Source: Bacteroidia bacterium (GTDB lineage: Bacteria > Bacteroidota > Bacteroidia > Bacteroidales > Prolixibacteraceae). From it: DNA of 43,351 nucleotides. The stretch covers positions 1 through 43,351 of the forward strand of contig JAPLDT010000008.1 of assembly GCA_026391315.1 (NCBI GenBank), in the 5' to 3' direction. The translations under genes were made by a program, and so were the position numbers. Below, one piece after another: positions 1 through 43,351 of the stretch (the first letter of the stretch is position 1; each line of letters begins with the position of its first letter). The notes beneath the pieces are model-generated. The model saw nothing but the letters and a program-made list of their open reading frames with translations, had not been told where the DNA came from and searched no databases.

Positions 1-174
1 CTGAAATCGCGCGTTCCTGAAAGCGATCCAGGGAAAATGTATGTCGATATAGTTGAAATGTTCAGAACCCGTAAAGAGCCACGCAGTCACCAGAGTATCC
101 TAACCGAAGTGGCTGTACTTGAAGCATTGGAAAAATCGGCATCGAACGAAAAATGGGAAGAAGTAGTCATCTAA
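1..174 (+). CDS. Gfo/Idh/MocA family oxidoreductase, C-terminal end (partial)
   Basis: The reading frame is open from base 1 to a TAA at 172-174 and gives 57 residues, so the gene begins outside the window. The visible part contains a stretch reading DIVEMFRTRKEP followed by an alpha-helical tail (SILTEVAVLEALEKSA). A 'membrane of the family' ending of this kind, with F-x-R-T-x-K-x-P then a helix that packs on the domain, is usual in Gfo/Idh/MocA dehydrogenases, which oxidise or reduce sugars using NAD(P). The nucleotide-binding domain is not visible, so the assignment rests on a short C-terminal match. It lies 46 bp before an FHS sugar permease on the same strand, which fits sugar metabolism. 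Confidence 0.6.
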   Translation: MKSRVPESDPGKMYVDIVEMFRTRKEPRSHQSILTEVAVLEALEKSASNEKWEEVVI

Positions 175-220
175 AAAAAGTGACAACAAACTGGTTAATA
201 ATTATTTAAATAGCCATCAC

Positions 221-1555
221 ATGAAAAAGAAGATAGAATTGGTACATGCAGGTTCGTTGTCTACTCAGAACACAGTCATCTCAATAATGATCATTGCATT
301 GTTGTTCTTTATTTTCGGTTTTACTACATGGATCAATGCGATTTTAATACCCTATTTTAAGATTTCATGTGAATTAAATAATGTCCAGTCTTTATTGGTA
401 GCTTTTGCCTTCTACATCGCCTATTTTGTGATGGCAATACCTTCCGCACACCTATTGGAAAAAGTTGGATTTAAAAAAGGGATAATGATTGGTTTCTGGA
501 TTATGGCCCTTGGCGCCCTTATTTTTGTACCTGCCGCTTTGACCAGGACTTATGGGATATTCCTTTTGGGGCTCTTCTCAATCGGGACAGGCCTGGCCAT
601 ATTGCAACCTGCTGCCAATACCTACATTACCATGATCGGTTCAAAAGAAAGGGCAGCACAGCGAATGAGCATTATGGGCGTTTGTAATAAAACTGCCGGG
701 ATCATTGCCCCGTTATTATTAGCTGCTGCAATACTAAGGCCAACTGATACTGAGTTATTTAAACAGTTACCGCTGATGGACGAAGTAACAAGAAATGCTG
801 CATTGGATGAATTGATACGACGGGTGATTGTCCCCTATGCCTGTATGGCAGTTGTTCTTTTCGGACTTGGATTGATGATCAGATATTCCATATTGCCGGA
901 AATAGATACCAACAATGAAAATCCTGCGTTGGCTGATGCAAATTCAGTTAAAACCAGTATCATTCAATTTCCGCATCTCATTCTTGGTGCTATCGCAATA
1001 TTTCTGCATGTGGGATCACAGGTTACCGGTATCAACACAATCATCGGATATGCCCGATCGCTGGACCTGCCATTACTGGAAGCAAAAGTATTCCCATCCT
1101 ATATCCTGGGCATAACGATGTCAGGGTTTTTACTGGGTATTGTCCTTATTCCAAAATTCATTAACCATCTCAATGTGCTGCGTGTATGTACAACATCGGC
1201 CATTGTGCTGACCCTGTTGTTTTTCATTGTGCGTGGCCAGGTAACTTTTCTTGGTCATACTGCTGCTCTGTCAATATGGTTTCTCGTGATATTGGGACTT
1301 TCCAATTCGTTGATGTGGTCGGCTATATGGCCACTGGCGCTCAATGGACTGGGACGGTTTACCAAAATGGGAGGATCAATTCTAATCATGGGTTTATGCG
1401 GAAGCGCTATCGTACCTCTTATATACGGATATTTCGCCGATCGTTACAATCCACACGCCGCATACTGGGTGCTGTTGCCCTGTTATATTTATCTGTTTTA
1501 TTATGCCTATTACGGTTATCGTGTTAAAAATTGGTCATTAAGAAAAGTGGTATAA
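221..1555 (+). CDS. FHS-type sugar permease (major facilitator superfamily)
   Basis: This 444-residue protein is an inner-membrane transporter of about 12 membrane helices in the FucP/GluP (fucose, glucose/galactose:H+ symporter) branch of the MFS. Helix 1 carries FFIFGFTTWINAILIPYFK-like sequence typical of the family, and the fourth-helix motif GLAILQPAANTYIT matches the family's G-x-x-x-LQ/E-x-AAN-P signature. The position equivalent to the E. coli FucP helix-4 glutamate is Gln, which is common in the glucose/galactose members. No Shine-Dalgarno sequence is present before the ATG; the leader is AT-rich as usual in Bacteroidota. It follows an oxidoreductase fragment and precedes the remnant of an amidohydrolase, suggesting an original amino-sugar or sugar-acid uptake operon. 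The substrate cannot be read from sequence. Confidence 0.88.
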   Translation: MKKKIELVHAGSLSTQNTVISIMIIALLFFIFGFTTWINAILIPYFKISCELNNVQSLLVAFAFYIAYFVMAIPSAHLLEKVGFKKGIMIGFWIMALGALIFVPAALTRTYGIFLLGLFSIGTGLAILQPAANTYITMIGSKERAAQRMSIMGVCNKTAGIIAPLLLAAAILRPTDTELFKQLPLMDEVTRNAALDELIRRVIVPYACMAVVLFGLGLMIRYSILPEIDTNNENPALADANSVKTSIIQFPHLILGAIAIFLHVGSQVTGINTIIGYARSLDLPLLEAKVFPSYILGITMSGFLLGIVLIPKFINHLNVLRVCTTSAIVLTLLFFIVRGQVTFLGHTAALSIWFLVILGLSNSLMWSAIWPLALNGLGRFTKMGGSILIMGLCGSAIVPLIYGYFADRYNPHAAYWVLLPCYIYLFYYAYYGYRVKNWSLRKVV

Positions 1556-1587
1556 GCATTAAACTGATAATAAATCGCAAGAAAATT

Positions 1588-1704
1588 ATGGGCTCAGATT
1601 GTAAATTCTTAAAAATATATAACGGGCTGGCAGTATCTCCATCGGGCATTATTAAAAATGCAACTGTTTTAGTAAGGTCCGGCATTATAGAGACAGTTTC
1701 TGAA
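1588..1704 (+). pseudogene. Amidohydrolase gene, 5' remnant (possibly NagA-like)
   Basis: From ATG 1588 the frame reads about 39 residues with the pattern KIYNGLAVSPSGIIKNATVL then VRSGIIETVSEG. This matches the N-terminal small beta domain of metal-dependent amidohydrolases (xI-xNG-x-VxxPxG-xI-xxxxVLVxxGxI-xxV), seen for example in GlcNAc-6-phosphate deacetylases and dihydroorotases. The frame then runs without a stop into an IS3-type transposase fragment, so the metal-binding HxH motif and the whole barrel are missing. The junction near 1705 is estimated from where the similarity changes; it could be off by about 20 bp. The gene followed the FHS permease closely (32 bp from its stop), so it was probably in the same operon. 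NagA identity is only a possibility suggested by the NagB-like gene at 10077. Confidence 0.55.
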
Positions 1705-2034
1705 GGCAACCTGAAAGTTTTTCAAAAAGCGATTGCAGACTTTGGAAAGCCAGAAATAGTAAACTCGGATCAAGGTTCTCAATGTACTTGTGAAGGCTGG
1801 GCTGAATATCTTACAAAACAAGGGATTATAATCAGCGTGGACGGAAAAGGAAGATGCCTGGATAACATTTGGATTGAAAGACTTTGGAGAACAATTAAAC
1901 AAGAGTATATTTACCTTAACCCAGCAGGAGACTGTAAAGTCCTTTTCAAGGGGTTAAGAAAGTTCCTTGATTATTGTTCCCATCGAAGCCTTGACCGTAG
2001 AACACCATTTGATTGGTACGAATGTGCAGCTTAG
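1705..2034 (+). mobile_element. IS3-family transposase (OrfB) C-terminal fragment
   Basis: The frame from about 1705 to the TAG at 2032-2034 reads the C-terminal half of an IS3-family DDE transposase. The second catalytic Asp is in NSDQGSQ and the catalytic Glu in DNIWIERLWRTIKQEYIYLN; the segment ends with the usual SHRSLDRRTPFDWY-type tail (equivalent to HKRPHQ...P). The first catalytic Asp region, the HTH-bearing OrfA and the left end of the element are absent, so it cannot transpose by itself. It is fused in frame to the remnant of an amidohydrolase, giving a chimeric open frame from 1531. The right end of the element lies somewhere between 2035 and about 2125; I cannot fix the terminal inverted repeat without the left end for comparison. 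Confidence 0.82.
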
Positions 2035-2101
2035 AAAATGAGCAAAGAAACGAAAAAAGGCGTTTATGAGGTAACCCCTCTAATCTTAAAAACCAACTCC
2101 G

Positions 2102-2404
2102 GTGGTTGAACAATCGGGAGTATTAAAGAATGCCATAGCGCCTGGAGCTGTTCCGGTTGAAAACCAATTCAAAATAGCAGATACTGACGATTTTAGTAGT
2201 TTGGGAAATCTATTCCCTTGTGGTTTTCCGGGTACACCTCTCGATATTGCCAAGGTGGCTATTTTTCTGGCTTCCGATGATGCAAGATATATAATCGGTC
2301 AAACAATAGTAGTTGATGGTGGAACTACCTCGTGGATGTCTTTCAGCGAAGGTTACCGCGAAATTGGTCTGCAGTTAGGAAAAGGGTACGTTCCGGGACT
2401 ATAA
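2102..2404 (+). pseudogene. Short-chain dehydrogenase/reductase, C-terminal remnant
   Basis: The open frame ends at TAA 2402-2404. From about residue 9 it reads NAIAPGAVPVE, which is the conserved segment after the SDR active site (usually N-x-I-x-PG), followed by FPGTPLDIAKVAIFLASDDARYIIGQ and VVDGG, the classical SDR C-terminal pattern. The Rossmann TGxxxGxG motif, NNAG and the Ser-Tyr-Lys catalytic residues are missing. The lost part would have lain to the left, where the IS3 fragment now sits. The GTG at 2102 is an arbitrary start inside or next to the element. An intact SDR gene follows 81 bp downstream, so the remnant and the intact gene were probably neighbours in one sugar or polyol dehydrogenase operon. 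Confidence 0.75.
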
Positions 2405-2472
2405 ACAAATAAATTTTGATACAAAATTGAAGGCAATAGGGTACAATTAATTCTTGTATTTATTTTAAGTTG

Positions 2473-2480
2473 AAAGGGGG
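2473..2480 (+). promoter_or_regulatory. Shine-Dalgarno-like site for the SDR gene
   Basis: AAAGGGGG lies 5 bases before ATG 2486. Most genes in the window have no such site, so it supports this start. Confidence 0.55.
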
Positions 2481-2485
2481 AACAG

Positions 2486-3274
2486 ATGAGAGTTGATTTA
2501 AAAAATAAGGTAGTAATTATCACTGGAGCAACATCCGGTATTGGACGTGGTATGGCGTTCATCTTTGCTGATAACGGAGCGACAGTGGTGATAAACGGTA
2601 TAGATGAGGAGGGAGGAAACAAGGTTGTGGAGGAAATCAGGTCAGCAGGTGGGAAGGCAATCTTTATTAAAGCCAATGTGGGCGATGCAAATGAAGCTCA
2701 GGCCTTGGCAGACAAGACTATTGAAGAATTCGGTAAGATTGATATCCTTATTAATAATGCCGGAATAAATATTGGTTTGAAGGACAGGGGCCCAATCCAT
2801 GAATTTCCTGATGACATGTGGAAAAAGATCATAAATGTTGATCTTGACGGCGTCTACTATTGTAGTAAAGCTGTACTTCAAAGCATGACCAAAAATGGAT
2901 ATGGGAAAATTATCAACATCAGTTCCATTGTCGGAGTAGTGCCATTAAGAAATCAATGCGCCTTCGCCGCAGCTAAAGCAGGAGTTATTCAACTCACCAA
3001 AGCGATGGCAATTGAACTGGCCCCGTTTGGAATAAATGTGAATGTTATTTGTCCGGGTTCAATCCAAATTCCCAGCATGATGGAAAGCGGCGGAATGTAC
3101 AGTGACAACAGGTTTGAAAGTATCATGTCGCATATTCCTATGAAAAGACCCGGAACACCCCAGGATATAGGATATGCTGCTCTTTATCTTGCGTCAGATC
3201 AGGCGAACTATGTAACCGGCGCGGTGCATATCGTTGACGGGGGCTGGACTTGCGGATTTGGAAGGGATTGGTAA
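2486..3274 (+). CDS. Short-chain dehydrogenase/reductase with Phe in place of the catalytic Tyr
   Basis: A complete 262-residue classical SDR. It has the cofactor motif TGATSGIG at residues 13-20, NNAG at 90-93, the catalytic-type Ser147 in ISSIVG, and Lys164. The position 13 residues after Ser147, where the YxxxK tyrosine should be, is Phe160 (codon TTC at 2963-2965), giving FAAAK. The C-terminus has PGTPQDIGYAALYLASD and VDGG as usual. SDRs of this length act on sugars, polyols or keto-acids with NAD(P); lacking the acid/base Tyr, this protein may be inactive, may bind only, or may use another residue. Residue 39 region (NGID) suggests the end of beta 2 but cofactor preference is uncertain. 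It precedes a cupin and a RhaT-like transporter with 50-bp and 13-bp gaps, so the three are probably co-transcribed. Confidence 0.85.
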   Translation: MRVDLKNKVVIITGATSGIGRGMAFIFADNGATVVINGIDEEGGNKVVEEIRSAGGKAIFIKANVGDANEAQALADKTIEEFGKIDILINNAGINIGLKDRGPIHEFPDDMWKKIINVDLDGVYYCSKAVLQSMTKNGYGKIINISSIVGVVPLRNQCAFAAAKAGVIQLTKAMAIELAPFGINVNVICPGSIQIPSMMESGGMYSDNRFESIMSHIPMKRPGTPQDIGYAALYLASDQANYVTGAVHIVDGGWTCGFGRDW

Positions 3275-3311
3275 AAATGAGATCCTATTTTGAAAATATT
3301 ATTTAAATAAT

Positions 3312-3319
3312 AAGGAGGT
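3312..3319 (+). promoter_or_regulatory. Strong Shine-Dalgarno site for the cupin gene
   Basis: AAGGAGGT lies 5 bases before ATG 3325 and is nearly a full anti-SD complement. This is unusual for Bacteroidota, where SD sites are rarely used; rplI (21693) has one too, so it is not by itself proof of transfer. Confidence 0.75.
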
Positions 3320-3324
3320 ATAAT

Positions 3325-3735
3325 ATGGGCAAAGGTAAAGTTATAAACTCGTGGGAGGTAAAGTCTTTTGTTGTTGACAATACCTATTCTTCAAAGATGC
3401 TTATGGATAATATTGTTGCAGGAGGGAAGTCCATCCACATCAATGAAGGTACTTTAAAAGCAGGATGCAGTACACCAGGAGGAACACATCCCGTAACAGA
3501 AATTTACTACATAGTAAAGGGTGAGGCAGTTCTTCATCTCGGGGAAGAACAAATCGACATCAGACCTGGCAGCGTAGTGTATATACCGGCAGACGTTTTC
3601 CACGCGCTTGATAATAAGAGCCAGACTGAAGACTTTATATTATTAACCTTCTGGGAAGATGCAAATGATAATGAACTATATCATGAACGAATAAAAGTGT
3701 GGGGGAAATCTTTTAAAACAATAAACGAAGATTAG
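3325..3735 (+). CDS. Cupin-domain protein
   Basis: A 136-residue single-domain cupin (Cupin_2 type). The first cupin motif is visible around residues 50-75 as GGTHPVTEIYYIVKGEAVLHLG (H and E metal ligands in the H-x3-E-x6-G pattern, slightly altered), and the second as PGSVVYIPADVFHALDN (residues about 88-104) with the expected Pro, Gly and His. The ends are short extensions and no signal peptide is seen, so it should be cytoplasmic. Small cupins in sugar operons are often isomerases or lyases for sugar acids or 4-deoxy uronates, but the reaction cannot be deduced. It lies between an SDR and a RhaT-like transporter in one likely operon. Confidence 0.82.
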   Translation: MGKGKVINSWEVKSFVVDNTYSSKMLMDNIVAGGKSIHINEGTLKAGCSTPGGTHPVTEIYYIVKGEAVLHLGEEQIDIRPGSVVYIPADVFHALDNKSQTEDFILLTFWEDANDNELYHERIKVWGKSFKTINED

Positions 3736-3748
3736 CAAAATAAAAAAA

Positions 3749-4798
3749 ATGGAAATAATTATCGGATTAATTTTTGTCACTCTTGCCGGATTTGGCACCG
3801 GGGCAGGTGCCTGGCCGATGAAAATCATTAAAAATATTCACTTTGAACAATATGTGTTTTATAGCATGCTTTTTGGCATTGTGATATATCCATGGATCAT
3901 CGTTTTAATAAATGTTCCGGAACCCATTCTTTTAATTAAAACTGTTGGGTTTAAACCGTTACTTATCTCCAATCTGTTAACAATGGCCTGGGGTGTAGCA
4001 AATTTATTGTATATGATTTGCGTTATTAGAATAGGGGCAGCACTCACAGGAGCTATTTTGTCTGCACTTGGAATGTCAGTCGGAGTTATTGTCCCACTTG
4101 TGTTAAAAGGTAGCGGACTATTTATCAATGCTCCAAACCTGATTTCAGTACCAGGTATTATCATTCTGATTGGGTTATTTGTAATCATTGTTGGTGTGAC
4201 ATTGGTAAGTATTGCAGGATTTGGCCGGGAAAAGATATTAGGAAGTCAAAGTAAGCAGATAAAAAAAGAACAGGCATCAGGAAATTTCCGGCAAGGATTA
4301 CTACTGGTAATAGTCGCTGGAATTCTCTCTTGCGGTCTGGGACTCGCGTTTGTTTATAGTCAGGGACCAATTATTGAGGCTGTAAAGCAACAGGGTGCCG
4401 GTGAAATAACTGCAAATTTTACTGTTTGGGCATTGGTTTGTATGGGAGGTGTTTTAATTAACCTTATGTATGTTGCCTTTATGATGACAAAGAATAAAAC
4501 CTGGAGTCTGCTTTTTGCCCGAAAGGATGAAATTTTATATGGCGCCATAATTGGCATTCAATTTATTGTCTCAATTATACTGATGGGCAGAGGAATGGTG
4601 TTACTGGGTATTCTTGGCGCATCTGTTGGTTATGGAATCCAACAGTCAATGCAGGTTGTTGGTAACCAGGTTGTAGGATTTGTGAGCGGAGAATGATGGA
4701 AAGGAGTAAAAGGCAAGCCAAGAAAAATGATGTATCTCGCTTTAGGCGTTATACTGATTGCCGTGATTATCCTTGCATACAGTAATACAGTTGTTTAA
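3749..4798 (+). pseudogene. RhaT-like sugar/H+ symporter interrupted near its end by an in-frame TGA
   Basis: The frame from ATG 3749 encodes a polytopic inner-membrane protein related to the L-rhamnose:H+ symporter (drug/metabolite transporter superfamily), starting with LAGFGTGAGAWPMKIIK, a family-typical first helix. It stops at TGA 4694-4696 after 315 residues. In the same frame the next 33 codons to TAA 4796-4798 read WKGVKGKPRK followed by a 20-residue hydrophobic helix, the conserved end of this family (GE-WKG-x-x-GKP, then the last membrane span). The TGA is part of a tandem ATGATG at 4693-4698; removing one ATG would restore GEWKG. The gene therefore appears to have lost its final helix through a three-base duplication. 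A shortened but functional protein or stop-codon readthrough cannot be excluded. It may take up the sugar metabolised by the neighbouring SDR and cupin. Confidence 0.8.
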
Positions 4799-4830
4799 AA
4801 TATTTTTTAGCAGTTAAAATAAATTAAAGG

Positions 4831-6930
4831 ATGATAAACAATACACAATTTAAACAGTTTCTAACTATTCTGCTTTTTGTTTTAATCAGTTCAATCGTAC
4901 AGGGACAAAGCAAACCGAAGGAGGACCGCTATATAGGCAAATATTGTGAAGGTACCGGTGATGCTGATTTTCTTCGTCTGATTGACGAATCGTTTGCCTT
5001 TTTCCACCCCAATCCGGTAGTTCCAAACCTGACAATGGTATATAAACCCGAGTGGGATACCTTCACTGAAGGCGCTGGCTGGGGAGCCTGGTGGATTCAA
5101 AACAGCTATGGATTTTCCTATGCTTCTACTCCTTTTTTGCAGGAGCCCTGGTCCTCAATGCTACAACGATCCTGGGATATTTTTTGGGACAATCAGGGCG
5201 ATGGTAAGCGTAAGGGTCTGTGGGGTGACGGTAAACCAAATAATCTTTCAGAATTAATAGCTCCCGACGGCTGTCTTGGAGATGCAGCAGCTCCCGGAAG
5301 AATAGCCTTTAGGCAAGGCGACGGCAATGTGGAAATACACGACTGGTTCTATGAGGCTACAGCAGCTGGTGTGGTAATGCAATCAGAAATTTTACTGGTT
5401 GGCCGCGATTTAAAGACGATTAAGCATTATTTGCCAAAAATGGAGCGTGCCTGCAATTTCATCGAAAAGGCCCGGGATACGACGAACAACCTGTTTCTTG
5501 TCGGTCCGGCCTGCAACTTGCTGGCGCCGAGCTACGGCGGTGTCAAACAGCCCTATGGATCTTTCGGCAAAGGCTATTTGGCAGGCCTTACAATTACTTA
5601 TCTTGCGGCGCTGGACCGGATGACAGAACTTTACAAATTAACAGGCGACAAAGAAAAACTAGCCGAGTACGAATACCGAAAAAAGATCACCTGCCAATCT
5701 CTGCCAAAACTGATGACTCCGGATGGATATTTCGTAAAATCGGTCGAACCCGGAGGACTTAAACACGGGGTGTTGGGTCAAAAACAGTTTGGTTACCTGG
5801 AAGGGGTAGCCAATGCAGATGCAGTCGCATTGCGGGTTGTCGATGATAGAACTGCTGAAAGTATCTACAAACAGATCGCTGCGTTTCCGGCAATAAGACC
5901 TTTCGACTTTCTCCTTACAAACGCGCCGGGTCTTGACGATACCTATTGGAACTACGGCAATACAACTGGTAAGGGAATGGGAGGAATAAATGAATTTGGT
6001 TGTTGGGTCAATGGGGGAGTTTGGGGCACTGTTGAAGGCAGGGCTATTCTAATGTATTACCGCCTTGGAAAATTTGAGGACATTCGCCGTTCTGCTACCA
6101 GGGCGATGAAATGGGCCAAAGACTTCCGAATGGATGCTCCCTGGTCGCAATCAGGAGAAAATAGCAACAACATATGGTCTGATTCTGGTCAGTTTCGGGT
6201 CGGCGGTGTTGCCGTGATGATCGATAATTTTGCCATTCCTGCCGCAACGATCCGCGGACTGTTTGATTGCGAATATCGATCCGATTGCCTCATTCTTCGT
6301 CCCCGGATACCCGGATCGATTACCCGGTACACACAGAAGGAGCCAATCCGATTTGGAGAGAAGAGACTGTATCTTTCATGCATGAACGGCGGACCCAAAG
6401 TCAAGTCATTAAAAATCAATGGTAAGCCAGTGAATATCAAATCTTCTAACGAAGTAATTCTTCTGAACAATGAATTGCCAATGATGGCAAAAATTGAAAT
6501 CACAACGGAGGGAGGCTGGACAAATGAGTTACCGACAACGGTTTACCCTACAGTTCCTGCCCTCCTGACTGAGAACAGCACTAAAACAAAGGCTTCCGCC
6601 GAATTACCGGATTCATTGAAAAGGCCATTCGCTGTTCTTTCTGCGATGAAAAGCCTCCTGACCAATGAACCTGCTGCGGACTACGACAGGGCGTTCATCA
6701 CTGCGGCAATTGAAACGTGTGAGGACGCTCGGCTGCGTGTGACGATGGATCCCGGTCCAGGCTATTTCCGTCCCATCACGGTAGAACGCAAATCGGGTAT
6801 CAATCAATTCTATGAGAAAACCGCCCTCTCCATGTACAATGGTTTCAGCAATCGAATGGCTGGTTATGCCGAAAAGGGCACCATGCAACAAAAACGCGTA
6901 GCAGCTTTATTCTCAGAAGCGCAGAAGTAA
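4831..6930 (+). CDS. Secreted six-hairpin (alpha/alpha)6 glycosidase-like protein
   Basis: A 699-residue protein with a signal peptide (basic start, hydrophobic residues about 8-22, likely cleavage after VQG at 25), so it is periplasmic or surface-exposed. The middle (roughly residues 60-470) is rich in aromatic and Asp/Glu motifs typical of (alpha/alpha)6-barrel glycosidases, for example WGAWWIQNSYGFSY, GNVEIHDWFYEATAAG, FGYLEGVANADAVAL and NEFGCWVNGGVWGTVEG. A beta-sandwich domain follows (about 470-555, LILRPRIPGSITRY and a GEKRLYLSCMNGG segment), as in GH78/GH95-like and amylo-glucosidase-like enzymes. Residues 555-699 form an extra C-terminal part I cannot place. The exact glycoside hydrolase family and substrate are not recognisable. 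The neighbouring sugar transporters suggest it releases mono- or disaccharides from a plant or microbial polymer. Confidence 0.7.
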   Translation: MINNTQFKQFLTILLFVLISSIVQGQSKPKEDRYIGKYCEGTGDADFLRLIDESFAFFHPNPVVPNLTMVYKPEWDTFTEGAGWGAWWIQNSYGFSYASTPFLQEPWSSMLQRSWDIFWDNQGDGKRKGLWGDGKPNNLSELIAPDGCLGDAAAPGRIAFRQGDGNVEIHDWFYEATAAGVVMQSEILLVGRDLKTIKHYLPKMERACNFIEKARDTTNNLFLVGPACNLLAPSYGGVKQPYGSFGKGYLAGLTITYLAALDRMTELYKLTGDKEKLAEYEYRKKITCQSLPKLMTPDGYFVKSVEPGGLKHGVLGQKQFGYLEGVANADAVALRVVDDRTAESIYKQIAAFPAIRPFDFLLTNAPGLDDTYWNYGNTTGKGMGGINEFGCWVNGGVWGTVEGRAILMYYRLGKFEDIRRSATRAMKWAKDFRMDAPWSQSGENSNNIWSDSGQFRVGGVAVMIDNFAIPAATIRGLFDCEYRSDCLILRPRIPGSITRYTQKEPIRFGEKRLYLSCMNGGPKVKSLKINGKPVNIKSSNEVILLNNELPMMAKIEITTEGGWTNELPTTVYPTVPALLTENSTKTKASAELPDSLKRPFAVLSAMKSLLTNEPAADYDRAFITAAIETCEDARLRVTMDPGPGYFRPITVERKSGINQFYEKTALSMYNGFSNRMAGYAEKGTMQQKRVAALFSEAQK

Positions 6931-7028
6931 TATTTCGCTTTCTCTTCGTTTATTTGCCTGAAAAAGGGTAACTTGTAATACAACGGTTTTGTACTTCAAT
7001 CCATTGTCTCACAACTAATCCGATTGAT

Positions 7029-7319
7029 ATGGCAGTTGAACGGACTACGATTTTGATACCTGATGAGCGGATCATGGACAAAATATATCTGATCAGAGAT
7101 CAGAAAGTAATGCTTGACAGTGATTTGGCTGATTTGTATGGCGTTGAAACGAAAGTTTTAAAACAACAAGTCCGCAGAAATTCTGATCGTTCCAGGTTCC
7201 CTGGTCTCTCTGACTTCTTTTCTCCGTCTCATTGTTTCATCGTTTCCCATTCCCCCAATCTGAGAATGGTAACTAATGCTCATCTACAAATGATATTTAA
7301 AAAACTATATTTGTATTGA
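7029..7319 (+). pseudogene. ORF6N-domain protein, N-terminal remnant
   Basis: Residues 8-54 read [20 protein letters not shown], then [20 protein letters not shown] and VRRNSDR, the conserved ORF6N (KilA-N-like, DNA-binding) domain found on phages and as small chromosomal genes in Bacteroidota. Similarity ends abruptly at about base 7191, inside the domain; the expected continuation (RFP-x-DFMF) is replaced by a pyrimidine-rich stretch that encodes an unrelated tail to the TGA at 7317-7319. The rest of the gene is missing, so this is a broken copy. It sits in a decayed strip between two sugar-utilisation blocks. Confidence 0.75.
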
Positions 7320-7340
7320 ACTAACAATAACAAACAAACT

Positions 7341-7535
7341 TTGAAGGTATTTCCGGAGGATATAGCATTTAAAAAACTCCTTTCATCGGGAATCGATAAT
7401 GTACTGAGAGACATTTGTGGCTTTAATGAAATCTCTGATTATATGTTATTCAAAAAGGCTGCTAAGATTGAAAAAATTTTAAAACAGGTAAAAAATATCT
7501 CCTATAAATCTAGTTCCTTCGGATCTGAGCAATAA
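7341..7535 (+). pseudogene. Unidentified short open frame, probably a gene fragment
   Basis: A TTG-started 64-codon frame reading VFPEDIAFKKLLSSGIDNVL and later DYMLFKKAAKIEKILKQVKN. The amphipathic, Lys-rich helical text looks protein-like, but I do not recognise a family, and there is no good start codon or ribosome site. It follows the broken ORF6N gene by 21 bp and precedes more non-coding remnants, so a leftover of a larger gene is the likeliest reading. Confidence 0.3.
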
Positions 7536-7705
7536 CTATAGTAAGCGGGTGCTAATTTTACAATAGCCAGAAACTGTTTGGCAGTTGCCGAGGAAATTCT
7601 TGCCTCTCTGGCCAGACTGGAAGAATTTCCCGATTCCGAAGGATACAACAGATGTTAATCCTGAGGAACTCAAAATCCAGGTTATATTAATTGTTTGAAT
7701 TTTTT

Positions 7706-7713
7706 TATATTTG
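7706..7713 (+). promoter_or_regulatory. Bacteroidota-type -7 element (TATATTTG)
   Basis: TATATTTG fits TAnnTTTG and lies 87 bp before the DUF1080 start. No good TTTG is found 19-21 bp upstream, so only half of the promoter is convincing. Confidence 0.4.
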
Positions 7714-7722
7714 AGGTTGCTC

Positions 7723-7778
7723 CGAAAAGGCTGAATTCAAAGTTACGCAATGCGGAATTAGGAATTCCGGACTTTTCG
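7723..7778 (+). repeat. Nested hairpin in the leader of the DUF1080 operon
   Basis: An inner perfect 7-bp stem, CGGAATT / AATTCCG (7753-7759 and 7763-7769, loop AGG), lies inside an outer 7-bp pair, CGAAAAG / CTTTTCG (7723-7729 and 7772-7778). It ends 22 bp before ATG 7801, so it could affect translation or be a remnant of a mobile repeat. Confidence 0.45.
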
Positions 7779-7800
7779 AAGTTCACTTAATAGTAAAGTT

Positions 7801-8535
7801 ATGAAGAAGGCAATGGCATCAATCTTAATTTCCGGAATTATCTTGTTCTCCATGATTTCTCAGAGTCCGGGTCACGGTGTTTCAAAGACCAAAGACCAAA
7901 TTTCGCAACCAAATGGAATCTCCTTGCAAAAAGCGGATACAAGTCCCTGGCGGCAGTTATTCAATGGAAAAGATCTAACCGGGTGGAAACATGTTGGCCC
8001 TGGCTCGCAGTATGTTGAAGATGGCTTGATAAAGTCGCACGGCGGAATGGGTTTGCTTTACTGGACGGGCGAAAAATTTGGAAATTGTACGATTAGGGTC
8101 GTTTTTAGAATGCGCGATACCAACAGTAACTCCGGAGTATTTATCCGAATACCAATTGAACCGTATGAAGAATGGATGCCGGTTTTTTATGGTTACGAGG
8201 TTCAGATTGATAATAAGCCAGAACTCTCAGATGAAGATGATTATCATTATACCGGCATGTTGTATTCATTAACAAAACCATTGGCCAAAACAGGTAAGCC
8301 AGGTCCGGAATGGAATACTATGGAAATCACTTTGGACGGACTCCGGACCATTATTTTTTTGAATGGGGTAAAAGTGACTGATTTCAAAGAAGGCGATCCG
8401 GTACCAGAACGTAAATTTAACTTTGAACCTTACCATGGTCCCCGTCCTGAGTTTGGATTTATGGGATTGCAAAATCATGGAGATAAAGATGTTGTTTTCT
8501 TTAAGGAAGTTGCAGTTAAACCGCTTCGCAAATAA
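7801..8535 (+). CDS. DUF1080 protein (3-keto-disaccharide hydrolase family), exported
   Basis: A 244-residue protein with a signal peptide (residues 1-22) followed by a short linker and one DUF1080/PF06439 domain with a concanavalin-like fold. The diagnostic start LFNGKDLTGWK is at 53-63, followed by VEDGLIKSHGG, RDTNSNSGVFIRIP and the C-terminal GFMGLQNHGD, all typical. Characterised members cleave 3-keto-glucosides made by Gfo/Idh/MocA oxidoreductases. Such an oxidoreductase follows directly (21 bp), also exported, so the pair probably oxidises a glycoside at C3 and then splits it in the periplasm. The ATG is preceded by an A-rich leader without SD. Substrate is unknown. Confidence 0.88.
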   Translation: MKKAMASILISGIILFSMISQSPGHGVSKTKDQISQPNGISLQKADTSPWRQLFNGKDLTGWKHVGPGSQYVEDGLIKSHGGMGLLYWTGEKFGNCTIRVVFRMRDTNSNSGVFIRIPIEPYEEWMPVFYGYEVQIDNKPELSDEDDYHYTGMLYSLTKPLAKTGKPGPEWNTMEITLDGLRTIIFLNGVKVTDFKEGDPVPERKFNFEPYHGPRPEFGFMGLQNHGDKDVVFFKEVAVKPLRK

Positions 8536-8556
8536 AAACCGCTAACGAATAATAAC

Positions 8557-10080
8557 ATGGAAGACAATATCAATAAAAACGATAAATCTGAATTGACCCG
8601 AAGGCAATTCGTTGGATTGGCAGCATCGGGAGCCGGGGCCTTGACCATTCTTCCAAGTTTTACCATTGGCGGACTTGGACATGTTGCCCCAAGCGATAAA
8701 TTGTATATTGCTGCAGTTGGATGTGGTGGTGAAGGTGCGGCTGATATCCAGGCGTTCATGAAGACACCGAAAAAGAATGCAGTGATTTCGCATCTTTGCG
8801 ATGTCGATGACCGGATGGCTGCCAATCGCCGGAAAGAATATCCAAAAGCGCCATTTTTCCATGATTGGCGCGAAATGTTCGATAAGGAAAGTAAGAATTT
8901 TGATGCAGTTACTGTGGCAATTCCCGATCATAACCATGCAATTGTCGGATTGAGCGCCATGCAGTTAAATAAACATTTATACCTTCAGAAACCATTATCG
9001 CATGATATTTACGAAGCCAGAATTTTAACTGAAGCTTCGAAAAAATACAAAGTAGTAACCCAAATGGGCGACCAGGGTGCATCCAGTGAAGGAATGCGCA
9101 CTTTGCGCGAATGGATCGAAGCAGGAATACTCGGTGACATTGAAAAAGTTTACTGCTGGACCGACCGGCCAGTTTGGCCACAGGGAATTCCCTGGCCAAA
9201 AACCCATCCCCCGGTTCCGAAAGAACTGAATTGGGATCTGTGGCTCGGAACTGCCCAACAGACAAATTACATTGAAAATCTGGTGCCTTTTAACTGGCGT
9301 GGGTGGTGGCAGTTTGGAACCGGTGCGCTAGGCGACATGGGCTGCCATATCATTGGGCCACCATTCAAGTTGCTCGGGTTGGGCTATCCAACTGAAGTTT
9401 CCGGAAGTGCAAGTACTGTGTACAATGGAATTTTTTCAGAAGCACAGTATCCTGAAAGCGGACCAGTATCCAGCTCAATCAAGTTTAAATACAATCTAAA
9501 AAATGGTAAAAACCTCGATCTTTACTGGATGGATGGCGGGATTACCCCGGAACGCCCGGCTGAACTGGATGGCAATGGGAATATGAATGATATCCTGGGT
9601 GATTTTACCGGTTTGAATGATTATGAAGGCAGTACTTTGTTTGTTGGAACTAAGGCAAAAGCGGCTTGTGGCTGGGGTGGACGCAGTCCAGTATTGTTAC
9701 CGCTTACGTTAAATAAACAAATCAATGTTCCTAAAAAATACCCGCGCGTCGAAGGTGACATGGATGGCCATTACTGGCAGTGGATCGATGCCTGTATTGC
9801 CGGTTATGGGAAAGCTGAAGTAGATTCACCCTTTGAAGGTTATGCTGGTCCGCTCACTGAAACCGTATTGATGGGAAATTTGTTGTTACGCAGTTTTAAT
9901 ATCCGCGAAAAGATAAAAAGGAAAGATGCGGTATATGGAGATATGGAAGGATTTATTTTCCCCGGCCGGTATATTAATTTTAAATGGGATGGCCCCAATA
10001 TGCGGATAACCAATTTTGAAGCAGCCAATCAATTTGTTAAAAGGGAATACCGGAAAGGCTGGGGAGAACTAAAATTGTGA
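8557..10080 (+). CDS. Tat-exported Gfo/Idh/MocA family oxidoreductase
   Basis: A 507-residue dehydrogenase with a twin-arginine signal (TRRQFVGLAASGAGALTILP, Arg15-Arg16), so it is folded with its cofactor before export. The nucleotide-binding motif is AVGCGGEG at 53-60 and the catalytic lysine motif is QKPLSHD at 144-150 (Gln for the more usual Glu, frequent in exported Bacteroidota members). The C-terminal domain includes WRGWWQFGTGALGDMGCHI, the conserved substrate-site segment with the metal-free His. The expected role is reversible oxidation of a glycoside hydroxyl (often C3) with tightly bound NAD(P). It sits between the DUF1080 hydrolase and the NagB-like gene, whose GTG start overlaps this gene's TGA by four bases (GTGA), implying translational coupling. 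Confidence 0.9.
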   Translation: MEDNINKNDKSELTRRQFVGLAASGAGALTILPSFTIGGLGHVAPSDKLYIAAVGCGGEGAADIQAFMKTPKKNAVISHLCDVDDRMAANRRKEYPKAPFFHDWREMFDKESKNFDAVTVAIPDHNHAIVGLSAMQLNKHLYLQKPLSHDIYEARILTEASKKYKVVTQMGDQGASSEGMRTLREWIEAGILGDIEKVYCWTDRPVWPQGIPWPKTHPPVPKELNWDLWLGTAQQTNYIENLVPFNWRGWWQFGTGALGDMGCHIIGPPFKLLGLGYPTEVSGSASTVYNGIFSEAQYPESGPVSSSIKFKYNLKNGKNLDLYWMDGGITPERPAELDGNGNMNDILGDFTGLNDYEGSTLFVGTKAKAACGWGGRSPVLLPLTLNKQINVPKKYPRVEGDMDGHYWQWIDACIAGYGKAEVDSPFEGYAGPLTETVLMGNLLLRSFNIREKIKRKDAVYGDMEGFIFPGRYINFKWDGPNMRITNFEAANQFVKREYRKGWGELKL

Positions 10081-10808
10081 GAATTGATATTTTAAACTCA
10101 TACGGAGAGTTAAGCCGGAAAGCAAAAGATATCATTATTCAGGAAATCAAAAAAAACCATAATCTTTTGCTTTGCACGGCTACAGGGGGAAGTCCAACAG
10201 AAACGTATGAACTTCTCGGCAAAGAATATCAGGAACAACCGAAATTATTTGCCCGGTTGCGGATTATCAAACTCGATGAATGGGGCGGAATACCCATGGA
10301 TCACCCGGCAACCTGTGAATCCTATTTACAAACCCACCTTATTCAGCCACTTCAGGTTTCCGGATCACACTATACCGGTTTTAACAGTAACCCGGAAGAT
10401 CCAATTCAGGAATGCCTGAATATTCAGGATAAACTGAACATGGAAGGACCAATCGATCTTTGCATTTTAGGATTGGGGATGAACGGGCACCTTGCTTTTA
10501 ATGAACCAGCAGACTTTTTGCAATCCCATTGCCACATTGCCGAACTTTCAGCTATGTCGCTAAAGCATCCGATGGCATCTGAAATGCAGATAAAACCGGC
10601 TTATGGATTAACCCTGGGGATGGCGGATATCTTACATTCGAAAATGATACTTATTTTGATTAACGGGTCTCAAAAAAGAACTATCGTAAAACAATTTCTT
10701 TCAGGAAAAATATCCAATTTAATACCCGCTTCATTCCTGTGGCTGCACCAAAATGTTATTTGCCTGATTGAAAAAGATGCGATGGAGAAAATGAATAACC
10801 CCATTTAA
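10077..10808 (+). CDS. NagB-like glucosamine/galactosamine-6-phosphate isomerase family protein
   Basis: A 243-residue cytoplasmic protein of the NagB/6-phosphogluconolactonase fold. It has the phosphate-binding CTATGGSPTETY (33-44), the active-site LDEW with Asp67 (equivalent to E. coli NagB Asp72), and LGLGMNGHLAFNEPA (131-145) with His138 and Glu143. These residues favour deaminase/isomerase over lactonase activity. The family converts GlcN6P to Fru6P plus ammonia, but paralogues act on other amino sugars. The start is GTG, overlapping the stop of the upstream oxidoreductase (GTGA), and no better start exists. It is shorter than E. coli NagB (266) and lacks its allosteric C-terminus. It is the last gene of the block, converging on the Hyf-like cluster with 13 bp between stops. 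Confidence 0.82.
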   Translation: MRIDILNSYGELSRKAKDIIIQEIKKNHNLLLCTATGGSPTETYELLGKEYQEQPKLFARLRIIKLDEWGGIPMDHPATCESYLQTHLIQPLQVSGSHYTGFNSNPEDPIQECLNIQDKLNMEGPIDLCILGLGMNGHLAFNEPADFLQSHCHIAELSAMSLKHPMASEMQIKPAYGLTLGMADILHSKMILILINGSQKRTIVKQFLSGKISNLIPASFLWLHQNVICLIEKDAMEKMNNPI

Positions 10809-10821
10809 ACCAGTCGTCCTC

Positions 10822-11571
10822 TCACTCCCTTCCGGTTAGCGCCAGCAGCCCATTGATCACAGTCAGCGGATGCGTCGGATTTCCTGCAATATAGAGATCT
10901 ACTTTGTGGCTTTCAAGAAAACTGCGGTCCAGGGCGGGGGAGCCTTCGAAAATGCCACCGCTGATGGCATCTGTGCCAACAAGTACAACCATCTTAGGAT
11001 CCGGGGTCGCATCATAACAGATCTGCAATGGCTCGGCCATGTTGGCAGTGATCGGACCGGTTATGACGATTCCGTCGGCATGCCGGGGGGATGCAACGAA
11101 CTCAATTCCAAACCTGCTCATGTCGAACTGCACATTGTTCGCGGCATTGAGCTCCCATTCGCAGCTGTTGTCGCCGCCGGCAGATATCTGCCTGAGTTTC
11201 AATGAGCTTCCAAAAAGAGTCTTGAACTCCTTCGCGATCAGATCTTTGTCCAGGTCGATGGGCTGATCAACGCCTTCTTTGACAATCAACCGTTCCCGAA
11301 CATTGGTGGAAAGCTTGTAATCCGAAGTAAAAACAATCTTCTGAGGGAAAATGCGTGCACACTCCCCGCAAAAGGTGCATTTCCCAAGATCAATGGATAC
11401 TGGCGCGGTTGAAATGGCGCCAGTCGGACAACAATTTACCAATGAGGTTTCGTCTACCTTTTCCGCAGATATCACCGGTCGTCCCCTGAAAATCCCGGGT
11501 ACTTTGGCATTCCTTACATCAGGAATAAACTGTTTGCCCTGATGATACCAAATCTTAATATTACTGAACAT
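10822..11571 (-). CDS. HyfI/NuoB-like small subunit with N-terminal ferredoxin domain, degenerate in FeS ligands
   Basis: A 249-residue protein fusing a ferredoxin-like domain (about 25-85) to a NuoB/HyfI-type domain (about 120-249). In the ferredoxin part, motif 2 keeps C65-x2-C68-x2-C71 but has Phe75 for its fourth Cys, while motif 1 keeps only its last Cys (C48 in CCPTGAI). Because clusters are shared between motifs, one [4Fe-4S] is complete (C48, C65, C68, C71) and the other lost all four ligands. In the NuoB-like part, of four proximal-cluster cysteines only Cys137 remains; the others align with Asp134, Asp201 (in GTDAISGG) and Asn231 (in AGNPTHP). The remaining fold text (SPRHADGIVITGPITANMAE) is well conserved. 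It is separated from the large subunit gene by 467 bp. It should be peripheral on the cytoplasmic face of the complex. Confidence 0.8.
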   Translation of the reverse strand: MFSNIKIWYHQGKQFIPDVRNAKVPGIFRGRPVISAEKVDETSLVNCCPTGAISTAPVSIDLGKCTFCGECARIFPQKIVFTSDYKLSTNVRERLIVKEGVDQPIDLDKDLIAKEFKTLFGSSLKLRQISAGGDNSCEWELNAANNVQFDMSRFGIEFVASPRHADGIVITGPITANMAEPLQICYDATPDPKMVVLVGTDAISGGIFEGSPALDRSFLESHKVDLYIAGNPTHPLTVINGLLALTGRE

Positions 11572-11660
11572 ATTTTCAATTTTATATTTTTAACCACAAA
11601 GGACCCCAAGTACGACACAAAGGAACACAAAGACTTAAAATATAGATAGTTGCGTTCTTT

Positions 11661-11689
11661 TAGTCTCTCCGTCCCTTAGTCTCTCCGTC
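11661..11689. repeat. Direct repeat TAGTCTCTCCGTC, two copies
   Basis: Identical 13-mers at 11661-11673 and 11677-11689. A related TTTTCTCCGTCTC phrase occurs at the break point of the ORF6N remnant near 7220. Confidence 0.7.
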
Positions 11690-11817
11690 TCTTCATCATC
11701 TTTGCTTCTCATTTTCATTCTTCTCTCTTCGCTAACGAACCTGAATTCCGTCCGATCCCAATGCCATCTCATTTTCAGACATTTTATCGCGGACGGTTGC
11801 CATGCGTTATCCATCTA

Positions 11818-11872
11818 CCCCGGGTTCCGCTTCGCTCCACCCGGGGCTATTGATATTTAATCCCTCCGGGAT
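11818..11872. repeat. REP-like palindromic element
   Basis: CCCCGGGT (11818-11825) and ACCCGGGG (11839-11846) form a perfect 8-bp stem with a 13-base loop; 13 bases later ATCCC-TCC-GGGAT (11860-11872) forms a second small hairpin. It is GC-rich in an AT-leaning setting. I recall similar dispersed elements in Bacteroidota intergenic DNA, but only one copy is in this window. Confidence 0.6.
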
Positions 11873-12010
11873 ATAACCCCAAAACTACGATCACTCACAG
11901 AGTCAAGCCCGATCCCCGCTTAATGGTTTCAATTACTCTTTTCCAATCATTTTCACATTTTCACATTTCCCAATTTTCACATTTCTCCCAGTCCCCCTGT
12001 CTCCGTCCTC

Positions 12011-12038
12011 CATGCTCTCTGCCCCATGCTCTCTGCCC
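12011..12038. repeat. Perfect 14-bp tandem repeat next to the large-subunit stop
   Basis: CATGCTCTCTGCCC occurs twice back to back (12011-12024, 12025-12038) and ends directly at the stop codon of the large-subunit gene (complement of 12039-12041). Confidence 0.75.
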
Positions 12039-13541
12039 TCACAGATCATGCCCGCAATACGAAAGATTAAAGCTCTTGTTGCAGATTGGAAAATCGGATA
12101 TTTCGTTGTTTCGTACCGACAAAGCAAGCGCCATCCAGTTATGGAAGGAGGGATCTTTGATTTTGTAATGAACCAATTCTCCTTTGGATCCAGTTATGGC
12201 ACAGTGACAGATCTCGCCACGCCATCCTTCTACTAGCGTGAGCGTAAAAAGGTTTTCACCCGGGGATGAAAGTTCACTGATTTCACTCTTGGCCGGAAGT
12301 TCGGCGATCAGCTTTCTCAGGTATCCTATTGACTGCATAACCTCATTTTTGCGTAGCTGAACGCGCGAATAGACATCTCCGTGACGTTTTACTTTTGCTT
12401 CGTGCTGAAGTTCGGGATACAAACTGTGGGGATGGGAGGTACGTATATCCCTTATGACTCCACTGGTTCGTGCTGCCATGCCAACTGCACCAATGGCCGT
12501 TGCATCTTCCATGGAAACCACGCCTGTTCTTTCAAACCGCGAAAGGGCGCTGGGCAAACTGAACAGTTGGGTATTCATCTCAACGAAATCACGCTCGTAA
12601 GTATCCAATATCTGGATAAGTCTTGCCGCCAATTCCGGTGTAAAGGGAAAACGATCAAGTCCCGGGCGGATCAAGCCCTTTGAAAGCCTGTTTCCGCACC
12701 ATTCCTGCATGAAATTGATAATGGGGGTACGTAGCCTGCCAAAGACAGAACTGCCCAGCTGGTAGGCAATATCGGTGCATATAGCGCTCAGATCACCGGT
12801 ATGAACGGCAATTCGCTCCAGTTCGAGTGCAATGGTACGTGAATAGTCAATGTCCCTTGTGGTTTTGAAGCCACAGAGGCTTTCCCATATCTGGGCAAAG
12901 GCGGTCGCATGACCGACAACAGTATCCCCGGCAATGTTTTCGGCCAGTGTAACCAGTTGCGAAAGATTCTGCTTTTCCAAAAACAGCTTTTCGATGCCCC
13001 TATGTTGGTAACCAAGCTGAATTTCCAGGTGCAGGATCTGCTCACCATTGCAAATAAACCTGAAATGACCTGGTTCTATGACTCCCGCATGTATTGGACC
13101 AACCCCAACTTCGTGAAGCTCTTCACTATCAATAGAATAGAAGGGGTAATTGGCAATGGTTGATTGCTTGTCAGCACGGTCGAAGGGGTACCTTACCGGC
13201 TTAAGCCATGGGTGATCGCTGTAGTTCAATCCGAAATTTTCATGAATTTCACGCTCGAATTTTTCGAAGCAGAGCAGTCTGGCCGTAAAGGATGGCAATA
13301 CATCTGTCGGTAGCACTTTGCAGGATGAAAGATGAATCAGATGTTTTACATCGTCGGCAATGCAACAGATTAGCTGTAGTTGCTTTCCATTGGCAACGCC
13401 ATAATAGTTAACGCAATGTCTGTCAGAGGTATCTGCAATAAGCCCGGTATTTACGTCCAGAAACGATCCGTAACTCAATTCAGGAATTGATGAGAGCGGA
13501 ACCGATTGATTATTTTTTATGATGATTGTCTGCATAATCAT
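12039..13541 (-). CDS. HyfG-like large subunit (NuoC/NuoD fusion) without NiFe ligands
   Basis: A 500-residue protein: residues about 60-125 resemble the NuoC-type 30-kDa domain (EKFEREIHENFGLNYSDHPW), and 140-500 the NuoD/hydrogenase large subunit fold (GVGPIHAGVIEPGHFRF, LEIQLGYQHRGIEKLF, ERIAVHTGDL, GVVSMEDATAIG). The L1 Cys pair of NiFe hydrogenases (ER-x-CG-x-C) is replaced by E201-N-I-A204-G-D-T207. At the C-terminus the L2 pair (DPC-x2-C) is replaced by FNLSYCGHDL, with a lone Cys496 out of register. The enzyme thus cannot bind a NiFe centre. It overlaps the upstream HyfF-like gene by four bases (ATGA), with ATG 13541 chosen; ATG 13535 is two codons in. It forms the peripheral arm with the 10822-11571 product. 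Confidence 0.85.
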   Translation of the reverse strand: MIMQTIIIKNNQSVPLSSIPELSYGSFLDVNTGLIADTSDRHCVNYYGVANGKQLQLICCIADDVKHLIHLSSCKVLPTDVLPSFTARLLCFEKFEREIHENFGLNYSDHPWLKPVRYPFDRADKQSTIANYPFYSIDSEELHEVGVGPIHAGVIEPGHFRFICNGEQILHLEIQLGYQHRGIEKLFLEKQNLSQLVTLAENIAGDTVVGHATAFAQIWESLCGFKTTRDIDYSRTIALELERIAVHTGDLSAICTDIAYQLGSSVFGRLRTPIINFMQEWCGNRLSKGLIRPGLDRFPFTPELAARLIQILDTYERDFVEMNTQLFSLPSALSRFERTGVVSMEDATAIGAVGMAARTSGVIRDIRTSHPHSLYPELQHEAKVKRHGDVYSRVQLRKNEVMQSIGYLRKLIAELPAKSEISELSSPGENLFTLTLVEGWRGEICHCAITGSKGELVHYKIKDPSFHNWMALALSVRNNEISDFPICNKSFNLSYCGHDL

Positions 13542-14965
13542 TGAGGTAAGAGTATGAGGCTCTCTTTGATAAGTTGCACAAAAATTGGTGGAGGATTCAA
13601 TCCCAGATAGACTGCCGTTGCGAGCAACAGAAATTGAGAGAGTGATTCCCAGGGAGAGGTTCTTGCCACCCTCGAATCATCGAATCCTTCAGCTGGAACA
13701 AAGAGAACCTTGAAAATGTTTTTTCCAAACGACCAGATAATCATGGTCAATAGCAGCAAAACAGCGATGAGGACAAAGATCTGCTTCGCATCAAACAATG
13801 ATTTAAAAATCAGGAATTCGCTCACAAAAAGCCCGGATGGCGGCATCGCTGCTGAACTGATAAAACCTAACAGCAATACCATTGCCCCGGTCGGATTGTA
13901 TTTGAAATAGTTGCCGATGTGGGTAATGCTTTTGTTTTGAAATACGCGGTAAAGTTGGTTGTATTGGAAGAAGAGGCTAGATTTCACAAACGCATGCAGT
14001 ACAATGTGCAGAATGGCAGCGTAGTAACCAATTCCACCCGCAGCTACGCCAAGCATTACGATTCCCATGTGTTCGATGCCGGAGTAGGCGAACATCCGTT
14101 TGACGTTCTTAACCTTTAACATGTATACTGTCGCGACGAACAACGAAAGGAATGCCGCAATTCCAACCACCAGTTTGGCCCAATGAAGCAGTGGAGTGTT
14201 GGCAATGACGATGTAAAACCTGAATATTCCTACAAATCCAAGGTTCATCAAGACACTTGCCATCAGCGCTCCTGCCGGTGCTGGTGCGGTATCCTTGGCG
14301 TCAATGCCTGCCGTAAACATGGGAACCAGTCCCAGCTTGGCAGTGAACCCTGTAAAAATGAAGAGAAAGGCCATTTGCAGCCAGACTGGATTTAGTTCCT
14401 TGCTTTTTGCCAGCAAGTTACTGAAAGATAGGTCGTCAGACCCGGCGTGTTGAAGTGAAAGACTAAGAAAAAGAATGCCGATGAAAATGAAGGTGATGCT
14501 AATTGCGCAGATGAAGACATATTTCCAGGTACCCTCAAGTGCCAACTTGTTTCGGTGGTGATAAATCAGGGCCGAGGCACTCAAGGTTGTGATCTCCGTA
14601 AAAATCCAGGTTACCGCGATGTGGTTGGAAAGATATCCTGCACTGATGGCCATGATCAGCAAAACCAACGAACCAATGTAGATCGATCTTGACCGCGGGG
14701 GTTCGTAATGGTTCTCAATGTAAATGTAGCTGTGCAATGCAGCCGGAACAGCGATGATACTCAAAGTAACCAGAAGAAGAATGCCCAACGAGTCATAAGT
14801 GAAATAAACAGCATCGGTGGTGCCGAAATGCAGGCAGGCCTGCGTAGTAAACCAACCTTGCCAAACCAGGAATAATCCAAGCAAGGAGTAGACCAGCCGT
14901 TTATCCCGCAGCAAAAAAAGGCTTATAACAATCGCAACAGAAACTATTAAGTAGGTGATAACCAT
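13538..14965 (-). CDS. HyfF-like proton-translocating membrane subunit
   Basis: A 475-residue membrane protein with about 14 hydrophobic helices, of the NuoN/HyfF antiporter-like type. Helix-5 glutamate is in VTWIFTEITTLSASAL, and the helix-7 lysine is in TAKLGLVPMFTAGIDAKD. The helix-8 lysine found in NuoL/M is Asn here (SVLMNLGFVGIFRF), as is usual for HyfF. It also has the conserved MFAYSGIEHMGIVMLGVA. It is probably one of three ion-translocating subunits in the complex. Its gene lies 18 bp after the HyfE-like gene and overlaps the large-subunit start. Confidence 0.87.
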   Translation of the reverse strand: MVITYLIVSVAIVISLFLLRDKRLVYSLLGLFLVWQGWFTTQACLHFGTTDAVYFTYDSLGILLLVTLSIIAVPAALHSYIYIENHYEPPRSRSIYIGSLVLLIMAISAGYLSNHIAVTWIFTEITTLSASALIYHHRNKLALEGTWKYVFICAISITFIFIGILFLSLSLQHAGSDDLSFSNLLAKSKELNPVWLQMAFLFIFTGFTAKLGLVPMFTAGIDAKDTAPAPAGALMASVLMNLGFVGIFRFYIVIANTPLLHWAKLVVGIAAFLSLFVATVYMLKVKNVKRMFAYSGIEHMGIVMLGVAAGGIGYYAAILHIVLHAFVKSSLFFQYNQLYRVFQNKSITHIGNYFKYNPTGAMVLLLGFISSAAMPPSGLFVSEFLIFKSLFDAKQIFVLIAVLLLLTMIIWSFGKNIFKVLFVPAEGFDDSRVARTSPWESLSQFLLLATAVYLGLNPPPIFVQLIKESLILLPQ

Positions 14966-14983
14966 TGATTTCGTTTGTTTTGA

Positions 14984-15616
14984 TTAGTAATCTTTCAAAT
15001 TGCTCAACTGATCGACATCTACATCCTTGAAGACATCACCAATTTTGTTCATGAAAATTCCCAAAATGAGCACACTGGCAAAAATATCCAGCATGATACC
15101 CAGGTTGACAAGCAGTGGCATTTCGTTGCCAATGGCCAGAGAAAGGACAAAAACGCCATTTTCTATCACCATGTAACCCATCACATGGGTAATGATTTTT
15201 CGGCGGGTAGCAATAAGATACAAGCCAAAAAAGAGCGTTGACAGCGCCACAACGAAGAAGATTTTGTCGAGGTGATCATCTTTAATAACGGTAGCTATCA
15301 GTATGTTGACAACTACAATTGAAGTGGTTATGACAAGAGAGACAAAATTGGGCAAAAAGGGCTCCGCCTCCCGGGTAATGTTGTTTCGTTTAAGCAGATA
15401 ACTCAGAAAAATAGGTACCGCCAGAGATTTGAAGACGATGGTTTCCAGAAGGATAAAGGCAAGGTTAAAAGGATCAATCTTGCTCAGTTGAAAAAATACA
15501 ACGAAGAAGAGCAACACCCCCTGAAGCGCCAGCACTTTGATGTAGGTCATCAGCCTGTTGGCGATGGCCATGTAAAACAAAGTGATGATAAAAATAATCA
15601 AGAGTACATGTATCAT
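14984..15616 (-). CDS. HyfE-like membrane subunit
   Basis: A 210-residue integral membrane protein with about seven helices. The C-terminal part (VMGYMVIENGVFVLSLAIGN then MPLLVNLGIMLDIFASVLIL) contains the NuoK-like helix with a buried Glu and is typical of HyfE. In the complex it should occupy the NuoK/NuoJ-like position joining the antiporter subunits to the HyfC-like anchor. Short spacers (23 bp upstream, 18 bp downstream) place it inside one operon. Confidence 0.85.
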   Translation of the reverse strand: MIHVLLIIFIITLFYMAIANRLMTYIKVLALQGVLLFFVVFFQLSKIDPFNLAFILLETIVFKSLAVPIFLSYLLKRNNITREAEPFLPNFVSLVITTSIVVVNILIATVIKDDHLDKIFFVVALSTLFFGLYLIATRRKIITHVMGYMVIENGVFVLSLAIGNEMPLLVNLGIMLDIFASVLILGIFMNKIGDVFKDVDVDQLSNLKDY

Positions 15617-15639
15617 ATTGTCTGACTATTATTTAACCG

Positions 15640-16545
15640 TTAAACAAATTTTTGTAAAATAAGCAGTACACCAAAAAATATGAGCAGGCTTACCGATGTT
15701 AGCACTACGATGAACTGCGGATTATGGCTCATTCGGAACCTTGCCATAAACGACTCGATCAAACCAATGGCAACGGCCATCAAAAACTGAATGGCAAAAA
15801 ATGCTGGAATGGCATATTGATAAGGGATGACGCCAATAAACAGGTTCACGATCAAAGCCCCATATAGCGCAAATTTAAGGTATCCGGCCGTTAGGATCAA
15901 TCCCAGATCGAATCCGCTGTTGTCGAGGATCATCACTTCATGGACCATGGTCAGTTCGAGGTGGGTCTTGGGATCGTCGATGGGCATACGGCTGTTTTCG
16001 ATCATGGCAATCATCAAAAGTACGAAAGTTGCCAGGGCTGCCAGGGCATAGCTAATCTGAGATCCAATGTGCAGTGAGGCAAAAATCTCCTGAAATGAGG
16101 TGTGACCTGAAAGTAGCGCCAATGAGCCCATTAGGATAAAGAAGGCAGGCTCTGCGAACATCGAGTAGAGGGCTTCGCGGCTGGCGCCCATCCCTTCGAA
16201 ACTGCTGCCGGTATCCAAAGCGGAAATGATGCTGAAGAATTTCCCCAAAGCCAAAACATAAGCGAAAAAAATGAAATCTCCATTGAAACTTAGTACGCCG
16301 GGCGATTTACCAAACGGAACTACCATCAAGGCCATCACAACAGACGCAAAATAGACTGTGGGAGCCAGTTGAAAAATGAAACTGGTGGTCTCACTGTAGA
16401 CTGCACCCTTGCGGAATAACCTAACAACATCCCTGACAGGTTGCAATATCCCGGGACCTTTACGACCTGAAGCCAAACTCTTGGTCCGGATGACAATACC
16501 GGTAAAAAAGAGGGCTGCAATAAGGTTTAAAAAGATACTCAGCAT
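15640..16545 (-). CDS. HyfC/NuoH-like membrane anchor subunit
   Basis: A 301-residue protein with about eight helices. Conserved family segments are visible: GRKGPGILQPVRDVVRLFRK near residues 27-46, SFEGMGASREALYS around 114-127, and ENSRMPIDDPKTHLELTMVH around 181-200, rich in the Glu/Asp/Arg residues of the NuoH 'E-channel'. This subunit links the peripheral arm to the membrane arm and forms the quinone-like cavity in complex I. Its gene begins 2 bp after the stop of the second HyfB-like gene. Confidence 0.9.
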   Translation of the reverse strand: MLSIFLNLIAALFFTGIVIRTKSLASGRKGPGILQPVRDVVRLFRKGAVYSETTSFIFQLAPTVYFASVVMALMVVPFGKSPGVLSFNGDFIFFAYVLALGKFFSIISALDTGSSFEGMGASREALYSMFAEPAFFILMGSLALLSGHTSFQEIFASLHIGSQISYALAALATFVLLMIAMIENSRMPIDDPKTHLELTMVHEVMILDNSGFDLGLILTAGYLKFALYGALIVNLFIGVIPYQYAIPAFFAIQFLMAVAIGLIESFMARFRMSHNPQFIVVLTSVSLLIFFGVLLILQKFV

Positions 16546-16547
16546 GG

Positions 16548-18575
16548 TTATAGAAGTTTAAATATATCAATAAAGGATTCCAAATTCCTGTATAGCAAAG
16601 GGATACCCAATACCGTCAGGATAAAAATGATTCCGTACAAAATATAGAATTGAAGTTTACCGTTGTTCAGGAAGACAAACCTCCCCATAAAACGCTTATT
16701 TAATTTTAGAACACGGTCAATCAATCCCTTTTCAAGTTTATCGTAGGGCTGGGTATGGTATCTCGCTTCTGAAGGGAAAACACCATGAACGATTGCCTCT
16801 TCTTTGTTGACTATCAGGACAGGTGCGAATAGCTTACTGTAGGTACGTACAAAGGAGCTTGCGGTGTACTGATGTTTAGAAGTTGAGGCCACATAACCGC
16901 AGCCCCAGGTTGGGCCAACTTCCACTCTCCTCTTTTTAAGCAGGTTCTGTCTGATAAAATAGAGTCCGATTACCAAGGCAACCAATATCCATGATGCCCA
17001 ACTGATCGGCTGTAAGGCCGTGAAAACACTATTCTGTGGAGTATTTGTCAGAATTTGTACTGTTCCTGTAAAAAGAGAGACAGGCTCTGCCAATAGGTGG
17101 ATAAACAACATAGGAAAAATGCCTACCAGGATGATGACAAGGGCCAAAATATAAGAAGGGAGGAGTTGTATAAACTTAACCTCTTGGCATTCTGCATGGA
17201 GTGTATGACGGGCTGTTCCCAAAAAAACTGTTCCAAATGCCTTGGTAAAACAAATCATGGCCAGACCACCAATGGCTACCAGTCCGATGGTGGAGAAAAT
17301 GGCTGCGAGGAGCGAAAATAGCGTTCCATCTGAGAGCCAGCTGTATAGCCCGGTATAGATAATGAATTCAGAGATAAAGCCGTTAAAGGGCGGAATTCCG
17401 CAAATGGCAATGGCAGCAATTAAAAAGAGCATGGCAGTCTGTGGCATCTTCTTTATCACTCCGCCCAATTTCTCAATTTCCATAGTATGCGTTGCCTGGT
17501 AAACATTTCCGGCAGTATAGAAGAGCAGGGATTTGAAGAGTGCATGATTTAAGGTATGGAGCAATGCACCTGCATATCCAAGCGTTGCTAGTGTTGGATT
17601 ACCCATACCTGTTCCAATGGCCCCTAAGCCTATTCCAATTCCAATGATCCCTATATTTTCGATGCTATGGTAGGCGAGTAGTTTTTTGAGGTTGTGCTGT
17701 ATAATGGCCAGCATCACTCCGTACAATCCGGAAAGCACCGAGACAATCAGAATTAGGAAACCTACCGCAACATAGTCTGTTTTGATAATCAACAACATAC
17801 GTAAAATTCCGAATATTCCAGCCTTGATGATAACTCCCGACATCATACCCGATACATGCGCAGGTGCGGCAGGATGTGCATATGGAAGCCATGTGTGAAA
17901 AGGAACAAATCCGGCTTTGATCGCAAAGGCAATAAAAAAACAGAGAAATAAAATCAATGAAGCCATTCCCGGTAATGAAGACGAATAAGTGGTGATGGCC
18001 TGAAAGTCATAGCTATTCGTTTTGTTAATGACCCAAAGAAAGCCAACAATCAGGAACACGATAGAAAAATGTGCCTGTATCAGGTAATTTATACCGGCTT
18101 TGATGGTGACAGGATTTTCATGCTCAAAAATGATAAGAACGAAAGAGGTCAAAGCCAAAATTTCCCAGGCGATCAGGAAAACAAAACTGTTCTGGATCCC
18201 GCAAACACTGATGATAGAAGCATGTTGCAGCAAAAATGCAAAACTGTGCAGGGTAAGGCTGTTGGTTCTCTTCCTGTAGCTCTTCATGTAGGAATATCCA
18301 TACAATGCCCCAGTTAAAAAAACCAGGTTGATGATCAAAATAAACCAACCCGACAATGCATCTATCCTTATGGGGATAATACCTGTGACATAACTTCCCG
18401 GTAGGGAGATGGAAACAGGATTCCCTGTCAGGCTTTGTACAGCCATGTATCCTGATATCATTACATTAATTGTCAACAAAACCAGTGTCAGTACTCCCTT
18501 CAACCTAACTTTCAGGAAAGGAAGAAGAAGTAATCCGACAAACGGTATCAGGACAAATGTGGTAATCAGGTTCAT
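16548..18575 (-). CDS. HyfB-like antiporter subunit (second of a tandem pair)
   Basis: A 675-residue NuoL/Mrp-type subunit with about 16 helices. The key residues of this family are visible: helix-5 Glu in WEILALTSFVL, helix-7 Lys in IKAGFVPFHTWLPYAHPAAP, helix-8 Lys in SGVIIKAGIFGILRML, and the ENIGIIGIGIGLGAIG segment. The C-terminal WGCGYVASTSKHQYTASSF is characteristic of HyfB. The neighbouring upstream gene encodes a close homologue, so this is a tandem duplication. The start ATG overlaps the upstream stop (ATGA at 18572-18575). Confidence 0.9.
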   Translation of the reverse strand: MNLITTFVLIPFVGLLLLPFLKVRLKGVLTLVLLTINVMISGYMAVQSLTGNPVSISLPGSYVTGIIPIRIDALSGWFILIINLVFLTGALYGYSYMKSYRKRTNSLTLHSFAFLLQHASIISVCGIQNSFVFLIAWEILALTSFVLIIFEHENPVTIKAGINYLIQAHFSIVFLIVGFLWVINKTNSYDFQAITTYSSSLPGMASLILFLCFFIAFAIKAGFVPFHTWLPYAHPAAPAHVSGMMSGVIIKAGIFGILRMLLIIKTDYVAVGFLILIVSVLSGLYGVMLAIIQHNLKKLLAYHSIENIGIIGIGIGLGAIGTGMGNPTLATLGYAGALLHTLNHALFKSLLFYTAGNVYQATHTMEIEKLGGVIKKMPQTAMLFLIAAIAICGIPPFNGFISEFIIYTGLYSWLSDGTLFSLLAAIFSTIGLVAIGGLAMICFTKAFGTVFLGTARHTLHAECQEVKFIQLLPSYILALVIILVGIFPMLFIHLLAEPVSLFTGTVQILTNTPQNSVFTALQPISWASWILVALVIGLYFIRQNLLKKRRVEVGPTWGCGYVASTSKHQYTASSFVRTYSKLFAPVLIVNKEEAIVHGVFPSEARYHTQPYDKLEKGLIDRVLKLNKRFMGRFVFLNNGKLQFYILYGIIFILTVLGIPLLYRNLESFIDIFKLL

Positions 18576-20578
18576 GAAATAATATTTAAGATTGATAGGA
18601 TGATCAGGGCAAGAATAAATACAATTCCATACAAAACATAGGATTGTATTCGTCCATTCTGGACAAAACTAAAGTAATTGGCCGATTGTACCAGCCAATC
18701 TGTTGAAGGTTTGATCAATTTGTACTCGAAAAAATCCTGGTAATGCGAGATGTAGGATTTCCCTGCGGGATGTATTTCTCCCTTTTTCAACTCTTCGAAC
18801 TCCTTTTTTTCAATGAGCAGCGCATTAAAAATCTTTCCAAGAGGCTTGGAAAAGGATTTTCCGGTGTATTGCTGCCTGTTGTTTGGGGCTACATAGCCAC
18901 ATCCCCACGTAGCGCCAGAATTCACATATGCTTTTTTCATGAGCAGGGAACGAGCAATCCAGGTAGCTGCAACAATTCCGGTGAGTAACAGAAAGTAAAA
19001 GCTGATGTTGGCTGTTGTTTTGCCGATACCCTCCAGAATGGCAGGTTCTGCATCCATGGAATGCAGGATGGACAACTGGCTTCCGACAATTTTCATGTAA
19101 AACTGTGGAAGAAGGGCCACACTCAGCATTACGGCAATGATCAGGTATTGCGGTATGAGCATTATGGATGAAACTTCCTGCGGTTTGTGGGTTAGCTGTG
19201 TACGGGGTTGGCCCAAAAAGATGGTACCAAAAGCCTTGGTAAAGGTAAGAACCGAAAGTCCTCCTATGATACTTAATCCTGCTAAAACGAGAACGTACAG
19301 TATGATTTGGCTTATACTGCTGGTATGAATACCCTCAATCAATCCATTGTAGATTAAAAATTCGGATACAAAACCATTGAAAGGAGGAAGTCCCCCAATC
19401 GCAAGCGCTCCAACAAGAAAGAGTGCCCCTGTTTTAGGCATTGATTTGATTAGTCCTCCCAGATTTTCCATGTTTAGCGTGTGAGTTTGCTGGTAGATTG
19501 CCCCTGCCGAATAAAAGAGCAAAGATTTGAACAACGAGTGATTCAAAACATGCAACAAGGCGCCTCCAAAACCAAGGTAGAACATCAAGGGTGAATTGTT
19601 TCCTATGCCCATCAGTCCTATCCCTATTCCGATGCCTATTATTCCAATATTTTCGATGGTACAATAGGCCAGCATTCGTTTGAAGTCGCGGTGTACAGCG
19701 GCATTCAGGATCCCGTACAAACCTGACAATACGGAGAGCGTAAGCACCATCTCCCCAAGCAGAAGAAAATCACTTTTCAGGAAGGTGATCATGCGCAGAA
19801 TACCGTAAATTCCAAGCTTTACCATCACCCCAGACATGATTCCGGAGATATGCGCAGGTGCAGCAGGGTGGGCATGGGGCAGCCAGCTGTGAAATGGAAT
19901 AAATCCGGCTTTGATACCAAATCCTGTAAAGAAGAGCAGAAACAACCAAAGGTTACGGTTCGTCTGAAAATAGGTATTCAGCGCATCATAACTGAAAGAT
20001 CCCGAATAATGATAGACCCAGATGAATCCGATGGTCAGGAATGTCACCCCAATGTGCATCTGAACAAAATAGTTCAATGCAGCTTTGAAGGTTTTTGGAT
20101 TTTCATGATCAAATAACACCAACAACATGGAGGTGAGCGACATGATCTCCCAAACAACCAAAAAGGCGAATCCATTCTGAACCATACAAACAAAGAGCAT
20201 GGATAGGTGAAAAAAGAGAAAAAAGATCCAATGCAATGATATCCTGTTCCTTGATTGTTCGTATTTTTTCAAATATCCCTTTCCGTAAAAGAACCCGGTT
20301 AGAACTGTAAAATTGATGATCAATATAAACCAGGCAGAGAGACCGTCAATCTTTAACAACACCTCTCCGGCAAAACTCCCAAACTGAAGAGAGAGTTCGA
20401 TGGGATGATTCAACAATGCCTGAACTGCCAGCCAGCTGCTTGACAATGAGGTAAACAAAATTGCAAACAAGGTAATGACAAAACCAATTTTTTGAGGCAT
20501 TGTCAAAATAAAAATAAAAGCCAGAAAAGTAAACAGAATGGTCCCGTTCAGCATCACGGCATTGCCTAAAATATCCAC
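18572..20578 (-). CDS. HyfB-like antiporter subunit (first of a tandem pair; first gene of the cluster)
   Basis: A 668-residue homologue of the following gene, with the same landmarks: WEIMSLTSMLLVLFDHEN (helix-5 Glu), IKAGFIPFHSWLPHAHPAAP (Lys), SGVMVKLGIYGILRMI (Lys), and the C-terminal WGCGYVAPNNRQQYTGKSF. The listed start is GTG 20578; an in-frame ATG at 20554 would remove eight residues and is also possible, since the first hydrophobic helix follows it. E. coli Hyf has one HyfB plus shorter HyfD and HyfF, whereas here the third antiporter is a second full-length HyfB. No clear TAnnTTTG promoter was found in the 469-bp region upstream. Confidence 0.88.
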   Translation of the reverse strand: MDILGNAVMLNGTILFTFLAFIFILTMPQKIGFVITLFAILFTSLSSSWLAVQALLNHPIELSLQFGSFAGEVLLKIDGLSAWFILIINFTVLTGFFYGKGYLKKYEQSRNRISLHWIFFLFFHLSMLFVCMVQNGFAFLVVWEIMSLTSMLLVLFDHENPKTFKAALNYFVQMHIGVTFLTIGFIWVYHYSGSFSYDALNTYFQTNRNLWLFLLFFTGFGIKAGFIPFHSWLPHAHPAAPAHISGIMSGVMVKLGIYGILRMITFLKSDFLLLGEMVLTLSVLSGLYGILNAAVHRDFKRMLAYCTIENIGIIGIGIGIGLMGIGNNSPLMFYLGFGGALLHVLNHSLFKSLLFYSAGAIYQQTHTLNMENLGGLIKSMPKTGALFLVGALAIGGLPPFNGFVSEFLIYNGLIEGIHTSSISQIILYVLVLAGLSIIGGLSVLTFTKAFGTIFLGQPRTQLTHKPQEVSSIMLIPQYLIIAVMLSVALLPQFYMKIVGSQLSILHSMDAEPAILEGIGKTTANISFYFLLLTGIVAATWIARSLLMKKAYVNSGATWGCGYVAPNNRQQYTGKSFSKPLGKIFNALLIEKKEFEELKKGEIHPAGKSYISHYQDFFEYKLIKPSTDWLVQSANYFSFVQNGRIQSYVLYGIVFILALIILSILNIIS

Positions 20579-20822
20579 TTTGAAATTTTATGGGTTTCTA
20601 AGAACAAAGTAAGGGTAATATACAGTGTTTTCAAAGAAAAATCTGCTAATGCGAAGAATGTTAAAAAAACTGTTGTAAAACATATTCGCAACAATTCGTT
20701 GCATTAATCTTAAAATCAAACAGATACATAAATATAGAAAAAAAAATTGCCCTTTTGTTAATGAGGAAAAGTATATCTTAACATTTTTTAATAAAAAGCT
20801 CTAATTTAGTCCTGGAATTGAA

Positions 20823-20864
20823 ATGAAACGTTGTTATCGGCTTTTACTAAAACTAAGTGTTTAA
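20823..20864 (+). other. 13-codon open frame ahead of a terminator (possible leader peptide)
   Basis: ATG 20823 to TAA 20862-20864 reads MKRCYRLLLKLSV, with four Leu among five codons after Arg. It ends 15 bases before the strong hairpin at 20880. There is no SD site, so translation is uncertain; it may only be part of a small untranslated RNA. Confidence 0.3.
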
Positions 20865-20879
20865 TCTATCTAAACTATC

Positions 20880-20909
20880 AAAGAGCAGGTCTTGTGACCT
20901 GCTCTTTTT
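20880..20909 (+). terminator. Strong intrinsic terminator without an assigned gene
   Basis: AAAGAGCAGGTC (20880-20891), loop TTGT, GACCTGCTCTTT (20896-20907) form a perfect 12-bp stem followed by T residues. The T-run is on the + strand side only, so it ends + strand transcription. Confidence 0.85.
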
Positions 20910-20969
20910 GCTTTGGGTATATCCACCAGACAGGCGGAAATACTTAAAGCAAAAAATATTGAAAGACTG

Positions 20970-21000
20970 TTTGTTTAAAGAGAAAAGATGTGTATTTTTG
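20970..21000 (+). promoter_or_regulatory. Bacteroidota-type promoter of rpsF
   Basis: TTTG at 20970-20973 and TATTTTTG at 20993-21000 with a 19-bp spacer match the -33/-7 consensus (TTTG, TAnnTTTG) of Bacteroidota. Transcription should begin near 21005-21008, about 40 bases before ATG 21048. Confidence 0.8.
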
Positions 21001-21047
21001 CGCCACTCAAATTACGAGTATATTGTTGAATGTAAATTTTTAAAAGT

Positions 21048-21401
21048 ATGTTGAACCAGTACGAAACCGTTTTCATTACTACTCCCGTTTTGTCTGATGC
21101 TCAGATGAAGGAAGCGGTAGGAAAGTTCAAGGATCTTATCACATCCCATGGTTGTGAGTTGATTCATGAAGAAAATTGGGGATTAAAGAAATTGGCTTAT
21201 CCCATTCAAAAGAAATCGACAGGGTTTTATCAGCTCCTCGAATTCAAAGCCGATCCTGCTTTCATTGGTAAGCTCGAGACCGAGTTTCGCCGTGACGAAC
21301 GTATCATCCGTTTCATAACTGTGAAATTGGAGAAATATGCTGCTGAGTATGCAGAAAAGAGAAGAAAGAAAGTTAATGCAAAAACTCAATCAGAAAACTA
21401 G
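21048..21401 (+). CDS. rpsF: 30S ribosomal protein S6
   Basis: A 117-residue protein with the S6 pattern: start [17 protein letters not shown], then [20 protein letters not shown] and [21 protein letters not shown]6 binds 16S rRNA together with S18 in the platform of the 30S subunit. The C-terminal Lys-rich tail is ordinary. It is the first gene of rpsF-rpsR-rplI; rpsR starts 2 bp after its stop. The ATG has an AT-rich leader without SD and lies just downstream of a good TTTG/TATTTTTG promoter. Confidence 0.98.
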
Positions 21402-21403
21402 TC

Positions 21404-21673
21404 ATGAGCACAAATTCCAGCGAAATCAGGTATCTTACTCCACCTTCGGTTGAAGTAAAAAAGAAGAAATATTGTCGTTTCAAAAAGAACGGTATCAAGT
21501 ATGTGGATTATAAAGATCCTGAATTCTTGAAAAAATTTCTGAATGAGCAGGGTAAAATTTTACCCCGCCGTATTACCGGTACTTCTTTGAAATACCAGCG
21601 TAAAGTATCACAGGCAATTAAGCGTTCACGAATGATCGCATTGTTGCCTTATGTAACAGATTTGTTAAAATAA
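21404..21673 (+). CDS. rpsR: 30S ribosomal protein S18
   Basis: An 89-residue S18 protein, recognised by [39 protein letters not shown] (here starting FLKKFL) and [20 protein letters not shown]. The single Cys in the N-terminal YCRF segment is present. It partners S6 on the 30S platform. The gene sits 2 bp after rpsF, and rplI follows after 19 bp, the standard order. Confidence 0.98.
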
Positions 21674-21678
21674 TTAAG

Positions 21679-21686
21679 TAGGAGGT
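21679..21686 (+). promoter_or_regulatory. Strong Shine-Dalgarno site of rplI
   Basis: TAGGAGGT ends 6 bases before ATG 21693. It is one of the few clear SD sites in the window and lies in front of a housekeeping gene. Confidence 0.75.
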
Positions 21687-21692
21687 ACGAAA

Positions 21693-22139
21693 ATGGAAAT
21701 TATTCTGCTTCAGGATGTTGCAAATCTGGGTAGCAAAGACGATGTGGTAGTTGTCAAGAACGGATACGGTCGTAATTACCTTATCCCCCAGAAATTGGCT
21801 GTGTTGGCCACATCATCATCAAAAAAGGTTCTTTCAGAGAACTTGAAACAACGCGCTCACAAAGAGGCCAAACTCAAGGAAGAAGCGTTGAAACAAGCTG
21901 AGATCCTGAAAACAATCTCGATTGTAATTGGTGCAAAAACCAGTTCAACCGGCAAGATTTTCGGATCTGTCAACAACATTCAGGTTGCTGAGGCTTTGAA
22001 GGAAAAAGGATTTGAGGTCGATCGCAAACAGATCACCATTAAAGAAGATTCTATCAAGGAAATTGGAAAACATACGGCAAAAGTGAAATTTCACCGCGAA
22101 GTGGTTGTTGAACTGGAGTTCGAAGTCGTTGCCGAATAA
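21693..22139 (+). CDS. rplI: 50S ribosomal protein L9
   Basis: A 148-residue L9 with the N-terminal domain MEIILLQDVANLGSKDDVVV and VKNGYGRNYLIPQKLAV, a long connecting helix rich in Lys/Glu (about 45-75), and the C-terminal KIFGSVNNIQVAEALKEKGF and VDRKQITI rRNA-binding domain. Length is standard. A GGAGG site precedes the start. A strong terminator follows about 50 bp after the stop, ending the three-gene unit. Confidence 0.98.
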   Translation: MEIILLQDVANLGSKDDVVVVKNGYGRNYLIPQKLAVLATSSSKKVLSENLKQRAHKEAKLKEEALKQAEILKTISIVIGAKTSSTGKIFGSVNNIQVAEALKEKGFEVDRKQITIKEDSIKEIGKHTAKVKFHREVVVELEFEVVAE

Positions 22140-22189
22140 GACCCTATTCTTCACAAACAGTTTCTGAAAATCATTTTTTCTAAACAGAT

Positions 22190-22225
22190 AAAAAGCTGTC
22201 TCTACTATTGGGACAGCTTTTTTTT
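22190..22225 (+). terminator. Intrinsic terminator after rplI
   Basis: AAAAAGCTGTC (22190-22200) and GACAGCTTTTT (22212-22222) form an 11-bp stem with an 11-base loop and continuing T residues. Confidence 0.9.
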
Positions 22226-22227
22226 GG

Positions 22228-22235
22228 TATTTTTG
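22228..22235 (+). promoter_or_regulatory. Possible -7 element (TATTTTTG) for the kinase-RapZ gene
   Basis: TATTTTTG overlaps the end of the rplI terminator, 17 bp before the TTG start at 22252. A TTG at 22208-22210 lies 17 bp upstream, shorter than the usual 19-21 spacer. If used, the transcript would be nearly leaderless. Confidence 0.4.
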
Positions 22236-22251
22236 CTTTAAATCATTCAAC

Positions 22252-23676
22252 TTGGAAAAGCTAACCGAACAAAAATTATCAGACCTCTTTCAGAAGAGGT
22301 TTATGGAAGCCGTCACATCTTCCGAAATGCTGCCTCCTTCCGGTTCCTACCGGGAATACATCCGGTTGCAAAGCATGCACCATCGTGTAATAGGAACATG
22401 GAATGAGGATGAAAAAGAGAACAATGCCTTCGTCAGTTTTTCCAACCATTTGCGGGCAAGCGGGGTAAATGTGCCCGAAATTTATGAGTATGATGCTAAA
22501 GCACGCATCTACCTTCAGGAGGATCTGGGAGATGTCACACTCTTTTCCTTCCTGACAGACATTCGTGTCACCAACGGATTTTCATCTGAAATTACAGAGA
22601 CCTACCGGAAAGTGGTTAGGGTATTGCCTGACATCCAGGTTACTGCAGGGAAAGGCATCGATTTTAATTTTTGTTATCCCCGAAAGGCATTTGACCGCCA
22701 ATCGATGATGTGGGACCTGAATTATTTCAAATACTATTTTCTGAAACTTGCCAAGGTGAGCTTTGACGAGCAGGCCCTCGAAGATGATTATGCCTCATTC
22801 TGTGATTACCTGCTGAAAGCTGAGAGCAATTTCTTCATGATGCGGGACTTTCAGAGCAGAAACATACTTCTTCGCAACAATGAACCCTGGTTCATCGATT
22901 ATCAGGGAGGAAGGAGAGGTGCACTTCAGTACGATCTGGCATCCCTGCTTTATGATGCCAAAGCCGATATACCACAGCAGGTTCGGGAGGAATTGATCGA
23001 GGAGTACCTCGACAATCTGGCAAAGATTTATCCGGTCGACAGAAAAGAGTTCAAACAATATTTCTACGGGTACGTCCTGATTCGCATGATGCAAGCTATG
23101 GGAGCCTATGGATTCAGAGGGTTTTATGAGAAAAAGGCACATTTTCTGAAGAGTATCCCGTTTGCCCTGGAAAATCTCAATGTAGTGATGAAAAAGATTG
23201 ACATCCCAATTCAGTTGACTGAACTTTACAATGTTTTGAACTCGCTTTCCGAATCCGAGGTATTAAAAACCATCGTTATAAAAGAGACGGAATTAACCGT
23301 TGCAATTACCAGTTTCTCTTACAAAAAGGGAATTCCGGCTGATCCAAGCGGTAACGGAGGTGGGTTCATTTTCGACTGCCGTGCCTTGCCCAATCCCGGC
23401 AGGTTGGTTGAGTACCAGAAGTTGACTGGCAAAGATCGTGAGGTAATTGCCTATCTGGAAGCCTATCCTGAAGTGGAGAAGTTTTTGAATCCGGTACTCA
23501 GCCTTGTCGACCAAAGTGTAAAAGGATACCTCGAAAGAAAATTTTCAAACCTCTCTGTGCAGTTTGGTTGTACGGGCGGACAACATCGCTCCGTTTACTG
23601 TGCAGAACGATTGGCTGCGCATTTGAGGAACAATTTTCCGGTAAAAGTCGTACTAAAACACAGAGAACAAGAATAG
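22252..23676 (+). CDS. AmgK-like sugar kinase fused to a RapZ C-terminal domain
   Basis: A 474-residue two-domain protein. Residues 10-320 are an aminoglycoside-phosphotransferase-like kinase: PPSGSYREY (28-36), catalytic-loop RDFQSRN (Asp199, Asn204) and metal-binding FIDYQGG (Asp216). This resembles AmgK, which phosphorylates the anomeric carbon of MurNAc or GlcNAc. Residues about 345-474 match the C-terminal half of RapZ/YvcJ (SFSYKKGIPAD, DCRALPNPG, LTGKD, GCTGGQHRSVYCAERLA at 439-455), without RapZ's N-terminal P-loop part. In E. coli RapZ this half senses glucosamine-6-phosphate and binds the small RNA GlmZ. A MurU-like gene follows, supporting cell-wall sugar recycling. The start is TTG 22252; the next ATG (22303) would cut the first helix. 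Confidence 0.85.
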   Translation: MEKLTEQKLSDLFQKRFMEAVTSSEMLPPSGSYREYIRLQSMHHRVIGTWNEDEKENNAFVSFSNHLRASGVNVPEIYEYDAKARIYLQEDLGDVTLFSFLTDIRVTNGFSSEITETYRKVVRVLPDIQVTAGKGIDFNFCYPRKAFDRQSMMWDLNYFKYYFLKLAKVSFDEQALEDDYASFCDYLLKAESNFFMMRDFQSRNILLRNNEPWFIDYQGGRRGALQYDLASLLYDAKADIPQQVREELIEEYLDNLAKIYPVDRKEFKQYFYGYVLIRMMQAMGAYGFRGFYEKKAHFLKSIPFALENLNVVMKKIDIPIQLTELYNVLNSLSESEVLKTIVIKETELTVAITSFSYKKGIPADPSGNGGGFIFDCRALPNPGRLVEYQKLTGKDREVIAYLEAYPEVEKFLNPVLSLVDQSVKGYLERKFSNLSVQFGCTGGQHRSVYCAERLAAHLRNNFPVKVVLKHREQE

Positions 23677-23683
23677 TTTGAAG

Positions 23684-23755
23684 GGTTTGAAATGTTTAAA
23701 AAGTTTGAAATGTTGAATTACCGGAACTTTTCAAACATCACAAACCTTTCAAACC
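23684..23755. repeat. Nested TTTGAAA / TTTCAAA inverted repeats
   Basis: GGTTTGAAA (23684-23692) pairs with TTTCAAACC (23747-23755), and inside it GTTTGAAA (23703-23710) with TTTCAAAC (23729-23736). The spacer between two co-directional genes is otherwise built from TTTGAAATGTT phrases. Confidence 0.65.
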
Positions 23756-23788
23756 TTTTAAACCAAAAAAATAATTTCTGAAATATTC

Positions 23789-24517
23789 ATGAAGGCATTC
23801 ATTTTGGCGGCGGGACTGGGAACCAGACTATTCCCTTATACATCAGACAGACCCAAGGCGCTGGTCCAACTGAATGGCATAACGCTGCTTGAGAGGGCCA
23901 TCCGAAAAGTGAACGAGCTGAATGTCTCAGAAATCATTGTTAACATTCACCATTTTGGAGGGCAAATTATTGAATTTCTTGAGGAAAAGAATTTTTTTCA
24001 TCTCCCCATAAAAATTTCCGATGAAAGGGACCAACTGCTCGATACAGGAGGAGCCATCCTTAAAGCCCGGCCATTCTTGGATAAATCTGAGCCCTTCCTG
24101 GTTTACAACGTAGACATATTAAGTTCGATTGATTTAAATGAATTGTCGCGGTATCACTCATCCAAAGGCGGACTCGCAACCATGGCGGTTCGTGACAGAA
24201 TGACCGACCGCTACATGGTTTTTAATCCGGAGATGCTCCTTTCAGGCTGGAGAAATACAAAAACCGGGGAAGAAAAACTGGTCGGAAACAATACTCACTT
24301 ACAGAATTATGCCTTCAGTGGGATTCAAATCGTTGAGCCGGAGATCTTTTCACTGATTACAGAAACCGGTAAATTTTCTGTAATTCAACTGTACCTTAGA
24401 CTTGCGAAGAGTCATGATATTTATGGTTTTCTTGATACTTCTGAACTCTGGTCTGACCTTGGTAAACCAGACCAACTCATTCAAGCTGAACAACTATTAA
24501 AACAGAAATTAATCTAA
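23789..24517 (+). CDS. MurU-like NDP-sugar nucleotidyltransferase
   Basis: A 242-residue protein with the pyrophosphorylase signature MKAFILAAGLGTRLFPYTSD then RPKALVQL (G-x-G-T-R-L, Lys25), the metal/nucleotide site VYNVDILSSID and ERDQLLDTGGAILKA. Short single-domain members next to AmgK-like kinases are MurNAc-alpha-1-phosphate uridylyltransferases, returning MurNAc to UDP-MurNAc and bypassing fosfomycin-sensitive MurA. The neighbour at 22252 fits exactly this pairing, though other sugar-1-phosphates are possible. The 112-bp spacer upstream carries inverted repeats. It has no SD. Confidence 0.85.
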   Translation: MKAFILAAGLGTRLFPYTSDRPKALVQLNGITLLERAIRKVNELNVSEIIVNIHHFGGQIIEFLEEKNFFHLPIKISDERDQLLDTGGAILKARPFLDKSEPFLVYNVDILSSIDLNELSRYHSSKGGLATMAVRDRMTDRYMVFNPEMLLSGWRNTKTGEEKLVGNNTHLQNYAFSGIQIVEPEIFSLITETGKFSVIQLYLRLAKSHDIYGFLDTSELWSDLGKPDQLIQAEQLLKQKLI

Positions 24518-24520
24518 TTC

Positions 24521-24560
24521 TCTGTGTGGCTCTGTGCTACTCTGTGGAACTCTGTGTAAC
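24521..24560. repeat. Four perfect-period decamers TCTGTGnnnC
   Basis: TCTGTGTGGC, TCTGTGCTAC, TCTGTGGAAC and TCTGTGTAAC follow each other without spacers at 24521, 24531, 24541 and 24551. Three central positions vary freely while seven are fixed. It fills most of the 60-bp gap between the convergent nucleotidyltransferase and ung genes. Confidence 0.85.
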
Positions 24561-24577
24561 AAATTATTACGCTTAAT

Positions 24578-25240
24578 TTACCATTGAATCAGTTCGATCC
24601 CATGTCTCTCAAGGTACTGATTCGTTTTGCTGAAATGTTTGTTCCCAAAAAATCCCCGGTAGGAGGAGAGTGGCGACGGGTGAGGGGAGGAGAGTACCAG
24701 ATGTCTGCTACGGTCAATGAATTCGCCCTTTTTCTGGGCAAATGATCCCCACAAAATAAATACCAGATGCTCTTTTTCTTCTGCTAAAATCCGTATCACC
24801 CTGTCTGTGAATATTTCCCAACCCTTGTTTTGATGCGAACCTGCACGGTTGGCCTGAACTGTCAGCGTTGCATTCAGTAGCAATACTCCCTGTGCGGCCC
24901 ATCTGTCAAGGTTGCCATTCGAAGGGGTGGGAAGGCCAAGGTCCTCACCAATCTCTTTGAATATATTCTGCAGGGATGGAGGAAGGTCTATCCCTGCAGG
25001 CACGGAGAAACAGAGTCCGTGAGCCTGGCCCGGTCCATGATAGGGATCCTGTCCGAGAATGACTACTTTAGTTTTATCAAAAGGGGATTGCTCAAAGGCG
25101 TGAAAGATCAGCTTCCCGGGAGGGAATATCTGTTTGGTGGTGTACTCCTGTCTGACAAAATCAGTCAACTCATGAAAATAAGGCTCTTCAAACTCATTTG
25201 ACAGACGTCTTTTCCAGCTTTCTTCAATTTTTACCTCCAT
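24578..25240 (-). CDS. ung: Uracil-DNA glycosylase
   Basis: A 220-residue family-1 UDG that removes uracil from DNA. Motif [18 protein letters not shown] holds the water-activating Asp65 and His68; LLLNATLTV is the uracil-pocket strand; and [18 protein letters not shown] has His187 and the minor-groove loop. Length and all motifs are standard. The start ATG 25240 is the one before the family's N-terminal helix ([15 protein letters not shown]). It is divergent from the ROK gene. Confidence 0.98.
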
Positions 25241-25370
25241 CCAAAAATTATTTTAGGTTTAGGGATAAATATAGTGATTCGGATCCAACCACCCCTTTTC
25301 CCTGGTTAGTTTTTTCTTATTTTTACCACCCAAGAATCGAATCGCTAAAAACAAAACTACTTTAACACGA

Positions 25371-26222
25371 ATGCAAATCACTAACAACATTATTGGCGTT
25401 GATCTGGGCGGAACAAATATCCGTGCCGGAAAGATTATTGGAGAAAAAATTGTCCATTTAACCAAACTGCCAACGCCTTCAAAAGGCAGCGTAGAGGAGG
25501 TGGTGGATCAGATTTATGCAGCAATTGACGATTGTGTCGATGAGTTTTCTGTCTCCATTGGAGTGGGAGTACCTTCCGTTGTGGACGTAGAGCAAGGAAT
25601 CGTTTATGACGTGACCAATATTCCATCCTGGAAAGTCGTCAGATTGAAAGAGTTACTTGAAAAACGGTATAAGCTGCCGGTATTTGTCAACAACGATGCC
25701 AATTGCTTCGCGGTAGGAGAGAAATTCTTTGGGAAAGCAAAACCATTCAAAAACATTGTTGGTGTTACCCTGGGAACCGGACTTGGTTGCGGACTGATCT
25801 TCAATGGCAAATTATATGAAGGCTCAAATTGTGGTGCCGGCGAATTTGGCAATGTGCCTTATCTCTTGCATACGACCGAATATTATGCCAGTGGTCAGTT
25901 CTTTACGGATGAAAAGAAAGTGAATGCCATCGAATTGGCGATTGATGCCCAGGCCGGAGGTGCGTCTGCCTTAAAGGTTTTTGCAGAATATGGTTTCCAC
26001 CTTGGACAGGCGCTTAAGTCCATTTTGTATGCGTATGATCCTGATGTTATCATATTGGGAGGATCTGTTTCAAAGTCCTTAGCACTTTACAAAGATGCCA
26101 TGTATGATGCCATACAGGACTTTGCCTTTCGAAATGTATTGGCCAACCTGAAAATAGAAGTTTCAGATCTGGAGAATTCTGCTATTTACGGGGCGGCAGC
26201 GTTACCACTAATCAAACAATAA
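25371..26222 (+). CDS. ROK-family sugar kinase lacking the zinc motif
   Basis: A 283-residue ROK protein. The phosphate-binding IGVDLGGTNIRAGKI is at 8-22, the catalytic Asp109 is in VFVNNDANCFAVGE, and TLGTGLGCGLI (133-143) is the second ATP site. The ROK zinc-binding CxCGxxGCxE is absent: after GAGEFGNVPY (Asn161 in place of the usual His) the sequence goes on with TTEYYASGQFF. ROK kinases of this subgroup phosphorylate glucose, GlcNAc, fructose or similar sugars in the cytoplasm. It is followed by an FHS sugar permease after 19 bp, most likely one operon. No HTH is present, so it is a kinase, not a repressor. An imperfect -7 element (TATTTTTA, 25318) lies upstream. Confidence 0.9.
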   Translation: MQITNNIIGVDLGGTNIRAGKIIGEKIVHLTKLPTPSKGSVEEVVDQIYAAIDDCVDEFSVSIGVGVPSVVDVEQGIVYDVTNIPSWKVVRLKELLEKRYKLPVFVNNDANCFAVGEKFFGKAKPFKNIVGVTLGTGLGCGLIFNGKLYEGSNCGAGEFGNVPYLLHTTEYYASGQFFTDEKKVNAIELAIDAQAGGASALKVFAEYGFHLGQALKSILYAYDPDVIILGGSVSKSLALYKDAMYDAIQDFAFRNVLANLKIEVSDLENSAIYGAAALPLIKQ

Positions 26223-26241
26223 GTAATTAAATATTAAATAA

Positions 26242-27495
26242 ATGAAGCGAAACTACTACATGGTCTTTCTGGTTTTTATTGTCTTTTTTGTAATCTCCTT
26301 TCTTACAAATATTTTGGGCGCTATACTTCCGGTTGCAAAAGATGATTTTCATGCGAGCAATACGTTGGCGGCATTTTTGCCACTCTTTTTCTTTATAGCT
26401 TATGGTATAATGTCAATACCGGCCGGGTTGATGACAGAGCGGTTCAAAGAAAAGAAGGTGATGATGACAGCCTTTATCTCCGCGTTTGCCGGTGCGCTGA
26501 TCTTTGGTCTGGTACCAAAATTCGGCGTGATGCTGGGTTCCCTTTTCTTTATCGGAGCGGGAATGGCTATCTTACAGGTTGCGATCAATCCTTTGCTGCG
26601 TGTTTCGGGAGGTGAAGAGCATTTTGCCTTCAACTCAGTGATGGCCCAACTGTTTTTTGGCGGAGCCTCCTTCCTTAGTCCTATGCTATACTCCTATCTG
26701 GTAAGCGAATTGGGGCCGCAGGGCTCGCCAAGTGGCATTGTCAAATTTCTCGGTGGACTAGTTCCTGCTAACCTCACATGGGTCTCTATCTATTGGATTT
26801 TTGCCATAATAGCCTTTGTGATGATTTTTGTCGTTGCAGCATCAAAGTTCCCAAAGGTGGAACTTAAGGAGGATGAAAAAACCGGTAATTGGGACACCAT
26901 CGTTCACCTGCTTAAAAACAAGACGGTGATTGTCTTCTTTTTTGGAATCTTCGCTTATGTTGGAACCGAACAAGGAGTCGCCAACTGGATTTCGGAGTTT
27001 TTAAAAACTTACCACGGACTTCGCCCCGAAGTTGAAGGCGCTCAGGCAGTTCAATGGTACTGGGGCCTGATGACCATTGGCTGTATCCTTGGATTGGGAT
27101 TATTGAAACTGGTCGACAGTAAAATCGTGTTGCGGGTATTCGTCCTGGCAGCCATGGCCAGTTTGGCAACGGCGCTATTTACAGCCGATCCAAAAATCTC
27201 CTTCTATGCCTTTATTGCCATGGGATTTTGCGCATCCGTCATGTGGTCGATCGTTTTCTCATTGGGAATGAATTCGATCGCGGAACACCATGGTTCCTTT
27301 TCCGGGATTCTTTGCTCCGGCATCATGGGTGGCGCTGTGACACCATTGATTGTTGGTTCTTTGGCCGACCATTTTGGATTGAGAACCGGAATGTTGTTCA
27401 ATTACGTTACACTCTCGTTCCTCTTGTTCCTATCGTTTTGGGCCAAACCGTTGGTTGCCAACCAAACGATATTCAACAAAGGCGAAAAAAAATAA
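26242..27495 (+). CDS. FHS-type sugar permease (MFS)
   Basis: A 417-residue, roughly 12-helix transporter of the fucose/glucose permease group, with GAGMAILQVAINPLLRVSGG as its helix-4 signature and the loop motif GLMTERFKEKK between helices 2 and 3. It differs from the transporter at 221 in its termini and in this motif, so the two are paralogues, not a recent duplication. Co-transcription with the ROK kinase suggests uptake of the sugar that the kinase phosphorylates. It is followed by a strong bidirectional terminator and a convergent GH109-like gene. Confidence 0.9.
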   Translation: MKRNYYMVFLVFIVFFVISFLTNILGAILPVAKDDFHASNTLAAFLPLFFFIAYGIMSIPAGLMTERFKEKKVMMTAFISAFAGALIFGLVPKFGVMLGSLFFIGAGMAILQVAINPLLRVSGGEEHFAFNSVMAQLFFGGASFLSPMLYSYLVSELGPQGSPSGIVKFLGGLVPANLTWVSIYWIFAIIAFVMIFVVAASKFPKVELKEDEKTGNWDTIVHLLKNKTVIVFFFGIFAYVGTEQGVANWISEFLKTYHGLRPEVEGAQAVQWYWGLMTIGCILGLGLLKLVDSKIVLRVFVLAAMASLATALFTADPKISFYAFIAMGFCASVMWSIVFSLGMNSIAEHHGSFSGILCSGIMGGAVTPLIVGSLADHFGLRTGMLFNYVTLSFLLFLSFWAKPLVANQTIFNKGEKK

Positions 27496-27501
27496 ACAAT
27501 A

Positions 27502-27531
27502 AAAAATGGGAGTCGAAAAACTCCCATTTTT
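27502..27531. terminator. Bidirectional terminator between the permease and the GH109-like gene
   Basis: AAAAATGGGAGT (27502-27513), loop CGAAAA, ACTCCCATTTTT (27520-27531): a perfect 12-bp stem with A and T tails on both sides. It ends the permease transcript and, 2 bp from the stop of the - strand gene, the GH109 transcript. Confidence 0.92.
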
Positions 27532-27533
27532 GT

Positions 27534-28979
27534 TTAGAAAAGATTGTTGATCAATGCCCTTTCCTGGCTGATCGGGAATTGGTTATCCATGGCAAAATGT
27601 GGTCTTCTTTTGATCCATTGTCCTCTGGTGAAGTCCGGGAAATCAACTGATGCGCCACCTCTGGCTACCGACATTTCTGACAGGGCAGAAACAGCGCTCC
27701 AGGCTGCAGCATCATAAGCATCCAGCGGAACCTCTTTTTTTCCACGTACAGCATCAAAAAAGTCATTCAGCATGATGAAGTCCATCCCGCCATGACCAGC
27801 TCCTTCTGCCAGAGTTCCTTTTTCCCTCCACAATTTATGGTCATGTTTTTTAAGCCAGGGTTCCGAAGGATCCCATACATGAGGTTTACTTTGGCCCTCC
27901 ATATAGATTTCCTGTGCCGGATCTTTCCAGTCACCACCTCCTTCGCCTCTCCATAAACCATTGGTACCCTGTACCCTGAAGCCTAGGGAGTAGGGGCGAG
28001 GTAGATTCGTGTCGTGTGTAACCAGGATGGTTTCCCCATTGGCACATTTGATCATGGAAGTAACGATGTCACCGAGATTGAACTGGATATTTCTGTAAAT
28101 ACTCTCCTTCGCAGCATGATCTTCCACATAATCATGAAGTCCTCTGGATTTAGTAGCCATTGCCGATAAAGTCAGAAAGCGGTTACCACGATTGATGTCC
28201 AAATAGGTTCCGATAGGTCCCAATCCATGTGTTGGATAAAGGTCCCCATTTCGGCGAACAGAATGCAATCCTCTCCACTGTGCCTCAGAATGGGCCTCTT
28301 TCCCAATTTTCAGGTCATTCTTCAACAAATCGAATTTCACTGAGCGTAAATCATGTTCGTAACCACACCTGCAATGAACCAGTTCCCCAAACATATTGGT
28401 GCGAACCATGTTGAGAATGGCCATCACATCCCTGCGGTAGCACACATTTTCCATGATCATCAACTGTTTACCTGTCTCTTCATGCACATTGACAAGATCC
28501 CAGCACTCTTCAAGTGAGTTGGCAGCCGATACCTCGACTCCGGTATATGGAACGCCAGCCTTCATGGAGGCGATGGCCATTGGGACATGCCATTCCCATG
28601 GCGTAGCAATGATAACCGCATCCAACTCCTCGCTTTTGAGCATCTCTTCATAGGCGTGGTCGTGGCCTGTGTAAAATTTGGGTTCCTTCATCCCGTTTTT
28701 GGCAATGATTTGTTTAGCCTTGTCGAGAGAATCCTGACTGATATCGCAGACAGCAACGATCTCAATTCCACCAACGGTAATAGAATCATGTACGTGACCC
28801 TGACCCCGGCCGCCTACACCAATAAATCCAACGCGCACGATACTTTCATCTCTCGGCGCTGCTTTTTTGCCCTTTTCCTTCTTCTGCGCAAAAAGGTCAT
28901 TACTGACCATGGTCATCCCGGCTAATCCTGCACCGGCAATAGTTCCTTGTTTGATAAATTCTCTTCGATTGGCGCTCAT
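27534..28979 (-). CDS. GH109-like (NAD-dependent) glycosidase, Tat-exported
   Basis: A 481-residue protein of the Gfo/Idh/MocA fold with a twin-arginine signal (NRREFIKQGTIAGAGLAG, Arg5-Arg6). The NAD-binding motif is GFIGVGGRGQGHV (51-63). Segments characteristic of GH109 alpha-N-acetylgalactosaminidases follow: EVSAANSLEECWDLVN, MENVCYRRD (176-184, with the catalytic-type Tyr181), HCRCGYEHDLR and YPTHGLGPI (248-256). GH109 enzymes cleave alpha-GalNAc with bound NAD+ recycled in each turnover. Other members of this subgroup act on different substrates, so activity is inferred. Its convergence with a ROK kinase and sugar permease suggests that the released sugar is taken up and phosphorylated by them. 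Confidence 0.88.
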   Translation of the reverse strand: MSANRREFIKQGTIAGAGLAGMTMVSNDLFAQKKEKGKKAAPRDESIVRVGFIGVGGRGQGHVHDSITVGGIEIVAVCDISQDSLDKAKQIIAKNGMKEPKFYTGHDHAYEEMLKSEELDAVIIATPWEWHVPMAIASMKAGVPYTGVEVSAANSLEECWDLVNVHEETGKQLMIMENVCYRRDVMAILNMVRTNMFGELVHCRCGYEHDLRSVKFDLLKNDLKIGKEAHSEAQWRGLHSVRRNGDLYPTHGLGPIGTYLDINRGNRFLTLSAMATKSRGLHDYVEDHAAKESIYRNIQFNLGDIVTSMIKCANGETILVTHDTNLPRPYSLGFRVQGTNGLWRGEGGGDWKDPAQEIYMEGQSKPHVWDPSEPWLKKHDHKLWREKGTLAEGAGHGGMDFIMLNDFFDAVRGKKEVPLDAYDAAAWSAVSALSEMSVARGGASVDFPDFTRGQWIKRRPHFAMDNQFPISQERALINNLF

Positions 28980-29130
28980 ACTGTTTAATTTGTTAGTTAT
29001 ATCTGTGTTATCTTATTCCGTTGCATCAAAACAATAATTACCCTTTGCAGATGGTAACATATTTTATGACAATGCGTTATTCGAAATTTTTAATTGTCAA
29101 TTTTTAATTTTTAATTTTCCATAAAAAGAA

Positions 29131-29138
29131 TATTTTTG
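29131..29138 (+). promoter_or_regulatory. -7 element (TATTTTTG) of the TonB-dependent receptor gene
   Basis: TATTTTTG lies 26 bp before ATG 29165, which fits a short leader. No clear TTTG is found 19-21 bp upstream; that region is a run of TTTTTAA phrases (29085-29118). Confidence 0.5.
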
Positions 29139-29164
29139 GTCACATTTAATTAAAAATTTCAGAT

Positions 29165-31237
29165 ATGAATCAAAAAAGGTTTTTGTGCACACAAAAACCA
29201 GCGGTAACGTTCAGAAAATGGGGTAGAAAAGGCTTTTCTGTCTTTTCAAGCCTGCACAAGGTCATTCAAATTGCTACATTGAGTATCAGTTATTTGACTT
29301 TCGCGGCTCCGGCACATGCCGAACGTTTATTGTTGGTGACAACCGGCGACACACTACAGCACATCAAGGAAGTAGAAGTGGAAGAGGTTGTTATAAGTGC
29401 ACAGCGCACTCCTGTCGCATTTTCCCAGACAGCGCGCATCGTACAAATTATTGCAAAAGAGGAGCTTGCGAATGCTCCAGTTCACGATCTTCAGGATCTG
29501 CTTAAATTCGCATCCGCGGTAGATGTAAGACAACGCGGAAACAGTGGGGTACAGGCAGATATCAGCATCCGCGGAAGTTCGTTCGACCAGGTATTGATTC
29601 TCCTAAACGGAATCCCTCTCAATGACCCCCAAACCGGACATCACAACCTAAACCTGCCGGTCAGTTATGATGCCATCGAGCGCATCGAAATTCTCGAAGG
29701 ACCCTCTGCCAGACTTTATGGTCCCAATGCCTTTGCCGGGGCCATAAATATCATCACCGGCCAGGCATCTTCCCCACAAATTTCAGGACGAATCAGTTCA
29801 GGCCAATATGGTTTTCTGGAAACGGCACTCAGCTCTTCATTTCAGACAGGAAAACTAACAAACAGTCTTTCTGGTGATTACAAAAGAGCCGATGGCTCCC
29901 TTCAAAACAGGGATTTTAAAATCAGCAATATTTTTTACAGCGGTAATTGGGTATATCCTACCGGGAAACTGCAATTCCAGGGGGGATACACAGATAGGGG
30001 CTTTGGCGCCAATGATTTTTATACACCTGCCTATCCCAATCAGTATGAGCGGATAAAAACCACGTTTGCCTCTGTAAAAGCAACTTCCAGTGGTACGCTC
30101 CACCTAACTCCCTCCTTTTACTGGAGGAGAAACCAGGATCGGTTCGAGCTTTTCAGGGATTTTGAAAATGCACCCTCCTGGTACAAATTGCACAATTACC
30201 ATCTAACAGATACTTATGGCTCAAATTTGAGCGGTTGGGTTACCACGGGATTTGGAAAGCTTGCCTTTGGAACCGATTTCAGAAATGAAAATATTTGGAG
30301 TACTGTTCTCGGAAAGGAGATGAGTACCCCAACCAGTGTTCCGGGGGAATCAGGTATTCAATTTAAATATGCTGACAGCAGGACCAATCTCAGCCTTTTT
30401 GGTGAGTATTCGCACCATTTTGGATCAGTTGACCTTTCAGGAGGCGCCATGGTCAATAATAACTCCTCCCTAGGCAGGAAATGGCAGATCTATCCCGGAT
30501 TTGATTTGGGATGGAAAATTATTCAACCATTGAAAATATACCTCTCCATTAATAAATCACTACGACTCCCAACATTTACAGACCTTTATTACAAAAGTGC
30601 AACCAATGTCGGAAACCCGAATCTCCGTCCGGAGGAGGCACTTTCGGTCGAAACCGGATTAAAATATGGCAACGGATGGATGACAGCAAATATTACCATC
30701 TTCAAAAGGTGGGGAGAGAATATGATTGATTGGGTCAGACAGCCCAACGAAACTGTTTGGAACGCCAAAAATCTGACCAACCTCAATACTGCTGGATTCG
30801 AATTCAATACCCGGCTTAATCCTTCGAAACTATTCGAGAAGAAGCTGTTTATCCAATCTTTGGATTTTTCGTACGGTTACATGACGCAGGATAAGGAGTC
30901 AGGAACTCTCATTTCAAAATATTTGCTGGATTACCTGAAGCACAAAGTCGACATTCGGCTCACGCACGCCATTGGCAAACATTTAAATGCCAGCTGGCTT
31001 TTCTCTTACCAGGATCGCAACGGAACCTATACTTCCTGGACTGGCAGCAAATATGGGGATGAAGTGAAATACAAGCCGCTATGGCTTGTCGATTCGCGCC
31101 TTAACTGGATCAAAAATCAGTTTACCTTCTTTGTGGAAGCCAACAATTTGCTAAACATTACCTATTATGATTATGGGAATGTGGAACAGCCCGGAATCTG
31201 GGGAAAAGCCGGAATCATCATTAAATTAGGGATTTAG
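29165..31237 (+). CDS. TonB-dependent outer-membrane receptor (BtuB-like)
   Basis: A 690-residue receptor. A long N-terminal segment (residues 1-32, basic with KWGRKGFSVFSSLHK) precedes the hydrophobic signal core (33-50) and likely cleavage near AHA at 52. The TonB box-like EEVVISAQR is at 73-81; the plug (about 84-199) carries LQDLLKFASAVDVRQRG, ISIRGSSFDQVLILLNGIPL and IERIEILEGPSARLYGPNAF; the rest is a beta-barrel ending in an aromatic/hydrophobic strand. There is no SusD partner or carboxypeptidase-like domain, so it is not SusC-type; such receptors import corrinoids, iron complexes or similar. No cobalamin riboswitch was recognised in the 185-bp upstream region. Confidence 0.9.
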   Translation: MNQKRFLCTQKPAVTFRKWGRKGFSVFSSLHKVIQIATLSISYLTFAAPAHAERLLLVTTGDTLQHIKEVEVEEVVISAQRTPVAFSQTARIVQIIAKEELANAPVHDLQDLLKFASAVDVRQRGNSGVQADISIRGSSFDQVLILLNGIPLNDPQTGHHNLNLPVSYDAIERIEILEGPSARLYGPNAFAGAINIITGQASSPQISGRISSGQYGFLETALSSSFQTGKLTNSLSGDYKRADGSLQNRDFKISNIFYSGNWVYPTGKLQFQGGYTDRGFGANDFYTPAYPNQYERIKTTFASVKATSSGTLHLTPSFYWRRNQDRFELFRDFENAPSWYKLHNYHLTDTYGSNLSGWVTTGFGKLAFGTDFRNENIWSTVLGKEMSTPTSVPGESGIQFKYADSRTNLSLFGEYSHHFGSVDLSGGAMVNNNSSLGRKWQIYPGFDLGWKIIQPLKIYLSINKSLRLPTFTDLYYKSATNVGNPNLRPEEALSVETGLKYGNGWMTANITIFKRWGENMIDWVRQPNETVWNAKNLTNLNTAGFEFNTRLNPSKLFEKKLFIQSLDFSYGYMTQDKESGTLISKYLLDYLKHKVDIRLTHAIGKHLNASWLFSYQDRNGTYTSWTGSKYGDEVKYKPLWLVDSRLNWIKNQFTFFVEANNLLNITYYDYGNVEQPGIWGKAGIIIKLGI

Positions 31238-31344
31238 ACCCTGATTTTTTAACATTCTTTAATCTCCGTTGAATCGGCTTAACGAATTTTTAATGCAATT
31301 TTGAACCATGAAAGGAAAAGTTTTTTTCATAGTTTTTGAAAGCA

Positions 31345-31380
31345 AAAAGCCGTCTTGATTCCCCGATCAAGACGGCTTTT
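31345..31380. terminator. Strong bidirectional terminator
   Basis: AAAAGCCGTCTTGAT (31345-31359), loop TCCCCG, ATCAAGACGGCTTTT (31366-31380): a perfect 15-bp stem between the convergent receptor and lipoprotein genes, usable on both strands. Confidence 0.93.
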
Positions 31381-31411
31381 CATCTCAAAGACTCTCTGTT
31401 TTTTGGCTCAC

Positions 31412-33901
31412 CTAATCTTTTAGACAACGTACAGAAGACCCATTTTGGAAATAATAGAGATTATTCGGTGCAAGATAGTCTGTACTGTAACTAAGTGTCC
31501 GAATCCATGGCCTTGAAAAAGTATCCTCAGTAGAAGACCAAAAGAAACCGGTAGTTCCAATGGTGCCGAATCCTCCAAGAGTGGCACGGTAGCTCCCCGG
31601 AAGGGCTGTAAACCCAGTTTCGTTGGTGGCACCGGTGTTAGGACTTTGCCAATGACTTGTACCTGTTTCTTTTAATTTGCCGCCAGCTAAACTACCTAGA
31701 ACGTTTGCCAAACTTATCCACTCTGCAGCACTTGGCACATGCCAGCCTGTTGGGCAAAGTTTTCCTGTAGCAACAGAGTACCAATTATACAAGGCACCGT
31801 AAACATTTTTATTTGCAATTGAATCATTGTTGTGCCAACAATATCCAGAAGTAGCCAGGTTACTCCAAGCAATATTATCTTTAACCAATGGAATTGCTGT
31901 CCCATCTTTAAATTTTGTTGTTTTCAAATTTTCTTTTATCCAAACCTGGGTGCCAATGGTAACTGTATTATAAACATTGCCATCAATGTCGGTTACTGTT
32001 GATCCACTCACTTGCAGTGTTGTAAAACTTACCTGAGTGCCATAAGCTGTTCCGGCACTATTGGTTGCATAAGCTCTTACATAATAGGTTGTATTGGCGC
32101 TTAGACTCGTAAGAGAACTTGTAAAACTTCCGGTACCTGTGCCATCAGTAGTTTTGCTATTAGCAGTTGTGGGAGTTGAAGTTGTTGCCCAACAAACTCC
32201 GCGTGCCGTCACTGAAGCACCACCGTCGCTCGTAATATTACCTCCACTGGTTGCAGTTGTTGACGCAATAGCTGTCATTGAAGTAGTGGTTAGCGAGGGT
32301 ACACTACCTGCCGCAGTTGTTGTAAAACTTACCTGAGTGCCATAAGCTGTTCCGGCGCTATTTGTTGCATATGCCCTGACATAATAGGTAGTATTTGCTG
32401 TAAGTCCGGTAAGGCTGCTTGTAAAATTTAAAATTCCTGGTGAATCAGTTGTTTTGCTGTTGGAAGTGATCGGGGTCTGAGATGTACTCCAACAAACTCC
32501 CTGAGCTGTTACAGTTGCACCGCCACTTGTGATATTTCCTCCACTCGTTGCGGTATTTGACGAAATTGCTGTTACAGCATTGGTTGTTATAGCAGCTAAA
32601 CCGACTTGGGTGGTGGTAATTCCAGTCACTTGATTTCCATAGGCTGTTCCCATACTATTGGTCGCATAAGCCCTGATATAATAGGTTGTACCCGCCGCTA
32701 ATCCAGTAAGAGTAGATGTAAAACTACCTATACCTGTTCCGCTACTAATCTTGCCATTGTCAACGATATTTGGATTTTGATTAATGCTGTAGCATATGCC
32801 ACGTTGAGTCACCGCAGCGCCGCCATCGCTCGTGATATTACCGCCGCTACTTAGGGATGTAGCCGTGATAGCCGATACTTCAGTAGTGGTCAAAACGGGT
32901 ATAACAGTAGTGGTGAATATGCTTACCTCATTTCCATAAGCAGTTCCGCTATTGTTGGTCGCATAAGCCCTGATATAATAAAACGTACCGGGTAATAATC
33001 CTGTGATGGAACTCGTAAAAATCCCAGTGCCGGTTCCATCGACAGATTTAGTGTTTGCTATAGTAGGGGTTTGAGAGGTACTCCAGCATACACCTCTTGC
33101 CGTTACCGCTGATCCCCCGTCGTTGGTAATATTGCCGCCACATGCTACGCTGTTCGATGTGATGGCAGACAAAGTACCAGTAGTTAATGTTGGTAAAGCA
33201 GCAGAGGCGGTTAATGTTACCTCATTTCCATAAGCTGTTCCAATGCTATTGGTCGCATAAGCCCTGATATAATAGTTTGTACCCGGAGTTAATCCCGTAA
33301 TGGCACTTGTGAAAGTGCCTGTACCTGAAGCATCGGTGGTTTTTGTATTGGCCGTGGTAGGGTTTGCTGAAGTGCTCCAGCAAACACCACGAGCTGTTAC
33401 TGCTGATCCACCGTCATTTGTGATATTTCCACCACTTGTTGCAGTTGATGAGGTGATTGCCGATGCCACAGTGGTGGTCAAAACAGGTACCAGTGCCAGG
33501 GTTGTCAAGGTTGCCTGGCTACTGTAAGCTGTTCCCACAGAATTTATGGCGTACGCTTTTAGATAATAGGTTGCACCTGGTGATAATCCAGTGAGGGAAC
33601 TCGTGAAACTGCCTGTTCCAGTCGAATTGGATGTTTTACTGTCTGATGTTGTCGGATTCTGGATGGCACTCCAGCAAACCCCACGGGATGTAACTGTTGC
33701 TCCACCATCGGAAGTTACCTCTCCGCCGCTGGTGGCGGTGGTCGCTGTGATGTTGGTAGCAGCAGCAATAGTAATAGCAGCAATTGTAACAGTTGGATTT
33801 GGAGTAGGTGTTGTTTTGGTACCATCTTTTTTGCAACATATCAGGAGGGCAAGCGTTAGTCCGGCTAGAAGTACCGAAGAAATCACGGAATTGATCTTCA
33901 T
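31412..33901 (-). CDS. Surface lipoprotein: six Fn3-like repeats plus a FISUMP domain
   Basis: An 829-residue protein. The signal ends in ALLICCKKDG (Cys22-Cys23), a Bacteroidota-style lipobox. Six repeats of about 95 residues follow (about 37-134, 138-231, 236-331, 334-430, 435-528, 534-628), each with TSGG-x-IT-x-DGG, a RGVCW-type core, GTGxFTSxLTGL and YYxRAYATNSxGTAYG; these look like fibronectin-type III modules. Residues 636-829 form a FISUMP domain (VTDIDGNVYNTVTIGTQVWI then KENL, YGALYNWYSVATGKLCPTGW, GATNETGFTALPGSYR, FWSSTE, VRCLKD). Such proteins are exposed at the cell surface and probably bind or adhere; no enzymatic residues are seen. Repeats 5 and 6 share near-identical DNA, so repeat number may vary. 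It stands alone between two terminators. Confidence 0.88.
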   Translation of the reverse strand: MKINSVISSVLLAGLTLALLICCKKDGTKTTPTPNPTVTIAAITIAAATNITATTATSGGEVTSDGGATVTSRGVCWSAIQNPTTSDSKTSNSTGTGSFTSSLTGLSPGATYYLKAYAINSVGTAYSSQATLTTLALVPVLTTTVASAITSSTATSGGNITNDGGSAVTARGVCWSTSANPTTANTKTTDASGTGTFTSAITGLTPGTNYYIRAYATNSIGTAYGNEVTLTASAALPTLTTGTLSAITSNSVACGGNITNDGGSAVTARGVCWSTSQTPTIANTKSVDGTGTGIFTSSITGLLPGTFYYIRAYATNNSGTAYGNEVSIFTTTVIPVLTTTEVSAITATSLSSGGNITSDGGAAVTQRGICYSINQNPNIVDNGKISSGTGIGSFTSTLTGLAAGTTYYIRAYATNSMGTAYGNQVTGITTTQVGLAAITTNAVTAISSNTATSGGNITSGGATVTAQGVCWSTSQTPITSNSKTTDSPGILNFTSSLTGLTANTTYYVRAYATNSAGTAYGTQVSFTTTAAGSVPSLTTTSMTAIASTTATSGGNITSDGGASVTARGVCWATTSTPTTANSKTTDGTGTGSFTSSLTSLSANTTYYVRAYATNSAGTAYGTQVSFTTLQVSGSTVTDIDGNVYNTVTIGTQVWIKENLKTTKFKDGTAIPLVKDNIAWSNLATSGYCWHNNDSIANKNVYGALYNWYSVATGKLCPTGWHVPSAAEWISLANVLGSLAGGKLKETGTSHWQSPNTGATNETGFTALPGSYRATLGGFGTIGTTGFFWSSTEDTFSRPWIRTLSYSTDYLAPNNLYYFQNGSSVRCLKD
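32018..32056. repeat. 39-bp exact repeat, copy 1 (inside repeat 6)
   Basis: Identical to 32318-32356, exactly 300 bp away; the surrounding bases are also very similar. It encodes the YGTQVSFTT end of an Fn3-like repeat. Confidence 0.85.
32318..32356. repeat. 39-bp exact repeat, copy 2 (inside repeat 5)
   Basis: Identical to 32018-32056. The 300-bp spacing is a multiple of three, so recombination between the copies would keep the reading frame and remove or add one repeat. Confidence 0.85.
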
Positions 33902-34024
33902 AGGAGTAGTTATTAAGTTAAGTGAATTCAGGTCAAAATCAGAAACTTATCCTAGTAAAGATAAAAATAATTTATTTAAGTTTAACAAGCTTATATAAGG
34001 ATTTAAAAAAGAGTGAATTAGTGT

Positions 34025-34083
34025 AAAAAATATGTCTATTTTGTTACTATACTGAAATTAAGCACATTAACAAAACAGACATA
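34025..34083 (-). terminator. AU-rich intrinsic terminator after the thioredoxin-like gene
   Basis: On the - strand, TATGTCTGTTTTGTTA (complement of 34068-34083) pairs with TAACAAAATAGACATA (complement of 34031-34046), a 16-bp stem with one G-U pair and a 21-base loop, followed by six T (complement of 34025-34030). Confidence 0.75.
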
Positions 34084-34153
34084 AAACAATCAAAACATGC
34101 AACAAGTCAAATTTTTCAACCAGCAATTGCTTCAGAACTCTTTGTGCTAATTT

Positions 34154-34675
34154 TTATAACTTACTGTCAATCAATTTAACCAATTCATTGAAATGCCCTT
34201 CTTCGAAACCTTCCGACATGAAAATGATCTTACCATCTTCATCCAGAAGAAAACTCCTGGGGATAGTCTGAGCGGCAAATTTTCCATAAACACCTCGTTT
34301 AGGATCTGGATAGAAGGGAAATTGAAAACCATTGTCCTTTCTGAACTTATCAACTTCCTGCCAGGTATGTTCACGTCCAAAAGTGAGTATGGCAAATTTG
34401 GGATTGTTCTGGTGCTTGTTCCAGATTTCAGACTGAATTTTGGGTAACTCTATTTTGCACGGACCACACCAGGTTGCAAAGAAATTGATTAAGACCACCT
34501 TGCCTTTAAAATCACCGATGGTAACTGTTTTGCCCTTCGCAAATTCAAATCGAAAATTAGGAACTTGCATGCCCATGGAAACGAAAGTAGCTGCACCTTT
34601 GGGAGCCGTTTGGGCAAAAGCAGATGCACTCATCAACAAGGCAAGGGACAGGAATAAACTTATTTTGTTTTTCAT
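34154..34675 (-). CDS. TlpA/ResA-like thioredoxin-family protein, exported
   Basis: A 173-residue protein from ATG 34675, chosen because MKNKISLFLSLALLMSASAFAQ is a complete signal peptide; upstream starts at 34696 and 34756 add a non-signal extension that overlaps purC. The mature part is an AhpC-TSA/TlpA-type thioredoxin fold with VPNFRFEFAKGKTVTIGDFKG, the active site FFATWCGPCKIELP (WCGPC at 69-73), and the cis-Pro loop TIPRSFLLDEDGK. It probably reduces disulfides or haem-binding cysteines in the periplasm. It is the last of a likely phoH-purC-tlpA run (32 bp after purC) and is followed by a terminator. Confidence 0.88.
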   Translation of the reverse strand: MKNKISLFLSLALLMSASAFAQTAPKGAATFVSMGMQVPNFRFEFAKGKTVTIGDFKGKVVLINFFATWCGPCKIELPKIQSEIWNKHQNNPKFAILTFGREHTWQEVDKFRKDNGFQFPFYPDPKRGVYGKFAAQTIPRSFLLDEDGKIIFMSEGFEEGHFNELVKLIDSKL

Positions 34676-34706
34676 AGATATACGATATTGCTTCATCAAT
34701 CTTTCT

Positions 34707-35657
34707 TCAAAGCTTTTTGGTAATAAAATCAGATATGTTTTGAAAGATTCTCTCATTTACATCTACCAGTTCAGCCTTGACAAATTTGTCTCCGGTAATG
34801 TGTTCAAAGAGCTCAATGTATCTCTCCGAAATCTGGGCAACGAAGTCATCACTCATAAATGGTACCTGTTGTCCCTCTTTGCCCTGGAAATTGTTTTCAA
34901 TCAGCCACTGACGAACAAACTCCTTGGATAACTGCTTCTGATTTTCACCTTTGGCAAGCCTTTCCTGGTAACCATCTGCATAAAAATAGCGGGAAGAGTC
35001 GGGAGTATGAATTTCGTCAATCAGATAGATGACACCATCCTTTTTGCCGAATTCATACTTGGTATCTACCAAAATCAGTCCCATTTGCGCCGCCATTTCG
35101 GTGCCACGCTGGAAAATAGCTCTTGTATATTGCTCTAATTTAGTGTATTCTTCAGCAGACACCAGCCCCTGGGAGATGATCTCCTCATGCGAAATATCCT
35201 CGTCATGGCCTTCCGATGCCTTGGTGGTTGGCGTAATGATTGGTTCAGCGAACTTTTGATTCTCTTTCATTCCTTCCGGAAGTTGTAAGCCGCACAGGGT
35301 TCGTTTTCCCGAATTGTATTCTCTCCAGGCATGACCTGTTAAATAACCGCGAATCACCATTTCTACTTTATAGGGTTCACACAAATGTCCGACTGTTACC
35401 ATTGGATCGGGAGTGGCAATTTTCCAATTGGGAACAATGTCAGATGTTGCATCCAGAAATTTTGAAGCTATCTGGTTCAATACCTGACCTTTGAACGGAA
35501 TTCCTTTGGGTAATACCACATCAAAGGCTGAGATCCGGTCTGAAACAACCATCACCAGGTATTCATTGTTGATGTTGTATACATCACGAACTTTTCCTTT
35601 GTAAACATCTTTCAATCCCGGAAAAGTAAAATTTGTTGTGACAATAGCTTTGTTCAT
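34707..35657 (-). CDS. purC: Phosphoribosylaminoimidazole-succinocarboxamide synthase (SAICAR synthetase)
   Basis: A 316-residue enzyme of purine synthesis joining CAIR and aspartate with ATP. Recognised by [59 protein letters not shown] and [13 protein letters not shown] then [12 protein letters not shown]. The length belongs to the longer form common in Bacteroidota and eukaryotes. It is 17 bp after phoH on the same strand, so they are probably co-transcribed. No purine riboswitch was seen upstream. Confidence 0.97.
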
Positions 35658-35674
35658 ATTAACTTACTTTTTTG

Positions 35675-36646
35675 TTATAATTTTTTGTGTTCATCTCTTT
35701 TTTCTTCGTAACGATCATAGGCCAATACAATGTCTTTGACCAGTTTATGCCTGATAATATCGGTGTGATCAAAATAAATGGTTGCAATTCCTTCAATTCC
35801 TTTTAAAATTTTAAGAGCAAAGATCAGGCCTGATTCCTGCTTTCTGGGAAGATCAATTTGAGTTATGTCGCCGGTAATCACATACTTGGTATTGAGACCC
35901 ATCCTGGTAAGGAACATCTTTAATTGAGGAACTGAGGTGTTTTGCGCCTCATCCAAAATCACAAAAGCGTTACTCAAAGTCCTACCGCGCATAAATGCAA
36001 GCGGGGCAATCTGGATTATACCATCTTTGAGGTACTCTTCAAGTTTTTTTGCGGGAATCATATCCAGCAAGGCATCGTAAAGTGGCTGAAGGTAGGGATC
36101 AATCTTTTCCTTGAGGTCACCGGGAAGAAAACCCAGGTTTTCGCCGGCTTCCACTGCCGGTCTGCTGAGGATTATTTTCTTTATCTCCCTGTTTTTTAAT
36201 AATTTAACTGCCAAAGCTATCGCAGTATAAGTCTTTCCGGTCCCGGCAGGGCCAATGGCAAACATCAAATCAACTTCGGAGCAACTCTCTACTAGTCTTT
36301 TTTGGTTGAGCGTCCTCGCTCTTACCGGCTTTCCGGAATTTCCAAAGAGAAGTACATCGCTGCTGTTAAGCATACTCTGATCGGTATTCTCAGGATCGTT
36401 CATCATAATTTGATGGATCGTTTCGTCCGAAAGGGTGTTGAAGCGATAATAATGTTCCAGAATTAACTGGAATTTCTGGGAAAACTGGGTGACTTGTATT
36501 TCATCGCCCTTCACTTTTAGAAGATTTCCTCTGGCTACCAAAGATAAATTCGGACAATATTTCTTTATAAGATCCAGTTTAGAATTCCTGATTCCGTAAA
36601 AATCAGCAGGTTCGATGCCGTCAAGGTAAAAAGCGTTTTCAATCAT
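35675..36646 (-). CDS. PhoH-family ATPase
   Basis: A 323-residue cytoplasmic protein of the PhoH/YbeZ group. Walker A is GPAGTGKT (132-139), Walker B VILDEAQN (229-236), and SRPAVEAGENLGFLPGDLKEK and RGRTLSNAF are family-specific. The N-terminal 110 residues form the PhoH-associated RNA-binding (KH-like) region. These proteins are ATPases probably acting on RNA with YbeY; here the neighbours are purC and a thioredoxin, not ybeY. Start ATG 36646 is divergent from mazG. Confidence 0.93.
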   Translation of the reverse strand: MIENAFYLDGIEPADFYGIRNSKLDLIKKYCPNLSLVARGNLLKVKGDEIQVTQFSQKFQLILEHYYRFNTLSDETIHQIMMNDPENTDQSMLNSSDVLLFGNSGKPVRARTLNQKRLVESCSEVDLMFAIGPAGTGKTYTAIALAVKLLKNREIKKIILSRPAVEAGENLGFLPGDLKEKIDPYLQPLYDALLDMIPAKKLEEYLKDGIIQIAPLAFMRGRTLSNAFVILDEAQNTSVPQLKMFLTRMGLNTKYVITGDITQIDLPRKQESGLIFALKILKGIEGIATIYFDHTDIIRHKLVKDIVLAYDRYEEKRDEHKKL

Positions 36647-36770
36647 AGGCTAGAAATACCAACATAGAATTTTCTGCAAATTAAAGATTTTTTTGATACC
36701 GATTTCCGGAAGAGGCTTCAGAAAATTAAAACAGGCAAAAGTGTATCTTCGCAATTTAAATCTTTGAAAA

Positions 36771-37556
36771 ATGAAGCGGGAAGAAAAAATGGAAGCCTTT
36801 GGTAAGTTGCTGGATATCATGGATGAGCTTCGTGAAAAGTGTCCATGGGACCGCGAACAAACCAACGAGTCTCTGAGAAAACTGACCATTGAGGAGGTAT
36901 ACGAACTGGGTGATGCCGTTTTGGAAAACAATGTTCAGGAGATAAAGAAAGAACTGGGGGATATCTTGCTTCACATTGTCTTTTATGCCAAAATAGGGGA
37001 GGAGCAAGGCTCATTCGATATTGGCGATGTCATTAACCATCTCATTGATAAATTAATATATCGCCATCCACACGTTTTTGGATCCACCGAAGCCAGTAAT
37101 TCAGAACAGGTAATTCGCAACTGGGAAAACCTTAAACTCACCGAAAAAGGGCGAAACAAGCGCGTTTTGGAAGGAGTTCCGATGGCATTGCCGGCGCTTG
37201 TAAAAGCAAACAGGATACAGGAGAAGGTGAGGGGAGTAGGTTTTGACTGGGAATACAAGGAACAGGTGTGGGACAAGGTAAAAGAGGAACTTGACGAATT
37301 GGAGGTTGAGATCAAAGCGGGCCGGAAAAAGGAGATGGAACACGAATTTGGCGACCTTATCTTCTCCTTTGTCAATGCAGCCAGGTTGTATGGCATAGAT
37401 CCGGAAAGTGCTCTTGAGAGAACCAACCAAAAATTTATCAGAAGATTCAATTATCTGGAAGAGAAGACCTTATTAAAAGGAAAATCTCTTCAAGAAATGA
37501 CTCTTGAAGAGATGGATGTCTATTGGAATGAAGCCAAAAAGTTGGATAAGAAATAA
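36771..37556 (+). CDS. mazG: Nucleoside triphosphate pyrophosphohydrolase MazG
   Basis: A 261-residue tandem MazG protein. The first domain has LLDIMDELREKCPWDREQTN and EEVYELGDAVLENNVQEIKK then ELGDILLHIVFYA (metal-binding Glu/Asp); the second has GFDWEYKEQVWDKVKEELDE and EHEFGDLIFSFVNAARLYGI. It hydrolyses non-canonical or excess NTPs to NMP and pyrophosphate and may lower ppGpp. Length matches E. coli MazG. Its stop and that of clpC are three bases apart on opposite strands, without room for a terminator hairpin. Confidence 0.96.
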   Translation: MKREEKMEAFGKLLDIMDELREKCPWDREQTNESLRKLTIEEVYELGDAVLENNVQEIKKELGDILLHIVFYAKIGEEQGSFDIGDVINHLIDKLIYRHPHVFGSTEASNSEQVIRNWENLKLTEKGRNKRVLEGVPMALPALVKANRIQEKVRGVGFDWEYKEQVWDKVKEELDELEVEIKAGRKKEMEHEFGDLIFSFVNAARLYGIDPESALERTNQKFIRRFNYLEEKTLLKGKSLQEMTLEEMDVYWNEAKKLDKK

Positions 37557-37559
37557 AGA

Positions 37560-40133
37560 TCAATCCTTAGTCTCCGGTGGCAACTCTGGTAAACCCGGAT
37601 TTTGGAGTTCTTCAACCTCCTGTTTCACTATCTTGGCTACAATCTTATCTTTTCCTTCATTCAATTCAACAGTGATGGTGTCCCCTTCCATGATATCACT
37701 ACCAATGATGACCTCGGCAATCTCATCTTCCAGGTATTTCTGAATGGCCCGTTTAAGCGGCCTGGCACCAAATTGTGGATCAAAACCCTTATCAGCTATA
37801 AAATCTTTGGCCTCGTCAGAGATATAGAGTTTGTATTTTAATGTCTCTATTCTTTGGTAAAATCCTTTTAATTCAATATCAATAATTTGATTTATATGGC
37901 TCTTTTCCAAAGCATTGAACATCACAACATCATCAACGCGGTTAAGAAATTCCGGTGCAAAGGCACGTTTCAATGCTTTTTGAATGACGTACTTGTTGTG
38001 CTCATTTTCATCTTCTGCAGTTGTTCTGGTATTGAATCCAACTCCCTGACCAAAATCTTTCAACTGTCTGGTACCGATGTTGGATGTCATGATCAGAATG
38101 GTATTTCTGAAATCGATCTTACGTCCAAGACTGTCAGTCAGACGACCTTCATCCATGACCTGCAGCAGGATATTGAAAACATCGGGATGCGCTTTCTCAA
38201 TCTCATCTAGTAATATAACTGCATAAGGTTTTCTTCTGACTTTTTCGGTAAGCTGACCACCCTCTTCGTACCCGACATATCCGGGAGGAGCGCCGACGAG
38301 CCGCGATACGGAGAATTTTTCCATGTATTCGCTCATGTCCACCCTAATCAATGCATCAGTTGTATCAAAAAGATATTGGGCCAATACTTTGGCTAACTGC
38401 GTCTTACCAACGCCAGTGGGTCCAAGAAAGATAAACGAGCCGATTGGTTTATTTGGATCCTTCAATCCGGCACGGTTCCGTTGAATAGCTTTGGTAATTT
38501 TCTCAACAGCCTCATCCTGACCGATGATATTTTTCTTCATGTCGTTGTACATCACCTGCAGACGTTTACCCTCTGCCTGCGCAATCTTCTGAACAGGAAT
38601 ACCTGACATCATGGCAACAATATCTGCCACTTGCGGTTCATCAACTATTTCACGGTGACTTTCCAGTTCATGCTCCCAGATCTCTTTCTCCTTCTCGACA
38701 AGAGTGAGCAGATTTTTTTCGTTGTCGCGGTAGCTGGCAGCAAGTTCGAAGTTCTGACCCTTCACAGCCAAAATTTTTGAAGCCCGAACCTCTTCAATCT
38801 TCTCCTCGAGCTTTATGATTCGTTCTGGAACTGTAATGTTTGAAATGTGGACTCTTGATCCTGACTCATCCAAGGCATCAATAGCCTTATCAGGAAGGTG
38901 TCTGTCGGAAATATATCTGGCTGTAAGCCTGACACATGCTTCGATTGCCTCTTTGGTATAGGTGACATTGTGATGATCTTCGTATCTTTCTTTGATGTTA
39001 TGTAAAATTTCAATGGTCTCTTCTACCGAAGTAGGTTCAACCAATACTTTTTGAAATCTACGCTCCAATGCGCCATCCTTTTCGATGTGTTGTCTGTATT
39101 CGTCAAGAGTTGTCGCTCCAATGCATTGAATATCGCCTCTGGCCAGTGCGGGTTTGAGCATATTGGCCGCATCAAGTGAACCCGTGGCTCCTCCAGCTCC
39201 AACGATAGTGTGAATCTCATCTATAAAAAGAATGATGTTATCCACTTTGGCCAACTCATTGAGGATGGCCTTCATACGCTCCTCAAACTGGCCACGGTAC
39301 TTAGTACCTGCTACGATTGAGGCCAGATCCAGGCTTATCACTCTTTTGTCGAAGAGTATACGTGACACCTTCCTTTGCGAAATACGCAAGGCCAAACCTT
39401 CCACGATCGCCGACTTTCCAACGCCGGGTTCACCAATCAGAACAGGATTATTTTTCTTCCGTCGGCTCAAAATTTGAGCTATTCGTTGAATCTCATTTTC
39501 GCGGCCTACAATCGGGTCAAGACTCCCTTCCATGGCTGCCTTAGTTATGTCTACACCAAAATTATCCAGTACCGGCGTATCAGTCTTGGGATTGGCATTC
39601 CCCTTTTGACTTTGCGAAGAACCGGAGGAGGGGGCGCCACTTCGGCCAAACATATCATCCTGATCGTCACCCTCTTCAGGAAAATCTGATTTGTTTTCTA
39701 CTTTGGATAACTCTATTATTTTGGTTTTTACTTCGTCGTAATTCAAATCATTCTTCTTAAACAGTTCAAACACCAAACCATCCTTTTCCTTCAGAATTGC
39801 CAAAAGCAAATGGCCGGTGTTAACAGTATCTTCATTGAGTGATCTTGCCTCCAGAAAGACAATCTTCAGGGAGCGTTCCGTATTTTTCAACAATGGGATA
39901 GAAGCATCCATTGGAAGCGACGCACCTTTTCTTAAATGAAGTTCTATTTCGTTTTTTAGGATGTTAAAGTCCAAACCCAACTGTTTCATTGTGTCTATTG
40001 CAATTCCTTCACCATCACGAAGTATTCCCAGGAACAGATGTTCGGTGCTAATATGATCGTTTCCCAATCGTATAGCCTCCTCTCTGCTGTAGGTCAAAAC
40101 ATCCTTTATTCTTGGCGAAAATTTAGAGTCCAT
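37560..40133 (-). CDS. clpC: ATP-dependent Clp protease ATP-binding subunit ClpC
   Basis: An 857-residue AAA+ unfoldase. Clp_N repeats occupy about 1-145; an acidic Ser/Gly linker lies at 150-185; AAA-1 has Walker A GEPGVGKS (234-241) and Walker B ILFIDEIH (301-308); a short middle domain with a UVR-like FELAASYRDNEKNLL (about 462-476) marks it as ClpC rather than ClpB; AAA-2 has GPTGVGKT (571-578). The C-terminus is Pro/Glu-rich. It works with ClpP, which is not in the window, in protein quality control. Its promoter is in the 335-bp region shared with gyrA. Confidence 0.95.
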   Translation of the reverse strand: MDSKFSPRIKDVLTYSREEAIRLGNDHISTEHLFLGILRDGEGIAIDTMKQLGLDFNILKNEIELHLRKGASLPMDASIPLLKNTERSLKIVFLEARSLNEDTVNTGHLLLAILKEKDGLVFELFKKNDLNYDEVKTKIIELSKVENKSDFPEEGDDQDDMFGRSGAPSSGSSQSQKGNANPKTDTPVLDNFGVDITKAAMEGSLDPIVGRENEIQRIAQILSRRKKNNPVLIGEPGVGKSAIVEGLALRISQRKVSRILFDKRVISLDLASIVAGTKYRGQFEERMKAILNELAKVDNIILFIDEIHTIVGAGGATGSLDAANMLKPALARGDIQCIGATTLDEYRQHIEKDGALERRFQKVLVEPTSVEETIEILHNIKERYEDHHNVTYTKEAIEACVRLTARYISDRHLPDKAIDALDESGSRVHISNITVPERIIKLEEKIEEVRASKILAVKGQNFELAASYRDNEKNLLTLVEKEKEIWEHELESHREIVDEPQVADIVAMMSGIPVQKIAQAEGKRLQVMYNDMKKNIIGQDEAVEKITKAIQRNRAGLKDPNKPIGSFIFLGPTGVGKTQLAKVLAQYLFDTTDALIRVDMSEYMEKFSVSRLVGAPPGYVGYEEGGQLTEKVRRKPYAVILLDEIEKAHPDVFNILLQVMDEGRLTDSLGRKIDFRNTILIMTSNIGTRQLKDFGQGVGFNTRTTAEDENEHNKYVIQKALKRAFAPEFLNRVDDVVMFNALEKSHINQIIDIELKGFYQRIETLKYKLYISDEAKDFIADKGFDPQFGARPLKRAIQKYLEDEIAEVIIGSDIMEGDTITVELNEGKDKIVAKIVKQEVEELQNPGLPELPPETKD

Positions 40134-40468
40134 TCTATTGTTTTAATTACTTCCCATCAAAAATCGTTCCTTTAACAAAATAACAAAAAATATTAATAAA
40201 ATAATCCATTCTCAACCTACAATTAAAATTAGATAATTTAGTGATATTTCATTTAAACATAAGTGAATGAGCTAATTATATTTGAAGTAGCATTAAAAAA
40301 AATATTATTTTCGATTCGTCACCCAAATTGTCATATTGTCACTGCCCGAAAGCATATAAATTACAGGTTAAATATCCCAAATTTATCAAGAGGTTATTCC
40401 CTCATTAACTTTAAAATGATTATTTTTGTGTTGCTTTTTTGACAATTTAAAATACAAATAAGATCTAT
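40134..40468. other. Divergent intergenic region between clpC and gyrA
   Basis: AT-rich, with no open frame of note. It contains the gyrA -7 element (40421-40428), a - strand TAAATTTG candidate (complement of 40378-40385) far from clpC, and a direct repeat ATTGTCA at 40327-40333 and 40335-40341 that could be a regulator site. No hairpin with a T-run was seen. Confidence 0.5.
40421..40428 (+). promoter_or_regulatory. -7 element (TATTTTTG) of gyrA
   Basis: TATTTTTG, 40 bp before ATG 40469. The matching -33 TTTG is not evident, so this is a partial promoter. Confidence 0.55.
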
Positions 40469-42997
40469 ATGTCTGATTCAGAAAGAATTGTTCCGATAAA
40501 TATTGAAGAGCAAATGAAAACGGCCTACATTGACTATTCAATGTCGGTTATTGTGTCGCGGGCTCTTCCAGATGTACGTGACGGGTTGAAACCTGTTCAC
40601 CGCAGGGTATTGTTCGGAATGAGCGAGTTAGGTAACTTCTCAAACAGACCCTATAAGAAATCCGCCAGAATAGTGGGGGAGGTGCTGGGTAAATATCATC
40701 CCCACGGAGATTCATCGGTTTACTATGCAATGGTTCGTATGGCACAACTGTGGTCATTACGCTATCCTCTTATTGATGGTCAGGGTAACTTTGGTTCCGT
40801 CGATGGAGACAGTCCGGCAGCCATGCGTTACACAGAGGCACGGCTGAAAAAAATTGCAGAGGAAGCATTGGCAGATTTAGAGAAGAACACAGTTGATTTT
40901 CAGCCTAACTTCGATGAATCATTATCGGAACCTACCGTTCTGCCAACAAAATTTCCTAATTTATTGATCAACGGAACTTCAGGAATCGCAGTGGGAATGG
41001 CGACCAACATGCCACCACACAATCTGTCGGACACCATTGAAGCAATTATCTTATACATTGATAATCCACAGGTTACTATCAATGAATTGATTGATAAAAT
41101 CAAGGCCCCTGATTTTCCTACCGGAGGAATTATTTATGGCTATGCAGGAGTGCGCGAAGCATTCGAAACTGGTCGGGGAAGAATAGTAGTCCGTGGCCGC
41201 GCTGAAATTGAAACTACTGAGCATGGCCGTGAGAAGCTGATTATCACCGAGATCCCGTATATGGTCAACAAAGCAGAGATGATCATAAAAATTGCTGAGA
41301 TGGTCAATGAGAAGAAGATTGACGGGATCAGCAACATCAACGACGAATCTGACCGCACTGGGATGAGGATTGTCATCGATATCAAACGCGATGAGATGGC
41401 CAGTGTGGTTTTGAATAAGCTATACAAATTTACAGCGCTTCAGACTGCCTTTAATGTCAATAACATCGCACTTGTGAAAGGCAGGCCAATGATGCTCAAC
41501 CTGAAAGATCTGATCCATTATTTTGTGGAGCATCGGCACGAAGTGGTCATCAGGCGCACTCAATACGATTTGGATCAGGCAGAGAAAAAAGCACACATTC
41601 TCAGGGGTTTAATTATCGCGATCGATAACCTTGACGCTGTAATTACCATTATTCGCGCTGCAAAAACGCCGGATGAAGCCAGGGAAAACCTGTGCCTCAA
41701 TTTTGAATTGGATGACATTCAGGCTCGCGCAATCCTTGACCTTCGTTTACAAAAACTAACGGGTCTCGAAAGGGACAAAATCCACGAGGATTATACCGAG
41801 TTGTGTAAAATGATCGAATGGTACAAACAAGTATTGTCTGAAGAACCATTGAGGATGCAGATCATTAAGGACGAACTGGCTGAAATTAAAGCATCATACG
41901 GCGACGAAAGGCGTACAGAAATTATTTATGCATCAGAGGAGTTCAATCCTGAGGATTTCTACGCCGATGAAGATATGGTGATCACTATCTCACACATGGG
42001 TTATATCAAGCGTACACCTTTGACGGAATTCAGGACCCAATCAAGGGGAGGAATCGGTTCAAAAGGTTCAAGTACCCGGGATGAAGATTTCCTTGAACAC
42101 ATGTTTATTGCGACCATGCACAATACCCTTTTGTTATTTACAGAAAAAGGGAAATGTTTCTGGTTGAAAGTATACGAAATACCTGAAGGAACCAAGGTTT
42201 CCAAGGGAAGAGCCATACAGAACCTGATTAGCATTGAACCTGAAGATCAGGTTAGGGCTTACATCAATGTTAAATCATTGAAGGACGAGGAGTACATCAA
42301 CAACAACTTCATCATACTTTGTACCAAAAAGGGTACCATCAAAAAAACCTCTCTTGAAGCCTATTCAAGACCACGTCAAAATGGTGTCAATGCCATAACA
42401 ATCAGAGAGAACGATCAGCTTCTGGAAGCCAGGTTAACAAATGGTGAAAATGAGATGATGCTGGCTGTCAAATCAGGCAAAGCCATCAGGTTCCATGAAA
42501 GCCACGCCCGCGCTATTGGCCGGACAGCTTCAGGGGTAAGAGGTATCACGTTGGGAAGCGAGAATGACGAATTGGTTGGAATGGTTTGTGTTGTCAATGA
42601 AGAAGATGATATCCTGGTAGTTTCCGAACATGGATATGGCAAGAGATCCAAGATTGGTGATTACCGGGTGACCAACCGGGGTGGGAAAGGAGTGAAAACG
42701 ATCAATGTCACAGAAAAGACGGGTGCCCTTGTTTCGATCAAAAACGTAACCGATGGAGACGATCTGATGATCATTACCGAAGCAGGTGTGACAATTAGGG
42801 TCTCGGTAGGGGAGATCAGAATGACTGGAAGAGCTGCTCAAGGTGTCAAACTGATCAACCTTAGAGAAGACGATTCTATCGCCTCGGTTGCCAGAGTGGA
42901 AATCACAGAGATAGAAGAAGTTGAAATTGAAGCGATTCCAGATTTGGAAGATATTGAAAACGAAGATGATAAGATTGAAGATAATCTCAATGAGTAA
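40469..42997 (+). CDS. gyrA: DNA gyrase subunit A
   Basis: An 842-residue topoisomerase II subunit. The N-terminal breakage-reunion domain has [39 protein letters not shown] and catalytic Tyr121 in [10 protein letters not shown]; the C-terminal DNA-wrapping beta-pinwheel starts near residue 495 and includes the GyrA-box-like [10 protein letters not shown]. The C-terminal tail is strongly acidic ([20 protein letters not shown]), as in many GyrA. In the quinolone-resistance region Ser82 (E. coli Ser83) is kept, while the E. coli Asp87 position is Tyr86. ParC is the main alternative, but the pinwheel, box and tail favour GyrA. A secreted TPR gene follows after 25 bp. Confidence 0.95.
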
Positions 42998-43022
42998 TAA
43001 TTAAAATCAAAAATTGTCCGTA

Positions 43023-43351
43023 ATGAAAAAGATTCTTTTAGTAGTGATCCTGCTCTCAGTGAACGGTTTTTTGTTCGCTCAAAAAGGAAAAGTTAGCAGT
43101 GCCTTGTCATACAAAGAGAGTGGTAAGTTAGACAAAGCATGGGAGTCAATCCAGGAAGCAATCAATCCGGCTAACCCAAAATCAGAAAAATCAATCAACT
43201 GGCCAGACACCTGGGAAGCAAGGGGGGAAATTCTTGAAGCTATCTCCAAATCAAAGGATGAAAACTATAAAAAATTGGTTGAAAATCCACTTGAAGAGGC
43301 CTACAAATCATTTATGAAAGCAATTGAATTAGACCCGAAGGGTGGAAGACC
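43023..43351 (+). CDS. Secreted TPR-type protein, N-terminal part
   Basis: The frame from ATG 43023 runs off the window after 109 codons. MKKILLVVILLSVNGFLFAQ is a signal peptide; the mature part has TPR-like helix pairs: ALSYKESGKLDKAWESIQEA at the start and LEEAYKSFMKAIELDPKGGR at the end, with the Pro of a TPR turn. Such proteins in Bacteroidota are periplasmic scaffolds of unknown role. It lies 25 bp after gyrA on the same strand and may be co-transcribed. Confidence 0.8.
   Translation, partial: MKKILLVVILLSVNGFLFAQKGKVSSALSYKESGKLDKAWESIQEAINPANPKSEKSINWPDTWEARGEILEAISKSKDENYKKLVENPLEEAYKSFMKAIELDPKGGR

What the first reader, a model, noticed from the sequence alone, without database searches (positions are those of the whole stretch)
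10822..20578. Seven-gene Hyf/complex-I-like complex that has lost its hydrogenase centre
The large subunit at 12039-13541 has Ala204 and Thr207 for the first NiFe cysteine pair and Ser494/Gly497 for the second, yet the fold text is well conserved and all membrane subunits are intact with their key Lys and Glu. No hydrogenase maturation genes occur nearby. Complexes of this kind (energy-converting-hydrogenase-related, Ehr) are known in other phyla but their electron donor and acceptor are not established. A Bacteroidota version with three antiporter-like subunits may couple an unknown redox or binding reaction to ion transport.
Basis: partly seen in the sequence, partly recalled or inferred. 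Interest (0 to 1): 0.85.

Follow-up and report, generated by a model that had tools for sequence, protein, structure and literature searches.

The report
Complex-I-like ion pump, electron wire cut
A conserved bacterial relative of respiratory complex I and hydrogenase keeps all its ion-pumping parts but has lost the hydrogenase centre and also most of the iron-sulfur 'wire' that should bring electrons to it, so it probably moves ions in a way that is not ordinary electron-driven pumping.

Summary
The seven ORFs (10822-20578, minus strand) form an intact HyfB-HyfB-HyfC-HyfE-HyfF-HyfG-(ferredoxin+HyfI) operon. All four [NiFe] cysteines are replaced in the window and in 83 related large subunits. 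This places the complex in the known Ehr family, which is apart from HycE/HyfG and NuoD in a tree.

The small subunit has also lost the proximal (N2/G1) [4Fe-4S] cluster: its ligands are now Asp134, Cys137, Asp201 and Asn231, and the two Asp and the Asn are near-invariant in 79 sequences. One of the two ferredoxin clusters is gone too; one four-cysteine set remains (79 of 79). Wired sister complexes in other Bacteroidota, and 6 of 7 plasmid Ehr read, keep the proximal cluster, so its loss is derived. Purifying selection is strong, the ion-pathway Lys/Glu residues are conserved, and the complex-I quinone His/Tyr are absent.

Best reading: an Ehr variant with a broken electron wire, most likely a multi-subunit cation/proton transporter whose peripheral arm gates it through a bound ligand and the leftover cluster (inference, 0.4). 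The main rival is a substitute cofactor at the vacated site. A new variant of a known kind; my open-access searches found no description.

The parts
18572..20578 (-). HyfB-like antiporter-like subunit, copy 2 (first gene of the operon)
   Evidence: Best NCBIfam hit hydrogenase 4 subunit B, 502.6 bits, under the curated cut-off of 667; PF00361; channel residues E144, K223, K254, E309, H347, K351, E406 conserved in 38/38
16548..18575 (-). HyfB-like antiporter-like subunit, copy 1
   Evidence: Hydrogenase 4 subunit B 481.9 bits, under the cut-off; PF00361; E138, K220, K251, E306, K348, E403 conserved in 49/49
15640..16545 (-). HyfC/NuoH-like subunit linking the peripheral and membrane arms
   Evidence: PF00146 E 7.9e-36; E124, E132, E183, E197, E203, E264 in 66/66, all also Glu in E. 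coli HyfC/HycD
14984..15616 (-). HyfE-like membrane subunit (NuoK-related C-terminal part)
   Evidence: NCBIfam hydrogenase 4 membrane subunit E 2e-19, under the cut-off; PF00420 25.8 bits, just under its cut-off of 26.1; E152 in 69/69
13538..14965 (-). HyfF-like antiporter-like subunit
   Evidence: PF00361 E 4.6e-41; E124, E144, K148, K210, K289, K328, E383 conserved in 80-81 of 81
12039..13541 (-). HyfG/NuoCD-like large subunit, no [NiFe] ligands; ends at Leu500, aligned with the Arg at which HycE is cut (cut site recalled)
12930..12932 (-). Ala204 in place of the first [NiFe] Cys
12921..12923 (-). Thr207 in place of the second [NiFe] Cys
12060..12062 (-). Ser494 in place of the third [NiFe] Cys
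12051..12053 (-). Gly497 in place of the fourth [NiFe] Cys
10822..11571 (-). Fused ferredoxin (HyfH-like) + small subunit (HyfI/NuoB-like)
11359..11430 (-). The one remaining four-Cys set: Cys48, Cys65, Cys68, Cys71 (inner, N6b-like set by recalled complex-I assignment)
   Evidence: 79 of 79 each; the other set is absent
11170..11172 (-). Asp134 in place of the first proximal-cluster Cys
   Evidence: 79/79 Asp here; 13/13 Cys in wired Bacteroidota sisters
11161..11163 (-). Cys137, the only retained proximal-cluster Cys
   Evidence: 71/79; A, G, T or Y in 8
10969..10971 (-). Asp201 in place of the third proximal-cluster Cys
   Evidence: 78/79 Asp, one Glu; 13/13 Cys in sisters
10879..10881 (-). 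Asn231 in place of the fourth proximal-cluster Cys (GCPP to GNPxHP)
   Evidence: 78/79 Asn, one Tyr; 13/13 Cys in sisters

Best explanation
It is a derived branch of the Ehr family (hydrogenase-related relatives of complex I) in which the electron path has been cut at three places while the ion machinery was kept. Shown by sequence: no [NiFe] ligands; no complex-I quinone His/Tyr; no four-Cys proximal cluster; only one of two ferredoxin clusters; ion-path Lys/Glu present; strong purifying selection; derived from wired relatives. Inferred: a single cluster one step too far from the old active-site cavity cannot feed it. The complex therefore most likely works as a multi-subunit cation/proton exchanger or pump of Mrp-like membrane design. 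Its peripheral arm acts as a gate, through a ligand or metal in the conserved Asp134/Asp201/Asn231 and large-subunit pocket, with the leftover [4Fe-4S] cluster as a redox, oxygen or iron sensor or a structural element.
For: Large-subunit ligands lost in 84/84. Proximal ligands replaced by Asp, Asp, Asn in 79, 78 and 78 of 79, which is fixed replacement rather than drift, against Cys in 13/13 sister sequences. Four Cys of one ferredoxin set in 79/79. Quinone His and Tyr positions (recalled) are Ile155 and Gly205 in 85/85. Membrane Glu/Lys invariant or nearly so. dN/dS 0.013-0.069 in the 10 of 35 comparisons where estimable. On the large-subunit tree the loss of the proximal cluster needs two changes in all (this clade and Allomeiothermus), and the sister L114 keeps all three clusters. 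The ferredoxin loss arose more than once: 3 changes; one clade rejected with p-AU 8e-5, the group being named after the tree was seen. In FHL the relay distances are all under 14 A (PMC9474812, passages), so removing one step should break transfer. Mrp shows that this membrane module can work without a peripheral arm (PMC7684303, passages).
Against: The retained, invariant cluster suggests that some electron-transfer role is still selected. Asp can ligate Fe-S clusters in other proteins (recalled), so an unusual cluster is not excluded. The models are poor exactly there: residues 135-147 of the small subunit and 148-158, 176-178 and 479-500 of the large subunit have pLDDT under 50. No distance was measured, no transport assay is known to me, and I did not look for expression data. 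A peripheral arm kept under such strong constraint is more than a plain antiporter needs.
Confidence: 0.4

Rival explanations
1. Still a redox pump. The Asp134/Cys137/Asp201/Asn231 site binds a substitute cofactor (an Asp-ligated cluster or a mononuclear metal). An external ferredoxin reduces the remaining [4Fe-4S] cluster and the substitute cofactor passes the electron to an unknown substrate in the old NiFe/quinone cavity.
For: Near-invariant polar replacements; invariant remaining cluster set; the sisters keep a full relay; extra near-invariant Cys gained in the large subunit of this clade (Cys43, 60, 445, 447).
Against: Cys137 is lost in 8 of 79; Asn is not a usual cluster ligand (recalled); the outer ferredoxin cluster is also lost, so the input side is shortened as well.
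Confidence: 0.33
2. An inorganic-carbon or anion uptake system. The complex drives or catalyses vectorial CO2 hydration (as DAB or NDH-1MS do) or makes the ion gradient for a SulP-type transporter.
For: In wired Bacteroidota Ehr loci a SulP transporter gene lies beside or inside the operon in 7 of 15, from three families of genomes, once fused to a PTS EIIA domain and placed between the large- and small-subunit genes. DAB2 couples a NuoL-like subunit to non-redox CO2 hydration (PMC13144422, abstract).
Against: No SulP or EIIA gene among 1051 ORFs of 69 loci near the window's type; no DabA in the operon; SulP substrates here are unknown; five of the seven SulP cases come from one family of genomes.
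Confidence: 0.12
3. A classical wired Ehr: electrons still reach the cavity and reduce a quinone or an unknown acceptor there, as first proposed for Ehr.
For: Family membership and the fold of both subunits.
Against: Proximal cluster and one ferredoxin cluster missing; quinone His/Tyr missing.
Confidence: 0.12
4. A non-functional relic that is decaying.
For: Loss of catalytic ligands; in three MAGs the genes are dispersed and one HyfC copy carries a TGA; one more MAG (L071, G438) gave no small-subunit match at all.
Against: dN/dS of 0.07 or less where estimable; long invariant stretches over 54-81% identity; no stop in 83 of 83 large and 73 of 73 small subunits extracted, these being chosen for coverage over 85%; dispersed genes still keep the replacement residues.
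Confidence: 0.02
5. An active hydrogenase with unusual ligands.
For: HyfG-like fold.
Against: No NiFe Cys, no HypD in the genome, no C-terminal extension for a maturation protease, no four-Cys proximal cluster.
Confidence: 0.01

Closest known systems
[quoted passage not shown] not readable here, known through papers citing them)
   Same: Group-4-hydrogenase-like layout without [NiFe] Cys; large-subunit C-terminus S-Y-x-G-x-D-L in most; clusters with plasmid Ehr of Rhizobium, Azospirillum, Paraburkholderia, Rhodococcus, Methylocalor, Variovorax
   Different: Proximal cluster ligands lost and replaced; one of two ferredoxin clusters lost; two HyfB copies in many members
Cluster-keeping ('wired') Ehr of other Bacteroidota (L114-L127, L128/L159)
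   Same: Same gene order, fused ferredoxin+small subunit; 38-53% large-subunit identity
   Different: Keep the proximal cluster (14 of 14 in L114-L127; and L159); 12 of 15 have an HTH-PTS EIIA gene in front, 7 of 15 a SulP gene
E. coli formate hydrogenlyase / hydrogenase 4 (HycE, HyfG)
   Same: Fold and subunit kinds
   Different: No NiFe site, no G1 cluster, no C-terminal extension, no HycB/FdhF partner in the operon
MBS of Pyrococcus (sulfane sulfur reductase)
   Same: A complex-I relative that lost NiFe ligands
   Different: MBS keeps two NiFe-position Cys and a three-Cys proximal cluster that is its active site (PMC7684303, passages); here both are gone
Respiratory complex I (NuoBCDHKLMN)
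   Same: NuoD/B/H/L-like fold
   Different: No N2, no quinone His/Tyr, no NADH module in the operon; the same genome has two separate canonical complex I loci
Mrp antiporters and DAB/MpsAB
   Same: Non-redox use of NuoL/M-like subunits
   Different: Mrp lacks a peripheral arm; DAB has DabA instead of a large/small subunit pair

Membership tests
Ehr | Large subunit lacks all four [NiFe] Cys | tested here: met
   84/84; aligned with HycE/HyfG
Ehr | Group 4 hydrogenase-like membrane and peripheral subunits in one operon | tested here: met
Ehr | Large subunit groups with other Ehr, apart from HycE/HyfG and NuoD | tested here: met
   50 Ehr rows together at 100/99 in a 54-row tree with only two hydrogenases and two NuoD as outsiders
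Ehr | Intact Fe-S relay to the cavity (present in the wired sisters read here; whether the original definition requires it could not be read) | tested here: not met
   sisters keep it
Group 4 [NiFe] hydrogenase | Two CxxC motifs in the large subunit | tested here: not met
Group 4 [NiFe] hydrogenase | Hyp maturation genes in the genome | tested here: not met
   No HypD in G000 (listed as 100% complete); 12 of 14 carriers, G000 included, lack it
Respiratory complex I | N2 cluster ligated by NuoB | tested here: not met
Respiratory complex I | Quinone-binding His and Tyr of the 49 kDa subunit (positions recalled) | tested here: not met
   Ile155 and Gly205 in 85/85 (alignments)
MBS | Two remaining NiFe-position Cys and a three-Cys proximal cluster | tested here: not met
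   definition from PMC7684303 passages
Mrp antiporter | No peripheral hydrogenase-like arm | tested here: not met
   Large and small subunits present
Mrp antiporter (works like) | Na+/H+ or K+/H+ exchange by the membrane arm | not testable with these tools
   Only the ion-path residues could be checked
DAB / MpsAB | DabA carbonic-anhydrase-like subunit in the operon | tested here: not met
   None among the seven Pfam-scanned proteins

The most novel reading that the evidence does not exclude
A full complex-I-type machine (peripheral arm, HyfC connector, three antiporter-like subunits) that is no longer driven by electron transfer: the redox wire was lost stepwise and the vacated cluster site was rebuilt as a conserved Asp/Asp/Asn pocket, so ion movement is powered or gated by ligand binding or ion exchange, with the last [4Fe-4S] cluster as a sensor.
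Probability: 0.35. Interest if true: 0.85.

Novelty: new variant of a known kind. Interest (0 to 1): 0.62.

Why it matters
How a change in the peripheral arm of complex I drives proton pumping far away in the membrane is a long-standing question. A natural relative that keeps the whole coupling path but has lost the redox wire would separate coupling from electron transfer. It would be a ready-made test object, with fully wired sisters at 38-53% identity in the same phylum as controls. It also changes how 'hydrogenase 4' genes in Bacteroidota should be read: in this family they are no sign of hydrogen metabolism and, in this clade, perhaps not even of electron transfer.

Tried and rejected
A conserved co-located dehydrogenase or partner gene: clustering of 1051 ORFs in 69 context loci gave no non-operon family in more than 8 loci. 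Those in 5-8 loci looked mostly like neighbourhoods of related genomes (an RNase-Y-like and a ZapA-like set and an IspG-like gene in Paludibacter-type loci; these names are my reading of the sequences and come from no family search). A CRP/FNR-type regulator gene lies directly in front of the first HyfB gene, on the other strand, in 4 loci (L029, L040, L075, L077; only the L029 protein was Pfam-scanned). An earlier count said five, counting L072, where another ORF lies between.

A new metal site from Cys gained in the large subunit (Cys43, 60, 255, 445, 447): Cys255 is also present in HycE, L114 already has Cys43, and no coordinates of the model were available to measure distances, so this was left open.

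Decay or pseudogene: rejected. Frameshift between large and small subunit genes (467 bp gap): the gap is non-coding with short direct repeats. In 82 loci with both genes on one strand the gap runs from an 8-bp overlap to 954 bp, median 20; in L044 the small-subunit gene lies apart on the other strand.

Rows dropped: one search took loci with over 85% query coverage and over 45% identity, which dropped L015 (37%) and truncated loci, and removed duplicates. One search kept 80 of 307 related stretches. In one search, 52 of 54 rows had a proximal-cluster state (not L128, L111) and 46 a ferredoxin state (not L127, L128, L111 or the five short-NuoB rows). Of 7 genomes searched for the small subunit, G438 (L071) gave none.

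Best NCBIfam hits of all seven proteins are under their curated cut-offs. Promoter scan: 15 found against 20.2 expected, no information.

Literature: nine searches of an open-access library. I opened 13 papers, in passages or abstract only; most listed papers were not opened. Three were off the point for Ehr (PMC11540253, PMC10927898, PMC13332983) and PMC11287216 matched only by chance words. None of the passages seen describes an Ehr lacking the proximal cluster, or Ehr in Bacteroidota. The two founding Ehr papers could not be read (one not held; the other not tried), so absence from print is not shown.
Full report
WHAT IS THERE. By NCBIfam and Pfam they are HyfB-like, HyfB-like, HyfC/NuoH-like, HyfE-like, HyfF-like, HyfG/NuoCD-like, and a fused ferredoxin+HyfI/NuoB-like protein; the best NCBIfam hits all stay under the curated cut-offs. 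The same genome holds two ordinary complex I loci elsewhere, so this is not its NADH dehydrogenase. The nearest named relatives are mostly Bacteroidota MAGs and isolates (Prolixibacteraceae, Paludibacter, Petrimonas, Breznakibacter, Flavihumibacter; 80 loci kept of 307 matches).

THE ELECTRON WIRE. This is the new part. In MbhJ and HycG four Cys hold the proximal cluster (alignments). In the window's small subunit these positions are Asp134, Cys137, Asp201 and Asn231. In 79 distinct small subunits of the clade (window plus 78) they are Asp in 79, Cys in 71, Asp in 78 and Asn in 78. In 13 small subunits of other Bacteroidota (L114-L126) positions 134, 201 and 231 are Cys in 13 of 13. The ferredoxin part has four Cys (48, 65, 68, 71) in 79 of 79, which is one cluster's set, while the other set is gone. 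E. coli HycF/HyfH and Variovorax keep both sets. By the complex-I ligand assignment that I recall, the kept set is the inner one (N6b). So the relay has lost its outer ferredoxin cluster, its proximal cluster and its end point. The quinone-site His and Tyr of complex I (positions recalled) are Ile155 and Gly205 here in 85 of 85 (alignments).

EVOLUTION. A 54-row large-subunit tree puts 50 Ehr rows together (100/99), apart from HycE/HyfG and from two NuoD. The proximal-cluster-less Bacteroidota rows form one clade (27 rows, 99/96); its sister L114 (100/100) has all three clusters. Scored on this tree, proximal-cluster loss needs two changes over 52 rows (this clade and Allomeiothermus, whose place is unsure because of a long branch) and ferredoxin-cluster loss three over 46 rows. 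Holding L115-L117 (one ferredoxin set, proximal cluster kept) together with the wire-less clade is rejected with p-AU 8e-5, with the caveat that this group was chosen after seeing the tree. So the wire was lost in steps, and the outer cluster more than once. Of seven plasmid Ehr read, those of Variovorax, Methylocalor, Rhodococcus, Paraburkholderia, Rhizobium and Azospirillum keep the proximal cluster; Allomeiothermus has lost it with other residues.

SELECTION AND DISTRIBUTION. dN/dS was estimable in 10 of 35 gene comparisons and lies between 0.013 and 0.069; the rest were saturated in dS. Of 41 genomes (own included, the rest relatives), 13 have the large subunit at E of 1e-40 or better. Of 395 genomes drawn over the phylum (own included), 17 have a match at 1e-45, and 15 of these 17 keep the proximal cluster; so in an even sample of the phylum the wire-less form is the rarer one. 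In three MAGs (isolate names suggest termite guts, my guess) the small-subunit and HyfC genes lie on other contigs than each other and not beside the large-subunit gene in the stretches fetched, yet the small subunits keep Asp, Asp, Asn and the four Cys. One MAG (G438) gave no small-subunit match.

ION PATH. The Glu and Lys of the antiporter-like subunits and the Glu series of HyfC are conserved: for example HyfC E124, E132, E183, E197, E203 and E264 in 66 of 66. The HyfB duplication is present in the window and many relatives, while others show one copy.

NEIGHBOURS. No gene family is conserved beside the operon in more than 8 of 69 context loci close to the window's type (53 with at least 2 kb upstream and 56 with at least 2 kb downstream). 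In the wired sisters, however, an HTH_17+PTS_EIIA_2 gene lies in front of the first HyfB in 12 of 15 loci, with the EIIA Pro-His-Pro motif present in all 12. A SulP transporter gene lies beside or inside the operon in 7 of 15, from three families of genomes (five of the seven from one). In L159 the SulP protein carries STAS and EIIA domains and its gene lies between the large- and small-subunit genes (three EIIA and four SulP proteins were Pfam-scanned, the others assigned by BLASTP). Neither is found near the operon in the 69 context loci (0 hits in 1051 ORFs). This links Ehr to anion transport or PTS-Ntr-type control, and the link was lost or never made in the wire-less clade.

HOW IT MAY WORK. 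FHL relay steps are all under 14 A (PMC9474812, passages). If the proximal step is removed, a jump from the inner ferredoxin cluster to the old cavity should be too long (inference; not measured here). Mrp antiporters and DAB show that NuoL-type subunits can work without redox chemistry (PMC7684303 passages; PMC13144422 abstract). I therefore favour a gated ion exchanger or pump (0.4), with a substitute cofactor as the main rival (0.33). The retained invariant cluster is the strongest point against a fully redox-free reading.

KNOWN OR NEW. Ehr complexes are known and their function is not established (PMC10432482, PMC4378227, PMC6349859, PMC7304191; passages). Those passages speak only of the lost NiFe ligands. 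In Geobacter all Ehr subunits were more abundant on formate than in the hydrogen-containing conditions (PMC7894505, passages). I found no text on loss of the proximal cluster in the searches listed, but the two founding papers were not read. I file the window as Ehr by its NiFe loss, layout and tree, and as a new variant by its broken relay.

Noticed in passing
L144, L146, L150, L153, L155, L158, L159 (wired Ehr loci of other Bacteroidota): A SulP-family transporter gene lies beside or inside the Ehr operon in 7 of 15 loci; in L159 it is fused to STAS and PTS EIIA domains and sits between the large- and small-subunit genes.
   Followed up: partly
L145-L147, L149, L150, L152-L158: A PtsN-like EIIA domain fused to a helix-turn-helix (about 223 aa) is encoded in front of the first HyfB gene in 12 of 15 wired Ehr loci, a possible link to PTS-Ntr ion homeostasis control.
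   Followed up: partly
window 12039-13541, residues Cys43, Cys60, Cys445, Cys447 of the large subunit: Cys that are near-invariant in the wire-less clade and mostly absent in the sisters; whether they meet in space is unknown.
   Followed up: partly
L102 (Allomeiothermus silvanus plasmid): A second, apparently independent loss of the proximal-cluster Cys, with different replacement residues.
   Followed up: no
L084, L089, L093 (Bacteroidales MAGs): The complex's genes (small subunit and HyfC, as searched) are dispersed rather than in one operon; the HyfC copy on G435 has one in-frame TGA.
   Followed up: partly
L100 (Variovorax sp. PBL-E5 plasmid): Two different Ehr-like operons lie near each other on one plasmid, with universal stress protein and spermidine synthase genes between them.
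   Followed up: no
window 11572-12038: A 467-bp non-coding gap with short direct repeats between the large- and small-subunit genes; the median gap over 82 loci is 20 bp.
   Followed up: partly
window 1531-2034: ORF whose first part reads like the start of an amidohydrolase and whose rest reads like the end of an IS3-type transposase; probably an insertion-element fragment (read from the ORF translation, no family search).
   Followed up: no
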